Shown piece after piece: positions 1 through 64,000 of a stretch of DNA of 64,000 nt; within the stretch, counting starts at the first letter, position 1, and every line of letters starts with the position of its first letter. The notes below the pieces were generated by a model. It made no database searches and was not told the DNA's origin. It worked only from the letters and a program-made list of their open reading frames with translations. Position numbers and translations under genes: made by a program. This DNA is from Lentzea tibetensis (GTDB lineage Bacteria > Actinomycetota > Actinomycetes > Mycobacteriales > Pseudonocardiaceae): positions 124,001 through 188,000 of the forward strand of contig NZ_VOBR01000001.1 of NCBI RefSeq assembly GCF_007845675.1, given 5' to 3'.

Positions 1-74
1 AGCTCCAGCGCCTCCGCGCGACCCAGCCCGGCGCCCGCACCGGTGACGATCGCAACCTTCCCCGCAAGGTCCAC
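1..74 (-). CDS. Short-chain dehydrogenase (SDR), N-terminal fragment, Hsd4A-like
   Basis: The window edge cuts this gene, leaving only about 24 codons from a GTG at 74. The visible residues run V-D-L-A-G-K-V-A-I-V-T-G-A-G-A-G-L-G-R-A, the first beta strand and TGxxxGxG cofactor loop of a classical NAD(P)-dependent SDR. An AGGAG ribosome site (84-88) overlaps the stop of the upstream gene, so it is translated in the same operon as the alcohol dehydrogenase. In M. tuberculosis the gene beside fdxD-fadE26-fadE27 is Rv3502c (hsd4A), so a side-chain hydroxyacyl-CoA dehydrogenase is likely, but the fragment alone only proves SDR. Confidence 0.75.
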   Translation of the reverse strand, partial: MDLAGKVAIVTGAGAGLGRAEALE

Positions 75-86
75 TGTGGAGTTCTC

Positions 87-1172
87 CTAGTCGAAGATGA
101 TGACCTGGCGGATCAGGGACCCACCGCTGCGCAACGCCTGCAAGCCCTCGTTGACGTCGTCGAGGCGGATCCGCTTGCTGATCATGCTCTCCAGGTCGAG
201 CCTGCCCTCGCGCCACAGCGACAGCAGGCGCGGCACGTCCCGCCTGACGTTCGACGTGCCGTAGAACGACCCGTGCAGGGTCTTGTCGTGCAGGAACAGC
301 TCCTGCGCGCTGAACTGGACCATCGCGTCGCCCCGCCCCGCGCCGACGACGACCACGTGGCCGCCGCGTCGCGTGAGGTCCCACGCCGACCGGATGGTCG
401 ACGGGTGGCCGACGACGTCGAACGCGTAGTCGAAGCCGAGGCCGCCGTTGAGCTGGTTGTTCAGCTCGGCGATGCCCTCGGGCGTGCAGGCGTGCGTGGC
501 ACCGAACTTCTTGGCCACCTCGTGCTTCTCGACGATCGGGTCGACGGCGACGATCCGCGCCGCCGCGGCGAGCCGCGCGCCCTGGATCACCGAGACGCCA
601 ACGCCTCCGCAGCCGATCACCGCGACCGTGGAACCCGGCTCGACCTTCGCGGTGTTGAGCACCGCGCCGACCCCGGTCAGCACACCGCAGGCGACCAGCG
701 CCGCGATCTCGAACGGCACGTCCTTGTCGATCTTGATGGCGCCGTCGGCGGGTATGACCAGCTCCTCGGCGAACGCACCGAGCCCGGCGTAGCCGAACGC
801 GGGCGCACCGCCGACCAGGAACCGGGGCGAGACGAACGACGCCATCGTGTGCACGATGCACAGGTGCGTCTGCCCGTTCGCGCAGTTCGTGCAGTTGCCG
901 CACGGCGGAACGAACGTGATGACCACGTGGTCGCCCGGCGCGAGCGTGGTCACGGCACTGCCGACCTCCAAGACCTCACCGGCACCCTCGTGCCCGACCA
1001 CTCCGGGTGCGAGCGCGGGCAGTGTTCCGTCCATTGCGGACAGATCGCTGTGGCAGACCCCGCACGCCTTGATCTTGACGCGGACCTCGCCCGGTCCCGG
1101 CGCGGTCGTCGTCACGTCGTCGCGGAACTCGAGCTTGTCGTCGCCGACCTGGTTCAGCACGGCAGCTTTCAC
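87..1172 (-). CDS. Zinc-dependent alcohol dehydrogenase (MDR family)
   Basis: Medium-chain zinc alcohol dehydrogenase. Visible features in order: catalytic-zinc motif CGVCHSD near residue 40, GHEGAGEV, the structural-zinc loop CGNCTNCANG...C near residue 95, and the Rossmann motif GCGGVG near residue 190. Length is normal for class III-like alcohol dehydrogenases. I chose GTG 1172 because GAGGAG lies 7 nt upstream; a GTG at 1181 would sit on top of that site. Lying in the same operon as the partial SDR and beside a ferredoxin and fadE26/27, it may oxidise the C26/C27 sterol alcohol made by CYP125. That substrate is inference; the fold and metal sites are seen. Confidence 0.85.
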   Translation of the reverse strand: MKAAVLNQVGDDKLEFRDDVTTTAPGPGEVRVKIKACGVCHSDLSAMDGTLPALAPGVVGHEGAGEVLEVGSAVTTLAPGDHVVITFVPPCGNCTNCANGQTHLCIVHTMASFVSPRFLVGGAPAFGYAGLGAFAEELVIPADGAIKIDKDVPFEIAALVACGVLTGVGAVLNTAKVEPGSTVAVIGCGGVGVSVIQGARLAAAARIVAVDPIVEKHEVAKKFGATHACTPEGIAELNNQLNGGLGFDYAFDVVGHPSTIRSAWDLTRRGGHVVVVGAGRGDAMVQFSAQELFLHDKTLHGSFYGTSNVRRDVPRLLSLWREGRLDLESMISKRIRLDDVNEGLQALRSGGSLIRQVIIFD

Positions 1173-1218
1173 CGGTATCACTCCTCGTCGAGCTCACGGC
1201 TGTTACTCAGAGGCACAC

Positions 1219-1232
1219 TAGAATCTGTTCTT
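1219..1232. promoter_or_regulatory. Degenerate KstR-like palindrome
   Basis: The 14 bases match TnnAACnnGTTnnA at 6 of 8 fixed positions (AAT for AAC, final T for A). It lies about 47 nt upstream of the alcohol dehydrogenase start, the right place for an operator, but could be chance. Confidence 0.3.
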
Positions 1233-1259
1233 ATTCGCCACAAGGCCCATCAGCATGAG

Positions 1260-1451
1260 CTAGTCCGTCACGCGCAGCGCGCGCCTCGGGCACGTGGTGA
1301 CTGCGAGCTCGCCGCGCTCGACCTCGTCACCCGCCAACTCTCCATCTCGCACCAGCAGCACTTCTTCCTCGTCGAGATCGAACACCTCGGGCAGGATCCC
1401 GACGCAGAGCCCGTTCGCCTCGCACAGCGCGTGGTCGACGCTCACCCTCAC
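1260..1451 (-). CDS. fdxD: Small 3Fe-4S ferredoxin, FdxD-like
   Basis: A 63-residue ferredoxin. The cysteines are C10 and C16 (CEANGLC, C-x5-C) and C54 followed by proline; the missing fourth cysteine of a 4Fe-4S loop points to a [3Fe-4S] cluster. The protein is acidic, as expected for a P450 redox partner. GTG 1451 has AGGAGG 7 nt upstream. It is divergent from fadE26, as Rv3503c (fdxD) is from Rv3504 in M. tuberculosis. It probably passes electrons to a sterol P450 such as CYP125 (18,590-19,816); the partner is inference. Confidence 0.85.
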   Translation of the reverse strand: MRVSVDHALCEANGLCVGILPEVFDLDEEEVLLVRDGELAGDEVERGELAVTTCPRRALRVTD

Positions 1452-1471
1452 CGCAGCCTCCTGACAGCTTG

Positions 1472-1485
1472 TAGAACTTGTTCTA
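1472..1485. promoter_or_regulatory. KstR operator, fdxD/fadE26 divergent promoter
   Basis: TAGAACTTGTTCTA matches the KstR consensus TnnAACnnGTTnnA at every fixed position and is nearly a perfect palindrome. It ends 11 nt before the fadE26 ATG and 20 nt from the fdxD start, so one site can repress both directions. Confidence 0.9.
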
Positions 1486-1496
1486 GAGTACTGCTC

Positions 1497-2681
1497 ATGC
1501 ACATCGGATTCACGCCCGAACAGGAGCGGTTGCGCCGCGAGCTGCGGGCGTACTTCGCCGCGCTGATGACACCGGATCGACGGGCCGCGCTCGCCTCCGG
1601 AGCGGGTGACTACGGCGACACCGAGGTGTACAAGGACACCGTCCGCCAGATGGGCAGCGACGGCTGGCTCACCCTCGGCTGGCCGGAGGAGTACGGCGGG
1701 CGCGCCCGTCCGATGATCGAGCAGCTGATCTTCGTGGACGAGGCGGCCGTCGCGGGCGCGCCGGTGCCGTTCCTGACGCTGCACTCGGTCGGGCCGACCA
1801 TCATGGCGTTCGGCACCGACGAGCAGAAGGCCTTCTACCTGCCGAAGATCGCGGGTGGCGAGATCCACTTCGCGATCGGCTACTCCGAGCCGGAGGCCGG
1901 CACGGACCTCGCGGCGCTGCGCACGCGTGCCGTCCGCGACGGCGACGAGTACCTGATCAACGGCCAGAAGATGTGGACGAGCCTCGTCCAGTACGCCGAC
2001 TACGTGTGGCTGGCCTGCCGGACCGACCAGGAGGCCAAGAAGCACAAGGGTCTGAGCATGATCATCGTGCCGACCTCCTCCCCCGGTTTCTCCTGGACGC
2101 CGGTGCGCACGATGGCGGGCCCGTCCACGAGCGCGACCTACTACGAAGACGTGCGCGTCCCGGTGGCGAACCTGGTCGGCGAGGAGAACAAGGGCTGGCA
2201 GCTGATCACCAACCAGCTCAACCACGAACGCGTCGCGCTGTGCTCGGCCGCGCCGCTGCAGAACGCGCTGCACGAGGTGCGCGAGTGGGCGCAGTCGACG
2301 AAGCTGCCCGGCAGCGGCGAACGGGTGATCGACCAGGAGTGGGTGCGGCTGCACCTGGCTCGCGTGCACGCGAAGACCGAGTTCCTGAAGCTGATCAACT
2401 GGAAGATCGCCGCCGACGCGGGCCACGCGCCGAGCCCGGCGGAGGCGTCGGCGACGAAGGTGTTCGGCACCGAGTTCGCGACCGAGGCGTACCGGCTGCT
2501 GATGGAGGTGCTGGGCGCCAACGGGATCGTGCGCTCCGGTTCGCCCGGCGCGCTGCTGCACGGCCGGGTCGAGCGGATGCACCGCTCGTCGCTGATCCTC
2601 ACGTTCGGCGGCGGCACCAACGAGATCCAGCGGGACATCATCGCGCGGGTGGGCCTCGGCCTGCCCGCCGCGCCGCGCTAA
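1497..2681 (+). CDS. fadE26: Acyl-CoA dehydrogenase FadE26 (ChsE4)
   Basis: Alpha-type subunit of the heteromeric steroid acyl-CoA dehydrogenase ChsE4-ChsE5, which starts beta-oxidation of the cholesterol side chain. The 394-residue protein shows the FAD/substrate motif YSEPEAGTDLA near residue 125, then WTSLVQYADY, and the C-terminal LTFGGGTNEIQRDIIA signature. ATG 1497 has no strong ribosome site and begins 11 nt after the KstR box, so translation may be leaderless. The partner gene fadE27 follows after 12 nt. The arrangement fdxD/fadE26-fadE27 is the same as in M. tuberculosis Rv3503c-3505. Confidence 0.9.
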   Translation: MHIGFTPEQERLRRELRAYFAALMTPDRRAALASGAGDYGDTEVYKDTVRQMGSDGWLTLGWPEEYGGRARPMIEQLIFVDEAAVAGAPVPFLTLHSVGPTIMAFGTDEQKAFYLPKIAGGEIHFAIGYSEPEAGTDLAALRTRAVRDGDEYLINGQKMWTSLVQYADYVWLACRTDQEAKKHKGLSMIIVPTSSPGFSWTPVRTMAGPSTSATYYEDVRVPVANLVGEENKGWQLITNQLNHERVALCSAAPLQNALHEVREWAQSTKLPGSGERVIDQEWVRLHLARVHAKTEFLKLINWKIAADAGHAPSPAEASATKVFGTEFATEAYRLLMEVLGANGIVRSGSPGALLHGRVERMHRSSLILTFGGGTNEIQRDIIARVGLGLPAAPR

Positions 2682-2693
2682 CCGGGAGACGAC

Positions 2694-3764
2694 ATGGACT
2701 TCGCACTCACCGAGGCGCAGCTCGAACTGGCCGCGTTGACTCGCAAGATCGTCGCGGACCAGCTCACCCCCGCACTTCGCGAATCGGGCGCACCCGAGCT
2801 CTGGCCGGCACTCGCGAAGGCGGGCGTGCTGTCCGCCGTGCTGCCCGAGGACGCGGGCGGCAGCGGCTTCGGCCTGCTGGAGCAGTGCGCGGTGCTGGTC
2901 GAACTGGGCCGCGCGGTGGCACCGGTGCCGTACCTGCCGTCGATCGTGGCGGTGTCCGCGCTGGCGACGTTCGGCACCGCGGACCAGCGCTCGAAGTGGC
3001 TGGACCGCGCGGCTTCCGGTGAGATCGTGCTCAGCGTGGCGCTCGCCGAAGACCTGGGCGACCCCACCACGTCGGCCGAACGCGTGGACGGCGGCTGGGT
3101 GCTCACCGGGGCCAAGACGACCGTGCCCGCCGCTGCTGCCTCATCGCTGTTCCTGGTCTCCGCGGCCACCGCCGACGGTCCGGCGGTGTTCCTCGTCGAA
3201 CCGCACGAGGTCACGATCACCCAGCAACAACTCGTGGACGCCTCCGACGACGCGGCGTCGCTGGAGCTGTCCGGCCTGCGGCTGCCCGACGACCGCCTGC
3301 TCCCCGGCCCGGACGTCGCCGACTGGCTCAACACCAGGTACACCGTCGGCCTGTGCGCGTCGCAGCTCGGCGTCACCGAACGCGCACTCGAGCTGACCGC
3401 CGAGTACGCGCGCACCCGCGTGCAGTTCGACCGGCCGATCGGCAGCTTCCAGGCGGTGGCACAACGGCTCGCTGACGCGTTCGTCGACGTGGCCGCGATC
3501 CGGCTGACGCTGTGGCAGGCCGCGTGGCGGCTCGCGTCGGACCTGCCGGCCGAGACCGAGGTGGCGACGGCGAAGTTCTGGGCGGCCGACGCCGGGCACC
3601 GGGTGGCGCACACCGCCGTGCACGTGCACGGCGGCATGGGCATCGACGTGAGCCACGAGCTGCACCGCTACTTCACGGCGGCCAAGCGCAACGAGTTCTC
3701 GCTCGGCGGAGCCACCACCCAACTGCTCCGCATCGGCGCGTCACTGGCCGCCAACCCGGCCTGA
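2694..3764 (+). CDS. fadE27: Acyl-CoA dehydrogenase FadE27 (ChsE5)
   Basis: Second subunit of ChsE4-ChsE5. The 356-residue protein has the acyl-CoA dehydrogenase layout but a weak central FAD motif, and a well preserved C-terminal helical domain with TRVQFDRPIGSFQAV near residue 240 and HVHGGMGI near residue 305. Such paired FadE proteins form alpha2-beta2 enzymes with two FADs per tetramer. GGGAG lies 6 nt before ATG 2694. It follows fadE26 directly. It ends 2 nt from the stop of the next, convergent gene. Confidence 0.88.
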   Translation: MDFALTEAQLELAALTRKIVADQLTPALRESGAPELWPALAKAGVLSAVLPEDAGGSGFGLLEQCAVLVELGRAVAPVPYLPSIVAVSALATFGTADQRSKWLDRAASGEIVLSVALAEDLGDPTTSAERVDGGWVLTGAKTTVPAAAASSLFLVSAATADGPAVFLVEPHEVTITQQQLVDASDDAASLELSGLRLPDDRLLPGPDVADWLNTRYTVGLCASQLGVTERALELTAEYARTRVQFDRPIGSFQAVAQRLADAFVDVAAIRLTLWQAAWRLASDLPAETEVATAKFWAADAGHRVAHTAVHVHGGMGIDVSHELHRYFTAAKRNEFSLGGATTQLLRIGASLAANPA

Positions 3765-3766
3765 GC

Positions 3767-5119
3767 TCAGCCGACGGAGTAGACCAGGCAGAACTCCGGA
3801 CTCTTCCTGCGCAGCGCGGCGCAGATTCCATCGAGCCCGGCCGACTGCATGGGGCCGAGCCACACGTAGTACGCGCCCTCCGGGTAGAAGTTGCCCTTGA
3901 CCGCGGGGCAGATCTGGTCGTACGTGCTGTAGTGCACCTGGTACCGGCCGGCGATGTCCGGCGCAACCCGTGCGATGTACTCGTTCTGGTACGCCACCAG
4001 GTACTTGGCGTACTTCGCGCCCTCGGGACCGAACACCACTTCCAGGCTGACGATGGACGTCTCGGCGTCGCACGGCATCTTCACCGGCGCCCCGCCCTCG
4101 GCCGCCACGAGGTCCGGTGTGCTCGGTTCTGGGCTCGACGTCGTGGGAACCCCCGCTGCCGCCATCGGTCGCCCCGCCTCACGCGGCGCACTGCTGAAGA
4201 GGAGACCGAGAACCACCCCGATCACGAGGGCCGCGACCAGCGAGTCCATGATCCGGCCGACCCGGAACGGCTTGCGCTGCCCGCGGAGCGCGAAGAACCG
4301 CTCGACGTAGCGGGGAATCTCGCGCAGCTTGCCGTCCTGCACGACGTGCAGTTCCTTGCGCTCCTCATCAACACCGGGATCGTCCGCGCTGACGACGAAC
4401 ATCACCCGGAAGCTGCGGCGCAGCAAACGCTGGTCCGGCACGGTCACGACAGCGGTCACCCGCGTGGACTCCTCCGTCCCCACTTCGAAGTCGTCGATCT
4501 CGCGTGAGGTGCGCGTGGTGAGGAAGTTGGTGATGTCACCCGGCCGGTTGTCCCGCAACCACTCGCCATCGGGCAGGTAGACCCGGCCGGTCAACCGGAC
4601 GTTCCCCTCGTTCTTGATCCACAGGGTCGCCTCGTGCTCCCCACCCGAGGCGACCATCAACCGCTCCGCCTGCACGCTCATCGCGGGTTCAGCCGGGATG
4701 ACGACCGTCCGGACCTTGCTGCCCCACCGGCCACTGCCGTCCCCGCCGGCATCGACGGCCTGCACCTGCAGCCGGCACCGATCGGCCTCGGGAGACGTGC
4801 CCGTGCGCTGCAACGTCACCTTGGTCTTGACGGTGTCGCCCGGACCCACCCGCATCTCCGGCGTGTCGAGCCGCACATCCGGATAGCCGACCGCCTTCAG
4901 GAACAGGTGGCGCTCGACATCGCCGCGATTCTCGACCGTCACGGACAAGACGCAGGTCAGGCCGGTGAAATCGACCTCTTTCTTGTGGTGCACCACGGAG
5001 ATCGCCACGCGGTCGTCGGTCGACGCGCCGAAGTACACGCTCTGCACGGTGTGCGCCTGGACCACGTTCTCCGCCGCACCGGAGAACTCGTTCGTCGTGC
5101 CCGCGTCTTCAGAAGTCAC
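3767..5119 (-). CDS. Membrane-anchored protein with N-terminal NEFSG...NVVQA tag
   Basis: Not a sterol gene. About 450 residues. Near the N-terminus is N-E-F-S-G-A-A-E-N-V-V-Q-A, a tag seen at the start of many actinobacterial effector-associated proteins. Then come two beta-rich Ig-like segments (about 25-260), one transmembrane helix (IMDSLVAALVIGVVLGLLF, about residue 285), a Ser/Pro linker, and a C-terminal domain of about 100 residues with four cysteines. The tag and Ig-like part would be cytoplasmic and the C-domain outside, or the reverse. GTG 5119 has GGAG 7 nt upstream; a longer frame reaches 5206 but lacks such a site. Function unknown. Confidence 0.7.
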   Translation of the reverse strand: MTSEDAGTTNEFSGAAENVVQAHTVQSVYFGASTDDRVAISVVHHKKEVDFTGLTCVLSVTVENRGDVERHLFLKAVGYPDVRLDTPEMRVGPGDTVKTKVTLQRTGTSPEADRCRLQVQAVDAGGDGSGRWGSKVRTVVIPAEPAMSVQAERLMVASGGEHEATLWIKNEGNVRLTGRVYLPDGEWLRDNRPGDITNFLTTRTSREIDDFEVGTEESTRVTAVVTVPDQRLLRRSFRVMFVVSADDPGVDEERKELHVVQDGKLREIPRYVERFFALRGQRKPFRVGRIMDSLVAALVIGVVLGLLFSSAPREAGRPMAAAGVPTTSSPEPSTPDLVAAEGGAPVKMPCDAETSIVSLEVVFGPEGAKYAKYLVAYQNEYIARVAPDIAGRYQVHYSTYDQICPAVKGNFYPEGAYYVWLGPMQSAGLDGICAALRRKSPEFCLVYSVG

Positions 5120-5207
5120 CGCGCATCTCCGAGCCTCGTCCACCCGACCCACAGGGGGTGTCGTTCGACCGGGCGAGTCCGTTTCGCGCACAGGCGTTTC
5201 CCGCACG

Positions 5208-6293
5208 TCAGCGCAACTTGTCGAGCCTTTCGACGGCCTCGTCGAACTCGCGCAGCAACGTCGCCATGACGTCGGCGACCGGTCGCACCTCGTTCATCCG
5301 TCCCACGATCTGCCCGACCGGCATGGACACCACGGCCGGGTCGCCGGACCTGGCTATGCGCTGGTGCGCCTCGCTGACCAGCAGGTTCTGCAACGGCATC
5401 GGCAGCGGGTCCGGTGCGTCGTCCGACGACCACGCCTCGGTCCACCTGGTCTTCAGCAGCCGCGCGGGCTTGCCGGTGTAGATCCGGGTGCGCACGGTGT
5501 CACTCGACCCGGCGGCGAGCAGCGCCTGCTGGGTGGCGTCGTTCTGGGTGTACTCGGCGGTGGTCAGCCAGTAGGAGCCCATCCACACGCCGGACGCGCC
5601 GAGTGCGAGCGCCGCGGCCATCTGCCTGCCCGACCCGATCCCGCCGGCCGCGAGCACCGGCACGTCGACCGCGTCCACGATCTCCGGCACGAGCACCATC
5701 GTGGCGATCTCACCGGTGTGCCCACCTGCCTCGTAGCCCTGCGCCACCACGAGGTCCACGCCGTTGGCGACGTGCCTGCGCGCGTGCTCGGCCTTGCCCG
5801 CCAGTGCGGCCACCGGCACGCCGTGGTCGTGCACGCGCTTGATCACGTCGTCCGGTGGCGAGCCCAGCGCGTTCGCGATCAGCCGGATCGGGTGCTCCAG
5901 CGCCACGTCCACGTGCGAGCGCGCGACCGAGTGCAGCCAGCCGAGCACGCCCTCCCCCGACTCGCCGTCGGGCAGCGGCGGCACGCCGAGCTTCAGCAAC
6001 GTGCGCTGCACGAAGTCCTTGTGCCCCTCGGGGATCAGCTTGTCCAGGTCGAACGACGTGCCCTCGGCGGGCACCTTGGCGGGCATGACGATGTCGACGC
6101 CGTACGGCTTGCCGTCGGTGTTCTCATCCATCCACGTCAATGCGCGGTCCAGGTCGGCGGCGTCGTTGTAGCGGACGCAGCCGAGCACGCCCATCCCGCC
6201 GGCGCGGCTGATGGCCGCGGCCACGTGCTCGGACGGCGTGAAACCCAGTACCGGGTGCTCGATGCCCAGCTCGTCACACAGGCTGGTCCGCAC
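5208..6293 (-). CDS. Nitronate monooxygenase-type flavin oxidoreductase
   Basis: TIM-barrel FMN protein of the nitronate monooxygenase/2-nitropropane dioxygenase family, 361 residues. The FMN-phosphate loop is seen as [11 protein letters not shown] near residue 190 and [19 protein letters not shown] near 230. GTG 6293 lies inside the end of fadD19 (20 nt overlap) with GAGGAG upstream, so it is co-transcribed with fadD19 under the KstR box at 7,890. The same fold is used by IpdC (25,571-26,623) to desaturate a steroid CoA ester, so a desaturase or reductase role on a side-chain CoA intermediate is possible. True nitronate oxidation is less likely in this context. Confidence 0.8.
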
Positions 6294-7878
6294 GCGCCTG
6301 CTCCTCGACGTAGCGCTTGGCCCACTGGTAGTCCGGCTTGCCGCTGGGCAACCGGCCGATCTCGTCGACGAGCCACAGGCTGCGCGGCACCTTGTAGCCC
6401 GCGATCACGTCGCGCACGTGGGTGTCCAGTTCGGACAGCTGCGGCGTGGTGCCCGGCCGCGGCTGCACCAGTGCGCCCACCCGTTGCCCGAGCAGGTCGT
6501 CCGGGATGCCGATGACGAGCGCGTCGAACACGTCCGGATGGGACTTGAGCGCCGCCTCGACCTCCTCGGGGAACACCTTCTCGCCACCGGTGTTGACGCA
6601 CGTGTTCCCGCGCCCCAGCAACGTGATCGTGCCGTCCTCCTCGAACCGCGCGTAGTCGCCGGGCACGGTGTACCGCTTGCCGTCGATCTCGAGGAACATC
6701 CGCGCGGTCTTCTCCGGGTCCTTGTAGTAGCCGAGCGGGATGTTGCCGCCGCGCGCGAGCCTGCCGACGACGCCGGGCTCGGGCTGGAGCGGCCGTCCGT
6801 CGTCGTCGATGACGATGGTGTCGTCGTTGAGCTTCACCCTGGTGCCGTCGGTCTTCACGATCTCCTTCGGCACCGCGCCGATGCCCGTGGACCCGGTCTC
6901 CGACGACCCGATCGACTCCAGCAGCGTCACGTGCGGCAGGTGGGTGTGGTACTGCTCCTTGACGGTGTGCGAGAACAACGCCGCGCTGCTGTTGATGATG
7001 AACAGCGAGGACGCGTCGTACTCGCCGCGCTGGAACTCCTCGATCAGCGGCCGTCCCATGGCGTCGCCGACGATCACGCCGACCTGGACCTTCTCCCGCT
7101 CGATCGCCCGCCAGATGTCGGCCGGGTCGAACTTCGGGACGAGCACGATGGTGCTGCCGCTGAACAACGCGCCGAGCACGGCCCACTGCGCGGCGCCGTG
7201 GATCAGCGGCGGCATGCACAGCCGGACCATCCCGTAGTCCTTGCCCGCCTTGGCCTGCTGCCACTCGTCGGTGAGGTGCTCACCGGTGACGAAGTCGATG
7301 CCGCCGCCGAGCGTGCGCCACACGTCCTCGTGCCGCCACATCACGCCCTTCGGCATGCCGGTGGTGCCGCCCGTGTAGAGGATGTAGAGGTCGTCCGCGC
7401 TGCGCGGCCCGAAGTCCCGCTCCGGCGACGCCTCCGCGAGGGCCGTCTCGTAGGCGACGCCCGCGAACTCGGTGTCCGACTCGTCGTCGATGACGACGAC
7501 GTGCCGGAGGTTCGGCGCCGTCGGCAGCACCTCGGCCACCAGATCGGCGTACCGGCGCTCGTGCACGAGCGCGACGATGTCCGACTCCGTGAACAGATAC
7601 TGCAACTCGTTCTTGGTGTAGCGGTAGTTCACGTTGATGGCCACCGCGCGCAGCTTGTAGACCGCGAGCATGGCTTCGACGAGCTCGATCGAGTTGCGCG
7701 CGTAAAGCCCCACGTGCGAACCCTCGCCGACGCCCAGCATTCCCAGGTGGTGAGCCAAACGGTTGGCCCGCTCGTCGAGCTGGGCGTAGGTGGACCTGCG
7801 GTCGCCGCACACCAGGGCGACGCGGTCGGGGACGGTGTCGACGGCGTGTTCGACGAGGTCTGCGACGTTGAGGGCCAT
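6274..7878 (-). CDS. fadD19: Steroid-CoA ligase FadD19
   Basis: Adenylate-forming acyl-CoA synthetase, 534 residues. The AMP loop [11 protein letters not shown] lies near residue 180 and the C-terminal hinge and lysine region ([18 protein letters not shown], then PSGKPDYQ) near 430 and 515. FadD19 activates C26 3-oxo-cholestenoate for side-chain oxidation. I use ATG 7878 because the KstR operator (7,890-7,903) occupies any longer start. It is divergent from echA19, exactly as Rv3515c/Rv3516. Confidence 0.88.
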
Positions 7879-7889
7879 GTCGGTCAAAC

Positions 7890-7903
7890 TAGAACGTGTT
7901 ACT
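7890..7903. promoter_or_regulatory. KstR operator, fadD19/echA19 divergent promoter
   Basis: TAGAACGTGTTACT matches TnnAACnnGTTnnA at 7 of 8 fixed positions (last base T). It lies 12 nt from the fadD19 start and 51 nt from echA19. Confidence 0.85.
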
Positions 7904-7953
7904 GTTGCCGACAATCCCCCATGCGGTCAGACTCGATCCAGGAGGCCATCTCA

Positions 7954-8763
7954 ATGACCACCACGACTGAGCCACCCAAGAAGGAAGAGGCAGATTGCCT
8001 GGTGGACCTGGTCGGGCACGTTCTGGTCGTCACGATGAACAGGCCGCAGGCGCGCAACGCGTTGTCCGGCGAGATGATGGCGATCATGCGGGAGGCGTGG
8101 GACCGCGTCGACAACGACCCGGAGGTCCGGGTCTGCGTCCTCACCGGAGCGGGCGGCGCGTTCTGCGCGGGCGCCGACCTCAAGGCGATGACGAGCAGCC
8201 ACCCCAGCGAGAACTTCCGCGACATGGACCTGTCCGTGATCGAGCCGCTGCTCAAGGGGCGCAGGCTCACCAAGCCGCTGATCGCCGCCGTGGAAGGTCC
8301 GGCCATCGCGGGTGGCACGGAAATCCTTCAGGCGACCGACATCCGCGTCGCCGGTGAGAGCGCGCGGTTCGGTGTGTCCGAGGCGCGCTGGGGCCTGTTC
8401 CCGCTCGGCGGCTCGGCCGTGCGGCTGCCCAGGCAGATCCCGTACACCGTGGCCGCGGACCTCCTGCTGACCGGCCGCCACATCACCGCGCCCGAGGCGT
8501 TGCGGATCGGGCTCATCGGTCACGTCGTGCCCGACGGGCAGGCGCTGGCCAAGGCGATGGAGCTCGCCGCGCTGATCGAGGCGAACGGACCCCTTGCGGT
8601 GCAAGCGATCCTGCGCACGATGCGGGAGACCGAGGCGGTGCACGAGAACGACGCGTTCGCGCTCGAGACGCAACTCGGCATGGAGGTCTTCCGCAGCGAA
8701 GACGCGAAGGAGGGCCCTCGCGCCTTCGCCGAGAAGCGCAAGCCGCGGTTCCGCGGCAGGTGA
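7954..8763 (+). CDS. echA19: Enoyl-CoA hydratase EchA19
   Basis: Crotonase-fold hydratase of 269 residues. The oxyanion-hole strand [13 protein letters not shown] is near residue 70, and [10 protein letters not shown] near 115 and [14 protein letters not shown] near 150 supply the catalytic glutamate region. EchA19 hydrates steroid side-chain enoyl-CoAs. ATG 7954 has CAGGAGG 9 nt upstream; the frame extends to 7921 but that start lacks a site. The stop codon is immediately followed by the reverse stop of the next gene (TGATCA, 8761-8766). Confidence 0.88.
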
Positions 8764-10491
8764 TCAGCCGCCGGCGATGTCGTTCGCGGCCACGTACCCG
8801 AACGTCATCGCCGGTCCGATCGTGGATCCGGCGCCCGCGTAGCTGTTGCCCATGACCGCGGCGCTCGCGTTGCCCGCCGCGTACAGGCCGGGGATGACCG
8901 AACCGTCCGGACGCAGCACGCGGGCCCGTGCGTCCGTGACCATGCCGCCCTTGGTGCCGAGGTCACCGGGCACGATCTTGAACGCGTAGTACGGCGGCAG
9001 CCACAACGCCGCCAGGCTGGAGTTCGGGAACACCAGCGGGTCGGTGTAGTAGTGGTCGTACGCGCTGTCGCCGCGCTTGAAGTCGGGGTCGCGCCCGGCG
9101 AGCGCCTGGCCGTTGAACCGCTGCACGGTCGCGCGCAGCTCGGCAGGCGGCACGCCGATGTCCGCGGCCAGTCCCTCGATGCTCCAGTTCTTCTTGACCG
9201 CACCGGAGCGGTACCAGTCGTCGGGCAGCGGCAGCGCGGGCGCGATGTCCTTGAACAGGTAGCGGTTGCGGTAGTTCTGGTCCACGACCAGCCACGCCGG
9301 GATGCACGGCGACGACGGGTTCTTGTCGTACATGGTGTGCACGACGTCGCTGTACGGCGCGGCCTCGTTGACGAACCGCCGCCCGCCCGCGTTGATCATC
9401 AGGCCACCGGGCAGGGTGCGCTCGGCGAGGCAGAAGTACGGGTCGCCTGGCACCGGGATCGCCGGGCCCCACCACGAGTCGTCCATCAGGTCGAACGCCG
9501 CGCCGACGCGCTGGCCCGCGCGGTGGCCGTCGCCGGTGTTCTCCTTGGCGCCCACGGTCCACTCGGTGCCGATGGGCTGGCGCTGGAACTGGGCGCGCAT
9601 GCTCGCGTTGTGCTCGAAGCCGCCGGAGCCGACGATCACGCCGCGCCGGGCGCGAACCAGGCCGCGCGACGTGAGGACACCCTTGACCGCGCCGCCTTCG
9701 ACGTGCAGGTCGACCAGCGGGGTGTTGAGCCAGACCGGCACGTTCGCGGCCATCAGCCCGGCACGCAGTCCGCCGGCGAGCGCCTGTCCCATGGTGAGCG
9801 GTTTCTGACCCAGCACAGCGGCTTTCGTGCCACGCGCAACGGCCGCGGCCGCAACCGCGGCACCCTTGGGGTTCACCAGGGCCAGCGCGAGCCACTTGTA
9901 GTCGGCGCCGAACACGACCATGCCCGGTGGCGTCGCGAGGTACGGCGGGTTCAGGCGCGCCAGCTCGGGGCCGAGTACGTTGCCGTCGAGCTGGTCCGGT
10001 TCGATCGACCTGCCGTTCGGCATGCCGCCCGGCAGCTCGGGGTAGTAGTCGCTGTAGCCCTCCATCCAGCGGAACCGCAGCGGGCTGTTCCGGACGACGA
10101 ACGAGATCATCGCCGGGCCGTTGGTGAGGTACGCCTGCTGCCGCACGGCGGGCGAGCGGCCACCGACGACGGCCGAGAGGTACGGCACGGCCTTCTGCGG
10201 ACTGTCCTGCACACCCGCCGCGAGCAGAACCTCGTTGCCCGGCACCCAGATCGCCGCGCCCGACCGGGCCGCCGAACCGCCGTACGTGGGCGCCTTCTCG
10301 ACGACCACGCAGCTCAGTCCGCGCTTCGCCGCGGTGAGCGCGGCCGTCATGCCCGCCGCGCCCGCGCCGACCACGACGACGTCGTACTCCCCCAGCACCG
10401 GCGCGTCGGCCGATGCGGGCACGCGCGACGTCAACCCCGCCGCGATCGTGAACCCGGCTCCGGCCAGCACCTGACGACGGTTGAGGGTCAT
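8764..10491 (-). CDS. KstD-family steroid dehydrogenase with Tat signal
   Basis: FAD-dependent 3-ketosteroid Delta1-dehydrogenase homologue, 575 residues. It begins with N-R-R-Q-V-L-A-G-A-G-F, a hydrophobic stretch and a P-A-S-A-D-A cleavage-like site, which together look like a twin-arginine export signal. The FAD loop VVGAGAAG follows near residue 42. The family's C-terminal catalytic motif Y-A-G-A-G (Tyr551, Gly555) is intact, matching the Tyr/Gly pair of characterised KstDs, as is NEAAPY near residue 385. It ends an operon of acyl-CoA synthetase, PPOX protein and this gene, under the KstR box at 12,520. Steroid specificity is inferred from similarity to the protein at 43,432-45,042. Confidence 0.82.
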   Translation of the reverse strand: MTLNRRQVLAGAGFTIAAGLTSRVPASADAPVLGEYDVVVVGAGAAGMTAALTAAKRGLSCVVVEKAPTYGGSAARSGAAIWVPGNEVLLAAGVQDSPQKAVPYLSAVVGGRSPAVRQQAYLTNGPAMISFVVRNSPLRFRWMEGYSDYYPELPGGMPNGRSIEPDQLDGNVLGPELARLNPPYLATPPGMVVFGADYKWLALALVNPKGAAVAAAAVARGTKAAVLGQKPLTMGQALAGGLRAGLMAANVPVWLNTPLVDLHVEGGAVKGVLTSRGLVRARRGVIVGSGGFEHNASMRAQFQRQPIGTEWTVGAKENTGDGHRAGQRVGAAFDLMDDSWWGPAIPVPGDPYFCLAERTLPGGLMINAGGRRFVNEAAPYSDVVHTMYDKNPSSPCIPAWLVVDQNYRNRYLFKDIAPALPLPDDWYRSGAVKKNWSIEGLAADIGVPPAELRATVQRFNGQALAGRDPDFKRGDSAYDHYYTDPLVFPNSSLAALWLPPYYAFKIVPGDLGTKGGMVTDARARVLRPDGSVIPGLYAAGNASAAVMGNSYAGAGSTIGPAMTFGYVAANDIAGG

Positions 10492-10506
10492 GGCTCATCG
10501 CTCCAT

Positions 10507-10962
10507 CTACGTGGTGGCAAGGGCGATCTTGCGGTGGTCCCAGCTGACGACCTTGGTGGGGCGAAAGAGGACGGCGACGCGCTTGGACATCGCGTGGCGC
10601 ATGCCTTCGCGACCGGACTCGTCGAGCGGGCCGATGTTGCGCGCCACCACCGCGTTGACCACGCGCGCGATGACGGCGGGGTCGTCGGAGACCTCGGCGG
10701 TGCCCTCCATGTGAACGCCGCGCAGGTCGCCGTACTCCTCCCCACTCTCGACGAGTGCGCTCATCCGGGGTTCGCGGCGCAGGTTCACGATCTTCTGCGA
10801 GTTGCGGTCCGTGCAGAACACGATGTCGCCGTCGAGCACGGCGAACCACATCGGCGCGAGGTGCGGCAGGCCGCTGCGGCCGAGGCTCGCCACGACCAGC
10901 GTCCGCTGTTCGTCCAGGAACGCGTGGACCTCGGCCTTCGACATGCGGATGTGCTCACGCAT
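10507..10962 (-). CDS. PPOX-class FMN/F420-binding protein
   Basis: A 151-residue split-barrel protein of the pyridoxamine-phosphate-oxidase-like class, with LVVASLGRSGLPHLAPMWF near residue 22 and an RGVHMEGTAEV strand near residue 80. Members use F420 or FMN to reduce small unsaturated or carbonyl compounds. Its ATG overlaps the end of the upstream acyl-CoA synthetase by 8 nt, so expression is coupled. The exact substrate is unknown; the setting suggests a steroid intermediate. Confidence 0.8.
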   Translation of the reverse strand: MREHIRMSKAEVHAFLDEQRTLVVASLGRSGLPHLAPMWFAVLDGDIVFCTDRNSQKIVNLRREPRMSALVESGEEYGDLRGVHMEGTAEVSDDPAVIARVVNAVVARNIGPLDESGREGMRHAMSKRVAVLFRPTKVVSWDHRKIALATT

Positions 10963-12484
10963 TGTCGCGCAGCTTTCGCTTGTACAGCTTGCCGTTCGGG
11001 TCGCGGGGCAGCTCGGCGACGTAGTCGATCGACTTGGGGAGCTTGAACTTCGCGAGTCGCGTGCCCGCGAACGCGAGCAGCTCCTCGGTGAGCTCCGCGC
11101 CGGGCTCGACGCCGTCCGCGAGCTGGATCACGGCCTTGATCTCCTCACCCCAGTCGGGATGCGGCACGCCGAACACCGCCACGTCCGCCACCTTGGGGTG
11201 GCACACGAGCTCACCCTCGATCTCCGCCGGGTAGATGTTCACGCCGCCGGATATGATCATGTCGCTCTTGCGGTCGCAGAGGAAGAGATAACCGTCTGCG
11301 TCCAAATAACCGATATCCCCGAGTGTGAACAGGTTGCCGACGCGCGCGGCACGGGTCTTCTCGGCGTCCTTGTGGTACTCGAAGGTCGCGGTGCCCATCC
11401 GCATGTAGACCAGGCCGCGCTCGTCCGGCGCGAGCTCGGTGCCGTCCTCGGCGAGGATCTTCACCTCGGACGTCGGCCACGGCAGTCCGACCGATCCCGG
11501 TTTGCGCAGCCACTCCTCGGCGGAGATCGCGGTGCCGCCGCCCTCGGTCGCCGCGTAGTACTCGATCACGACCGGGCCCCACCACTCGAGCATCCGGCGC
11601 TTGACCTCGATCGGGCACGGCGCCGCACCGTGGATCATCGTGCGCAGCGACGACAGGTCGTAGCGCGAGCGCACGTCGTCCGGGAGCGCGAGCAGCCGGT
11701 GGAACTGGGTCGGCACCATGTGGCTGTGCGTCACCCGGTACCGCTCGATCAGCCGCAGCATCTCCTCGGGTTTCCAGTGGTCCATCAGCACCGCGGTGTG
11801 CCCGAGCTGGATCGAGATGACGACGAAGTTGAGCACCGCCGTGTGGTAGAGCGGTGATCCGCACAGGTGGACGTGCCCGTCGAACGGCTTGATGCCGAAG
11901 ATGCCGAAGATGCCGAAGAACCACGGTGCCGCAGGCGCGACGACGTCCGGGTCGGCCCCGGTCAACGGCCTGCGCACGCCCTTCGGCCTGCCGGTCGTGC
12001 CCGAGGTGTAGAGCATCGGCGAACCGGACGTGCGCACGTCCGGCCGTCCCTCCGGCTCGTTCTCCCCCAGCCTGCTCAACGGCTGGAACCCGGCGACCTC
12101 GCCGACCGCGAACCGCGCCTCGCTCGGGAGCCCGGCACGTGCCGCGGCATCCGCGGCGACCTCGGCGAAGCGCTCGTGCGCGATGAAGGCCTTGGCGCCG
12201 CTGTCCTCCACGAGGTACGCGACCTCGGGCCCGACCAGGTGCCAGTTGACCATCACGACGTACAGGCCGGTCTGCAACGCGGCGAAGTACACGGCCACGA
12301 GCTCGGCGCTGTTGGGCAGCATCAGCACGATGCTGTCGCCGGGCTCCAGCCCCATGGCCTGCAAGCCGCGTCCGTACCGGTCAGCCGCCGCCGCCAGTTC
12401 GCGGTACGTGAGCTCCTTGCCGTCCGGGTCGACCAGCGCGCACTGGTCGGGGTGCGCGGCGGCGATGTTCCAGAGTCCGGTCAC
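10955..12484 (-). CDS. Acyl-CoA synthetase (FadD family) in KstR-box operon
   Basis: Adenylate-forming ligase of 509 residues, with YTSGTTGRPKGVRRP near residue 155, EYYAATEGGG near 305 and GVNIYPAEIEG near 405. It is a second steroid- or fatty-acid-type ligase besides FadD19 and FadD3, and resembles bile-acid-type CoA ligases. GTG 12484 has GGGAG 6 nt upstream, and a perfect KstR operator lies 36 nt further up. It heads a three-gene operon with the PPOX protein and the Tat-KstD. An in-frame 9-bp tandem triplication gives FGIFGIFGI near residue 190. Confidence 0.82.
   Translation of the reverse strand: MTGLWNIAAAHPDQCALVDPDGKELTYRELAAAADRYGRGLQAMGLEPGDSIVLMLPNSAELVAVYFAALQTGLYVVMVNWHLVGPEVAYLVEDSGAKAFIAHERFAEVAADAAARAGLPSEARFAVGEVAGFQPLSRLGENEPEGRPDVRTSGSPMLYTSGTTGRPKGVRRPLTGADPDVVAPAAPWFFGIFGIFGIKPFDGHVHLCGSPLYHTAVLNFVVISIQLGHTAVLMDHWKPEEMLRLIERYRVTHSHMVPTQFHRLLALPDDVRSRYDLSSLRTMIHGAAPCPIEVKRRMLEWWGPVVIEYYAATEGGGTAISAEEWLRKPGSVGLPWPTSEVKILAEDGTELAPDERGLVYMRMGTATFEYHKDAEKTRAARVGNLFTLGDIGYLDADGYLFLCDRKSDMIISGGVNIYPAEIEGELVCHPKVADVAVFGVPHPDWGEEIKAVIQLADGVEPGAELTEELLAFAGTRLAKFKLPKSIDYVAELPRDPNGKLYKRKLRDNA
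11891..11917. repeat. Three tandem copies of a 9-bp unit inside the fadD gene
   Basis: Three exact copies of GATGCCGAA, read on the coding strand as TTCGGCATC and translated Phe-Gly-Ile three times. The unit keeps the frame, so slippage would add or remove three residues. Confidence 0.95.
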
Positions 12485-12513
12485 AAGCGCTCCCGTCTTG
12501 TCGCTACATCAGG

Positions 12514-13569
12514 TCAAATTAGAACCTGTTTCACTGGATGGCAAGCGTCGGCCACGGCGCGGATCGACGCCTCGTCCCAGCACCCGACCAGCAACGTGGA
12601 CACTCCGGCGGCCTCCCAGCGCGCGACCTCCGCGCGCACCTCGTCCGTCGTCCCGACGATGGTGATCTCGGCGACCAGTTCGTCCGGAACCGCCTGTGCG
12701 GCCTCGTCCTTGCGGCCCGCCTGGTAGAGCCGCCCGACGTCGGCGACGACCTCGCCGTATCCCATGCGGGTGAAGACCTCGGCGTGGAAGTTCATGCCCG
12801 GCGCGCCCATTCCGCCGATGTACAAAGCGACCATGGGCTTGAGGTGCGCTCGCACAGCGGGCGCGTCGTCGGTGACGACGACCTGGCACGTCGCGGCGAT
12901 CTCGAAGTTCTCCCTGGTCCTGCGCGCGTTCGGCCGGCCGAAGCCCTCGTCCAGCCACTCGTCGTACATCGGTGCGAGCCGTGGCGCGTAGTAGATCGCG
13001 AGCCAGCCGTCGGCGATCTCCGCGGCCAGTGCCACGTTCTTCGGGCCCTCCGCGCCGAGCCAGATGGGCAGGTCCGCGCGCAGCGGATGGGTGATCGGGC
13101 GCAACGGCTTGCCCAGCCCGAGTGCGCCAGGCCCCTGGTACGGCAACGGATAGTGCGGGCCGTCGTTGCTCACCGGCTGCTCGCGGGCGAGCACCTTGCG
13201 GACGATGTCGACGTACTCCCTGGTCCTGGCAAGGGGTTTGGCGAACGGCTGGCCGTACCAGCCCTCCACCACCTGCGGTCCGGACACGCCGAGTCCCAGC
13301 ACGAACCGGCCACCGGACAGGTGGTCGAGCGTGAGCGCGTGCATCGCGCAGGCGGCCGGCGTGCGGGCCGACATCTGCACGACGGACGTGCCCAACCGGA
13401 CGCGCGACGTGCCAGAACCCCACCACGCCAACGGGGTGAAGGCGTCCGATCCCCACGCCTCCGCCGCGAACACCGCGTCGAACCCGGCCTCCTCGGCCGC
13501 GCGCACCAGATCCGGGGCGTTGGCGGGCGGTCGCGCGCCCCAGTAACCGAGCTGCAGACCGAGCTTCAT
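12514..13569 (-). CDS. LLM-class F420-dependent oxidoreductase (Rv3520c-like)
   Basis: Luciferase-like monooxygenase of the F420-dependent class, 351 residues, TIM-barrel. Visible features: GYWGARPPANAPDLVRAAEE at the start, FVLGLGVSGPQVVEGWYG near residue 90, and PIWLGAEGPKNVALAAE near residue 165. It faces the DUF35-ltp4-ltp3 operon across a shared KstR-type box, as Rv3520c faces Rv3521-3523. ATG 13569 is likely; ATG 13578 is the alternative and neither has a strong ribosome site. Its last codons contain the operator of the next operon. The substrate is unproven; a role in sterol side-chain metabolism is inferred. Confidence 0.85.
   Translation of the reverse strand: MKLGLQLGYWGARPPANAPDLVRAAEEAGFDAVFAAEAWGSDAFTPLAWWGSGTSRVRLGTSVVQMSARTPAACAMHALTLDHLSGGRFVLGLGVSGPQVVEGWYGQPFAKPLARTREYVDIVRKVLAREQPVSNDGPHYPLPYQGPGALGLGKPLRPITHPLRADLPIWLGAEGPKNVALAAEIADGWLAIYYAPRLAPMYDEWLDEGFGRPNARRTRENFEIAATCQVVVTDDAPAVRAHLKPMVALYIGGMGAPGMNFHAEVFTRMGYGEVVADVGRLYQAGRKDEAAQAVPDELVAEITIVGTTDEVRAEVARWEAAGVSTLLVGCWDEASIRAVADACHPVKQVLI
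12520..12533. promoter_or_regulatory. KstR operator inside the end of the F420 gene
   Basis: TAGAACCTGTTTCA matches every fixed position of TnnAACnnGTTnnA. It lies 36 nt upstream of the acyl-CoA synthetase GTG but within the last coding codons (K-Q-V-L) of the preceding minus-strand gene. Confidence 0.88.
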
Positions 13570-13592
13570 ACCTGGCATCTTGCCACGATTTC

Positions 13593-13606
13593 GAGAACCT
13601 GTTTCA
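13593..13606. promoter_or_regulatory. KstR operator, F420-oxidoreductase/DUF35 divergent promoter
   Basis: GAGAACCTGTTTCA matches 7 of 8 fixed positions of the KstR consensus. It is 24 nt from the minus-strand ATG and only 10 nt before the plus-strand GTG, so binding would block both genes. Confidence 0.8.
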
Positions 13607-13615
13607 CTTCGATCT

Positions 13616-14560
13616 GTGACCAAGCCGCTCAGTGCGCCGCTCGAGGTTGGCTTCGACTACACGCGTTCGCTCGGCCCGACACTGAGCCGGTTCATGACGG
13701 GCCTGCGGCAGCGCAGGGTGACCGGCGTGCGCGGCTCGGACGGCCGGGTGCACGTGCCACCGGTGGAGTACGACCCGGTGACCGCAGAACCGCTGACCGA
13801 GCACGTGGACGTCGCGTCGACGGGTGTGGTGCGGAGCTGGTCGTGGGCCGCAGAGCCGCTGGAGGGCCAGCCGCTCTCGACCCCGTTCGCGTGGGCGTTG
13901 ATCCAGCTCGACGGCGCGGACACCTCGTTGCTGCACGCCGTGGACGCCGGTTCCGCTGAGCAGATGCGCACCGGAGCGCGGGTGCGCGCCCGCTGGGCCG
14001 CGGAACGGGTCGGCGCCATCACCGACATCGAGTGCTTCGAGATCTCCGACGAGCCGGGCGATCCGTCCGTCCCCGGCGACGAGGTCACCATGATCACCAC
14101 GCCGGTGCGGCTCCACTACACGCACAGCGCTTCGCCGGTGGAGAGCGCGTTCCTGCGCGGTCTCATCGAGGGGCGCCTGCTCGGCCAGCGCTGCCCGGCG
14201 TGCGGCAAGGTTTACGTGCCGCCGCGGCCGGCCTGCCCCACCGACGGCGTGCCGACCACCGACGAGGTGGAGCTGCCCGACCGCGGGACCGTCACCACCT
14301 TCTGCATCGTCAACGTGCCGTTCCTCGGCCAGCGGATCAAACCGCCGTACGTCGCGGCGTACGTGCTGCTCGACGGCGCGGACATCCCGTTCCAGCACCT
14401 GGTGCTCGGCTGCGCGGCCGACGAGGTGCGGATGGGCATGCGCGTCGAGGCGGTGTGGAAACCCCGCGAGGAGTGGGGTCCGACGATGCAGAACATCGAC
14501 CACTTCCGCCCATCCGGTGAGCCGGACGCGTCGTTCGACACCTATTCCCAGCACCTGTGA
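13616..14560 (+). CDS. Tandem DUF35 OB-fold protein (Rv3521-like)
   Basis: 314 residues with two DUF35-type units. The first (about 45-150) keeps the OB-fold pattern without cysteines. The second (about 180-300) has the rubredoxin-like zinc ribbon CPACGKVYVPPRPACP and the OB fold with AYVLLDGAD. DUF35 proteins act as partners of thiolase-like enzymes, as ChsH2 does for Ltp2. Here the gene directly precedes ltp4 and ltp3, so a complex with them is likely. GTG 13616 is close behind the KstR box with no ribosome site, suggesting leaderless translation. Confidence 0.85.
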   Translation: MTKPLSAPLEVGFDYTRSLGPTLSRFMTGLRQRRVTGVRGSDGRVHVPPVEYDPVTAEPLTEHVDVASTGVVRSWSWAAEPLEGQPLSTPFAWALIQLDGADTSLLHAVDAGSAEQMRTGARVRARWAAERVGAITDIECFEISDEPGDPSVPGDEVTMITTPVRLHYTHSASPVESAFLRGLIEGRLLGQRCPACGKVYVPPRPACPTDGVPTTDEVELPDRGTVTTFCIVNVPFLGQRIKPPYVAAYVLLDGADIPFQHLVLGCAADEVRMGMRVEAVWKPREEWGPTMQNIDHFRPSGEPDASFDTYSQHL

Positions 14561-14570
14561 GGAGGTCGGT

Positions 14571-15638
14571 GTGCCCAACAGCGCTCCAGAAATCGCCATC
14601 GTCGGATTCGCGCAGACACCGTGCGTGCGCAGCACCACCGGCACCACCAACGGTGTCGAGATGCTCGTGCCCATCTTCCACGAGGTGCTCGGCGGGCTCG
14701 GTCTGTCCAAAACGGACATAGGGTTCTGGTGCTCCGGCTCGTCGGACTACCTGGCCGGGCGGGCGTTCTCGTTCGTGTCGGCCGTCGACGCGATCGGCGC
14801 GTTCCCGCCGATCGTCGAGTCGCACGTCGAGATGGACGCCGCGTGGGCGTTGTACGAGGCGTACGTGAAGCTGCTGACCGGCGAGGCGGAGACCGCGCTC
14901 GTGTACGGCTTCGGCAAGTCGTCGGCGGGCCAGCTGCGCCGGGTGCTCGCGATGCAGCTCGACCCGTACCTGGTGACACCGCTGTGGCCGGACTCGATCG
15001 GGCTGGCGGGCATCCAGGCGCGGATGGGCATCGAGAGCGGTCTGTGGAGCGAGCGCGCGATGGCCGAGGTCGCCGCGCGCAGCCGCGCGGACGCGATGTC
15101 GAACCCGCTGGCGCAGTTCTCGGGTGCGGTGGACGTGGAGTCGTTGCTGGCTGAGCCCTACCTCGCGGATCCGTTGCGACGGCACGACTGCGCGCCGATC
15201 ACCGACGGCGCGGCAACGATCGTGCTGGCGGCCGGTGACCGCGCGCGCGAGCTGTGTTCGCGACCCGCGTGGATCACCGGTTTCGAGCACCGCGTCGACT
15301 CGCCGTCGCTGGGTGGCCGCGACCTCACCACGTCCGCGTCGGCCGTGGCCGCGGGCAAGGCCGCTGGCGCCGATCGCATCGACGTGGCCGAGTTGCACGC
15401 GCCGTTCACGCACCAGGAGCTGTTGTTGCGCCAGGCGCTGGGGCTAGGCGACGAGGTGAAGGTCAACCCGTCCGGCGGCGCGTTGTGCGGCAACCCGATG
15501 TTCGCGGCCGGTCTGGCGCGGATCGGTGAGGCCGCTCGGCGGGTGCTGTCGGGCGAGGCGGAACGCGTGCTCGGGCACGCGACCAGCGGGCCGCTGCTGC
15601 AGCAGAACCTGGTCTGCGTCATGGAAGGACGGGACTGA
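14571..15638 (+). CDS. ltp4: Thiolase-like lipid-transfer protein Ltp4
   Basis: Non-condensing thiolase/SCP2-type protein, 355 residues, of the steroid aldolase group. Motifs include GFWCSGSSDYLAG near residue 48, DGAATIVLAAGDRA near 205 and VNPSGGALCGNPMFAAGLAR near 300. GTG 14571 follows GAGGAGG with a spacing of about 6 nt. It overlaps ltp3 by one base. Ltp3/Ltp4 are thought to act as a pair in thiolytic or retro-aldol side-chain cleavage; here both follow the DUF35 gene, as in Rv3521-3523. Confidence 0.85.
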   Translation: MPNSAPEIAIVGFAQTPCVRSTTGTTNGVEMLVPIFHEVLGGLGLSKTDIGFWCSGSSDYLAGRAFSFVSAVDAIGAFPPIVESHVEMDAAWALYEAYVKLLTGEAETALVYGFGKSSAGQLRRVLAMQLDPYLVTPLWPDSIGLAGIQARMGIESGLWSERAMAEVAARSRADAMSNPLAQFSGAVDVESLLAEPYLADPLRRHDCAPITDGAATIVLAAGDRARELCSRPAWITGFEHRVDSPSLGGRDLTTSASAVAAGKAAGADRIDVAELHAPFTHQELLLRQALGLGDEVKVNPSGGALCGNPMFAAGLARIGEAARRVLSGEAERVLGHATSGPLLQQNLVCVMEGRD

Positions 15639-16786
15639 TGGCCGTGCAACTGGCGGCGGTGGTCGGCACCGGCCAGACCCACCACGCCGCGAAGCGCCTG
15701 GACGTGTCGATGGCCGGTCTCTGCCGCGAGGCGGTGGACCGCGCGATGGCCGACGCGGGCGTGGACTGGCCGGACATCGACGCGGTGGTGGTGGGCAAGG
15801 CGCCGGACCTGTTCGAGGGCGTGATGATGCCCGAACTGTTCCTGGCCGACGCGTTGGGCGCCAACGGCAAACCGCTGCTCCGCGTGCACACCGCGGGTTC
15901 CGTCGGCGGCTCGACGGCGAACGTCGCCGCCAGTCTGGTCAGGTCTGGTGTGCACCAGCGCGTGCTGGCGGTGGCGTTCGAGAAGCAGTCCGAGTCGAAC
16001 GCGATGTGGGCGCTGTCCGTGCCCACCCCGTTCACCATGCCGGTGCACGCGGGCGCGGGCGGCTACTTCGCCCCGCACGTCCGCTCGTACATCCGCCGCG
16101 CGGGCGCTCCCGAGCACATCGGCGCGATGGTCGCGGTGAAGGATCGCCGCAACGGCAGCCGCAACCCCTACGCCCACCTGCGCCAGCCCGACATCACCCT
16201 CGAGTCCGTGCAGGCCTCGGCCATGCTGTGGGACCCGATCCGCTACGACGAGACGTGCCCCTCCTCCGATGGCGCCTGCGCGGTCGTCATCTCCTCATCG
16301 GCTACCACTGGCCAACCCGCGTGGATCCACGCGACGGCGATGCGCACCGAGCCGACGACGTTCGCGGGCCGCGACCAGGTCAACCCGCAGGCGGGCCAGG
16401 ACGCCGCGCACGCGCTGTGGAAGCAGGCTGGCATCCGCGATCCGCTGTCCGAAGTGGACGTGGCCGAGATCTACGTGCCGTTCTCGTGGTTCGAACCGAT
16501 GTGGCTGGAGAACCTGGGTTTCACCGACGTCGGTCAGGGCTGGAAACTGACCGAGGCGGGCGAGACCGAGATCGGCGGCCGCCTCCCGGTGAACCCGAGC
16601 GGCGGCGTCCTGTCGTCGAACCCGATCGGCGCGTCGGGCATGCTCCGCTTCGCCGAGGCGGCGATGCAGGTGATGGGCCGCGCGGGCGACCACCAGGTCG
16701 ACCGCGCGCGGGTTGCCCTGGGCCACGCGTACGGCGGCGGTTCCCAGTTCTTCGCGATGTGGGTCGTCAGTTCGGAGAAGCCATGA
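15638..16786 (+). CDS. ltp3: Thiolase-like lipid-transfer protein Ltp3
   Basis: Thiolase-fold protein of 382 residues, with VVGTGQTHHAAK at the start, HTAGSVGGSTANVAASL near residue 88, VAEIYVPFSWFEP near 280 and VNPSGGVLSSNPIGASG near 318. The usual thiolase nucleophile is not obvious, which fits an aldolase-type member. It starts at an ATG overlapping the ltp4 stop by one base (TGATG) and itself overlaps the next gene by 4 nt, so the block is translationally coupled. Role: sterol side-chain shortening with Ltp4 and the DUF35 protein (inferred from family). Confidence 0.85.
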   Translation: MAVQLAAVVGTGQTHHAAKRLDVSMAGLCREAVDRAMADAGVDWPDIDAVVVGKAPDLFEGVMMPELFLADALGANGKPLLRVHTAGSVGGSTANVAASLVRSGVHQRVLAVAFEKQSESNAMWALSVPTPFTMPVHAGAGGYFAPHVRSYIRRAGAPEHIGAMVAVKDRRNGSRNPYAHLRQPDITLESVQASAMLWDPIRYDETCPSSDGACAVVISSSATTGQPAWIHATAMRTEPTTFAGRDQVNPQAGQDAAHALWKQAGIRDPLSEVDVAEIYVPFSWFEPMWLENLGFTDVGQGWKLTEAGETEIGGRLPVNPSGGVLSSNPIGASGMLRFAEAAMQVMGRAGDHQVDRARVALGHAYGGGSQFFAMWVVSSEKP

Positions 16787-17640
16787 AGTTCACCCTGGGC
16801 ATCGCCATGAGCCCACTGGACCAACTGACCGAGCTGGCCCGCACCGCCGAGGAGTGGGGCTACTCGTCGATCGCACTACCGGACTCCCTGTTCTACTCGG
16901 AGAAGGTGTCCGCCGAGTACCCCTACACCCCCGACGGTTCCCGCATGTGGAACGAGGACACCCCGTGGGTCGACCCGATGGTCGCCGCCGCCGCCATGGG
17001 CGCCGTCACCTCGCACATCCGCTTCTACACCCAGGTGCTGAAGCTGGGTTCCCGCAACCCCTTGCTCCTCGCGAGGCAGGTGGGTTCGGTGGCGAACATG
17101 ATCGGCAACCGCTTCGGCCTGGGCGTCGGCCTCGGCTGGGCCCCGGAGGAGTTCGAGTGGTGCGGCGCACCGTTCGCCGATCGAGGCAAACGCGTCGACG
17201 AGATGATCGACGTCCTGCGCCTGGTGCTCGGCGGCGGCATGGTGGAGTACCACGGCTCGTTCTTCGACTTCGATCGCTTGCAGATGAGCCCGGCCCCGTC
17301 CGCTCCAGTCCCCCTCTACATCGGCGGCCACAGCCCCGCAGCCCTCCGCCGCGCCGCCCGCGTGGGCGACGGCTGGACGTCAGCAATGATCAAGTTCGCC
17401 GACCTGCGCTCGACCATCACCCGCTTGGACGAGCTGGGAGCCTTCGACAAGCCGTTCGAGATCCAGGCGGTGTGCATCGACCGCTTCGGCCTGGACGGCT
17501 ACCGCCAGCTGGCGGACATCGGCGTGACCGACGCGATCGTGGTGCCGTGGCTGTTCTACGGCGTCGGCTTCGACGGTCCCCTGCAGGCGAAGAAGGACGG
17601 CATCCGCCGGTTCGCCGACGAGGTCATCAACCGCCTGTAG
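16783..17640 (+). CDS. LLM-class F420-dependent oxidoreductase
   Basis: Second luciferase-like F420 enzyme, 285 residues. FGLGVGLGWAPEEFEWCG near residue 110 and PVPLYIGGHSPAALRRAARVGDG near 170 are the standard barrel motifs. It shares little sequence with the enzyme at 12,514-13,569, so it is not a recent copy. ATG 16783 overlaps the ltp3 stop by 4 nt. The substrate is unknown; co-transcription with ltp3/ltp4 suggests a redox step on the same side-chain intermediate. Confidence 0.82.
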   Translation: MKFTLGIAMSPLDQLTELARTAEEWGYSSIALPDSLFYSEKVSAEYPYTPDGSRMWNEDTPWVDPMVAAAAMGAVTSHIRFYTQVLKLGSRNPLLLARQVGSVANMIGNRFGLGVGLGWAPEEFEWCGAPFADRGKRVDEMIDVLRLVLGGGMVEYHGSFFDFDRLQMSPAPSAPVPLYIGGHSPAALRRAARVGDGWTSAMIKFADLRSTITRLDELGAFDKPFEIQAVCIDRFGLDGYRQLADIGVTDAIVVPWLFYGVGFDGPLQAKKDGIRRFADEVINRL

Positions 17641-17652
17641 AGGAGCACTCCC

Positions 17653-18090
17653 TTGACCGCGATCACCTGGACGGCCTCACAAACCGAGACGCCGGCGCGC
17701 GTCGCCTCCTGGCGCTCCATGGACGCGGTCACCCGCGGGGCGAAGGACGAGTGGCTCGCGCTGTTCGCCGCTGATGGCGTCGTCGAGGACCCGGTAGGTC
17801 CGTCGATGTTCTCGCCGGACGGGTCCGGACACCACGGGCACGACGGGCTGTCCGCCTTCTGGGACAAGGCCATCGCGCTGGCGGAACGGTTCGAGTTCGC
17901 CATGCACGACTCGTTCGCCGCTGGGGACGAGGTCGCCAACGTCGGGACCATCAGCGCGTTCCTGCCCGGCGGGCATCGCGTCGACACCGAGGGCGTGTTC
18001 GTCTACCGCGTGGGGCCCGACGGCCTGATCAAGTCGATGCGTGCGTTCTGGGAGACCGACCGGGCGATGGCCACTCTCCGGCAGGTCTGA
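17653..18090 (+). CDS. NTF2/ketosteroid-isomerase-like protein
   Basis: Cone-shaped alpha+beta NTF2-fold protein of 145 residues. It aligns by eye with bacterial ketosteroid isomerase over V-E-D-P-V-G near residue 38 and DGLIKSMRAFWETD at the end. The aspartate of the first motif is the KSI general base, but the positions of the KSI tyrosine and second aspartate are not conserved, so isomerase activity is doubtful. It may bind a steroid or act as a hydratase/cyclase. The start is a TTG at 17653 with GAGGAG 7 nt upstream. It is last in the DUF35-ltp4-ltp3 operon. Confidence 0.75.
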   Translation: MTAITWTASQTETPARVASWRSMDAVTRGAKDEWLALFAADGVVEDPVGPSMFSPDGSGHHGHDGLSAFWDKAIALAERFEFAMHDSFAAGDEVANVGTISAFLPGGHRVDTEGVFVYRVGPDGLIKSMRAFWETDRAMATLRQV

Positions 18091-18145
18091 TGCCTGCCGG
18101 TGATGCGGGGCTTGGGTTCTCGGTGTGGGCGGGGAAGTTTGTTCT

Positions 18146-18421
18146 GATCATTCGGCTGCCGGTTTGTGCTCGGGGGCCGCACCCGTTGGGCAGTGCGGAA
18201 GTCGGCAATGCGGCGGGCGCTCCTTCTTTGAGCTCGTGCCGGAAGTGCGGTGGTCACCTGCCCAACCGGCGGTTGCGTGGTGGGCACGACGGCACAGGCA
18301 GGAACCAAGGGGGCACGACGAAACCAGCAGGTACCAAAAGAAAAGAGCGCCCGCCGCACTCCCAACCCTCGCACTGCCAACCGGGCGCGGCCCCACAACC
18401 CAAACCGGCAGCCGAACGATC
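18146..18421. repeat. Large imperfect inverted repeat, 77-nt arms
   Basis: The arms 18146-18222 and 18345-18421 are each 77 nt and match in inverted orientation at 63 of 77 positions by my hand alignment; both begin GATC and end in the same GCGGCGGGCGCTC. A 122-nt spacer separates them. No convincing gene lies in 18091-18589: short frames on both strands encode similar peptides only because the DNA is palindromic. Confidence 0.85.
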
Positions 18422-18441
18422 CCAAGCATCCGAAGGGCCGG

Positions 18442-18570
18442 GGTGGGGAGGGGCTCGCGGATCAGGCGCAGCCTTGCCACATCGAAAAGTCCCCGTCAAG
18501 GCAGCTTTTCCGCCTTGACGGGGACTTTTCGATGTGGCCACCTCTGGTGATCCGCGAGCCCCTCCCCACC
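18442..18570. terminator. Composite perfect hairpin, likely bidirectional terminator
   Basis: The inner stem is a perfect 26-bp inverted repeat (18477-18502 with 18512-18537) around a 9-nt loop. Outside it, a second perfect 23-bp pair (18442-18464 with 18548-18570) is separated by unpaired bulges of 12 and 10 nt. The inner GC stem ends in ACTTTT on both strands. It lies between the convergent NTF2-like gene and cyp125, so it can stop transcription from both sides. Confidence 0.8.
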
Positions 18571-18589
18571 TCACACCGCAAAGCCGCAA

Positions 18590-19816
18590 TCAGGCGTAGT
18601 GGACCTGAAACTCCTTGATCCCGTTCAGCCACCCGGACCGCAACCGCCGAGGCTCGGCAGCCTGCCGGATGTTGGGCATGTGGTCGGCAATGGCGTTGAA
18701 GATCAGGTCGATCTCGAGCCGAGCGAGGTTGGCCCCGAGACAGAAGTGCGTCCCACTACCACCGAACCCCAGATGCGGGTTGGGGTCCCGCGTGATGTCG
18801 AACTTCTCCGGCGCCTCAAAGACGTCCTCGTCGAAGTTCGCGGACGAGTAGAACAGCCCGACCCGCTGCCCCTGCTTGATCTCCATCCCGCCCAGAACCG
18901 TGTCCTCCAGCGCGGTGCGCTGGAACGACACGACCGGAGTGGCCCAGCGAACGATCTCGTCAGCAGCCGTCTTGGGCCGCGTGGCCTTGAACAGCTCCCA
19001 CTGGTCGGGGTGGTCGAGGAACGCCTTCATCCCGTGTGAGATGGCGTTGCGGGTCGTCTCGTTCCCGGCTACCGCCAGCAGCAGCACGAAGAAGCCGAAC
19101 TCCTCCGACGCCAGGCCTGCACCGTCCACATCGGCCTGAACCAGCTTGGTGACGATGTCGTCGCGCGGGCAGCCGCGCCGGTCCTCGGCCATGGTCCACG
19201 AGTAGCCGAGCAGCTCGGTTGCGGCCTCGAGCGGCTCGCCGACGAAGTCGGGGTCGTCGTAGGAGATCATCTGGTTGGACCAGTCGAAGATCTTGCGGCG
19301 GTCGTCCTGGGGGATGCCGATCAGCTCGGCGATCGCCTGCAGCGGCAGCTCGCACGCGACGTCGGACACGAAGTCCCCGCTGCCCCGCTCCAGCGCCTCG
19401 GTGACGATTCCCTCGGCACGCGCGTTCAGTGCGGCCTGCAGGTTGTTGATCGCCTTCGGGGTGAAGCCGCGGGACACGATGCCGCGCAGCTTGGTGTGCG
19501 TGGGCGGGTCCATGTTGAGCAGCAGGAGACGCTGCATCTCGATGCGGTCGCGCGGCATGTCGTCCTGGAACCGGATGATCGCCGTGTTCTCCCAGCTGGA
19601 GTAGACGTCGCTGTTGCGCGACACCTCCTTGACCTCCGCGTGCCGGGAGACGACCCAGAAGCCCTCGTCCGAGAACCCGCCCGACCCGGCGGGCTTGGGG
19701 TGCCACCACACGGGCGCGGTGCGGCGGAGTTCGGCGAACTCGTCGAGCGGTAGTCGCTGCGCGTACATGTCGGGGTCGGTGAAGTCGAAGCCATCCGGAA
19801 TGCGCGGCATGCTCAC
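18590..19816 (-). CDS. cyp125: Cytochrome P450 CYP125, sterol C26/C27 monooxygenase
   Basis: 408-residue P450. The I-helix oxygen motif A-G-N-E-T-T lies near residue 250, the K-helix E-x-x-R as EIVR near 290, and the haem-cysteine loop FGGSGTHFCLGANLARLE near 350. The start region P-R-I-P-D-G-F-D-F is typical of CYP125, which oxidises the terminal side-chain methyl of cholesterol or cholestenone to the acid. GTG 19816 has GGAGG 5 nt upstream; ATG 19810 is the alternative. It stands alone, divergent from fadA5, whereas in M. tuberculosis it heads the chsE1 operon. It needs a ferredoxin, perhaps FdxD. Confidence 0.92.
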   Translation of the reverse strand: MSMPRIPDGFDFTDPDMYAQRLPLDEFAELRRTAPVWWHPKPAGSGGFSDEGFWVVSRHAEVKEVSRNSDVYSSWENTAIIRFQDDMPRDRIEMQRLLLLNMDPPTHTKLRGIVSRGFTPKAINNLQAALNARAEGIVTEALERGSGDFVSDVACELPLQAIAELIGIPQDDRRKIFDWSNQMISYDDPDFVGEPLEAATELLGYSWTMAEDRRGCPRDDIVTKLVQADVDGAGLASEEFGFFVLLLAVAGNETTRNAISHGMKAFLDHPDQWELFKATRPKTAADEIVRWATPVVSFQRTALEDTVLGGMEIKQGQRVGLFYSSANFDEDVFEAPEKFDITRDPNPHLGFGGSGTHFCLGANLARLEIDLIFNAIADHMPNIRQAAEPRRLRSGWLNGIKEFQVHYA

Positions 19817-19830
19817 GGCTACCTCCGATG

Positions 19831-19844
19831 TGTAACACGTTCTA
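19831..19844. promoter_or_regulatory. KstR operator of cyp125
   Basis: TGTAACACGTTCTA fits every fixed position of TnnAACnnGTTnnA and lies 15 nt upstream of the cyp125 GTG. Confidence 0.88.
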
Positions 19845-19906
19845 GTGGATTCAAGCACAGGTTCGCTCATGTTTGAAGGGCTGGACAGGCGATCGCTGTT
19901 CAGGTC

Positions 19907-19920
19907 AAGAACGTGTTCTA
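19907..19920. promoter_or_regulatory. KstR operator of fadA5
   Basis: AAGAACGTGTTCTA matches 7 of 8 fixed positions and lies 33 nt upstream of the fadA5 GTG. Together with the box at 19831 it makes a two-operator divergent region. Confidence 0.82.
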
Positions 19921-19941
19921 ATTCTGGTCTTGGCGCGGTGA

Positions 19942-21084
<1,143 letters not shown>

Positions 21085-21104
21085 CTCTGGCAGAGTGTCG
21101 CCCC

Positions 21105-21572
21105 ATGAGCTCGTCGGTGTACGTCGCGCCCTTGCACTTGGCCGAGCTGGATTGGGCGCGCTCGGCCACCTTTTCGCGTGGCGTTCCAGAACAGTTGCCA
21201 GCCCCGGTGCCGCTTCCTCTCGTCGTGGACGTGCTCGCCGCGCTCACGGACGCCAAGTGCCACGGCACTCCGTGGTTCGAGGTGCGAGACCTCGCGGCCA
21301 GACTGCCAACCTGTCCGGATCCGGCCACGTGCAAGGGTCTCGACCTAGGTGAAGTCAGCTTCCACGCGGAAGGGGACGCGGTGCTGCGCGCGGGCACGCC
21401 CGTGGAAACGGTGTCGTTCCGCAAGCCGTCCGGCAGGGCAGTCCTGCACGCGGCGTGCGCGCTGACCGTGGTCGCCGGTCCGGTGTTCGTGTTCGACGAC
21501 AGCGCGGCGCGCGTGTTCGTGGTCCAGCCGGGTACCCGGCCGGAGGACATCGCGTCGCAGTGGCCTTGGTAG
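21105..21572 (+). CDS. Conserved-looking protein of unknown function
   Basis: 155 residues, not recognised. It begins S-S-S-V-Y-V-A-P-L-H-L-A-E-L-D-W and has two cysteines in T-C-P-D-P-A-T-C near residue 68, then a hydrophobic ALTVVAGPVFVFDD stretch near 120 that is too short and charged at its end to be a clear membrane span. ATG 21105 follows fadA5 by 20 nt in the same direction, so it may be co-transcribed. It ends one base from the convergent SDR stop. Coding is supported by codon periodicity but no function can be given. Confidence 0.6.
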   Translation: MSSSVYVAPLHLAELDWARSATFSRGVPEQLPAPVPLPLVVDVLAALTDAKCHGTPWFEVRDLAARLPTCPDPATCKGLDLGEVSFHAEGDAVLRAGTPVETVSFRKPSGRAVLHAACALTVVAGPVFVFDDSAARVFVVQPGTRPEDIASQWPW

Positions 21573-21573
21573 G

Positions 21574-22437
21574 TCAGGCTCCGTAGACGGGGACCTGGTG
21601 GTCGTCAGCCAACAGCTTGCGCACCACCGGCCCCAGCTCGGACGGCTCCCAGCGCGCGCCCTTGTCCACCACGGCGCCGTGCTGCCAGCCCTGCGCGACC
21701 GAGATCCGGCCGCCGTCGACCTCGAACATCCGCCCCGTCACGTCACCGGCTTCCTCACTCGCCAGCCACACCACCAGCGGTGACACGTTCTCCGGCGCCA
21801 TCTCGTCGAACCCGCCGTCCGGCGCGGCCATCGTCGAGGCGAACACCTGTTCCGTCATCCGGGTGCGGGCCGCGGGCGCGATGGCGTTCACCGTGATGCC
21901 GTAACGCGCCAGCTCAGCGGCCGCCACCAAGGTCATCGCGGCGATACCGGCCTTGGCTGCGGAGTAGTTGACCTGACCGACGCTGCCGAACAGCCCAGCG
22001 CCGGAACTGGTGTTGATGACCCGTCCGGACACCGCTCCACCGGCCTTCTGCGTCGCACGCCAGTGCGCGGCCGCGTGGTGCAGCGGCGCGAAGTGCCCCT
22101 TCAGGTGCACCCGCACGACCTCGTCCCACTCGTCCTCGCCGAGGTTGACGAGCATCCGGTCGCGCACGAAGCCCGCGTTGTTGACCAGCACGTCCAGCCC
22201 GCCGAACGCCTGCAGCGCGGTGTTGACCAGCCGACCGGCGCCGGCCCACGTGCCGACGTCGTCGGTGTTCACCACCGCGGCGGAACCGATCTCGGCGGCG
22301 ACCTCGGCGGCGGGACCTGGTGACAGGTCGTTCACGACGACCCGAGCCCCGGCCTCGGCGAACGCCAGCGCGTGCGCGCGGCCGATGCCGCGGCCCGCTC
22401 CGGTCACGATGACAACGCGGTCCACGCACAGGCTCAC
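21574..22437 (-). CDS. SDR oxidoreductase (Rv3548c-like)
   Basis: Classical SDR of 287 residues: TGAGRGIGRAHALAFAEAGA cofactor loop near residue 13, NNAG near 90, and the Ser-Tyr-Lys triad in INTSSGAGLFG...YSAAK near 155. A long C-terminal tail follows the fold. GTG 22437 overlaps the upstream SDR stop by 4 nt (GTGA) and has GAGGAG. With its partner it faces echA20-ipdA-ipdB-ipdC, as Rv3548c-3549c do. A role in ring C/D (HIP) degradation is inferred from this position. Confidence 0.85.
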   Translation of the reverse strand: MSLCVDRVVIVTGAGRGIGRAHALAFAEAGARVVVNDLSPGPAAEVAAEIGSAAVVNTDDVGTWAGAGRLVNTALQAFGGLDVLVNNAGFVRDRMLVNLGEDEWDEVVRVHLKGHFAPLHHAAAHWRATQKAGGAVSGRVINTSSGAGLFGSVGQVNYSAAKAGIAAMTLVAAAELARYGITVNAIAPAARTRMTEQVFASTMAAPDGGFDEMAPENVSPLVVWLASEEAGDVTGRMFEVDGGRISVAQGWQHGAVVDKGARWEPSELGPVVRKLLADDHQVPVYGA

Positions 22438-23213
22438 GACGGCTCCTCTTCCGAGTTTGACGCGGCGTTGGACGCGGCCAGGAAGGCGGGCACCTCTCCC
22501 CCGCCGTGCACCAGCAACGTGGCGCCGCTGACGTAGGACGCCAGCGGCGAGGCGAGGAACACCGCGCACCCGCCGATGTCGTCCGGTGAGGCCAATCGGC
22601 CCAACGGCACCGTTCGCGCCACGGCGGCGATGCCTTCTTCGTTGCCGTAGTGCAGATGCGACTGCTCCGTCCGCACCATCCCCACGTTCAGCGAGTTCAC
22701 CCGCACCTTGGGCGCCCACTCGACGGCGAGCGACGCGGTCAGGTTGTCCAGGCCGGCCTTCGCCGCTCCATAGGCCGCGGTGCCCGGCGACGGGCGACGA
22801 GCGCTGACGCTCGACACCATCACGATGGCCCCGCCGGAAGGCTGTTGCTGCATCACGGCGTTCGCGGCCTGCGACACCAGCAGCGGCGCGAGCAGGTTCA
22901 GCTCGACGACCTTCTGGTGGAACCGCGGCGACGCCGTCGCAGCGGACGCGTAGGGCGCGCCGCCCGCGTTGTTCACCAGCACGTCCACCCGGCCGTGCCG
23001 CGACACGACGGTCGACATCAGCTCGGAGACCTGCTCGGCGTCCCGCACGTCGCACGGCAGGAACGAGGTGCCGGGCACCTCCGACTCACGCCGGGCGCAC
23101 GTCACCACAACGGCTCCGGCGCGGACGAACGCGCGGCTGATCCCTGCTCCCACGCCGCGCACTCCGCCCGTCACCAGGACGACTGCTCCCTCGAGGTCGA
23201 GTTCCACGCACAC
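22434..23213 (-). CDS. SDR oxidoreductase (Rv3549c-like)
   Basis: SDR of 259 residues with TGGVRGVGAGISRAFVRAGA near residue 15, NNAGGAPYASA near 80, VMVSSVSARRPSPGTAAYGAAKAG near 130 (Ser, Tyr, Lys of the active site) and a C-terminal VSGATLLVHGGG. The start is GTG 23213, or GTG 23207 two codons later. It is the first gene of a two-gene operon controlled by the palindrome at 23,245. It probably oxidises a hydroxyl group of a HIP-CoA intermediate; the substrate is unproven. Confidence 0.83.
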   Translation of the reverse strand: MCVELDLEGAVVLVTGGVRGVGAGISRAFVRAGAVVVTCARRESEVPGTSFLPCDVRDAEQVSELMSTVVSRHGRVDVLVNNAGGAPYASAATASPRFHQKVVELNLLAPLLVSQAANAVMQQQPSGGAIVMVSSVSARRPSPGTAAYGAAKAGLDNLTASLAVEWAPKVRVNSLNVGMVRTEQSHLHYGNEEGIAAVARTVPLGRLASPDDIGGCAVFLASPLASYVSGATLLVHGGGEVPAFLAASNAASNSEEEPS

Positions 23214-23244
23214 CTACCCCTGGTCGCTCACGCACTGGTAAGTT

Positions 23245-23262
23245 ACCAAGCAATCGCTTGGT
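23245..23262. promoter_or_regulatory. KstR2-like palindrome with wide spacing
   Basis: ACCAAGC and GCTTGGT form a perfect 7-bp inverted repeat around AATC, between the SDR operon and echA20. The half-sites resemble KstR2 sites but CAAG and CTTG are 6 nt apart instead of 2. Confidence 0.65.
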
Positions 23263-23277
23263 TCGGAAGGCGGCCCA

Positions 23278-24051
23278 ATGGGAATCTCCAGCAGCCACAC
23301 CGAAAACGGCCTCGTCGAGGTGACCATCGACTACCCGCCGGTGAACGCGGTGCCCGCGCAGGGCTGGTTCGACATCGCCGACGCGATCACGAAGGCCGGT
23401 GACGACCCGGACACGCGCGTGGTCATCCTCAGGGCCGAGAACCGCGGGTTCTGCGCGGGCGTCGACCTCAAGGAGATCCAGCGCGCGACGGGGCACGAGG
23501 CCCTGCTCGCCGCGAACCGGGGCTGCGCAAGGGCGTTCGGCGCCGTGTACGACTGCGCGGTGCCGGTCATCGCCGCGGTGCACGGGTTCTGCCTCGGCGG
23601 AGGCGTCGGCCTGGTCGGCAACGCGGATGTCGTGGTGGCGTCGGATGATGCGACGTTCGGCCTGCCCGAGGTGGATCGCGGCGCGCTGGGCGCGGCGACC
23701 CACCTGGCGCGACTCGTGCCGCAACACCTGATGCGCGCGTTGTACTACACCGCGCGCTCGATCGGCGCGCAGGCGTTGCACCACCACGGCAGCGTCTACC
23801 AGGTCGTCCGCCGCGACGAGCTGGACGCGGCCGCGCGGGAGCTCGCGCGGGACATCGCCGCGAAGGACACCAGGGTCATCCGCCGCGCCAAGGAGGCCAT
23901 CAACGGCATCGACGCGCAGGCGGTGCACCACAGCTACCGCTTCGAGCAGGGATTCACCTTCGAGCTCAACCTGACCGGCGTGTCCGACGACGCCCGGCAG
24001 GCGTTCCTCAACGGGGGAAAGGCCAATGCGCGACAAGCGAATGACACCTGA
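23278..24051 (+). CDS. echA20: Ring-D hydrolase EchA20
   Basis: Crotonase-fold enzyme of 257 residues: GFCAGVDLKEI near residue 60, GFCLGGGVGLVGNAD near 103 and GLPEVDRGALGAA near 130. In the HIP pathway EchA20 opens the last intact ring (ring D) of HIEC-CoA by hydrolysis. GGAAGG lies 7 nt before ATG 23278. It starts the operon echA20-ipdA-ipdB-ipdC, in which every junction overlaps (26, 8 and 4 nt). Gene order equals Rv3550-3553. Confidence 0.9.
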   Translation: MGISSSHTENGLVEVTIDYPPVNAVPAQGWFDIADAITKAGDDPDTRVVILRAENRGFCAGVDLKEIQRATGHEALLAANRGCARAFGAVYDCAVPVIAAVHGFCLGGGVGLVGNADVVVASDDATFGLPEVDRGALGAATHLARLVPQHLMRALYYTARSIGAQALHHHGSVYQVVRRDELDAAARELARDIAAKDTRVIRRAKEAINGIDAQAVHHSYRFEQGFTFELNLTGVSDDARQAFLNGGKANARQANDT

Positions 24052-24868
24052 CGAGGTCGTCGCCGAGCTGCACGACGGCATGACGATCGGCATCGGCGGC
24101 TGGGGATCTCGGCGCAAGCCGATGGCACTCGTCCGCGCGATGCTCCGATCGCCGCTCAAGGACCTCACCGTCGTGTCGTACGGCGGACCGGACGTCGGGC
24201 TGCTGTGCGCGGCGGGCAAGGTGCGCAAGCTCGTCTACGGGTTCGTCAGCCTCGACACCATCGCCTACGACCCGTTGTTCCGGCGCGCCAGGGAAACCGC
24301 ATCGATCGACGTGCTCGAGCTCGACGAGGGCATGTTCCAGTGCGGCCTGCGCGCGGCCGGGCACCGGTTGCCGTTCCTGCCGATCCGCGCCGGGCTCGGT
24401 TCGGACGTCCTGCGCCTGGCACCCGGACTGCGCACGGTGCGCTCGCCGTACGACGGCGAGGAGCTGGTCGCGATGCCCGCGCTGCACCTGGACGCCGCAC
24501 TCGTGCACCTCAACCGCGCGGACCGGCACGGCAACGCCCAGTACCTCGGCCCCGACCCGTACTTCGACGACCTGTTCTGCCTGGCCGCGAAGAAGCGGTA
24601 CGTCTCGTGCGAGCGCATCGTCGACACCGCCGACCTGACCGCCGACGCACCGGTGCAGACGTTGCTGCTCAACCGGTTGATGGTCGACGGCGTCGTCGAG
24701 ACGCCGGGTGGCGCGCACTTCACCAGCTGCGTCCCGGACTACGGGCGCGACGAGGAGTTCCAGCGGCGCTACGCCGAGGCCGCGAGCGATCCGGAGAAGT
24801 GGCCGGGCTTCGTCGACCGGTTCCTGTCCGGAACCGAGGCCGACTACCTGGAGATGGCGCATGGGTGA
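24026..24868 (+). CDS. ipdA: IpdA, alpha subunit of ring-C hydrolase
   Basis: Class I CoA-transferase-like subunit, 280 residues, beginning with D-G-M-T-I-G-I-G-G-W-G-S-R-R-K-P near residue 18. IpdAB hydrolyses ring C of COCHEA-CoA. Other conserved blocks are LPFLPIRAGLGSDV near 115 and DRHGNAQYLGPDPYFDDL near 165. It overlaps echA20 by 26 nt and ipdB by 8 nt, consistent with a fixed A:B ratio. Confidence 0.92.
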   Translation: MRDKRMTPDEVVAELHDGMTIGIGGWGSRRKPMALVRAMLRSPLKDLTVVSYGGPDVGLLCAAGKVRKLVYGFVSLDTIAYDPLFRRARETASIDVLELDEGMFQCGLRAAGHRLPFLPIRAGLGSDVLRLAPGLRTVRSPYDGEELVAMPALHLDAALVHLNRADRHGNAQYLGPDPYFDDLFCLAAKKRYVSCERIVDTADLTADAPVQTLLLNRLMVDGVVETPGGAHFTSCVPDYGRDEEFQRRYAEAASDPEKWPGFVDRFLSGTEADYLEMAHG

Positions 24869-25574
24869 CGTGACGAGGGCCGAGGTCTGCGCGGCCGCGT
24901 GCGCGGACCTGTTCGCGGGCGCGGGCGAGACGCTGGCCAGCCCGATGGGCCTGCTCCCGTCGCTCGGCGCGCGGCTGGCCAGGCTGACCACTGAGCCAGA
25001 CCTGCTGCTGTCCGACGGCGAAGCGTTCCTGCTCACCAGTGAGTCCACTGTGGAGGGCTGGCTGCCGTACCGGAAGGTGTTCGACGTCGTCGCGCACGGC
25101 CGCAGGCACGTGGTGATGGGTGCGAACCAGATCGACCGGTTCGGCAACCAGAACATCTCGTGCATCGGCGACCACGGCAAGCCGACGCGGCAGTTGCTCG
25201 GGTTCCGCGGCGCGCCCGGCAACACGATCAACCACCGGACCAGCTACTGGGTCCCGAAGCACGGCCCGCGCGTGTTCGTCGAGGCGGTCGACGTGATCTC
25301 CGGTGTGGGCTACGACAACGCCGTCGGGCCGTTCCACGACCTGCACCGCGTCGTCACGAACCTCGCGGTGCTGGACTTCGGCACCGCCGACCACTCGATG
25401 CGCATCGTGTCCGTGCACCCCGGCGTCGAGGTCGAGGACGTGCTGAGCCAGACCGGGTTCCCGCTGCACCACGACGACGTCGGCGAGACGAGGCTGCCGA
25501 CCGACGAGGAGCTGGACCTGCTGCGCACCGTGCTCGACCCAGCGGGCAAACGGGACAGGGAAGTGCGCGAATGA
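24861..25574 (+). CDS. ipdB: IpdB, beta subunit of ring-C hydrolase
   Basis: Partner of IpdA, 237 residues, with SPMGLLPSLGARLAR near residue 28, DRFGNQNISCIGDH near 92 and GFRGAPGNTINHRTSYWV near 112. The protein has the CoA-transferase beta fold used here as a carbon-carbon hydrolase. ATG 24861 overlaps the ipdA stop; the ipdC ATG overlaps its own stop by 4 nt. Confidence 0.92.
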   Translation: MGDVTRAEVCAAACADLFAGAGETLASPMGLLPSLGARLARLTTEPDLLLSDGEAFLLTSESTVEGWLPYRKVFDVVAHGRRHVVMGANQIDRFGNQNISCIGDHGKPTRQLLGFRGAPGNTINHRTSYWVPKHGPRVFVEAVDVISGVGYDNAVGPFHDLHRVVTNLAVLDFGTADHSMRIVSVHPGVEVEDVLSQTGFPLHHDDVGETRLPTDEELDLLRTVLDPAGKRDREVRE

Positions 25575-26623
25575 AGACCGCGCTCACCGAGCTCGTCGGC
25601 GTGCGGCACCCGGTCGTGCAGACGGGCATGGGCTGGGTCGCCGGGCCACGCCTGGTCGCCGCCACCGCGGAAGCGGGCGGTCTCGGCATCCTCGCGTCGG
25701 CCACGATGAGCTACCCCGAGCTCGAAGCCGCCATCAAGGAGACCAAGCAACGCACGCGCAACCCGTTCGGCGTCAACCTGCGCGCCGACGCGACGGACGC
25801 GGCCGAGCGCGTCGAGCTGCTGATCCGCGAGAAGGTGCGGGTGGCCTCCTTCGCGCTCGCGCCGAAGCGGGAGATGATCAGCAGGCTCAGCGACGCCGGT
25901 GTCGTCGTCATCCCGTCCATCGGCGCGGCCAGGCACGCGGAGAAGGTCGCCGGGTGGGGCGCGCACGCCGTGATCGTGCAGGGCGGCGAGGGCGGCGGGC
26001 ACACCGGCGGCGTCGCGACGACGTTGCTGTTGCCGAGCGTCCTCGACGCCGTCGACATCCCGGTGATCGCGGCAGGCGGCTTCTTCGACGGACGCGGGCT
26101 GGCCGCGGCGCTCGCATATGGAGCAGCGGGCATCGCGATGGGCACCCGGTTCCTGCTGACGCAGGAGAGCACCGTGCCGGACGCCGTCAAGCGATCCTAT
26201 TTGGACAAGGGACTCGACGGCACGGTCGTGACCACGCGCGTCGACGGCATGCCGCACCGCGTGCTGCGCACCGAGCTCGTCGAGCACCTCGAACACGCGG
26301 GCCGGATCAGCGGCCTGGTGCGCGCGGTGGCGAACGCGGCGCGGTTCCGCAGGCACACCGGGTTGTCCTGGCTCGCCATGATCCGCGAGGGCATGGCCAT
26401 GCGGCACGGCAGGGACCTGCGGTGGTCGCAGGTCATCATGGCCGCGAACACCCCGATGCTGCTGCGCTCCGGACTGGTCGAGGGCCGCACCGACGCCGGT
26501 GTGCTCGCGTCCGGTCAGGTCGTCGGCATGCTCGACGACCTGCCGACGTGCGCGGACCTGATCACCGGTGTGGTCGAGGAAGCGGAGAAGATCATCGCCA
26601 ACCTCAGCCGAGTCGTTCGATGA
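25571..26623 (+). CDS. ipdC: IpdC, flavin-dependent HIP-pathway dehydrogenase
   Basis: 350-residue FMN TIM-barrel protein of the nitronate-monooxygenase fold. The phosphate loop is QGGEGGGHTGG near residue 140 and AAGGFFDGRGLAAALAYGA near 163. IpdC introduces a double bond in the C/D-ring CoA intermediate before EchA20 acts. It is last in the echA20 operon and its 3' end overlaps the convergent fadA6 stop by 20 nt. Confidence 0.9.
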   Translation: MKTALTELVGVRHPVVQTGMGWVAGPRLVAATAEAGGLGILASATMSYPELEAAIKETKQRTRNPFGVNLRADATDAAERVELLIREKVRVASFALAPKREMISRLSDAGVVVIPSIGAARHAEKVAGWGAHAVIVQGGEGGGHTGGVATTLLLPSVLDAVDIPVIAAGGFFDGRGLAAALAYGAAGIAMGTRFLLTQESTVPDAVKRSYLDKGLDGTVVTTRVDGMPHRVLRTELVEHLEHAGRISGLVRAVANAARFRRHTGLSWLAMIREGMAMRHGRDLRWSQVIMAANTPMLLRSGLVEGRTDAGVLASGQVVGMLDDLPTCADLITGVVEEAEKIIANLSRVVR

Positions 26624-27758
26624 TGGTCACGTTGGCCTGACCGCCTCCCTCGCACATGGTCTGCAGCCCGTACCGGCCACCGGTGCGCTCCAGCTCGTGC
26701 AGCAGGGTCGTGGACAGCTTGGTGCCGGTCGCGCCGATCGGGTGGCCGAGCGCGATCGCTCCCCCGTTGACGTTGACCCGGTCCAGCGGCGCGCCGGTCT
26801 CCTTCGCCCACGCCAGCACGACGCTCGCGAACGCCTCGTTGACCTCGAACAGGTCGATGTCCGAGATGTCCATGCCCGCGCGGTCGAGCGCGTACCTGGT
26901 GGCCCTGATCGGCGCGGTGAGCATGTAGATCGGGTCACCGCCGCGCGCGGACAGGTGGTGCACCCGTGCCCGCGGCGTCAGCCGGTGCTCGCGCACCGCG
27001 CGTTCCGACGCCACGAGCACCGCGCTCGCGCCGTCGGAGATCTGGCTGGCCAGCGCGGCGGTGGTCCGGCCGCCCGGCCGCAACGGCTGGAGCGACGCCA
27101 TCTTCTCCAGGCTGGTGTCCATGCGCGGGCACTCGTCCTGCGCCACCCCGTCGACCGGCGCGATCTCGCGGTCGAAGCGGCCCTCCTTGATGGCCGTGAT
27201 GGCCCGCATGTGGCTGGTGTACGCGAACTCCTCCATCGCCTCGCGGGACAACGCCCACCGCGTCGCGATCAGGTCGGCCGCGCGGAACTGGGAGATCTCC
27301 TCGTCGCCGTAGCGGTGCTCCCAGCCCTCGCACCCGGCGACCGGCGTGGCGAAGCCGAACTCCGCACCGGCGGTCATCGCCGCGCCGATCGGGATGCGGC
27401 TCATGCTCTGCACCCCGCCGGCGACCACGAAGTCCGCAGTGCCGCTCATGACGGCCTGCGCCGCGAAGTGCAGCGCCTGCTGGCTCGACCCGCACTGCCG
27501 GTCGACGGTCACGCCGGGCACCTGCTCGGGGAAACCGGCGGCGAGCCAGGCCGTTCGCGCGATGTCACCGGCCTGCGGCCCGATCGTGTCCACGCACCCG
27601 AAGATCACGTCGTCGACGTCGGTCGGGTCGACGGTGACCCGGTTGAGCAGCGCGGTGATCACGTGAGCGCCGAGGTCGGCCGGGTGCAGGTGGCTCAGCG
27701 CGCCGTTGCGCCTGCACGCCGGTGTCCGCACAGCCTCGATGATGTACGCCTCGGACAC
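26604..27758 (-). CDS. fadA6: Thiolase FadA6
   Basis: Thiolase of 384 residues with the nucleophile loop DRQCGSSQQ (Cys89), [12 protein letters not shown] near residue 305, [14 protein letters not shown] near 335 and TMCEGGG near 368. It acts on ring C/D-derived 3-ketoacyl-CoA. GTG 27758 has AGGAGG about 7 nt upstream. It is the last gene of fadE30-ipdF-kstR2-fadA6, matching Rv3556c. Confidence 0.9.
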   Translation of the reverse strand: MSEAYIIEAVRTPACRRNGALSHLHPADLGAHVITALLNRVTVDPTDVDDVIFGCVDTIGPQAGDIARTAWLAAGFPEQVPGVTVDRQCGSSQQALHFAAQAVMSGTADFVVAGGVQSMSRIPIGAAMTAGAEFGFATPVAGCEGWEHRYGDEEISQFRAADLIATRWALSREAMEEFAYTSHMRAITAIKEGRFDREIAPVDGVAQDECPRMDTSLEKMASLQPLRPGGRTTAALASQISDGASAVLVASERAVREHRLTPRARVHHLSARGGDPIYMLTAPIRATRYALDRAGMDISDIDLFEVNEAFASVVLAWAKETGAPLDRVNVNGGAIALGHPIGATGTKLSTTLLHELERTGGRYGLQTMCEGGGQANVTIIERLG

Positions 27759-27769
27759 GGGTACTCCTC

Positions 27770-28363
27770 CTATTTCTTGGTCCTCCGGCGCCTGGTCGAG
27801 ATGCCGTCGAGCAGGATCGAGAGGTACTGCTCGGCCACGGCGCGCGCGGACAGCGCGCCACCCGGCCGGTACCAGCCGACGGCGACCCACACCGTGTCGC
27901 GGATGAAGCGGTAGACGAGGTCGACGTCGAGGTCGGCGCGGAACACGCCGGCGCGGACGCCGTCCTCGAGCAGCACGGTCCACAGCTTGCGGAACTCCAC
28001 GTTGCGGTCGTGCAGGTAGGAGAACCGCTCGAACTGGGCCAGGTGCTTGGACTCGTGCTGGTAGATCGCGACCTCGGCGTGCCGGTGGTCGATGGCCTCG
28101 AACGACGCGACGACGATCTCGTCCAGCGTCGCCCTCGGCCCCAGCTTGGCGTCCACGACCTCCTGGTAGCGGCCGAAGAGCTCGTCGAGGAAGGTTCGCA
28201 GGATCTCGTCGACCATCGACTCCTTCGAGTCGAAGTGGTGGTAGAGGCTGCCGGACAGGATGCCCGCGGCGTCCGCGATGTCCCGGACGGTGGTCTGCCC
28301 GAAACCCCGCTCGGCGAACATCTCCGCCGCCAGCGCGAGCAACTCGGACCTGCGCCCACTCAT
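27770..28363 (-). CDS. kstR2: TetR-family repressor KstR2
   Basis: 197-residue TetR regulator. The N-terminal HTH runs through T-T-V-R-D-I-A-D-A-A-G and G-S-L-Y-H-H-F-D-S-K near residues 24-46, and an all-helical ligand domain follows. KstR2 represses the HIP genes and is released by HIP-CoA. It is the third gene of the fadE30 operon, 14 nt after ipdF and 11 nt before fadA6, so its level follows its own target promoter. Confidence 0.92.
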   Translation of the reverse strand: MSGRRSELLALAAEMFAERGFGQTTVRDIADAAGILSGSLYHHFDSKESMVDEILRTFLDELFGRYQEVVDAKLGPRATLDEIVVASFEAIDHRHAEVAIYQHESKHLAQFERFSYLHDRNVEFRKLWTVLLEDGVRAGVFRADLDVDLVYRFIRDTVWVAVGWYRPGGALSARAVAEQYLSILLDGISTRRRRTKK

Positions 28364-28377
28364 GCCGTCTTCCTTCC

Positions 28378-29139
28378 TCAGGGATGCTGACTGCTCACCG
28401 ACACGACCTCACCCGTCAGGTACGACGAGTAGTCGCTGGCGAGGAACACGATCACATTCGCGACCTCCCACGGCTCGGCGGCGCGCCCGAATGCCTCCCG
28501 GGACGCCAGCTCGGTCAACAGCTCCTCACTGGTGACCTTGGTCAAGAACGGGTGCGCCGCCAAGCTCGGCGCCACCGCGTTCACCCGAATGCCGTGCTCT
28601 GCCACGTCCATTGCGGCGCAACGGGTGAACGCCATCACCCCGGCCTTGGCCGCCGCGTAGTGCGCCTGGCCGCGTTGCGCGCGCCAGCCGACGACCGACG
28701 AGTTGTTGACCACCACGCCGCTGCGCTGCTCGACCATCTGCCGCAGCACCGCCCTGGTGCAGCGGAAGGTGCCGTTGAGCGTCACGTCCAGCACCCGCGA
28801 CCACTCGTCGTCGGTCATGTCCAGCACCGACTTCTCGCCGCCGAGACCGGCGTTGTTGACCATCACGTCGATTCGGCCGCACCGCTCGACCGCGCCGCTG
28901 ACCAGGTTCTGCACCTGCTGCTCGTCCGTCACGTCCGCCGGGATCGCGAACACCCGGTCGCCGTGGTCGGACGCCAGCTCGGCCTGCGTCTCGCCGAGCC
29001 GTCGTTCGTGCCAGTCGCTGATCACGACGGTCGCGCCCTCTTCGAGGCACCTCCGCGCGGTCGCCGAGCCGATGCCGGTCCCGGCGGCCGCGGTGACCAC
29101 GACGACCTTGTCCGCGAGCAGGTCGTGTGCCTGCGTCAT
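28378..29139 (-). CDS. ipdF: SDR dehydrogenase IpdF
   Basis: 253-residue SDR with TAAAGTGIGSATARRCLEEGA near residue 16, NNAGLGGEKS near 95, NNSSVVGWRAQRGQAHYAAAK near 145 and FLASDYSSYLTGEVV at the end. IpdF (Rv3559c) oxidises the C5 hydroxyl of 5-OH-HIC-CoA in the HIP pathway. ATG 29139 overlaps the fadE30 stop by 4 nt. Confidence 0.88.
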   Translation of the reverse strand: MTQAHDLLADKVVVVTAAAGTGIGSATARRCLEEGATVVISDWHERRLGETQAELASDHGDRVFAIPADVTDEQQVQNLVSGAVERCGRIDVMVNNAGLGGEKSVLDMTDDEWSRVLDVTLNGTFRCTRAVLRQMVEQRSGVVVNNSSVVGWRAQRGQAHYAAAKAGVMAFTRCAAMDVAEHGIRVNAVAPSLAAHPFLTKVTSEELLTELASREAFGRAAEPWEVANVIVFLASDYSSYLTGEVVSVSSQHP

Positions 29140-30260
29140 GCGCGTGCCTCCCTGGGCAGGCCGAGGATCCGCTCGGCCACGATGTTGCGCTGGACCTCGT
29201 CGGACCCGCCGTAGATCGTGTCCGCGCGGCTGAACAGGAACATCCGCTGCCACCCGTCCAGCTCGGGTGACGCGACCATCGACGACGCGCCGATCACGTC
29301 CATCGCCAGCTCACCGAGCCTGCGGTGCCAGCCTGCCCACAGCAGCTTCGCCACGGACGAGTCCGGGCCCGGCGGGGCGCCGAGCGTGCGGAGCGCGTGC
29401 GAACGCATGACGTGGAGCTCGATCCGCGCCCTGGTCAGCCGCTCGCGCAGCACCGGATCGGGGTCGTCGCCCGCCAGCGCGGCGATGCCGTCGAGCTGCC
29501 TGCGGAACCCGACCTGCTGGCCGAGCGTCGCGACACCGCGCTCGAACCCCAGCGTGGCCATGGCGATCCGCCAGCCGTCGCCGACCGCGCCGACGACGTT
29601 CTCCCGCGCGGTGCGGGCGCCGTCGAAGAACACCTCGTTGAACTCGGACGTGCCGGTCAGCTGCCGGATCGGCCGCACCCGCACGCCCTCCTGGCGCATC
29701 GGCACCAACAGGTACGACAGTCCCGCGTGCCGCGCCGAACCGGGTTCGGTGCGGGCGACGACGAAGCACCAGTCGGCGAGGTGCGCGAACGACGTCCACA
29801 CCTTCTGGCCGGTGATCACCCACTCGTCGCCGTCGAGCACGGCCTTCGTGCTCACCGAGGCCAGGTCCGAGCCCGCGCCCGGCTCGGAGTAGCCCTGGCA
29901 CCACAGCTCGTCGACCGCCGCGATCTTCGGCAGGAACCGCTGCCGCTGCTCGGGCGTGCCGAACTTCAGGATCGTGGGCCCGAGCAGCTCCTCGCCGAGG
30001 TGGTTCACGCGGGCGGGCGCCGCGGCCAGCGCGTACTCCTCGTGGAACACGACCTGCTGTTCCAGCGGGAGAGCGCGGCCGCCGTACTCCGCAGGCCAGC
30101 TCAGGCACGTCCAGCGGTGCTTCGCCAGGTGCCGGTCCCAGCGCAGCCGGAGGTCGAACGCCTCGTGCTCGCGGCCAGGACCACCGAGACCGCGCAGCTC
30201 CGCGAACTCGCCGACCAGATTGGCGGACAACCACTCCCGCACCTCGGCCCGGAAATCCAC
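29136..30260 (-). CDS. fadE30: Acyl-CoA dehydrogenase FadE30
   Basis: 374-residue acyl-CoA dehydrogenase that desaturates the propionyl chain of HIP-CoA. Motifs: GYSEPGAGSDLASV near residue 120, VWTSFAHLADW near 155 and the C-terminal YGGSDEVQRNIVAERILGLPR. GTG 30260 has GGGAGG 6 nt upstream. It is the first gene of its operon and divergent from fadD3 across the KstR2 box. Confidence 0.9.
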   Translation of the reverse strand: MDFRAEVREWLSANLVGEFAELRGLGGPGREHEAFDLRLRWDRHLAKHRWTCLSWPAEYGGRALPLEQQVVFHEEYALAAAPARVNHLGEELLGPTILKFGTPEQRQRFLPKIAAVDELWCQGYSEPGAGSDLASVSTKAVLDGDEWVITGQKVWTSFAHLADWCFVVARTEPGSARHAGLSYLLVPMRQEGVRVRPIRQLTGTSEFNEVFFDGARTARENVVGAVGDGWRIAMATLGFERGVATLGQQVGFRRQLDGIAALAGDDPDPVLRERLTRARIELHVMRSHALRTLGAPPGPDSSVAKLLWAGWHRRLGELAMDVIGASSMVASPELDGWQRMFLFSRADTIYGGSDEVQRNIVAERILGLPREARA

Positions 30261-30311
30261 GCTCACCTCCCGCGCTCTGGTCAACGGACGGTCACCTGCG
30301 TAGGCTACCCG

Positions 30312-30325
30312 ACCAAGCACTTGCT
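30312..30325. promoter_or_regulatory. KstR2 operator, fadE30/fadD3 divergent promoter
   Basis: ACCAAGCACTTGCT matches every fixed position of the published KstR2 motif AnCAAGnnCTTGnT. It lies 51 nt upstream of fadE30 and 12 nt before the fadD3 GTG. Confidence 0.88.
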
Positions 30326-30337
30326 TTGGAGGTTGTC

Positions 30338-31819
30338 GTGGACCTCGATCCAAGCAGGCAAACGGTTACAGTCGCGCTCGAACGCGCGGCGACGCTCTAC
30401 GGCGACGCGGAAGCGTTGGTGGACGGCGAGATCCGGCTCAGCTACACCGAGCTGCGCGCGCAGGTCCTCGTGGCCGCGCGCGGGCTCGTCGCGCTGGGCG
30501 TCCGGCCGGGCGACCGAGTCGCGCTCCTCGCTCCCAACAGCCGTCACTGGGTGACCTCCGCGCTCGGCGCGCTGCACGCGGGAGCGGTGCTGGTGCCGAT
30601 CAACACCCGGTTCACCGCCGAAGAGACGCTGGACGTCCTGCACCGGAGCCACGCCCGTGCGTTGATCGTCGTGGGCCCGTTCCTCGGCGTCGACCGGCTC
30701 GCCGATCTCCGCGCGACCGGTGCGAGGCTGCCGGAGATCATCGTGCCGCTGCCGGCCGACTGGCCGGACTCCACCGCCGAGCTGCCTCCGATCAACCCGG
30801 ACCAGCTGAGCGACATCCTGTTCACGTCCGGCACGACCGGGCGGAGCAAGGGCGCGATGAGCGCGCACCGGCAGTCGCTCGGCGTGGCCGAGGCGTGGGC
30901 GTCGTGCGGTGAACTGACGGCCGACGACCGCTACCTGATCGTCAACCCGTTCTTCCACAGCTTCGGCTACAAGGCCGGGATACTGGCGTGCCTGCTGCGC
31001 GGCGCCACGATCGTGCCGCAGCCGGTGTTCGACGTGGCGGAGACGATGCGGCTGGTCGAACGCGAGCGGATCACCGTGCTCCCCGGCCCGCCGACCATCT
31101 ACCAGACCATGCTCGACCACCCCGAGCGCTCGTCGCACGACCTGTCGAGCCTGCGGCTCGCGGTGACCGGCGCGGCGGTCGTACCGGTCGTCTTGGTCGA
31201 ACGCATGCAGCAGGAGCTCAGCTTCTCCACCGTGCTCACGGCGTACGGGCTGACCGAGGCCGTGGTGGCGACGATGTGCCGCCCGTCCGACGACGCCTCG
31301 ACCGTGGCGCACACGTGCGGCGCTCCGACGGCCGGTTTCGAGCTGCGACTCGGCGAGAAGGGCGAGGTCCTGCTGCGCGGCCCGAACGTGATGCTCGGCT
31401 ACCTCGACGACCTCGAAGCCACCGCGGCGGCCGTGCAGACCGGCGGCTGGCTGCACACCGGGGACGTCGGGAGCATCGACGACCGCGGCTACCTGACCAT
31501 CACGGGCCGGCTGAAGGACATGTACATCTGCGGCGGCTTCAACGTGTACCCGGCGGAGGTCGAGCAGGTGCTGGCCCGGTTGCCCGGTGTGGCGGAGTCG
31601 GCCGTGGTCGGGGTCGCGGACGCGCGGCTCGGCGAGGTCGGCGTCGCACACGTGGTGATCTCGCCGGGCCACTCGCTGTCCGCTGAGACCGTGGTCGAGT
31701 TCTGCCGCGAACGGCTGGCCAACTACAAGGTGCCCCGGCTGGTCGAGTTCCACCCGAGCCTGCCCCGCAACGCGGGCGGCAAGGTCGTGAAACACCTGCT
31801 GCGCAAGGAGAACGTGTGA
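30338..31819 (+). CDS. fadD3: HIP-CoA ligase FadD3
   Basis: 493-residue acyl-CoA synthetase that activates HIP, the ring C/D propionate left after ring A/B removal. The AMP loop FTSGTTGRSKGAMS is near residue 166, followed by YGLTEAVVATM near 308 and GGFNVYPAEVEQV near 400. GTG 30338 follows GGAGG at a 5-nt spacing, immediately after the KstR2 box. It leads fadD3-echA-fadE31-fadE32-fadE33. Confidence 0.92.
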   Translation: MDLDPSRQTVTVALERAATLYGDAEALVDGEIRLSYTELRAQVLVAARGLVALGVRPGDRVALLAPNSRHWVTSALGALHAGAVLVPINTRFTAEETLDVLHRSHARALIVVGPFLGVDRLADLRATGARLPEIIVPLPADWPDSTAELPPINPDQLSDILFTSGTTGRSKGAMSAHRQSLGVAEAWASCGELTADDRYLIVNPFFHSFGYKAGILACLLRGATIVPQPVFDVAETMRLVERERITVLPGPPTIYQTMLDHPERSSHDLSSLRLAVTGAAVVPVVLVERMQQELSFSTVLTAYGLTEAVVATMCRPSDDASTVAHTCGAPTAGFELRLGEKGEVLLRGPNVMLGYLDDLEATAAAVQTGGWLHTGDVGSIDDRGYLTITGRLKDMYICGGFNVYPAEVEQVLARLPGVAESAVVGVADARLGEVGVAHVVISPGHSLSAETVVEFCRERLANYKVPRLVEFHPSLPRNAGGKVVKHLLRKENV

Positions 31820-31853
31820 GACGCGCCGACATACTCTTCGCCGTGGAGGCGCC

Positions 31854-32687
31854 ATGACAGTCGTCGAGTACGAGCGGCGTGGTCCGGTCGCCGTCGTGAC
31901 CATGAACCGCCCCGAGTACCGCAACGCGCAGAACTCGGCCATGACCTACGCACTGGACGAGGCGTTCAGCAAGGCAGTGGAGGACGCCGAGGTCGCGGTG
32001 ATCGTGCTGACCGGTGCGGGCGACCACTTCTCGGCCGGGCACGACATCGGCTCGCCGGGACGTGACGTGGACGTGTCGTTCGAGCGCAAGGCGGTCATGT
32101 GGTGGGACCACGTCGGCCGCGCGGGCGGTGACCTCCGCTTCGCCAGGGAGATGGAGGTCTACCTGGGCATGTGCCGCCGCTGGCGGGAGATCCCGAAGCC
32201 GATGATCGCGATGGTGCAGGGCGCGTGCGTCGCGGGTGGCCTGATGCTGGCGTGGGTGTGCGACCTGATCGTGGCGTCCGATGACGCGTTCTTCGCGGAT
32301 CCCGTGGTGCGCATGGGCATTCCCGGTGTGGAGTACTTCGCGCACCCGTGGATGCTCGGTCCGCGCGCGGCCAAGGAGGTGCTGTTCACCGGCGACCGGT
32401 TCTCCGCCGAACGGGCCCGCGAATGGGGCATGGTGAGCCGGGTCGTGCCGCGCTCGTCGCTGTCGGACGAGACGTTCGCGCTGGCCGAGCGCATCGCGAC
32501 CATGCCGCAGTTCGGGCTGGCACTGGCGAAGCGCGCGGTCAACCAGTCCGAGGACCTGATGGGCATGCGCGCGGGCATGGACTCGGTGTTCGGCCTGCAC
32601 CACTTCGCGCACGCGCACAACGCCGAGGTCGGCAAGGACGCGCTCGCCGGCATGGACGCACGGGCCATGAAGAAGGCGCAGAGCTGA
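31854..32687 (+). CDS. Enoyl-CoA hydratase in the HIP operon
   Basis: 277-residue crotonase-family protein with DHFSAGHDIGSPG near residue 60, GACVAGGLMLAWVCDLIVASDDAFF near 122 and VVRMGIPGVEYFAHP near 150. The usual second glutamate (L-P-E) is replaced by D-P-V-V, so it may be a specialised hydratase or hydrolase. GGAGG lies 7 nt before ATG 31854. It sits between fadD3 and fadE31, where M. tuberculosis has no such gene, and its stop overlaps the fadE31 ATG by one base. Confidence 0.82.
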   Translation: MTVVEYERRGPVAVVTMNRPEYRNAQNSAMTYALDEAFSKAVEDAEVAVIVLTGAGDHFSAGHDIGSPGRDVDVSFERKAVMWWDHVGRAGGDLRFAREMEVYLGMCRRWREIPKPMIAMVQGACVAGGLMLAWVCDLIVASDDAFFADPVVRMGIPGVEYFAHPWMLGPRAAKEVLFTGDRFSAERAREWGMVSRVVPRSSLSDETFALAERIATMPQFGLALAKRAVNQSEDLMGMRAGMDSVFGLHHFAHAHNAEVGKDALAGMDARAMKKAQS

Positions 32688-33802
32688 TGGACCTGGACCT
32701 CGACGCCGCGACGCTCGAGTTCCGCGCCGAGGTGCGGTCCTGGCTCGCCGCGCACGTGCGTCCGCTGTCCTCATTGGACACCCCGAACGGCTTCGAAGCG
32801 CACCGCGCGTGGGAACGAACGCTCGCCGAAGCGCGGCTGTCCGTGGTGTCGTGGCCCGCGGAGCTCGGCGGGCGGGACGCGTCGCTGCTCCAGTGGCTGA
32901 TCTTCGAGGAGGAGTACTACGCGGCGGGTGCGCCCGCCCGTGTCAGCCAGAACGGCATCTTCCTGCTCGCGCCGACGCTGTTCGCGCACGGAACGGACGA
33001 GCAGCGCAAACGGCTGTTGCCTGCGATGGCGTGCGCGGACGAGGTGTGGGCGCAGGCGTGGTCGGAACCCGACGCGGGCAGCGACCTGGCGTCGTTGCGC
33101 AGCACCGCGACCCGCTGCGACGGCGGCTGGCTGCTGCGCGGCCAGAAGACGTGGAGCTCGCGGGCGGCGTTCGCGGACAAGGCTTTCGGCCTGTTCCGCA
33201 GCGACCCGTCGGCGGCACGCCACCGCGGGCTGACCTACCTGATGTTCGACCTGCGCGCGCCGGGTGTGACCGTGCGGCCGATCGCGCAGCTGGACGGCGA
33301 GCCGGGATTCGCCGAGATCTTCCTCGACGACGTGTTCGTGCCGGACCAGGACGTGATCGGTGCCGTCGACGACGGCTGGCGCGTCGCGATGAGCACGGCG
33401 AGCAACGAGCGCGGCCTGTCGTTGCGCAGCCCCGGCCGGTTCCTGGCATCGGCCGCTCGCCTCGTCGAGCTGTGGAAGAGGTCTCCGGATCCGGCGTTGC
33501 GCGACCGGGTCGTGGACGCGTGGATCGGTGCGCAGGCCTACCGGCTGCACACGTTCGGCACCGTGACCAGGCTGGCCGACGGCGGCACGCTCGGCGCGGA
33601 AGCCAGTGTCACCAAGGTGTTCTGGTCCGAGCTGGACGTGGCGCTGCACGAGACCGCGCTCGCGTTGCAGGGCCCGGACGGCGAGCTGTCCGACGAGTGG
33701 GCGGACGGCTGGCTGTTCTCACTCGCGGGCCCGATCTACGCGGGCACCAACGAGATCCAGCGCAACGTGATCGCGGAACGACTGCTGGGGTTGCCACGAT
33801 GA
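32687..33802 (+). CDS. fadE31: Acyl-CoA dehydrogenase FadE31
   Basis: 371-residue catalytic-type subunit with WSEPDAGSDLASLRS near residue 125, FLDDVFVPDQDVIG near 206 and YAGTNEIQRNVIAERLLGLPR at the end. The FadE31 protein forms heteromers with FadE32 and FadE33 for late HIP-CoA oxidation. The ATG overlaps the hydratase stop (TGATG) and the next ATG overlaps its own stop by 4 nt. Confidence 0.88.
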   Translation: MDLDLDAATLEFRAEVRSWLAAHVRPLSSLDTPNGFEAHRAWERTLAEARLSVVSWPAELGGRDASLLQWLIFEEEYYAAGAPARVSQNGIFLLAPTLFAHGTDEQRKRLLPAMACADEVWAQAWSEPDAGSDLASLRSTATRCDGGWLLRGQKTWSSRAAFADKAFGLFRSDPSAARHRGLTYLMFDLRAPGVTVRPIAQLDGEPGFAEIFLDDVFVPDQDVIGAVDDGWRVAMSTASNERGLSLRSPGRFLASAARLVELWKRSPDPALRDRVVDAWIGAQAYRLHTFGTVTRLADGGTLGAEASVTKVFWSELDVALHETALALQGPDGELSDEWADGWLFSLAGPIYAGTNEIQRNVIAERLLGLPR

Positions 33803-34629
33803 GGTTCGCACTGTCGGCCGAGCACACCGAGTTCGCGTCGGTCCTGCACGACTTCCTCTCGGCGGGGCACCGGAACCTGGCCACCATCGGGATCACCGAG
33901 CTGACCGACCCGGTCGACCTGGTGGTGGCGTTCGAGGAACTGGGGCACCACGCCGTGCCCGGACCGCTGGTCGAGTCGATCGCCGTGGTGCCCGCGCTGG
34001 TGGCGTGCGAGGGCACGGCGTCGGTGGCGTTCCCGCCGCACGTCCCGTACGCGCCGGAGGCCGACGTCTACTTCCTCGTCGAGGACGACACGCTGCGGGA
34101 AGCCGGTCCCGGCGCCGAGATGACGTCGGTCGACCCGACGCGGCGGCTGTTCGAGCTGGTCGGCGGCCCGGTGATCGCCACCGACGTACCTGCCGGCCGC
34201 GCGTTCGACCTCGGCGTGCTCACCTGTGCCGCCCAGCTCGTCGGGCTGGGCCGCGCGATGCTGGAGATGGCCACCGGGCACGCGAAGCTGCGCACCCAGT
34301 TCGGCCAGGCGATCGGCGGGTTCCAGGCGGTCAAGCACCTGCTGGCCGACGTGCTGATCGGACTGGAGCTCGCGCGGCCGCTGGTGCACGGCGCGGCGGT
34401 CACCATGAGCCCGCGCGACGTGTCCGCGGCCAAGGTCGCGGCGGGCGACGCGGCCCACCGCGCCGCCAGGACCGCGCTGCAGGTGCACGGCGCGATCGGC
34501 TACACCGCCGAGCACGACCTCGGCCGGTTCCTGACGAAGACGCGGGCACTCGTGACCGCGTGGGGCACGCCGTCGATGCACCGGTCCCGCGTGCTGGCCG
34601 CGCTGTGCGAGGAGGTGCCGTCCCGATGA
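33799..34629 (+). CDS. fadE32: Short acyl-CoA dehydrogenase subunit FadE32
   Basis: Only 276 residues. The C-terminal helical domain is complete (LRTQFGQAIGGFQAVKHLLAD near residue 170, ALQVHGAIGYTAEHDLGRF near 228), but the central beta domain that normally binds FAD is strongly reduced. This fits a non-catalytic partner of FadE31. Start and stop codons overlap both neighbours by 4 nt. Confidence 0.87.
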   Translation: MRFALSAEHTEFASVLHDFLSAGHRNLATIGITELTDPVDLVVAFEELGHHAVPGPLVESIAVVPALVACEGTASVAFPPHVPYAPEADVYFLVEDDTLREAGPGAEMTSVDPTRRLFELVGGPVIATDVPAGRAFDLGVLTCAAQLVGLGRAMLEMATGHAKLRTQFGQAIGGFQAVKHLLADVLIGLELARPLVHGAAVTMSPRDVSAAKVAAGDAAHRAARTALQVHGAIGYTAEHDLGRFLTKTRALVTAWGTPSMHRSRVLAALCEEVPSR

Positions 34630-35672
34630 CTACTGTCTCCACGAACACCGCCGAGCAGGACGCGCTGCGCGACTCGGTCCGCAGCCTGCTGACCAAGCAC
34701 TCCGACGTGCGCGCGGCAATCGAGTCGCCGCGCGGCTACGACGCGGACCTGTGGGCGCGCCTGTGCACCGAGATCGGCGTGGCCGGTCTCGCGATCCCCG
34801 AACGCTTCGGCGGCCTGGGCGCGTCTCTGGCCGAGACCCGCGTGGTGCTCGAGGAACTCGGCCGCACGCTCACCCCGTCTCCCCTGCTCGGTTCCCTGCT
34901 GGCCGCACAGGCGCTCCTCGCCACCGGCAACGACGAGGCGTGCCAACGCCTCCTGCCGGGCATCGCCGACGGGACGACCATCGCCGCACTCGTGTGGGCG
35001 GGCGCGGACGGCGGGTGGTCACCGGACGAGGTGGCGATCACCGCCCACGATGGCCTGACCGGGACCGCACACCACGTCCTCGACGGCGACCTGGCCGACG
35101 TCCTGCTCGTCGCCGCGTCGTCAGCCGACGGCATCGCGCTCTACGAGGTCGGCCCGGACCAGCCGGGCGTCACCGTCGAGCACACACCCGCGATGGACCT
35201 GACCCGCCGCCTGGCCTCGGTGCGGCTGAACGCCACCGGCAGCCGGCTGGGGCCGCTCGACCTGGCAGGCGTCCGCGACACCGCGATCGCCGCTCTCGCC
35301 GCGGAACAGGTCGGCGCGGCCGAGCGGTGCCTGGAGCTCACCGTCGAGTACACGAAGACGAGGGTGCAGTTCGGCAGGCCGATCGGCTCGTTCCAGGCGT
35401 TGAAGCACCGCATGGCCGACCTGCACGTGCTCGTGGAGACCGCGCGTTCCGCGGCGCACGCGGCCACCGACCCGACCGCGGCGGCCGTGGCGAAGGTCTA
35501 CTGCTCGGAGGCGTTCACCAAGGTCGCGGCCGAGATGATCCAGCTGCACGGCGGCATCGCGATCACCTGGGAGCACGACGCGCACCTGTACTTCAAGCGC
35601 GCGCACGGCAGCTCTCACCTGTTCGGCAGTCCGGCGCACCACGTCCACCGCCTCCACGAGTGGAGCAGCTGA
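34626..35672 (+). CDS. fadE33: Acyl-CoA dehydrogenase subunit FadE33
   Basis: 348-residue acyl-CoA dehydrogenase partner with TKTRVQFGRPIGSFQALKHRMADLHVL cut by me to its start TRVQFGRPIGSFQALKHR near residue 240, and MIQLHGGIAITWEHDAHLYF near 302. The catalytic-base region is weak. It closes the fadD3 operon; the TGA at 35670-35672 is followed directly by the reverse stop of hsaB, leaving no space between the two transcripts. Confidence 0.88.
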   Translation: MTTVSTNTAEQDALRDSVRSLLTKHSDVRAAIESPRGYDADLWARLCTEIGVAGLAIPERFGGLGASLAETRVVLEELGRTLTPSPLLGSLLAAQALLATGNDEACQRLLPGIADGTTIAALVWAGADGGWSPDEVAITAHDGLTGTAHHVLDGDLADVLLVAASSADGIALYEVGPDQPGVTVEHTPAMDLTRRLASVRLNATGSRLGPLDLAGVRDTAIAALAAEQVGAAERCLELTVEYTKTRVQFGRPIGSFQALKHRMADLHVLVETARSAAHAATDPTAAAVAKVYCSEAFTKVAAEMIQLHGGIAITWEHDAHLYFKRAHGSSHLFGSPAHHVHRLHEWSS

Positions 35673-39144
<3,472 letters not shown>

Positions 39145-39148
<4 letters not shown>

Positions 39149-40152
39149 CCCACGTTCTCCCTGCTCAGCTCGAGCGCGATGTCGATCAGCTGGTCTTCCT
39201 GGCCACCGACGAGCTTCCGCTCGCCCGCCCGGACGAGGATCTGCGCGCCGGACACCCCGTACCGCTCCGCCTGCGTGTACGCGTGTTTCAGGAAGCTGGA
39301 GTAGACGCCGGCGTAGCCCATCATCAGCGCCATCCGGTCGAGCAGGCACTCCTCGGGCATCACCGGGCGCACGACGTCCTCGGCCGCGTCCACGATCTTG
39401 AAGAAGTCGACGCCCGTCTCGAACCCGAGCTTGTCGCAGACGCCGACGAACGCCTCCAGCGGCGTGTTCCCGGCACCGGCGCCGAATCCCCGCACGCTGC
39501 CGTCGATCTGTTGCGCCCCAGCGCGCACAGCCGCCACCGAGTTCGCGACGCTCAGCCCCAGGTTCTCGTGACCGTGGAACCCGACCTGCGCGTCGTCGCC
39601 CAGTTCGGCGACCAGCGCGGCCACCCGGTCGGAGACCTGTTCGAGCACGAGAGCGCCCGCCGAGTCGACCACGTACACGCACTGGCAGCCCGCGTCCGCC
39701 ATGATGCGAGCCTGACGCGCCAACGCCTCGGGCGGCTGGGAGTGCGACATCATCAGGAACCCGACGGTCTCCAGCCCCCGCTCGCGCGCGAGTCCGAAGT
39801 GCTGCACCGAGATGTCCGCCTCGGTGCAGTGCGTCGCGATCCGGCAGATCGACGCGCCGTTGTCCTGCGCCACCCCGATGTCGTCCTTCACGCCGACGCC
39901 CGGCAGCATCAGCACCGCGATCTTGGCGTTGCGGGCGGTCTTCGCCGCGGTCCTGATCAGCTCCTGCTCGGGCGTGTGGCTGAAGCCGTAGGTGAACGAC
40001 GAGCCGCCGAGCCCGTCGCCGTGCGCGACCTCGATCACCGGTACGCCGGACGCGTCCAGCGCCGCCACGATCGACTCGACGTCCGAGACCGTGAACTGGT
40101 GCCGCTTGTGGTGCGAGCCGTCACGCAGTGACGTGTCGGTCAGCCGCAGCAT
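39145..40152 (-). CDS. hsaF: 4-hydroxy-2-oxoacid aldolase HsaF
   Basis: 335-residue DmpG-type aldolase. [18 protein letters not shown] at the start carries the metal-site aspartate and base; [15 protein letters not shown] near 195 holds the metal histidines, and [10 protein letters not shown] lies near 170. It splits 4-hydroxy-2-oxohexanoate to pyruvate and propanal, channelled to HsaG. ATG 40152 has GGAGG 6 nt upstream and lies inside hsaG (32-nt overlap). Confidence 0.94.
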
Positions 40153-41008
40153 TCGTGACCTCCTTGGCGATCTCTTCGCCGACCTTGGTCGCGGCGGCGG
40201 TCATGATGTCGAGGTTCCCGGCGTACGGCGGGAGGAAGTCGCCTGCGCCCTCGACCTCCACGAAGATCGACACCCGGCCTGGATCGAACTGCGGCTCGCT
40301 GAGCAGCCGGTAGCCGGGCACGTAGCTCGCGATGTCGGACTCCATCCGCGCGATCGAGTCGGTGATCGCGTCCACGTCGGCGTCGTCGGGGATCGCGCAG
40401 AAGATCGTGTCGCGCATGATCATCGGTGGCGTTGACGGGTTGAGCACGATGATCGCCTTGCCGCGCTCGGCCCCGCCGATCGACTCGATGCCCCGGCTGG
40501 TCGTGCGGGTGAACTCGTCGATGTTGGCCCGAGTCCCCGGCCCCGCCGACACCGACGCCACGCTGGCGACGATCTCCGCGTACGCGACGGGCACGACGCG
40601 GGACACCGCGTGCACCATGGGAATCGTGGCCTGGCCGCCGCAGGTGATCAGGTTGATGTTGGGCGCGCCGCGGTGCTCACCCAGGTTCACCGGCGGCACC
40701 ACGTACGGCCCGATCGCGGCGGGCGTCAGGTCGATCGCCCGGATGCCCGCCTCGGCGTAGCGCGGCGCGTTGGCCGCGTGCACCGACGCGGACGTCGCCT
40801 CGAACACCAGGTCGGGCAGCTCGTCCTGGCGCAGCAACCACTCCACGCCCTCGGTGGTCGTCTCCAGCCCCGCCTCGCGGGCCCGGCTCAGGCCCTCGCT
40901 GGCCGGGTCGATGCCGACCATCCAGCGCGGCTCGATCCACGGCGACCGCGCGAGCTTGTACAGCAGGTCGGTGCCGATGTTGCCGGATCCGACGATCGCC
41001 GCTTTCAC
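40121..41008 (-). CDS. hsaG: Acylating propanal/acetaldehyde dehydrogenase HsaG
   Basis: 295-residue CoA-acylating aldehyde dehydrogenase (DmpF type). NAD loop [16 protein letters not shown] at the start; catalytic cysteine in [16 protein letters not shown] near residue 125. It turns the aldehyde from HsaF into propionyl-CoA. GTG 41008 is my choice; GTG 41017 is also in frame. It starts about 10 nt after hsaE. Confidence 0.93.
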
Positions 41009-41018
41009 GCCGCTCACC

Positions 41019-41789
41019 TCACTCGAACCGCAGGGATACCGAGCCGAGTCCGGCGAACTCGGCGTGGAAGTCGTCACCGGGTCTGGCATCGATCGCCCGC
41101 GTGCACGAACCGGGCAGCACGACGTCACCCGCACGCAGCCGCACGCCGAAGCCCGCGACCTTGCCCGCGAGCCACGCCACCGCGACGGCCGGATCGCCCA
41201 GCACCGCGTCACTGCGTCCGGCCGCGACCTCGTCGCCGTTGCGGGTCAGGGTCACGCCGATCGTCTTCAGGTCCACTTCGGACGGACGCAGCCTGCTGTC
41301 GCCCAGTGTGAAACCGGCGGACGACGCGTTGTCCGCGATGGTGTCCGCGAGGCCGATGCGCCAGTCGATGATCCGGCTGTCGATCAGCTCGATGCTGGGT
41401 GCGACGAACTCGGTCGCGCTCAGCACGTCGCCGACCGTGCAGCCCTCGCCGGGCAGGTCGGCACCGAGCACGAACGCCACCTCGACCTCGACGCGCGGGT
41501 ACAGGTAGCGGGACGCGACCGCCGTGCCGTCGAGTCGCATGTCGTCGAGCAGGTGGCCGTAGTCGGGCTCGTCGACGCCCATCATCTGCTGCATCGCCAG
41601 CGACGACAGGCCGACCTTGTGCCCCAGCACGGGCCGGTCCCGGCGCCGGATGTTGATCAGCTGGATCTCGTAGGCGTCGACCACGTCGATGCCCGGATAC
41701 AGCTCGACCAGCGGCTTGATCGGCTCACGGCTCCGCTCGGCGACGTGCAGCAGCTCCGCCGCCTCCGCCCTCTGCTCCGGTGTCAGCAC
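41019..41789 (-). CDS. hsaE: 2-hydroxyhexa-2,4-dienoate hydratase HsaE
   Basis: 256-residue hydratase/decarboxylase-family protein with [23 protein letters not shown] near 57 represented by its part [13 protein letters not shown], and the metal-binding stretch [11 protein letters not shown] near 98. It hydrates the 2-hydroxydienoate released by HsaD. GTG 41789 has GGAGG upstream and overlaps the preceding dehydrogenase gene by 7 nt. Confidence 0.93.
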
Positions 41790-43321
41790 CCGGCCTCCTT
41801 CGCCACGTGTTGGCCCGCGCGGCGGCCGGAGAACACGCAGTCCGCGAGCGCGAGCCCGCTGACGTACGACTCCGAGCACACGCCGACCGCGGATCTCCCT
41901 GCCGCGTACAGACCGGCCACCCCGGCCACCCGGCCGGTGTCCTCGTCGACCACGAGCCCGCCGAGCGTGAGCATCGGGCACGGGAAGCCGAGCCTGCGGC
42001 GGACCGAGACGTCGATCAACGAGTACGGCGCCACCAGCGGGCGCACCAGCTCGGGCAGCTTCCCGAACGCGTCCGGCACCGCGCCGTAGATCTTGACGGT
42101 CTCCTGCAACGCCGGTGCGTCGATGCCCGCCTTCGCCGCGAGCTCGGGCAGCGAGGGCGCGGTGATCAGTCCCCGCGACAGCAGGGCCTTCGTCTGCAGC
42201 CGCTGGAACCACAGCGTCTGCGACGGCACCTGCGCGCGAGCCTCGCTCAGCAGCGCGTCGTCGACCAGCAGCCACGCCTTGCCCTGGTGCCGGAGGACGA
42301 TCGCCTCGCCGAGCGCGGCGCCGTACAACGACTCGTCGCACACCCGCCGCCCGTCGCCGCCGACGAGCACACCGCGTTGCAGCGCGCTGGGTGGCGCGAT
42401 GAAGCGCCACGCGGACACCCGGTCCAGCCGCGCCGTCCGTCCGCCCGCGGCCACGCCGAGCTTGATCCCGGCGCCGTCGTCGCCTGCCGTACCGAGCGCG
42501 AGGCCGCCGTGGAACGCCGGGGCGTTCGCACGCAGCATGGCGCGGTCGGCGATGAACCCGCCCGCGCTGATCACCACGCCGCGGTGGGCGCCGACCAGCA
42601 GCTCCCGGCCGAACCGGCGTTCCACCAGTGCGGCCAGCCGGTGCAGGCCCCTGCCGAGCGGCGGGTAGTACAGCCACGGCTTCGCGGCGATCCGCGTCAG
42701 CAGCCCGTGCACGGCCCGCGGCACACCGGTCAACGCGCCGCAGCGCACGCCGACGACCCGGCCGTCGCGCGTGATCAGCTCTTTCGCCGCCGTCTGAGTG
42801 AGCACGCGGACGCCGTTCCGGCGCGCGGACTCGGCGAGTCGCGCGAAGAACACGCTGCCCGAGGTGCCCTTGCCCTTGGTCCGGTGGCCGCGGGCGGCGG
42901 GTGGCGCGACGTCTCTGCGGGCCGTCTCGCTGCCGGACTCGTAGAGGTAGTAGTCGTCGGTCGGGTACGAGGTCTTGAACGGGCACAGGCTCGCGTCGAA
43001 CGGCACGCCCTGGTCCTCGAGCCAGGCGAGCGTCTTCGCGCTGTCCTGGCAGAACCGGCGCAGCGTCTCCGCCGACACCGCGTCGCCGACCTCGGTCGCG
43101 AGGTAGTCGTACATCGCCTCAGATGAGTCGGGCACGCCCGCGTCGACCTGCTGCCGCGTGCCACCGCCCGCGTAGACGACGCCGCCGGACAACGCCGTCG
43201 CACCGCCACCGCCGAACCGGTCGAGCACGATCACCGACGAGCCGGCGGCGGCCGCTTCGATCGCGGCGCACGCGCCTGCGGCACCGAAGCCCACGACCAC
43301 CACGTCAGCGGCGACGTTCAC
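41783..43321 (-). CDS. Delta4-(5alpha)-type 3-ketosteroid dehydrogenase
   Basis: 512-residue FAD enzyme of the KstD superfamily. FAD loop VVVGFGAAGACAAIEAAAAG near residue 8. The active-site tail is S-E-S-Y-V-S-G, with Tyr486 and Ser488; the Tyr-x-Ser pair matches the Rhodococcus Delta4-(5alpha) dehydrogenase, not the Tyr...Gly of Delta1 enzymes. A further tyrosine occurs in VCDESLYG near 340. It would convert 5alpha-3-ketosteroids to 4-ene-3-ones. GTG 43321 has GGAGG upstream; longer frames run through the KstR-like box. First gene of the hsa operon. Confidence 0.82.
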   Translation of the reverse strand: MNVAADVVVVGFGAAGACAAIEAAAAGSSVIVLDRFGGGGATALSGGVVYAGGGTRQQVDAGVPDSSEAMYDYLATEVGDAVSAETLRRFCQDSAKTLAWLEDQGVPFDASLCPFKTSYPTDDYYLYESGSETARRDVAPPAARGHRTKGKGTSGSVFFARLAESARRNGVRVLTQTAAKELITRDGRVVGVRCGALTGVPRAVHGLLTRIAAKPWLYYPPLGRGLHRLAALVERRFGRELLVGAHRGVVISAGGFIADRAMLRANAPAFHGGLALGTAGDDGAGIKLGVAAGGRTARLDRVSAWRFIAPPSALQRGVLVGGDGRRVCDESLYGAALGEAIVLRHQGKAWLLVDDALLSEARAQVPSQTLWFQRLQTKALLSRGLITAPSLPELAAKAGIDAPALQETVKIYGAVPDAFGKLPELVRPLVAPYSLIDVSVRRRLGFPCPMLTLGGLVVDEDTGRVAGVAGLYAAGRSAVGVCSESYVSGLALADCVFSGRRAGQHVAKEAGC

Positions 43322-43329
43322 CCTGCCTC

Positions 43330-43343
43330 CGGAACACGTTCTC
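43330..43343. promoter_or_regulatory. KstR-like operator before the hsa operon
   Basis: CGGAACACGTTCTC matches 6 of 8 fixed positions (first and last base differ) and keeps the full AACnnGTT core. It lies 9 nt from the minus-strand GTG and partly overlaps its GGAGG. Confidence 0.6.
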
Positions 43344-43396
43344 GGCGACTCCACCTGCTCGAACTCCTACACCATAGCGCCAAAGTGTTCCGGAAC

Positions 43397-43410
43397 TATA
43401 ACCTGTTCTA
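43397..43410. promoter_or_regulatory. KstR operator of kstD-kshA operon
   Basis: TATAACCTGTTCTA matches every fixed position of TnnAACnnGTTnnA and lies 21 nt upstream of the kstD GTG. Confidence 0.9.
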
Positions 43411-43431
43411 GTCCGACTTCGTGGAGGCGCC

Positions 43432-45042
43432 GTGGACACCGAGTACGACGTGGTCGTCGTGGGCAGCGGCGCGGCAGGCATGACGGCCGCGCTCTGCACG
43501 GCCCACCACGGGCTGCGCACGGTAGTGATCGAGAAGGCTGAGCACTTCGGCGGGTCGACCGCGCGATCGGGCGGCGGGATCTGGGCGCCGAACAACGCCG
43601 TCCTGCGCACCGCGGGCGTCCAGGACACGCCGGAGGACGCCGGGGAGTACCTCGCGCACATCGCCGGTGACGTGCCCGCTGAGCTGCGCAAGGCGTTCCT
43701 CGACGCGGGCCCCGCGATGCTGTCGTTCGTCTGCGAGCACACCCCGCTGGACTTCCGCTGGGTGCGCGACTACGCCGACTACTACCCCGACGCGCCCGGC
43801 GGCAGGCCGAAGGGCCGCTCGGTCGAGCCGAAACCGCTGAACGCGACCGTGCTCGGCGCCGAGCTGGCGCACCTCGAACCGCCGTACGTCCCCACACCGG
43901 CGGGTGTCGTGATCACCCAGATCGACTACCGCTGGCTCACCCTCATCGCCCGCCACCCGCGCGGAGTGCTCACGGCCGCGCGGGTGTTCGCCAGGAAGTT
44001 CCTGCCCGGCAGCCGGCTCAGCATGGGCCAGGCGCTCGCGGCCGGGCTGCGCGCGGGGCTGCTGCGCGCGAACGTGCCAGTCCGGCTGAACACCGCGTTG
44101 ACCGACCTGCACGTCGAGAACGGCCGGGTCGCGGGCGTGCTCGCCGGTGACGAGCTGATCCGCGCCCGCCACGTCGTGCTGGCGGCGGGCGGGTTCGAGC
44201 ACAACGAGCGGATGCGCAAGGAGCACCAGCGCGCCCCGATCGGTACCGAGTGGACGGTCGGCGCCGCGGCGAACACCGGCGACGCCATCGAAGCGGGCAT
44301 CCGGGCGGGCGGGTCCGTCGCGCTGATGGACGACGCGTGGTGGGGACCGTCGGTCCCGCTGCCGCGCGGCCCGTTCTTCCTGCTGGCCGAACGCTCGCTG
44401 CCCGGCTGCATCCTGGTCGACTCGTCCGGACGGCGGTTCGTCAACGAGGCCGCGCCGTACGTGGACGTCGTGCACGCCATGTACGACCAGGCAGCCATGC
44501 CGACCTGGCTGGTCGCGGACCAGCAGTACCGCGACCGGTACCCGTTCATGGGACTCCCGCCGCGCCAGGCGATCCCCCGGCGCTGGCAGCAGGCCGTGCT
44601 CCGCGCCGACACGCTGGAAGAGCTGGCGCGGCAGACCGACCTGCCGTCGCTGACGGACACCGTGCGCCGGTTCAACGACCTCGCCGAATCGGGCGATGAC
44701 ACGGACTTCCACCGCGGCGGCAACGCGTACGACCGGTACTACGGCGATCCGCGCAACGGTCCCAACCCCTGCCTGGGACCGCTGCGCAAGCCACCGTTCT
44801 ACGCGGTCCGGATCGTGCCCGGCGACCTCGGCACGAAGGGCGGGCTGCGCACCGACGCGCGCGCCCGCGTGCTGCGGGCGGACGGCACGGTCATCCCCGG
44901 CCTGTACGCGGCGGGCAACACCAGTGCATCGGTGATGGGCCACACCTACGCGGGGGCCGGCGCCACACTCGGTCCGGCGATGACCTTCGGCTACCTCGCC
45001 GGGCTGGACATCGCAGCGAACACTCCTGGAGGAACTCCATGA
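43432..45042 (+). CDS. kstD: 3-ketosteroid Delta1-dehydrogenase KstD
   Basis: 536-residue flavoprotein that desaturates C1-C2 of 4-ene-3-ketosteroids. FAD loop VVVVGSGAAGMTAALC near residue 6, RWVRDYADYYPDAPGG near 105 with the first catalytic tyrosines, NEAAPYVDVVHAMY near 342, and Y-A-G-A-G (Tyr506, Gly510) at the end. No signal peptide. GTG 43432 has GGAGG upstream. kshA starts 4 nt inside its end, so Delta1-dehydrogenation and 9alpha-hydroxylation are co-translated. Confidence 0.92.
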   Translation: MDTEYDVVVVGSGAAGMTAALCTAHHGLRTVVIEKAEHFGGSTARSGGGIWAPNNAVLRTAGVQDTPEDAGEYLAHIAGDVPAELRKAFLDAGPAMLSFVCEHTPLDFRWVRDYADYYPDAPGGRPKGRSVEPKPLNATVLGAELAHLEPPYVPTPAGVVITQIDYRWLTLIARHPRGVLTAARVFARKFLPGSRLSMGQALAAGLRAGLLRANVPVRLNTALTDLHVENGRVAGVLAGDELIRARHVVLAAGGFEHNERMRKEHQRAPIGTEWTVGAAANTGDAIEAGIRAGGSVALMDDAWWGPSVPLPRGPFFLLAERSLPGCILVDSSGRRFVNEAAPYVDVVHAMYDQAAMPTWLVADQQYRDRYPFMGLPPRQAIPRRWQQAVLRADTLEELARQTDLPSLTDTVRRFNDLAESGDDTDFHRGGNAYDRYYGDPRNGPNPCLGPLRKPPFYAVRIVPGDLGTKGGLRTDARARVLRADGTVIPGLYAAGNTSASVMGHTYAGAGATLGPAMTFGYLAGLDIAANTPGGTP

Positions 45043-46169
45043 CACAGGAAGCCGTTCGGACGATCGACACCGGCGCGCCGCCGGCGAGGTTCGCGCGCGG
45101 CTGGCACTGCCTCGGCCTCGCCGACCGGTTCCGGGACGGTCAGCCGCACGCGATCGAGGCGTTCGGCACGAAGCTCGTGGTGTTCCAGGGCGAGGACGGC
45201 GCGCTCAACGTGCTCGACGCGTACTGCAGGCACATGGGCGGCGACCTCACTCAGGGCACCGTCAAGGGCGACGCCATCGCGTGCCCGTTCCACGACTGGC
45301 GCTGGGCCGGCAACGGCAAGTGCGTCTCGATCCCTTACGGCAAGCGGGTTCCGCTGCGCGCGCGGACCCGCTCGTGGATCACGCTGGAGCAGAACAAGCA
45401 GCTGTTCGTGTGGAACGACCCGCAGGGCAACCCGCCGCCGGAGCACGTGACGATCCCGCACATCGAGCAGGCGTTCAGCTCCGAGTGGAGCAACTGGACG
45501 TGGGACTCGGTGCTGATCGAGGGCGCGAACTGCCGCGAGGTCATCGACAACGTCGTGGACATGGCCCACTTCTTCTACATCCACTTCGCGTTCCCCACGT
45601 ACTTCAAGAACGTGCTGGAAGGCCACATCGCCTCGCAGTACCTGCACACGCGCGGACGGCCGGACATCACCGGCGGCGGGACGAACTACACCGGTGACAC
45701 CGAGGTCAAGTCCGAGGCGTCCTACTACGGGCCGTCGTACATGATCGACTACCTGTGGAACGACTACAAGGGCATCACCATCGAGACGGTCCTGATCAAC
45801 TGCCACTACCCGGTGACGCCGAACTCGTTCAGGCTGCAGTGGGGCGCGATCGTCAAGAAGCTGCCCGGCGTCTCGGACGAGCACGCGGACAAGATCGCGG
45901 CCAAGTTCGCGCGCGGCATCGGCGCCGGGTTCCTGCAGGACGTGGAGATCTGGCAGAACAAGACCCGCATCGACAACCCGCTGCTGTGCGAGGAGGACGG
46001 GCCGGTCTACCAGCTGCGGCGGTGGTACGAGCAGTTCTACGTCGACGTCGAGGACGTCAGCGAGGACATGACGCGGCGCTTCGAGTTCGAGGTCGACACC
46101 TCGCGGGCCGTCGAGGTGTGGGAGAAGGAAGTCGCCGAGAACCTCGCCCGGCAGGAAGGCGGATCGTGA
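45039..46169 (+). CDS. kshA: 3-ketosteroid 9alpha-hydroxylase oxygenase KshA
   Basis: 376-residue Rieske oxygenase. The [2Fe-2S] ligands are Cys63, His65, Cys82 and His85 (CRHMGGD...CPFHDW). The mononuclear iron site uses His177 and His182 in DNVVDMAHFFYIH with Asp301 in FLQDVEIW. 9alpha-hydroxylation combined with KstD opens ring B. ATG 45039 overlaps kstD by 4 nt. Unlike M. tuberculosis, where kshA and kshB are unlinked, kshB follows one small gene later. Confidence 0.95.
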   Translation: MTQEAVRTIDTGAPPARFARGWHCLGLADRFRDGQPHAIEAFGTKLVVFQGEDGALNVLDAYCRHMGGDLTQGTVKGDAIACPFHDWRWAGNGKCVSIPYGKRVPLRARTRSWITLEQNKQLFVWNDPQGNPPPEHVTIPHIEQAFSSEWSNWTWDSVLIEGANCREVIDNVVDMAHFFYIHFAFPTYFKNVLEGHIASQYLHTRGRPDITGGGTNYTGDTEVKSEASYYGPSYMIDYLWNDYKGITIETVLINCHYPVTPNSFRLQWGAIVKKLPGVSDEHADKIAAKFARGIGAGFLQDVEIWQNKTRIDNPLLCEEDGPVYQLRRWYEQFYVDVEDVSEDMTRRFEFEVDTSRAVEVWEKEVAENLARQEGGS

Positions 46170-46414
46170 CCGAGCGCCAGGAGTTCCTGCAAGGCGGCCT
46201 GCGTCCGGTGGTGTGCGACTGCGGGAACCGGGTGCTGGTCAAGAAGAACAGCCTCCAGCACACCAGCGTGCAGTGGACGTCCGACGCCGCGCGCAGCTGC
46301 GCGGAGTTCGCCTCGCGCGGCGGGAACACGGCGCTCATCCCGACCTGCCTGCGGCTGCGGGACAGCATCGAGAAGGCGGTGCGGGAGGGCGTGCTGGAGG
46401 TCGAGGATGAGTGA
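46166..46414 (+). CDS. Small four-cysteine protein between kshA and kshB
   Basis: 82 residues, unrecognised. GTG 46166 overlaps the kshA stop by 4 nt and its own end overlaps the kshB ATG by 8 nt, so it is translated with both hydroxylase components. Cysteines at 17, 19, 45 and 61 (C-D-C-G pair plus two) could bind zinc or a cluster, but spacing fits no ferredoxin I know. The C-terminal end is helical and acidic. An assembly or accessory role for KSH is a guess from position. Confidence 0.75.
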   Translation: MTERQEFLQGGLRPVVCDCGNRVLVKKNSLQHTSVQWTSDAARSCAEFASRGGNTALIPTCLRLRDSIEKAVREGVLEVEDE

Positions 46415-47372
46415 GGTGCACCGGGTGCGCGTCGCGGCGGTGATCGACGAGACGCCGGACGCGAAGTCGTTCGTGCTGGAGGGCGGTGACTTCACGCCGC
46501 GGCCCGGCCAGTTCCTGACGATCCGGATCGGCACCGCGGCGCGCTGCTACTCGTTGTCCAGTGCGCCGCACGAGCCGGTGAAGATCACGGTCAAACGCAC
46601 CGCGGGCGGGTACGGCTCGCACTGGATGTGCGACAACGTCGAGGTGGGCACCGAGCTGGACGTGCTCGCGCCCGCCGGCGTGTTCACGCCCTCGTCGCTG
46701 AACGGTTCGGTGCTCGCGTTCGCCGGTGGCAGCGGGATCACGCCGGTCATGTCGATCATCAAGGCTGTGCTCTCGGGTGGGTCCGGCCGGGTGACCCTGG
46801 TGTACGCGAACCGCGACGAGCAGTCGGTGATCTTCGCGCGGGAGCTCGCGTCGCTTTCGGCTGAGCACCCTTCTCGACTGACGGTCGTGCACTGGCTGGA
46901 GTCCGTGCAGGGCCTGCCCGCTGTCGCCCAGCTCGCCGCGCTGGCGCGTCCGTGCGACGAGGCTTTCGTGTGCGGGCCCGGCCCTTTCATGGAGGCGACT
47001 CGCGCGGCGTTGCGCGAGGTCCCGGTCGTGCACGTCGAGAAGTTCGTGTCGCTGTCGAGCAACCCGTTCGAGGAAGCCGTCCAGGCCGAGGACGGCCCGG
47101 ACGCGACCGTGGAGGTCGAGCTCGACGGTGCGCACCACCGGTTTCCGTGGCCCGCGCGGACCCGTTTGCTCGACCTGTTGCTGGACAAGGGACTGGACGC
47201 GCCCTTCTCGTGCCGCGAGGGTGCGTGCAGCGCGTGCGCCTGCCGGCTCGTGTCGGGCGAGGTCAAGATGCTCAACAACGACGTGCTCGACGAGCAGGAC
47301 GTCGCCGAGGGCTACATCCTCGCCTGCCAGTCGGTTCCGGTGACCGACACGGTGAAGATCACCTACAGCTGA
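46407..47372 (+). CDS. kshB: 3-ketosteroid 9alpha-hydroxylase reductase KshB
   Basis: 321-residue reductase with three parts: flavin domain (RCYSLSS near residue 48), NAD domain (VCGPGPFMEA near 190) and a C-terminal plant-type [2Fe-2S] domain with CREGACSACACRL near 270 and the last ligand in ILACQ near 308. It moves electrons from NADH to KshA. ATG 46407. Confidence 0.95.
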   Translation: MSEVHRVRVAAVIDETPDAKSFVLEGGDFTPRPGQFLTIRIGTAARCYSLSSAPHEPVKITVKRTAGGYGSHWMCDNVEVGTELDVLAPAGVFTPSSLNGSVLAFAGGSGITPVMSIIKAVLSGGSGRVTLVYANRDEQSVIFARELASLSAEHPSRLTVVHWLESVQGLPAVAQLAALARPCDEAFVCGPGPFMEATRAALREVPVVHVEKFVSLSSNPFEEAVQAEDGPDATVEVELDGAHHRFPWPARTRLLDLLLDKGLDAPFSCREGACSACACRLVSGEVKMLNNDVLDEQDVAEGYILACQSVPVTDTVKITYS

Positions 47373-47381
47373 GGGGAAACC

Positions 47382-48221
47382 ATGCCGATCGACCCGGCCG
47401 TCGCCGTCGGAGCCGAGCTGCCGGAGGTCAAGTTCTCCTGGACCTCGTCGGACGTCCTGCTCTACCACCTGGCGCTGGGTGCGTCCGAGCTGAGCTACGT
47501 CTACGAGCGAGATCTCCAGGTGCTGCCGACGTTCGGCGTGGTCGCACCGCGCTTCAAGGCGACCGAGCCGCCCGTCGTGAAGTTCCCCGGCATCGACATC
47601 GACCTCGCGCGCGTCCTGCACGGCACGCAGGAGATCACCGTCCACGCGCCGCTGCCCGCGGCCGGCGAGGCGGTGCTGCGGACCAGGGTCGCCGACGTGT
47701 TCGACAAGGGATCGGCCGCGGTGGTCGTGCAGGAGGCGACGGCCGTGTCGGTCGACGGCACGCCTCTGTACACCATGCGCTCCAGCATCTTCGCGCGCGA
47801 CGAAGGCGGTTTCGGCGGCTCGCGCGGTCCGTCGATGAAGGTCGAGCTGCCCTCTCGCGAGCCGGACGCCGTGCTGGAGACGCCGACGCTGCCCCAGCAG
47901 GCCTACCTGTACCGGCTGTGCGGTGACCGCAACCCGCTGCACGCCGACCCCGAGTTCGCGCGGCGCGCCGGGTTCGAGGCGCCGATCCTGCACGGCCTGT
48001 GCACGTACGGGGTCGTCTGCAAGGCCGTGGTGGACGCGCTGCTGGACGGCGACACCGCCCGAGTCACCAACTACAGCGCGCGGTTCACCGGTGTCGTGTT
48101 CCCCGGCGAAACCTTGCGGACACGCGTGTGGCGCGAGGGCGGCCGTCTCGTGCTGGTGACGACCGCCGTCGAACGCGACGACGCGCCGGTGCTGTCCGAC
48201 GCCGTGCTGACCTACACCTGA
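47382..48221 (+). CDS. hsd4B: MaoC-like enoyl-CoA hydratase Hsd4B (Rv3538-like)
   Basis: 279-residue double hot-dog hydratase. The hydratase-2 motif lies in LCGDRNPLHADPEFARRAGF near residue 188 (Asp and His), followed by ILHGLCTYG. The N-terminal half resembles the inactive half of type-2 hydratases. It hydrates side-chain enoyl-CoA. GAGGGG precedes ATG 47382. It ends the kstD-kshA-orf-kshB-hsd4B operon and overlaps the convergent ltp2 by 10 nt. Confidence 0.88.
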   Translation: MPIDPAVAVGAELPEVKFSWTSSDVLLYHLALGASELSYVYERDLQVLPTFGVVAPRFKATEPPVVKFPGIDIDLARVLHGTQEITVHAPLPAAGEAVLRTRVADVFDKGSAAVVVQEATAVSVDGTPLYTMRSSIFARDEGGFGGSRGPSMKVELPSREPDAVLETPTLPQQAYLYRLCGDRNPLHADPEFARRAGFEAPILHGLCTYGVVCKAVVDALLDGDTARVTNYSARFTGVVFPGETLRTRVWREGGRLVLVTTAVERDDAPVLSDAVLTYT

Positions 48222-49366
48222 CCCAGCACCAGACCGCTGGTCGGGACGCCGGTACCCGCGGTGACCAGCACGTGGTCGGTGCCGGCCACCTGGTTCACCG
48301 CGGTGCCGCGGAGCTGGCGCACCGCCTCGGCGATGCCGTTCATGCCGTGGATGTAGGCCTCACCGAGCTGGCCGCCGTGCGGGTTCAGCGGCAGCTCGCC
48401 GTCCAGTTCCAAAGCACCGCCGGCGATGAAGTGGCGTGCCTCGCCGCGCGGGCAGAAACCCAGTTCCTCCAACTGGACCAGCACGAACGGCGTGAAGTGG
48501 TCGTAGAGCACCGCGACGTCCACATCGGACGGACCGATGCCCGCCTGCTGCCACAGGCCGCGCGCGACCGTGCCCATCTCCGGCAACCCGGTCAGGTCGT
48601 CGCGGTAGTAGCTGGTCATCGTGTACTGGTCGGTGCCGCTGCCCTGCGCCGCCGCCCGGATCACCGCGGGTGACTGCCGCAACGACCGCGCCCGCTCCGC
48701 GCTCGTCACCACCAGCGCCACGCCGCCGTCGCTCTCCTGGCAGCAGTCGAGCAGCCGCAGCGGTTCCGCGATCCAGCGCGACGACTGATGGTCGTCCAGC
48801 GTGATCGGCCGCTCGTGGAACCAGGCGTTGGGGTTCGTGGCCGCGTGCTTGCGGTCGATCACCGCGATCCGCCCGAAGTCCTCCGACGTGGCGCCGTACT
48901 CATGCATGTAGCGACGGGCGAACATGGCGACCATGGCCGCAGGCGTGCCGAGTCCCATCGGGTACGACCAGCTGTTGTCGACGTTGCCCGCGGCGGCCAT
49001 CTGCACCTGGCCGAACCGGTGGCCCGACCGCTCGTTGAACGCGCGGTAGCACACCACGACCTCGGCCATCCCGGTCGCGACGGCCATCGCGGCCTGCTGG
49101 ACGGTCGCGCACGCCGCGCCGCCGCCGTAGTGGACGCGACTGAAGAAGGTGAGCTCCTCGATGCCCAGCTCACGTGCGACGGCGATCTCGGTGTTGGTGT
49201 CCATGGTGAACGTGACGAGGCCATCCACATCAGACGGTTCGAGCCCGGCGTCGGCGAGTGCGGCGCGCACCGCCTCGGCGGCCAGCTGCAGCTCGCTGCG
49301 GCCGGACTCCTTCGAGAACTCGGTCGCCCCGATGCCCGCGATCGCGGCCTTGCCGGACACGCTCAT
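48212..49366 (-). CDS. ltp2: Side-chain retro-aldolase Ltp2
   Basis: 384-residue thiolase-like aldolase that removes the last three side-chain carbons as propionyl-CoA, giving androstenedione-type products. Motifs: VHYGGGAACATVQQAAMAVATG near residue 78, YDHFTPFVLVQLEE near 290 and LNPHGGQLGEAYIHGMNG near 330. It works in a complex with the DUF35 domain of ChsH2. ATG 49366 overlaps chsH1 by 4 nt. Confidence 0.92.
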   Translation of the reverse strand: MSVSGKAAIAGIGATEFSKESGRSELQLAAEAVRAALADAGLEPSDVDGLVTFTMDTNTEIAVARELGIEELTFFSRVHYGGGAACATVQQAAMAVATGMAEVVVCYRAFNERSGHRFGQVQMAAAGNVDNSWSYPMGLGTPAAMVAMFARRYMHEYGATSEDFGRIAVIDRKHAATNPNAWFHERPITLDDHQSSRWIAEPLRLLDCCQESDGGVALVVTSAERARSLRQSPAVIRAAAQGSGTDQYTMTSYYRDDLTGLPEMGTVARGLWQQAGIGPSDVDVAVLYDHFTPFVLVQLEELGFCPRGEARHFIAGGALELDGELPLNPHGGQLGEAYIHGMNGIAEAVRQLRGTAVNQVAGTDHVLVTAGTGVPTSGLVLGQV

Positions 49367-49749
49367 GCCGCCACCTCGATCTTCACGGTGCCCACCACGT
49401 GGTCGCCCTGCGGGACCCGGCCGACCACCTCGATGACCAGACCTGCCTCTTCACGGGAGACGACCTGGCCGAAGAACTTCAGCGTGTCGTAGGCGTAGCA
49501 GGGCGCGCCGAGCCGGATGTTGACCTCGCGCACCAGCGCGTCGTGACCGGCCCAGTCCGTGACGTACCGCTGCACCAGCCCAGTGGTGGTGAGGATGTTG
49601 ACGAAGATGTCCTTCGAGCCCCTCGACACCGCCAGGTCGCGGTCGTGGTGCACGTCCTGGAAGTCGCGCGTCGCGAGCGCGGTGCTGATCACGAACGTCG
49701 GGGTGGCCTCGACGTGCCACTCGGGCAGCGAGTCTCCTACCTGGATCAT
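49363..49749 (-). CDS. chsH1: MaoC-like hydratase subunit ChsH1
   Basis: 128-residue single hot-dog protein. The hydratase motif is F-Q-D-V-H-H-D-R-D near residue 32 (Asp and His). With ChsH2 it hydrates the 3-OPDC-CoA intermediate. ATG 49749 overlaps the chsH2 stop by 4 nt. Length agrees with the M. tuberculosis protein. Confidence 0.92.
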   Translation of the reverse strand: MIQVGDSLPEWHVEATPTFVISTALATRDFQDVHHDRDLAVSRGSKDIFVNILTTTGLVQRYVTDWAGHDALVREVNIRLGAPCYAYDTLKFFGQVVSREEAGLVIEVVGRVPQGDHVVGTVKIEVAA

Positions 49750-50669
49750 GCGCGCGGCCTCCAGCTCGGCATGGTCAGCTCGTCGTCGACCTTCGTGAAC
49801 ACGACCTCGACCGGCAGGCCGACGCGGACTTCGGCGGCACCGGTCAGCTCGCCGAGCATCCGCACGCCCTCCTCCAGCTCCACCAGCGCGACGACGAACG
49901 GGACCTCCTTGCCCGGCACGCGCGGGTGGTGGTGCACGACGTAGCTGTAGACCTCGCCACGTCCCTCCGAGACGAGGTACTTCGGTTTCGTCGCACCGCA
50001 CTCCGGGCACATCGGACCCGGTGGGTGACGCAGCAGCCCGCAGCCGCCGCACCGCTGGATGCGCAGCTCACCGGCCCGCGTGCCCTCCCAGAAGTACTCG
50101 GTGTCCCGGTTGATCGCGGGCTTGATCACCGGCGTGGAAACAACCGGCTTCGCTTCAGCCGGCTTCGCGGCGGGCCGGAACTTCAGCACCCGGAACCGCA
50201 TCTCGGCGACCACCTCGTCGCCGACGTACCAGGTGCTCGTGGTCGTGACGAACCATCCTTCACCCAGCGCGGTGCGCTTCGGTCCGGTGACGTCCTCCAG
50301 CCGCGTCGTCACCGCCACGTGCTCGTCGGGCCGCAGGTAGCGGTGGTAGGTCTGGTCGCTGTTGGTGGCCACGACGGACGTGAAGCCCGCGTCGTCCAGC
50401 ACGGTCATCATCGCGCCCAGCGGGTCGTCGCCACCGCGTTGCCCGTTGAGGCCGTACATCGTCCACACCTGCGCCATCGCCGGCGGCGCGACGAGTCCCT
50501 CGTGGACGGACTTCGCGGCGGCCTCGGGGTCGGTGTAGACCGGGTTGGTGTCGCCGATCGCCTCCACCCAGTTGCGGATCATCGGCAGGTTCACCGGGTC
50601 GCGGGCGAGCCGCCGCGGGCTCTCGCCCTGTTCGGCGATCCGCGCGGCTTCCTTCTCGATCTCGTTCAT
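49746..50669 (-). CDS. chsH2: ChsH2, MaoC-DUF35 fusion
   Basis: 307-residue two-domain protein: an N-terminal hot-dog (about 1-170) and a C-terminal DUF35 domain with a four-cysteine zinc ribbon CGGCGLLRHPPGPMCPECG near residue 213 and an OB fold. The first half pairs with ChsH1 and the second with Ltp2, linking hydration to the retro-aldol step. ATG 50669 overlaps fadE29 by 4 nt. Confidence 0.93.
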   Translation of the reverse strand: MNEIEKEAARIAEQGESPRRLARDPVNLPMIRNWVEAIGDTNPVYTDPEAAAKSVHEGLVAPPAMAQVWTMYGLNGQRGGDDPLGAMMTVLDDAGFTSVVATNSDQTYHRYLRPDEHVAVTTRLEDVTGPKRTALGEGWFVTTTSTWYVGDEVVAEMRFRVLKFRPAAKPAEAKPVVSTPVIKPAINRDTEYFWEGTRAGELRIQRCGGCGLLRHPPGPMCPECGATKPKYLVSEGRGEVYSYVVHHHPRVPGKEVPFVVALVELEEGVRMLGELTGAAEVRVGLPVEVVFTKVDDELTMPSWRPRA

Positions 50670-51808
50670 CGCACCACCCTCGGCAGTCCCAACCCGATCG
50701 ACGCCACCAGCTCGCGCTGGATCTCGTTCACCCCACCGCCGAACGTGAGCACGAGGTTCCGCCTGGCCTGCACGTCCAGCCAGTGCAGGAGCTCCGCGGT
50801 CTCCGGGTCGGACGGGTCGCCGTGCCTGCCGACGACCTCCTCCAGCAGCCGCCCGATCCGCTGCGTGCGGTCCGCGGTGAACACCTTGGTCGCCGAGGCG
50901 TCCGCGACCTCGATCGGCGATGCGGCGACCTGCCAGTTCAGCAGCTCGTTGATCCGCACGCAGGCACGCACCTCGGCGAACGCCCGCCGCACGTCGTTGT
51001 GCCGCACCAGGTCGCGCCGCACCGCCCACTCGTGCACGTGGTCGAGGAGTGCGGCGACGCGGCCGGACGGGCCGAGCATGACCCGCTCGTGGTTGAGCTG
51101 CGTGGTGATGAGCCGCCAGCCCGCGTTCTCCTCGCCGACCCGCATGCCGACCGGCACCCGGACGTTCTCGTAGTACGTCGCGTTGACGTGGTGCGCGCCG
51201 TCGCAGGTGATGATCGGCGTCCACGAGTAGCCGGGATCGGTCGTGTCGGCGATCAGGATCGTGATGCCGCGATGCCGCTCCTCCGGTGTCCCGGTGCGGC
51301 AGGCCAGCCACACGTAGTCCACCGCGTGGCCGCCGGTCGTGAACGTCTTCTGCCCGTTGACGACGTAGTGGTCGCCGTCGCGGACCGCCTTGGTGCGCAA
51401 CGCCGCCAGGTCCGTTCCGGCGTCCGGCTCGGTGTAGCCGATGGCGAAGTGCACGTCGCCGGACAGGATGCGCGGCAGGAAGAACGCCTTCTGCTCCTCG
51501 GTGCCGAACGCCTGGAGCGTCGGGCCGACGGTCTGCAGCGTGACGTACGGCAACGGCACGTCCGCGTGCGCGGCCTCGTTGACGAAGATCTGCTGCTCCA
51601 CCACGCCGAACCCGCGGCCGCCGTACTCGGCGGGCCAGCCGACGCCGAGCCAGCCGTCGCGGCCGAGCCTGCGCACGACCTCGCGGTAGGTCTCGCCGTG
51701 CCGGTCGGTGATCATCGCCGCGCGTTCCTCCGCGGACAGGAGTCCGGCGAAGTACGCACGCACCTCGTCGCGCAGCTGCTCCTGCGCTTCGGTGAGGTCA
51801 ACGAACAC
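50666..51808 (-). CDS. fadE29: Acyl-CoA dehydrogenase FadE29 (ChsE2)
   Basis: 380-residue subunit of the ChsE1-ChsE2 dehydrogenase acting on the three-carbon side chain 3-OPC-CoA. GYTEPDAGTDLAALRT near residue 128, TGGHAVDYVWLACR near 160 and LTFGGGVNEIQREL near the end. GTG 51808 has GGGGAG upstream and overlaps fadE28 by 11 nt. Confidence 0.9.
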   Translation of the reverse strand: MFVDLTEAQEQLRDEVRAYFAGLLSAEERAAMITDRHGETYREVVRRLGRDGWLGVGWPAEYGGRGFGVVEQQIFVNEAAHADVPLPYVTLQTVGPTLQAFGTEEQKAFFLPRILSGDVHFAIGYTEPDAGTDLAALRTKAVRDGDHYVVNGQKTFTTGGHAVDYVWLACRTGTPEERHRGITILIADTTDPGYSWTPIITCDGAHHVNATYYENVRVPVGMRVGEENAGWRLITTQLNHERVMLGPSGRVAALLDHVHEWAVRRDLVRHNDVRRAFAEVRACVRINELLNWQVAASPIEVADASATKVFTADRTQRIGRLLEEVVGRHGDPSDPETAELLHWLDVQARRNLVLTFGGGVNEIQRELVASIGLGLPRVVR

Positions 51809-52826
51809 GGCTCTCCCCTTCGGCGAGCTGGTCCAGCCGGTGGTCGGCGCCGCCGACGAACCTCGTGAGTTCCTTGGCGAGGCCGTAGAAGCGGTGCATC
51901 GGGTAGGTGACGTCCAGGCCGACGCCGCCGTGCAGGTGGTGGCACGTGTGGACGGCCGGGAGCGCTTCGGCGGCGAGCCAGTGGGCGGCCGTGTCCAGGT
52001 CGTCCGACGCATCCCGTCCGGTCGCCAGGCGCCAGCACGCGGACGTCGCGATGAGGTGCAGCGTCCGTGACGCGATGTAGACGTCCGCGACCTGGCACGC
52101 GACGGCCTGGAACGCGGACAGCGGTTTGCCGAACTGGTGGCGGGTGCCTGCGTACCCGACGGTCAGTTCCAGCGCACCCGCCAGCACGCCGTCCGCGAGT
52201 GCCGCGGCACCGGCCAGCGCGTACTCCTTCGTTCCCTCGACCACTCGGCCGCTGGTGTCATCGCCCAGCAGCATCTCCGCTCGGGTGTCGTCGAGGCGCA
52301 CCGTTCCGCCGCTCACCTCGGCGTGCGCCGGGTCGACGACCAGCACGCCGGGGCCTTCATCGAGCAGCGCCGACACCAGGATCTTGTCGGCGGCACTCGC
52401 GTGCGGCACGGCGACCTTCGTGCCGGACACCCGGTATCCGTTGCCGTCCCGTCGCGCGGTGGTGTGCGGCCGGCTGGGCAGCGGTGCGGACGGTTCGCTC
52501 AGCGCCGCCGTGAGCACGCCGTGGTTGTCCGAGACCAGCGGCAGCAACGCGTTCTGCTGTTCGTCGGTGCCGAACCGGACGATCGGCAGCACGCCGAGCG
52601 CGAGCGACGCCAGTGCGGGCACGTCGGCCGCGCGCCTGCCGACCTCGGTGAGCAGCACGGCGACCTCGAGCACGCCGAGACCGTCGCCACCGAGCCGTTC
52701 CGGTACGGCCAGCGCCAGCAACCCGGCCTCCCCCAAGGCTTTCCACGCCTTGTCGGGTTCCCTGCCCAGCACGTCGCCGCTCAGCCGGGCGATCTCCTGC
52801 TGGGTCTCGTCGAACGCGAAGTCCAC
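51798..52826 (-). CDS. fadE28: Acyl-CoA dehydrogenase FadE28 (ChsE1)
   Basis: 342-residue partner of FadE29. GYAGTRHQFGKPLSAFQAVA near residue 228 and HTCHHLHGGVGLDVTYPMHR near 292 are the conserved C-terminal blocks; the HGGVG loop helps bind substrate CoA. GTG 52826 has GAGGG upstream and starts within the last codon of fadE34. Confidence 0.9.
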   Translation of the reverse strand: MDFAFDETQQEIARLSGDVLGREPDKAWKALGEAGLLALAVPERLGGDGLGVLEVAVLLTEVGRRAADVPALASLALGVLPIVRFGTDEQQNALLPLVSDNHGVLTAALSEPSAPLPSRPHTTARRDGNGYRVSGTKVAVPHASAADKILVSALLDEGPGVLVVDPAHAEVSGGTVRLDDTRAEMLLGDDTSGRVVEGTKEYALAGAAALADGVLAGALELTVGYAGTRHQFGKPLSAFQAVACQVADVYIASRTLHLIATSACWRLATGRDASDDLDTAAHWLAAEALPAVHTCHHLHGGVGLDVTYPMHRFYGLAKELTRFVGGADHRLDQLAEGESRVR

Positions 52827-52827
52827 G

Positions 52828-54852
52828 TCAGCCCTCTCTCGGCAAGCCAAGGATCCGTTCGCCCGCCAGGTTCAGCAGCACCTGCGTGGTGCCGCCCGCG
52901 ATGCTCAGGCACCGGCCGAGCAGGAACTCGTGCACCAGCGGGTGCGCCACCACGGCGTCCAGCCCGAGCAGCTCCACACCGAACTCGGCGACCGCCTGCC
53001 GGTGCCGCACGCCGACCAGCTTCCGCACGCTCGACTCCGCACCGGGATCGGCGCCGCTCAGCTGCTTCAGCCCGGCGCGCAGTTCGAGCACCGACCCGGC
53101 GAGCCCTTCACCCACCAGCGCGCCGATCCGTTCCCGCACATCGGGATCGCGCGCGGCGTCGAGCTCGAGCACGCGTTCCAGCCACTCCCCCAGCGACGAC
53201 CCGCGTCCCATCGCGACGCGTTCGTTGGCCAGCGTGGTGCGGGCCAGCCGCCAGCCGTTGTCGACGTCGCCGACCACGCAGTCGTCCGGCACGAACACGT
53301 CGTCGAGGAACACCTCGTTGAACCGCGCCTCGCCGGTGATCTCCCGCAGCGGCCGCACGTCGATGCCCCTGGTGCGCATGTCGACCAGGAAGTACGTGAT
53401 GCCCTTGTGCTTCGGCACGTCCGGGTCCGTGCGGGCGAGGCAGATCGCCCAGTCGGCCTGGTGCGCGAGCGACGTCCACACCTTCTGCCCGGTGAGCAGC
53501 CAGCCGCCTTCGGTGCGGATCGCGCGGGTGCGCAACGAGGCCAGGTCCGATCCGGCCTCGGGTTCGCTGAACAGCTGGCACCAGGTGATCTCGCCGCGCA
53601 AGGTCGGCCGCACGAACCTCTCCTGCTGCTCGGGGGTGCCGTGCCGGAGGATCGTCGGCGCGGCCCAGGCCCCGATCACCAGGTCCGGCCGCCGCACACC
53701 GGCCAGCTCGTCGTCGATCACGAGCTGGACGGCCGGTGAGGCGTCCAGCCCGTACGGCTTCGGCCAGTGCGGCACGAGGTATCCGCTGTCCGCCAGCCGC
53801 TTCCGTTGTTCCGCTGGTTCGAGTGCGGTGATCTCGGCCGCGAAAGCCTTGGCAGCAGCGCGTTCCTCGGCCGGGTCGTCCTGGAGCTCGACTCTGAGGG
53901 ACCGGCGCGCGCCGTTGAGCGCGAGCTCCGCCGCACGCCTGCGCCACTTCGCCGTGCCGCCTGCGTGCTGCCGCAACGCGAGCGCGCGCCGCAGGTAGCG
54001 GTGGGCGTCGTGCTCCCAGGTGAACCCGATCCCGCCGAGCACCTGGATGCAGTCCTTGGCGTTCTCGACCGCGGCGTCCAGCGCGACCGAGGCGGCGACG
54101 GCGGCCGCCAGCGGGAGCTCGTCCCTCGCCTCGTCGGCGGCGCGTGCCGCGTCCCACGCGACGGCGCTCGCCTGCTCGGCGCGGCACAGCATCTCGACGC
54201 ACAGGTGCTTGACCGCCTGGAACGACCCGATCGGCCTGCCGAACTGCTCGCGCTGCCGGGCGTGCGCGGTCGCCGTGCGCAGGCACCACGCGGCGACACC
54301 GCTGGCCTCGGCGGCGAACAGCGTCATCGCCAGGTCCGTCGGGTCGGGCAGCACCTCGGTTGCGGAGACGTTCTCGAGCGCGACGTGCCCGAGCGAACAG
54401 GCGAGGTCGACCGCGTCGAGCCCGGTCACCACTGCTCGGTCGGCGGGCACAACGACCCACGTGTCCCCGGCGCGCAGGATCAGGTGTGACGCTTCGACCG
54501 CGCCCAGCACGTACCGGGCCTCGCCGTTGAGCACGCCGCCGACCGCGGTCAGGGTGCCGCTCGTGAGGCCGAGCGCGACCGCGGCTCGTCCGTCGGCGAG
54601 CAGGTCACCCACGGGGTGCTCGGCCAGCAGGACACCGGCCAGCGCGGTGGGCAGCACCGGGCCGGGCACCAGGTCCTCGGCCGTCTGCTCGAGCATCGCG
54701 GCGAGGTCGACGACACCGCCACCTTCGCGCGTCACGTCGAACAGGCCGAGCCGGGCGAGATCGGGCCAGTGCAACGGCCGGTCCGCTTTCGCCGCCCACT
54801 CGTGCAGGCTCGACCGCGCCGCGCGCTGTTCGTCGGTCATGGCGATGGGCAT
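52828..54852 (-). CDS. fadE34: Fused acyl-CoA dehydrogenase FadE34 (ChsE3)
   Basis: 674 residues, two acyl-CoA dehydrogenase copies in one chain. The N-half (about 1-320) is the partner type with QREQFGRPIGSFQAVKHLCV; the C-half (about 340-674) is the FAD type with FSEPEAGSDLASLRT and SIAGGTTQVLLNLAGERILG. It corresponds to the chsE heterodimers as a single protein and acts on the five-carbon side chain. GGAGGAGG lies before ATG 54852. It heads the operon fadE34-fadE28-fadE29-chsH2-chsH1-ltp2 and is divergent from kstR. Confidence 0.92.
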   Translation of the reverse strand: MPIAMTDEQRAARSSLHEWAAKADRPLHWPDLARLGLFDVTREGGGVVDLAAMLEQTAEDLVPGPVLPTALAGVLLAEHPVGDLLADGRAAVALGLTSGTLTAVGGVLNGEARYVLGAVEASHLILRAGDTWVVVPADRAVVTGLDAVDLACSLGHVALENVSATEVLPDPTDLAMTLFAAEASGVAAWCLRTATAHARQREQFGRPIGSFQAVKHLCVEMLCRAEQASAVAWDAARAADEARDELPLAAAVAASVALDAAVENAKDCIQVLGGIGFTWEHDAHRYLRRALALRQHAGGTAKWRRRAAELALNGARRSLRVELQDDPAEERAAAKAFAAEITALEPAEQRKRLADSGYLVPHWPKPYGLDASPAVQLVIDDELAGVRRPDLVIGAWAAPTILRHGTPEQQERFVRPTLRGEITWCQLFSEPEAGSDLASLRTRAIRTEGGWLLTGQKVWTSLAHQADWAICLARTDPDVPKHKGITYFLVDMRTRGIDVRPLREITGEARFNEVFLDDVFVPDDCVVGDVDNGWRLARTTLANERVAMGRGSSLGEWLERVLELDAARDPDVRERIGALVGEGLAGSVLELRAGLKQLSGADPGAESSVRKLVGVRHRQAVAEFGVELLGLDAVVAHPLVHEFLLGRCLSIAGGTTQVLLNLAGERILGLPREG

Positions 54853-54882
54853 CCGACCTCCTCCAGGACATGAAGAAGTTTA

Positions 54883-54896
54883 TAGAACGTGTTCTA
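54883..54896. promoter_or_regulatory. KstR operator of fadE34 operon
   Basis: TAGAACGTGTTCTA is a near-perfect palindrome fitting all fixed positions of TnnAACnnGTTnnA, 31 nt upstream of the fadE34 ATG. Confidence 0.92.
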
Positions 54897-54960
54897 CTTC
54901 TGCCAACACCCCTGAATCAATCACACTCACGACACCGGTCAGGTACGATGCTCGCACCGG

Positions 54961-54974
54961 TGAAACAGGTTCCA
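54961..54974. promoter_or_regulatory. KstR operator of kstR (autoregulation)
   Basis: TGAAACAGGTTCCA fits all fixed positions and ends where the AGGAGG of kstR begins (54974), so KstR can block its own gene. Confidence 0.9.
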
Positions 54975-54988
54975 GGAGGATCAGCTCG

Positions 54989-55606
54989 GTGACAGCCAGT
55001 TCGAAGCCGCGCGCGGACGCACTCAACGTGCTGTCGGGCGAGGAGCTCAGCTCCGCAGCCCAGCGCGAACGGCGCAAGCGGATCGTCGACGCGACCATCG
55101 CACTGGCGTCCAAGGGCGGGTTCGACGCCGTGCAGATGCGCGCGGTCGCCGAACGCGCCGACGTCGCACTCGGCACGCTCTACCGCTACTTCCCCTCCAA
55201 GGTCCACCTGCTGGTGTCCAGCCTCGGCGTCGAGCTCGAACGCGCGCAGGAAAAGATGGATCGCACCAGCATTCCCGGCGACAACGCCTACGAGCGCGTG
55301 CTGTTCGTGCTCGGCCGGATCACCCGCGGCCTGCAGCGCAACCCGCACCTCACCGAGGCGATGACCCGCGCGTTCACCTTCGCCGACGCGTCAGCCGGGG
55401 CCGAGGTCGACAACGTCGCGCGGCTCATGGAGCGCATGTTCACCAGGGCCATGAGCGAGGAAGAGCCGACCGACGAGCACAAGGCCATCGCCCGCGTGAT
55501 CAGCGACGTGTGGCTGTCCAACCTCGTCGCCTGGGTGACGCGGCGGGCCACCGCGTCCGATGTCGCCACCCGGCTCGAGCTCACCGTTCGGCTGCTGCTG
55601 GCCTGA
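54989..55606 (+). CDS. kstR: TetR-family cholesterol repressor KstR
   Basis: 205-residue TetR regulator. HTH blocks RRKRIVDATIALASKGGFDA, MRAVAERADV and GTLYRYFPSKVHLL lie near residues 28-72 and match KstR closely, as does WLSNLVAWVTRRA near 180. KstR represses upper cholesterol genes and is released by 3-oxo-cholestenoyl-CoA. GTG 54989 follows AGGAGG by about 10 nt. Its own operator precedes it. Its 3' end overlaps the convergent hydrolase by 26 nt. Confidence 0.95.
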   Translation: MTASSKPRADALNVLSGEELSSAAQRERRKRIVDATIALASKGGFDAVQMRAVAERADVALGTLYRYFPSKVHLLVSSLGVELERAQEKMDRTSIPGDNAYERVLFVLGRITRGLQRNPHLTEAMTRAFTFADASAGAEVDNVARLMERMFTRAMSEEEPTDEHKAIARVISDVWLSNLVAWVTRRATASDVATRLELTVRLLLA

Positions 55607-56624
55607 CCGGCGCATACTCGACAACACCGTCCACCACAACGGACCCCAGCTCACCGCGCGCCACGAGCACGTCGAGGTGCGCACTCGTCTCTCCCACGGC
55701 CAGGATCCGGTCGAACAACCCCAGGTCGTCGTAGTTGCGCGCCCGCCGCGTCCACCCCAGCTTCCGCGCCACCTCGTGCGAAGTGACCGCGCCCGAGTGC
55801 ACCGCGGTGAGAGTCGCACCCAGCCGGTCCTCGTGGTGCTGCAACAACTCGTCGACGCGGGAGTGCACGCTGTCGGTCACCGGCCCGTGCGCGGGCAGCA
55901 GACGCATGTCCGGGTAGGACCGCATGAGCCGCAGCGAGTCGAGGTAGTCGCCGAGCGGCAGCTCGGCGCGAGCGGTCTCGAAGCCGATCGACGGCGTGAT
56001 GTGCGGCAGCACGTGGTCGCCCGCGAACAGCAGCTGTGCCTTGGTGTCCACGTACACGAGGTGCCCGCTGGTGTGCCCCGGTGTGGGCACCGCGCGCAGG
56101 ACGCGTTCCTGCAGTGCGATGTCGGTCGTGCCGTCGATCCACTCGTCCGGCAGCTCGTAGCCCCGCTGCACCTCGCTGCTGTCGAAGTTCTTGTACGCCT
56201 CGCGCAGCTCGTCGGCGAGTGCACCCGCACCCCACCTGGCCAGCTCGGCGAGCTGGCCGTCCGCCTGACCGCTGATGATCTTCTCCAGCGACGGCTGCTC
56301 ACCGATGCCGAGGGACACCTTGGCACCGAACAGCTTTCGCAGGGTGATGGCCATCGTGTAGTGGTCGCGGTGCACGTGGGTGACCAGGAAGCGGTGCACC
56401 TGCTCCAGGCCGTAGCCGACGGAACCCAGCGCGTCCTCCAGCTGTTTGCGCGCCTCGTCCAGCGCCCAGCCGGAGTCGACCAGCACCAGGCCGTCGCCGT
56501 CCTCGACGGCGTACACGTTGACCGCGCGCAGGCCGTCCATCGGCAGTGGGAGCGGGATCCGGTGGATTCCCGGCGCCACCTCGTAAGCCCCTGGCTCCGT
56601 CCAGGTGTGCCGCGAATCCGCCAT
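55581..56624 (-). CDS. Metallo-beta-lactamase-fold hydrolase
   Basis: 347-residue MBL-fold protein with the metal motif THVHRDH near residue 82, a second histidine in PTPGHTSGHLVY near 190 and FAGDHVLPH near 208. After residue 250 a helical C-terminal domain resembles that of LACTB2/hydroxyacyl-hydrolase-like members. GAGGAGG precedes ATG 56624. A thioester or lactone substrate is plausible beside kstR, as with Rv3577, but not shown. Confidence 0.85.
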   Translation of the reverse strand: MADSRHTWTEPGAYEVAPGIHRIPLPLPMDGLRAVNVYAVEDGDGLVLVDSGWALDEARKQLEDALGSVGYGLEQVHRFLVTHVHRDHYTMAITLRKLFGAKVSLGIGEQPSLEKIISGQADGQLAELARWGAGALADELREAYKNFDSSEVQRGYELPDEWIDGTTDIALQERVLRAVPTPGHTSGHLVYVDTKAQLLFAGDHVLPHITPSIGFETARAELPLGDYLDSLRLMRSYPDMRLLPAHGPVTDSVHSRVDELLQHHEDRLGATLTAVHSGAVTSHEVARKLGWTRRARNYDDLGLFDRILAVGETSAHLDVLVARGELGSVVVDGVVEYAPVRPAAAER

Positions 56625-56649
56625 CTGCGCCTCCTCGTTCACTGTCCAC

Positions 56650-57198
56650 TCAAGACTGTCTCGACGTGAGCAACGGCACCAGCACGCCGTCCACGATCCG
56701 GCCCGTCGAGTGGGTCGCGTAGCTCCAGGTGAGCATCGACGCCAAGGTCGCGGCGTCGACGGTGTCCGCCAGCTCGCCGCGTGCGACGGCCCGCGTGATC
56801 GCGGTTTCCAGCGCACCCGCGAAGGCGGGCTTGATGTGCTGCTCCAGCAGCTCCGCCATCCGGTCGTTGTCCCTGCTGGCCTCCAGCAGGCCGAGCAGCA
56901 GGCCGCGCGAGTCGTACCAGGCCTCGTCGTAGCTCCACGAGCTCATGATCTCCCGGATGTCCGCGGACAGACAGCCCGTGTCCGGAAGCGGCACGTCCGG
57001 GCGCAGCGACATCACCGCGTCCGCGATCAGGCTGACCTTCGACGGCCACCGCTCGTACAGCTTGCCCTTGCTGACGTGCGCCCGATCGGCGACGCGGTCG
57101 TAGTTGAAGCGGGCGAACCCGACCTCCGACAGAACGGCGAGCGCGGCGCCGTGCAGGCTGCCCAGACGCGCTGGATCCGTGATCGGTGTACGGCCCAC
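56650..57198 (-). CDS. TetR-family regulator
   Basis: TetR-type protein of 182 residues from GTG 57198 (or 203 from ATG 57261). The HTH is seen as NYDRVADRAHVSKGKLYERW near residue 29. The ligand domain is unassigned. GGAGGG lies just before GTG 57198; the longer start would run across one arm of the inverted repeat at 57,242-57,307. It is 25 nt upstream of the MBL gene in the same direction and probably controls it. Confidence 0.8.
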   Translation of the reverse strand: MGRTPITDPARLGSLHGAALAVLSEVGFARFNYDRVADRAHVSKGKLYERWPSKVSLIADAVMSLRPDVPLPDTGCLSADIREIMSSWSYDEAWYDSRGLLLGLLEASRDNDRMAELLEQHIKPAFAGALETAITRAVARGELADTVDAATLASMLTWSYATHSTGRIVDGVLVPLLTSRQS

Positions 57199-57241
57199 GT
57201 TCCCTCCAGGTCGTCGCACGAGCACGGCGTCCGGGTGTGCA

Positions 57242-57307
57242 GCGCCGCACCCTGGCTTCATACCACGACTTTCCACGGGACCGCGGAAGCCGATCAGGGT
57301 GCGGCGC
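57242..57307. repeat. 13-bp perfect inverted repeat with 40-nt spacer
   Basis: GCGCCGCACCCTG (57242-57254) and its reverse complement (57295-57307) flank 40 nt between the methyltransferase remnant and the TetR gene. It may act as a terminator for the helR-side transcripts or as an operator for the TetR gene. Confidence 0.6.
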
Positions 57308-57343
57308 CGTGCTGCGGGGCCAAACGGTCGAGTCCACTCCGGA

Positions 57344-57640
57344 TCATCTGCGGCGGAGCCGGTAGAACAGCTCGTCGAACTTGAGCAGCCTGGCGAGGCT
57401 GTCTGGCTCGGTGTCGGCCACTTCGACGTCGGTGATCCGCCACCGCGGAAACGCTTCCTCGACGTCCGCGCGGGTGGCGCCGCGCGGCAGCACGAGCCGG
57501 AACCGGAGCCGACGGACGCGTCGAGGTCGGTCACGTCGGCGCGCACGATCCGCATGTCGACGCCCTCCCGTTCGGCGCGTTGCCTGGCCCGGCGGAGTGC
57601 GGGCTCGACGATGTCGACTGCGGAGCTTGCCCGCGAACGG
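57344..57640 (-). pseudogene. Decayed class I methyltransferase
   Basis: Remains of a SAM-dependent methyltransferase. One frame carries V-D-I-V-E-P-A-L-R-R-A-R-Q-R-A followed by V-R-A-D-V-T-D-L-D, typical motif II-III text. Then the frame changes near G-S-G and the next frame reads F-R-L-V-L-P-R-G-A-T-R-A-D-V and ends in F-Y-R-L-R-R-R-stop, the normal C-terminus. The glycine-rich SAM loop and the middle of the domain are missing, so the gene has a 5' loss, a frameshift and an internal deletion. Confidence 0.75.
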
Positions 57641-57674
57641 TTCGTGGTCAGCAGTGACGCTTCGAGCCGGGCAC

Positions 57675-59882
57675 CTACCGTTGATTCCCCGCCTGGGCGG
57701 GTGTTCCGGCTTCCACGAGCCCGGTCAGCGCCTGCGGCAACGGGCCGTGGTGCAGGACGCCGAGGCGTTGGGTGGCACGGGTCAGTGCGACGTAGAGCTC
57801 GGCCGCACCGCGCGGGCCGTCGGCGAGGATCCGTTCCGGGTCCACGACCAGGACGGAGTCGAACTCCAGTCCCTTCGTCTCCGACGCCGCCACCGCACCC
57901 GGCACATCCGGTGGCCCGATCACGACGCTGGTGCCCTCGCGACCGGCTTCGTCGCGGCCGAACTCCTCGACGGCAGCGGGCAGTTCGTCCTCGGTGACCA
58001 GCCGGGACCACGGCTGGACGCCGCACGCGCGGACCGACTCCGGTGGCTGGACCTGGGGTGCGAACTCGGCGAGCAGCGCGGCGGCGACGGTCATGATCTC
58101 CGCGGGCGTGCGGTAGTTCACCGTCAGCGACCGGTAGATCCAGCGGCCGGGTGCGTACGGCTCCAGCATCTCCGCCCACGACCTCGCGCCGGCCTCCGAC
58201 CGGCGCTGGGCGAGGTCGCCGACCACCGTGAAGGACTTGCCGGGGCAGCGCCGCATCAGCACCCGCCAGTCCATTTCGGACAGTTCCTGCGCTTCGTCGA
58301 CCACGACGTGCCGGTAGGTCCAGTCGCGGTCCGCGGCGGCGCGTTCGACGAGCTCGCGGGTGTCCTGCTCGACGAAGCGATCCGCCAGGTCCTCCGCGTA
58401 GAGCAGGTCCGTGGCGAACAGGTGGTCCTCGTCGTCCATCGAGTCCTGGCGGCCGACGAGGCTGTCCAGCACGTTCATGGCGTACTCGGCCTCGGCCTTC
58501 TGCTCCCGCGCGGCAGCCTGCGCGGCGGCCTGGTCCGCCGCCTTGTCCCGGCCGAGCAGGTCGACGAGCTCGTCGAGCAACGGCACGTCCGACACCGTCC
58601 AGGCGTCGCCGTCGGCACGCAGCAGCGCCGGGTCGGCACCAGCCGCCCGCAGTCGTTCGAGGGACGAGTACAGCGGTGCCAGCAGTGTTTCCGGCGTGAG
58701 CACCGGCCAGAGCTCGTCGAGCGCGGCGGTGAACGCGTCGTCGTTCGCGAGCTCGTTGAGCATGTCCTTGCGCATCCGCTCCCACGCGCCGCGGTCCGAG
58801 CGGCTCAGCCAGGTCCGGCCGATCCGGCCGATGGCCCGTTCGGTGAGCACGTACGTGACGATCTCGGTGAACGTCACGCGGGCCTCGTTGTGCGGCAACC
58901 CGCTCGCCCGCGCCTCGTCCCTCGCCCACTCGGCGGTCTCGGCGTTGATCTGCACCGCGACGCCGCCCAGGTTGATCGGGATCGGCTCCTCCGGCAGCCG
59001 TTGCCGGTCGGCGATCGCCGCCTCGAGCACACCCAGCATCTTGAGCGAGCCCTTGATCCGGGCGGCTTCCGGCGGGTCCTCGGCGGTGACGCGCAGGCCG
59101 GGCACGAGTCCGCCGGTGGTCGTGAACACCACGTCGGACTCGCCCAGCGACGGCAGCACGCGGCCGATGTGGTTCAGGAACGCCGGGTTGGGCCCGACCA
59201 CGAGCACGCCGTGGCGTTCCATCCGCTCCCGCTGGGTGTAGAGCAGGTACGCGACGCGGTGCAGCGCCACCACGGTCTTCCCGGTGCCGGGACCGCCCTC
59301 GATCACCAGCACACCGGGGTGGTCGAGCCGGATGATCTCGTCCTGCTCGGCCTGGATCGTCGCCACGATGTCGCGCATGCCCTCGCCGCGCGGCGCGTTG
59401 ACCGCCGCGAGCAGGGCCGCGTCCCCTCGTTCGTCGACTCCGGGGCGGCCGAGCACCTCGTCGGTGAACTCGAGCACCTGACGCCCGCGGGTGTGGAACT
59501 GGCGACGCCTGCGCATGTTCTCCGGGTTCGCACCGGTGGCGACGTAGAACGCGCGCGACGCAGGCGCCCGCCAGTCGAGCAGCACCGGGTCGAACTCGTT
59601 CTTCTCGTCGAAGAGACCGATCCGGCCGATGTACGAATGTTCGCCCGAAAGGGTGTCCAACCGGCCGAAGCACAGGCCGTTGTCCGCCACGTCCAGCCGC
59701 TTCGCCTCCTTGGCCAGCGCGCGCACGTGGAAGTCCCGTTCCATGGGTGTCCCGCCGGTTCCGCGCAACGCCGCGGTGAACTCGCCCTTCACCCGCGCGC
59801 GCTCGGCGTCGAGCCGCGTGTAGAGCCCGGCGACGTAATTGCGCTCGGACCGCAGTTCCTCTTCGTACCCCTGAGCTGACAC
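57675..59882 (-). CDS. helR: HelR/HelD-type RNA-polymerase-binding ATPase
   Basis: 735-residue superfamily 1 helicase-like protein. An N-terminal charged helical arm (about 1-65), Walker A GGPGTGKT (196-203), then VVVDEAQELSEMDW near 540, NYRTPAEIMTV near 585 and TKGLEFDSVLVVD...ALTRATQRLGV at the end. This is the HelD class, which pulls RNA polymerase off DNA. HelR members protect polymerase from rifamycins. GTG 59882 has GAGGGG close upstream. It lies 47 nt downstream of the glycosyltransferase in the same direction. Confidence 0.82.
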   Translation of the reverse strand: MSAQGYEEELRSERNYVAGLYTRLDAERARVKGEFTAALRGTGGTPMERDFHVRALAKEAKRLDVADNGLCFGRLDTLSGEHSYIGRIGLFDEKNEFDPVLLDWRAPASRAFYVATGANPENMRRRRQFHTRGRQVLEFTDEVLGRPGVDERGDAALLAAVNAPRGEGMRDIVATIQAEQDEIIRLDHPGVLVIEGGPGTGKTVVALHRVAYLLYTQRERMERHGVLVVGPNPAFLNHIGRVLPSLGESDVVFTTTGGLVPGLRVTAEDPPEAARIKGSLKMLGVLEAAIADRQRLPEEPIPINLGGVAVQINAETAEWARDEARASGLPHNEARVTFTEIVTYVLTERAIGRIGRTWLSRSDRGAWERMRKDMLNELANDDAFTAALDELWPVLTPETLLAPLYSSLERLRAAGADPALLRADGDAWTVSDVPLLDELVDLLGRDKAADQAAAQAAAREQKAEAEYAMNVLDSLVGRQDSMDDEDHLFATDLLYAEDLADRFVEQDTRELVERAAADRDWTYRHVVVDEAQELSEMDWRVLMRRCPGKSFTVVGDLAQRRSEAGARSWAEMLEPYAPGRWIYRSLTVNYRTPAEIMTVAAALLAEFAPQVQPPESVRACGVQPWSRLVTEDELPAAVEEFGRDEAGREGTSVVIGPPDVPGAVAASETKGLEFDSVLVVDPERILADGPRGAAELYVALTRATQRLGVLHHGPLPQALTGLVEAGTPAQAGNQR

Positions 59883-59929
59883 ATTCCCCTCACAGCGCCT
59901 GACTGATTTCAGATTCGATCCCGCAGCGT

Positions 59930-61171
59930 TCACGCGGACACCGGTGACCTGCGCCGGCTGGTCGCGTCGACCAGCAGCGAAGCGGCCACCGCCGCCCCGT
60001 CACCGCGGATCGTGCCCGCTACGGCGGTGGCTCGCGCGCGGGTCTCGGGGGCCAGTGCCGTGCCGAGCGCGACTGACAGGGACTCCGCGGTCGGAGCCGG
60101 ACCGTCGTGCGCCGCACCGATGCCCAGGTCGGCCACCCGGCCCGCGAAGTAGGGCTGGTCCCCTCCCTGGGGCACCACCACCTGCGGCGCGCCGGCACGG
60201 GTGGCTGTCGTCGTGGTGCCCGCGCCGCCGTGGTGCACGACGGCGGCCACCTGCGAGAACAGTACCTGCTGGTTGACCTCGCCGACGGCGAGGCAGTCGT
60301 CGTGGCCGTCGACGACTGCCAGGTCGGCCCAGCCGCGGGCGACGAGCACGCGGCGGCCCTGCGCGCGGATCGCTTCGACGGCCACCTGGGCCACGTCCTT
60401 CGACGCGCCCATGGGCATGCTGCCGAAACCCACGTACACCGGTGGTGCGCCGGCGTCCAGGAACGCCACCAGCTCGGCCGGCAGCGGCCGTTCGTCCGGC
60501 AGGATCCACGCACCGGTCTGCACGACGTCGTGGTCCGGCGTCTCGTGCCACGGGGCCAGCACCGGGTCCGCCGCCAGCCACGGGCGGTCGGTGAAGGCGT
60601 GGTCGCGGACGTCGTTCACCGGCGGCAGGCCGTTCGCCGCCCGGTGGGTGTTGAGCCCCGCGCCGAACAGCGCGTTCGCGTGCTGGGCGTCCAGGTCCCA
60701 CAGCACCCGGTTGTCGGTCACCTCCGCCGGCAGCGGCCTGCCCGGCCTCGCGAGCGGCGGGTGGTGCGGCGACGGCAGGCTGACCGGCTGGAAGCTCGCG
60801 TACACGTAGCCGATGCCCAGTTTCTCGGCGACCGACCGCGCACCGGCCGCAGCGGGCAACAACCCGGTCGCCACCACCACGTCACATCCCTCGGCCGCCG
60901 GGCCGAGCTCGTCGAACTGCGCCGCGACCAGCTGGGCCGCGCGCTCGGAAACGCCCGCCGTCGACGGCGGCGTCGCCCCGGTCACCAACGCGCGCACCGA
61001 CTGGCCGACCGGCACCATCGGCACACCGACGTCGACCAGCCGCGCCGCGAACTCCTCGTCCGGCGGCGCGCACACCCGCACCTCGACGTCGAGTGCCCGC
61101 AGTCGCACCGCCAGTGCGACCAGCGGCTCGACGCCCCCGCGCGAGTCGTACCCCGACAACAACACACGCAC
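59930..61171 (-). CDS. rgt: Rifamycin-type glycosyltransferase
   Basis: 413-residue GT1 glycosyltransferase. It opens with R-V-L-L-S-G-Y-D-S-R-G-G-V-E-P and carries the C-terminal nucleotide-sugar motif HHGGAGTTTTATRAGAPQVV near residue 300, with PQGGDQPYFAGRVADLG. This is the MGT/Rgt group, whose rifamycin members inactivate the drug by glycosylation of the ansa chain. GTG 61171 gives the usual M-R-V-L-L start; ATG 61186 is the alternative. An RAE palindrome lies upstream. Specificity rests on the RAE and fold together. Confidence 0.82.
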   Translation of the reverse strand: MRVLLSGYDSRGGVEPLVALAVRLRALDVEVRVCAPPDEEFAARLVDVGVPMVPVGQSVRALVTGATPPSTAGVSERAAQLVAAQFDELGPAAEGCDVVVATGLLPAAAGARSVAEKLGIGYVYASFQPVSLPSPHHPPLARPGRPLPAEVTDNRVLWDLDAQHANALFGAGLNTHRAANGLPPVNDVRDHAFTDRPWLAADPVLAPWHETPDHDVVQTGAWILPDERPLPAELVAFLDAGAPPVYVGFGSMPMGASKDVAQVAVEAIRAQGRRVLVARGWADLAVVDGHDDCLAVGEVNQQVLFSQVAAVVHHGGAGTTTTATRAGAPQVVVPQGGDQPYFAGRVADLGIGAAHDGPAPTAESLSVALGTALAPETRARATAVAGTIRGDGAAVAASLLVDATSRRRSPVSA

Positions 61172-61229
61172 TTCGCAAACCCCCATTGCCGCGGAATCTG
61201 GCTACGGCCGACGATTCTGCGGTGCGAGT

Positions 61230-61249
61230 GGGGTCTTGCCGCAAGCCCC
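61230..61249. promoter_or_regulatory. Rifamycin-associated element (RAE)
   Basis: The bases GGGGTCTTGCCGCAAGCCCC, read on the minus strand as GGGGCTTGCGGCAAGACCCC, form the RAE palindrome known upstream of rifamycin-inactivation genes; to my memory of the consensus one base differs. It is 58 nt upstream of the glycosyltransferase GTG. Confidence 0.85.
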
Positions 61250-61272
61250 CCGGTGCGCTATACGTTGAGAGT

Positions 61273-61297
61273 GGAAAGAGTGGGTTTTCCTCTTTCC
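61273..61297. terminator. Weak hairpin after the minus-strand gene at 61,305
   Basis: GGAAAGAG and CTCTTTCC form an 8-bp stem with a 9-nt loop just downstream of the stop of the membrane protein gene. It could end that transcript before the RAE promoter. The stem is not GC-rich and has no T-run. Confidence 0.4.
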
Positions 61298-61304
61298 CTC
61301 ATCC

Positions 61305-62213
61305 TCACGCCTTGCAATCCGCCTTCACCGCGGACGCGGCGTGGTGCGCGTACGTGGCCCCGGACCCGTTCCAGTCCTGGCCCCGAGTCAGCAGCTGAAG
61401 CGCGAGCTTCCCGTCCGTGACCTTGTAGGACCCGACTCCGACCCACTTCCCGCGCTGGTCGACCTGCTTGATCTCGAACGACCCCAGCGGCGACCCGGAC
61501 GGCTGGTGCCCGCCGAACACCCGGTAGGACGTGGGGTTGCCGCCGACCTCCTGCAGGTCCCCGTTGGGGATGAACACCGACAGGGCGCAGGTACCGGAGG
61601 AAACGGCACCGGTGGAGAACGTCCACAGCCCGTAGGCGGAGCTGTCGTCCTTGGTGGCGGATCCGGACATGGGGATCGACACGAACGCCGACCCGCACTT
61701 GCCGTCGCCGTGGTCGACCCAGCCTTCACGCCCGTCGCGGAACGTGCCGACCCCGTTGAACCCGCCGCACCCAGGCCCCGCGGTACCGGAGTACGCGGGC
61801 CCGGCCGGAGGCTTCACGATCGGGTTGGTCGGCGTGGCGCTGCTGCCGGGAGGCTGCGACGAGCTCGTTGCCGGCGCGGTCGACGACTGCTGGCCCGACG
61901 ACGGGATCTGCGGGTCGATCACACCGGGGATGTAGCCGTTGCCGGTGCCCGTCTGCTGGGCGATGCCAGCCGGGTTGTCGTCCGAGTCGCCGAGGGTGCC
62001 GATGTACACGGCCGTGGTGACCAGCAGTGCGCCCGCCACGGCCAAAGTGATGATCTTCGGCTTGAAGGTCATCGGCAGCGGCAGCTTGCCGCGCCTGGTG
62101 GCCTCCGGGTCCAACACTTCCCACGACTGGGCGCGTGACTGGCTCCTGGCGCGGGCGTCCGCCATCAGGGCGGGGTCCACCGCCGGGTGCTCGCCCGACC
62201 ACTCTGTCGCCAT
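61305..62213 (-). CDS. Membrane-anchored extracytoplasmic protein, unknown
   Basis: 302 residues. A cytoplasmic N-terminus of about 50 residues is followed by one membrane helix (IITLAVAGALLVTTAVYIG near residue 55), a Ser/Thr/Pro/Gln-rich linker (about 80-145) and a globular C-terminal domain with four cysteines (GPGCGGFNG, GDGKCGSAF, SGTCALSVF, DCKA). The domain is likely outside the cell, with two disulfides. ATG 62213 has GGGAG upstream. No function recognised. The 187 nt before it hold only the terminator listed next. Confidence 0.75.
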   Translation of the reverse strand: MATEWSGEHPAVDPALMADARARSQSRAQSWEVLDPEATRRGKLPLPMTFKPKIITLAVAGALLVTTAVYIGTLGDSDDNPAGIAQQTGTGNGYIPGVIDPQIPSSGQQSSTAPATSSSQPPGSSATPTNPIVKPPAGPAYSGTAGPGCGGFNGVGTFRDGREGWVDHGDGKCGSAFVSIPMSGSATKDDSSAYGLWTFSTGAVSSGTCALSVFIPNGDLQEVGGNPTSYRVFGGHQPSGSPLGSFEIKQVDQRGKWVGVGSYKVTDGKLALQLLTRGQDWNGSGATYAHHAASAVKADCKA

Positions 62214-62353
62214 GCTCCCTGCCTTTTCACTCACAAGTCTGTAGCCCGAGCGTCTCCGAGACGTCGGCACTGTTCCATGCAGGTGTACGGACGGGACCAG
62301 TGGCACGATTTTTCTGACTCGATACCGAGACCAGATCGTTTCACGGAGCTGGA

Positions 62354-62389
62354 CGCGTCGCGTTCCGCCAAGTGGCGGAACACGACGCG
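62354..62389. terminator. Strong hairpin after the FG-GAP gene
   Basis: A 16-bp stem with a single C-A mismatch and an AAGT loop starts 12 nt after the stop of the gene at 62,401. No T-run follows, as is common in actinomycetes. Confidence 0.65.
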
Positions 62390-62400
62390 CTTGTCGCTGG

Positions 62401-64000
62401 TCAGACCGATGGGCGTGGCAGTTCACTGCCCGCAGCGAACCAGTCGTGCCACTTCACGCCGTCACCCGCGAACGCGGTGCCCGTAGAGGTTGCCACGTAC
62501 ACGTCCGCGGCGGTACCGCGGGTGTAGGTCACGATGTCGGCCTTGCCGTCGCCGGTGAAGTCCGCGACGCCGGGGACCTCGTCACCGACCGCGAAGTGGC
62601 CGTGCCACACGGACGCCGTCCCGAAGGACGTGCCGGTCGAGCGGGCCACGGTCACCTGGCCACCGGAGAACAGCACCACGTCGTCACGACCGTCGCCGTC
62701 CACGTCGCCCAGCTCCGGCTTGCCGGGCAGGTTGTCGTGCCACCTCACGCCGTCACCCTCGAACGACGCGCCGGTGGACAGGGCCGCATAGGCCGCGCCG
62801 CCGGTGAACGTGACGATGTCGTCGCGCCCGTCGCCGTTGATGTCACCCGCGACCGGGGTCTCGGTGCCGGCCGCGAAGTGGTCGTGCCACTTCCAGCCGG
62901 TGCCCACGAACGAACGGCCGTTGGACAGCGCCACGAACACGTCCGCCGAGTCGCCTCGGGTGAACGTCGCGATGTCGTCGCGCCCGTCGCCGTTGAAGTC
63001 GCCGACCAGCGGCACCTCGGTGCCCGGCGCGAACAGGCCGTGCCACATCCAGGCGTCCTGCACGAACTTCGTGCCGTCGGACAGGGACACGTAGACCCGG
63101 CCGTCGCCCTTGGTGAACGTGACGACGTCGGCCCTGCCGTCGCCGTCGAAGTCACCGGACATCGGGATCTCCGCGCCGACTGCGAAGTGGTCGTGCCACT
63201 TCACGCCGTTGCCGGTGAAGCCCGACCCGGTCGAGGTCGCCGCGTACACGTCCGCCGCGTCGCCGCGGGTGAACGTGAGCACGTCGTCCCGGCCGTCACC
63301 GTCCACATCGGACACGTTGGAGCCGCGCACCTTGCCGCTGACGACCGCGGACCGCGCACCCTCGTTGCCGGACGCGTCCACCGCGGCGACGCGGTAGCTC
63401 CACGTCTCCCCCGGCTTCAGCGCGCCGTCCCGGAACTGCGGCACCCGCGTGGTGCCGACCAGCGTCTCCGCACCGCCGGCGCGGTAGCCGTACACGCGGT
63501 AGCTGTCCGCACCGACGTTGTCAGCCGCGGGCGACCACTCCAGGCCGATCGAGTGCACCTTCGTACCGACCGTCCTGACCTGAGCAGGCGCGGACGGCGC
63601 GGCGGTGTCCGCGAACGCGGGCACCAGGCTGTCGACCTGGTACTGGGCCGCGGTCCAGGTGCCCTGCGGCCTCAGCGTCACGGTGATCTGCGACTTCGCG
63701 GTCGCGGGCAGCGTGAACGAGTCCTCGAGCCAGCGCGAGGTCCCGTTGCGCAGCGGCTGCACCCAGGTGCCGACCGGCACGCCGTCGACGAGCACGTCCG
63801 CGCGCGCCGGGGCGTTCTGGTCGCTGGTCCGGCGCAGCAACGCGGCACCCTTCACCGAGATCTTGAACGACACCGGCGAGGTGCTGCTCCGCACGTCGTC
63901 GCGCAGGACCACGTCGTCGTCATCGCCCTCGTACTGCGCGGACAACGGGGATTGGCCGCCGCCCGCCTCGGTCCAGCCGTGCGCGGACCGGCTCACCGCG
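62401..64000 (-). CDS. Fn3/FG-GAP-repeat extracellular protein, partial
   Basis: The 5' end lies outside the window. Visible part, about 533 residues: a beta-rich, N-terminal lectin-like segment, a fibronectin type III domain (APAQVRTVGTKVHSIGLEWS through the VAAVDASGNEG strand), then six repeats of about 46-52 residues, each with a D-x-D/N-G-D-G-R-x-D calcium loop and W-H-D or W-H-G near the end. Such repeats fold into a beta-propeller in secreted actinomycete glycosidases and adhesins. No catalytic domain is visible in this part. Confidence 0.85.
   Translation of the reverse strand, partial: AVSRSAHGWTEAGGGQSPLSAQYEGDDDDVVLRDDVRSSTSPVSFKISVKGAALLRRTSDQNAPARADVLVDGVPVGTWVQPLRNGTSRWLEDSFTLPATAKSQITVTLRPQGTWTAAQYQVDSLVPAFADTAAPSAPAQVRTVGTKVHSIGLEWSPAADNVGADSYRVYGYRAGGAETLVGTTRVPQFRDGALKPGETWSYRVAAVDASGNEGARSAVVSGKVRGSNVSDVDGDGRDDVLTFTRGDAADVYAATSTGSGFTGNGVKWHDHFAVGAEIPMSGDFDGDGRADVVTFTKGDGRVYVSLSDGTKFVQDAWMWHGLFAPGTEVPLVGDFNGDGRDDIATFTRGDSADVFVALSNGRSFVGTGWKWHDHFAAGTETPVAGDINGDGRDDIVTFTGGAAYAALSTGASFEGDGVRWHDNLPGKPELGDVDGDGRDDVVLFSGGQVTVARSTGTSFGTASVWHGHFAVGDEVPGVADFTGDGKADIVTYTRGTAADVYVATSTGTAFAGDGVKWHDWFAAGSELPRPSV

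Follow-up and report, generated by a model that had tools for sequence, protein, structure and literature searches.

The RAE (rifamycin-associated element) regulon of actinobacteria is reportedly the subject of studies by Spanogiannopoulos in 2014 and by Surette and Hurst-Hess in 2022. PMC10719064 and PMC8655204 treat this regulon, and the former, a review, places two sense starts at helD of M. smegmatis: P1, about 20 bp 5' of the RAE, and P2, whose -35 element lies in the RAE. The mechanism by which actinobacterial RAEs act is still to be elucidated, according to PMC12802891 (2026), which also describes the helD/pps rifampicin alarm of B. subtilis. There, the sense promoter is weak and its antisense partner apparently stronger; the promoters precede helD and a drug-modifying gene, are convergent and must not overlap. 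Searches of an openly licensed library, which lacks the first papers on the RAE, Rgt and HelR, turned up neither a glycosyltransferase (GT)-HelR operon nor a divergent promoter at an RAE, although those papers may describe either.

Here we examine a window of 64,000 nucleotides from Lentzea tibetensis, and consider it likely, judging from sequence, that it carries a two-gene rifamycin-resistance operon with RAE-centred divergent promoters, one sense and one antisense. The locus resembles the actinobacterial RAE regulon in that the palindrome and the target genes (rgt, rox, rph, arr, helR/helD) are identical. It differs in that one RAE precedes two genes and is part of a conserved control element that measures about 110 bp instead of 20 bp and includes mirror-image -10 elements and a hairpin; this larger unit, seen in loci oriented by gene, was missed in the initial annotation. 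Like the B. subtilis alarm, the locus combines promoters with a helD-type and a drug-modifying gene, and its predicted sense promoter appears the weaker of the two; unlike it, the predicted promoters are divergent, their -35 elements overlap, and a hairpin lies at the antisense start.

The gene pair and its recurrence

The initial annotation had proposed a GT of the rifamycin type and a HelD/HelR-type ATPase, 47 nt apart on one strand behind an RAE-like palindrome. Gene order, strand and gap (59883-59929) were all confirmed, and the 19-bp palindrome GGGNCTTGCNGCAAGNCCC is found 5' of the GT gene (Table 1), with a single mismatch to the consensus. Between the two genes there is no RAE-like site, even with up to 3 mismatches allowed.

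Table 1. Genes and predicted control features of the locus (positions in the window)
Feature	Position	Strand	Basis or remark
Class II HelD/HelR RNA-polymerase recycling ATPase	57675-59882	minus	curated family scores, alignment
Rgt-like GT1 glycosyltransferase	59930-61171	minus	likely start GTG 61171
GT open frame, longer version from ATG 61186	59930-61186	minus	
Putative sense -10 CAGAAT of the GT-HelD operon, 19-nt spacer	61214-61219	minus	conserved A-11/T-7
RAE palindrome GGGGCTTGCGGCAAGACCCC	61230-61249	minus	one mismatch to consensus
Putative antisense -35 TTGCCG, overlapping the sense -35	61236-61241	plus	
Putative sense -35 TTGCGG, within the RAE	61239-61244	minus	TTG conservation
Putative antisense -10 TACGTT, 19-nt spacer	61261-61266	plus	mirror-image A-11/T-7
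Hairpin, 8-bp stem, beginning at the predicted antisense start	61273-61297	plus	family-wide statistics

The family assignment of the helicase stood: it exceeds the class II cut-offs of HelD_MYCSM (1427 bits, cut-off 1051) and motor_HelR_2 (1381 bits, cut-off 1100), and is thus of the type of M. smegmatis HelD and M. abscessus HelR. Identity with the S. venezuelae type of HelR was ruled out by its score against motor_HelR NF041254 (469 bits, cut-off 750). The protein aligns over its full length and with few gaps to M. smegmatis HelD (6yxu, residues 1-729), a span that may take in the primary-channel loop. This end-to-end alignment supports a start at GTG 59882, immediately preceded by GAGGGG, and lends no support to an alternative, longer frame that opens at GTG 59933 and overlaps the GT stop codon. 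Different from the described class II genes, this helicase gene lies 3' of a GT gene and not right behind an RAE of its own.

Profile and structure comparisons show that the match of the GT to the GT1/Rgt-like family is real, and its start is probably the GTG, because the alignment of relatives begins at MRVLL; alignment A1 omits 8 of 81 GT proteins, in which the match overran the stop or was short. Its placement as Rgt, the rifamycin glycosyltransferase, holds in part: Rgt is its top curated family and an RAE lies 5' of it, but it scores 537 bits against a curated cut-off of 800 (NF000354), a value reached by none of 73 scanned GT relatives, and 'Rgt-like' is therefore the safer label. Its best solved-structure match is GtfB, an enzyme of the vancomycin pathway (488 bits).

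The pair is not an oddity of one genome, since it recurs among GT relatives, as the search of other genomes proposed in the initial annotation brought out: a HelD/HelR gene lies directly 3' of the GT gene in 36 of 119 relatives (22 of the HelR and 14 of the HelD type), a missing second gene carrying little weight at the many minus-side loci for which just 600 nt downstream were available. Two different helicase types fill the second place behind the GT. Another script, which applied its own criterion, found 34 pairs (L020 and L025 drop out). All 36 paired loci have an RAE, which is present in 96 of the 119 relatives, and none of the 23 relatives without one has a paired helicase. In 31 of 34 relative pairs the best intergenic site comes no closer than 6 mismatches to the RAE, the remaining 3 gaps being too short to score. 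To say that RAEs drive single genes is accordingly too narrow. This anatomy gives good support to the view that one RAE may serve both genes, and hence both drug modification and target rescue. In a tree of 120 GTs, resolution is poor, with 53 of 117 inner branches open, and the count of independent pairings is therefore left unfixed; GTs partnered with HelR and those partnered with HelD intermingle, and one sister pair is mixed (L012 and L235, support 90).

Of 394 genomes across the class, 157 contain the exact degenerate RAE, GGGNCTTGCGGCAAGNCCC, against 3 matches listed in the same table for a reversed control pattern; the element is therefore far above chance. Among the matches listed, 145 loci form the exact-RAE set, and in 123 of these a rifamycin-resistance homologue lies within 400 nt (HelR 60, Rox 31, Rph 16, Rgt 10, HelD 6); Arr, called by eye with one case checked, is found at 9 more. 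A mismatch scan of the L. tibetensis genome gave three other clear RAEs. One lies before a gene resembling rifampin phosphotransferase, which is truncated where the retrieved sequence ends, one before a second Rgt-like GT, and one before a rifampin monooxygenase (901 bits, cut-off 800). The genome's other two long HelD-family genes (C54, C19) lie on contigs free of RAE-like sites.

The locus had further been placed beside a sterol-catabolic island. That label is plausible, as a KstR-family regulator above its curated cut-off lies at about 55049-55606 on the plus strand, beside acyl-CoA dehydrogenase-like frames, but a functional link was not found at the locus.

Promoters and hairpin at the RAE

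After 9 of the 145 loci were dropped as not orientable by gene, 136 were oriented by gene homology (Rgt, Rox, Rph, Arr, HelR, HelD) and not by their flanks. Among these listed matches, the A-11/T-7 bases of a sense -10 element are present in 135 of 136, their mirror image on the antisense side in 134, and both in 133 (L109, L147 and L148 fail on one side); pairs of bases with this spacing at other offsets average 2.3%, with maxima of 14% on the sense side and 6.6% on the mirror side. The prevailing types, likewise among the matches listed, are CANNNT for sense and TANNNT for antisense. The TTG of the sense -35 is fixed across the 136 listed loci, which were chosen by pattern; in a GT set not picked by exact RAE it is kept in 59-60 of 60, and A-11/T-7 in 60/60 (sense) and 57/60 (antisense). 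These regularities suggest that the RAE is the common -35 core of two divergent promoters. Consensus scans of 61100-61400 returned no promoters and no terminators; the promoter scan permits spacers of 16-18 nt, and those predicted here are of 19 nt.

A hairpin begins exactly at the predicted antisense start; in part of the set its two arms covary, and it is often T-tailed. A stem search with one mismatch proved too permissive (37% of shuffles reach 7 pairs) and was replaced by a strict version with swapped-arm controls. After removal of 3 near-copies (133 of 136 kept) and of 2 loci with a missing flank, 41 of the 131 loci among the matches listed carry a perfect stem of at least 7 pairs that starts at the predicted antisense +1; shuffled sequences average 0.34 such loci, and swapping 3' arms among loci gives 7.2 on average (maximum 15). 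By offset, again among the listed matches, the count is 41 at 0, 40 at +1, 38 at +2, 15 at -1 and 4 at +4. The strict hairpin is seen in none of the 9 listed Arr loci and in one of the 7 labelled HelD (of which L154 is closer to HelR and L201 just 36% identical). At least 5 T in the 8 bases after the stem occur in 19 of 45 listed cases in the antisense direction and in 0 of 45 in the sense direction. The hairpin of the window itself surpasses shuffles by only a moderate margin (z -1.63; 15 of 200 shuffles do as well) and has a weak T-tail (3 T in the following 8 bases). Among six loci searched there were no matches to an Rfam family, and an alternative pairing of a hairpin arm with the RAE was rejected by eye, as the arms vary and the RAE core is constant.

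Discussion

We propose that a single RAE-centred promoter transcribes the GT gene and then the helicase gene as one unit; the GT would be expected to attach a sugar to rifamycins and so inactivate them, and the ATPase to rescue drug-bound RNA polymerase. The control element would extend beyond the 19-bp RAE, with the palindrome giving overlapping -35 elements to both promoters. The sense promoter, with its poor -10, would read into the operon, and the antisense promoter, with the better -10, would start on the first base of the hairpin and stop after an RNA of about 30 nt, normally repressing the sense promoter. Such a pair may help explain how rifamycin is sensed and induction achieved. Tentatively, and with some doubt, the antisense start-to-stop unit on the hairpin might keep polymerase cycling and the sense promoter shut until rifamycin breaks the cycle, polymerase itself being the sensor; in a toy model with one parameter set, induction of up to about 8-fold arose solely with high-probability local recapture of terminated polymerase. 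The experimental helD P2 start of M. smegmatis, as given in PMC10719064, fits the divergent scheme, and P1, reported on the sense strand but lying within a few bases of where the antisense start is predicted, does not fit a purely divergent version.

The strongest competitor, to which we give somewhat less than an even chance, is that the RAE is the operator of a hypothetical rifamycin-responsive dimeric regulator, which would do the sensing, so that the antisense promoter is a by-product of symmetry and the hairpin merely keeps its transcription out of the neighbour. The GGG/CCC palindrome arms beyond the -35 bases, near-fixed (57-60 of 60) in the GT set, exceed the needs of a -35; a transcription factor is suggested in both PMC12802891 and PMC10719064; and occlusion alone gave no induction in the toy model (fold at most 0.98, one parameter set). 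PMC12802891 reports that a shortened B. subtilis helD promoter pair, in which the polymerases hindered each other, lost induction, a result that counts against sensing by simple occlusion. A by-product promoter, however, should not retain its -10 bases at nearly all listed loci before six gene families. Much less probable is that the mirror-image bases are outer half-sites of a long palindromic protein-binding site: the flanks are indeed symmetric about the RAE centre, but the sides share little besides A-11/T-7 (CAGAATC against TAnnTTG), a start codon and purine-rich stretch follow the sense side at a leader-like distance, and P2, whose -35 lies in the RAE, is reported as a start determined by experiment (PMC10719064).

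The hairpin could also terminate the upstream gene of the same strand (61305-62426), whose stop codon in this window lies 8 nt before it, and consensus scans here do not favour the antisense direction; we regard this as unlikely, given that the distance from hairpin to RAE is constant before different gene families, that among the matches listed the position of the stem is tied to the predicted antisense start, and that the T-tails favour the antisense side. As improbable as the half-site reading is a GT acting on another acceptor (for example a glycopeptide), beside a housekeeping HelD, with an incidental RAE. The GtfB match, the sub-threshold Rgt score and a helicase score slightly higher on HelD_MYCSM than on HelR_2 lean that way; against it stand the RAE before most GT relatives, the rifamycin-resistance genes that RAE loci otherwise precede, Rgt as the top curated family and a helicase that passes the HelR_2 cut-off.

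The RAE-centred operon that we favour would place drug modification and target rescue under one switch. Should the RAE prove to be a pair of divergent promoters, rifamycin sensing would become directly testable, and the rifampicin responses of actinobacteria and Bacillus would be linked.

Structure of the operon and family assignment

The arrangement claimed in the initial annotation, an RAE-like palindrome (rifamycin-associated element, RAE) with a glycosyltransferase (GT) and a helicase on one strand and 47 nt between the genes, is confirmed in the window sequence, with the minus-strand order RAE, GT, 47-nt gap, HelD/HelR ATPase. The helicase start is supported by M. smegmatis HelD, which aligns with it end to end.

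Features of the operon and its surroundings in the window
Feature	Position	Strand	Remarks
KstR-family regulator	55049-55606		320 bits, above the cut-off of 280; next to acyl-CoA dehydrogenase-like frames
HelD/HelR ATPase	57675-59882	minus	
Rgt-like glycosyltransferase	59930 to 61171 or 61186	minus	
RAE palindrome GGGGCTTGCGGCAAGACCCC	61230-61249	minus	
Hairpin	61273-61297		-10.8 kcal/mol, z -1.63, weak T-tail
Protein with FG-GAP repeats	62401-63996		weak fibronectin type III match

The proposed family types held in part. Rgt is the best curated family for the GT, but its 537 bits lie below the cut-off of 800, which was reached by 0 of 73 scanned GT relatives (scan threshold E 1e-230, calculated to be looser than the curated cut-off); the nearest relative of solved structure is GtfB. 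The helicase exceeds the curated cut-offs of HelD_MYCSM (1427 against 1051) and motor_HelR_2 (1381 against 1100) and stays below that of motor_HelR, the S. venezuelae type (469 against 750).

The genome has four clear RAEs. Besides that of the operon, one precedes a rifampin phosphotransferase-like gene, one a rifampin monooxygenase (901 bits against a cut-off of 800), and one, at locus L004 on contig C28, a second and divergent Rgt-like GT (337 bits). On contigs C54 and C19, which carry two other long HelD-family genes, a search for the RAE with up to 3 mismatches gave no hit; within that search, therefore, the window operon appears to hold the genome's only RAE-linked helicase.

Recurrence of the GT-helicase pair

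The pair is not unique to the window. Among the best 80 of 272 GT relatives in named genomes, an RAE lies at most 110 nt upstream in 59 and a helicase directly downstream in 20 (19 of HelR type and one, in Rhodococcus tibetensis, of the window's HelD type). The set was then enlarged to 119 by 29 loci of the window's own family and 10 more. Of these 119, 96 carry an RAE, and the search of other genomes proposed in the initial annotation, for an RAE followed by both genes, found 36 helicase-paired GTs (22 HelR, 14 HelD; 34 under a second pairing rule), every one with an RAE. None of the 23 GTs lacking an RAE is paired; for one of these, L254, the match is only partial and the stretch taken as upstream may lie in the wrong place. 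In all 31 scorable GT-helicase gaps the closest RAE-like string is at least 6 mismatches away. HelR- and HelD-type partners are interleaved on the GT tree, the resolution of which is poor.

Degraded GT remnants apparently stand in front of RAE-linked HelR at loci L206 (a short match), L133 and L215 (both judged by eye), a pattern that would fit decay of the GT and retention of the helicase. At L024, on a contig labelled as a Chloroflexota MAG and possibly mis-binned, a GT 73% identical to that of the window is found without an RAE.

Predicted divergent promoters at the RAE

An exact RAE is present in 157 of 394 class-wide genomes. A rifamycin-resistance homologue lies no more than 400 nt away at 123 of the 145 sites that were taken, with flanks, from among the matches listed, and 9 more have an Arr-like frame recognized by eye (the one checked gave 207 bits; cut-off 130); at L144 the minus side carries an ABC-transporter-like ATPase frame.

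Across the 136 listed loci that could be oriented by gene, conservation spans roughly -60 to +54 relative to the RAE centre (far upstream background 0.016 bit, maximum 0.05), and the strongest flank constraint falls on A-11 and T-7, the key bases of -10 elements. These occur on the sense strand at +22/+26 in 135 loci, on the antisense strand at -22/-26 in 134 and on both in 133; pairs of bases with this spacing at other offsets average 2.3%. Among 60 GT loci not selected by exact RAE (59 relatives and the window), the figures are 60 and 57. Since position -12 is C on the sense side (126 of 136) versus T on the antisense side (135), the sense promoter is suggested to be the weaker. Consensus scans of the window control region returned no promoter and no terminator.

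A hairpin starts exactly at the predicted antisense +1. From this base, 41 of 131 listed loci have perfect stems of at least 7 pairs (in 200 rounds of shuffling, mean 0.34 and maximum 2), as against a mean of 7.2 (maximum 15) when 3' arms are swapped between loci; the arms thus match their own partners and so covary. Strict stems (at least 6 pairs) are unevenly spread (Rph 9/15, Rox 13/32, HelR 18/58, Rgt 4/10) and scarcest at HelD (1/7) and Arr (0/9). T-tails (at least 5 T in 8) follow on the antisense side in 19 of 45 and on the sense side in 0 of 45. No hairpin is evident at the RAE of L004.

Possible working of the switch

In the parts available, the review PMC10719064 and the 2026 paper PMC12802891 place the RAE across the -35 element of the promoter downstream and leave the mechanism open. 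The former also reports a second sense start in M. smegmatis, P1, some 20 bp upstream of the RAE, which, as described there, does not fit the divergent scheme; its position is only a few bases from the predicted antisense start.

Because the -35 elements overlap, a polymerase at one predicted promoter would exclude a polymerase at the other. According to PMC12802891, a stronger antisense promoter represses B. subtilis helD and rifampicin lifts the repression; those promoters are convergent, unlike the divergent pair predicted here, and induction was lost when they were made to overlap, so that simple occlusion fails to explain induction. Our toy model agrees: with occlusion alone it shows no induction. 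With local recycling the model can show induction, but only at high recapture and in the one parameter set tried. A regulator binding the palindrome is at least as likely to work the switch, as the palindrome arms are almost invariant beyond the -35 bases. Judging from the families of the two genes, one switch would control both drug modification by the GT and polymerase rescue by the helicase.
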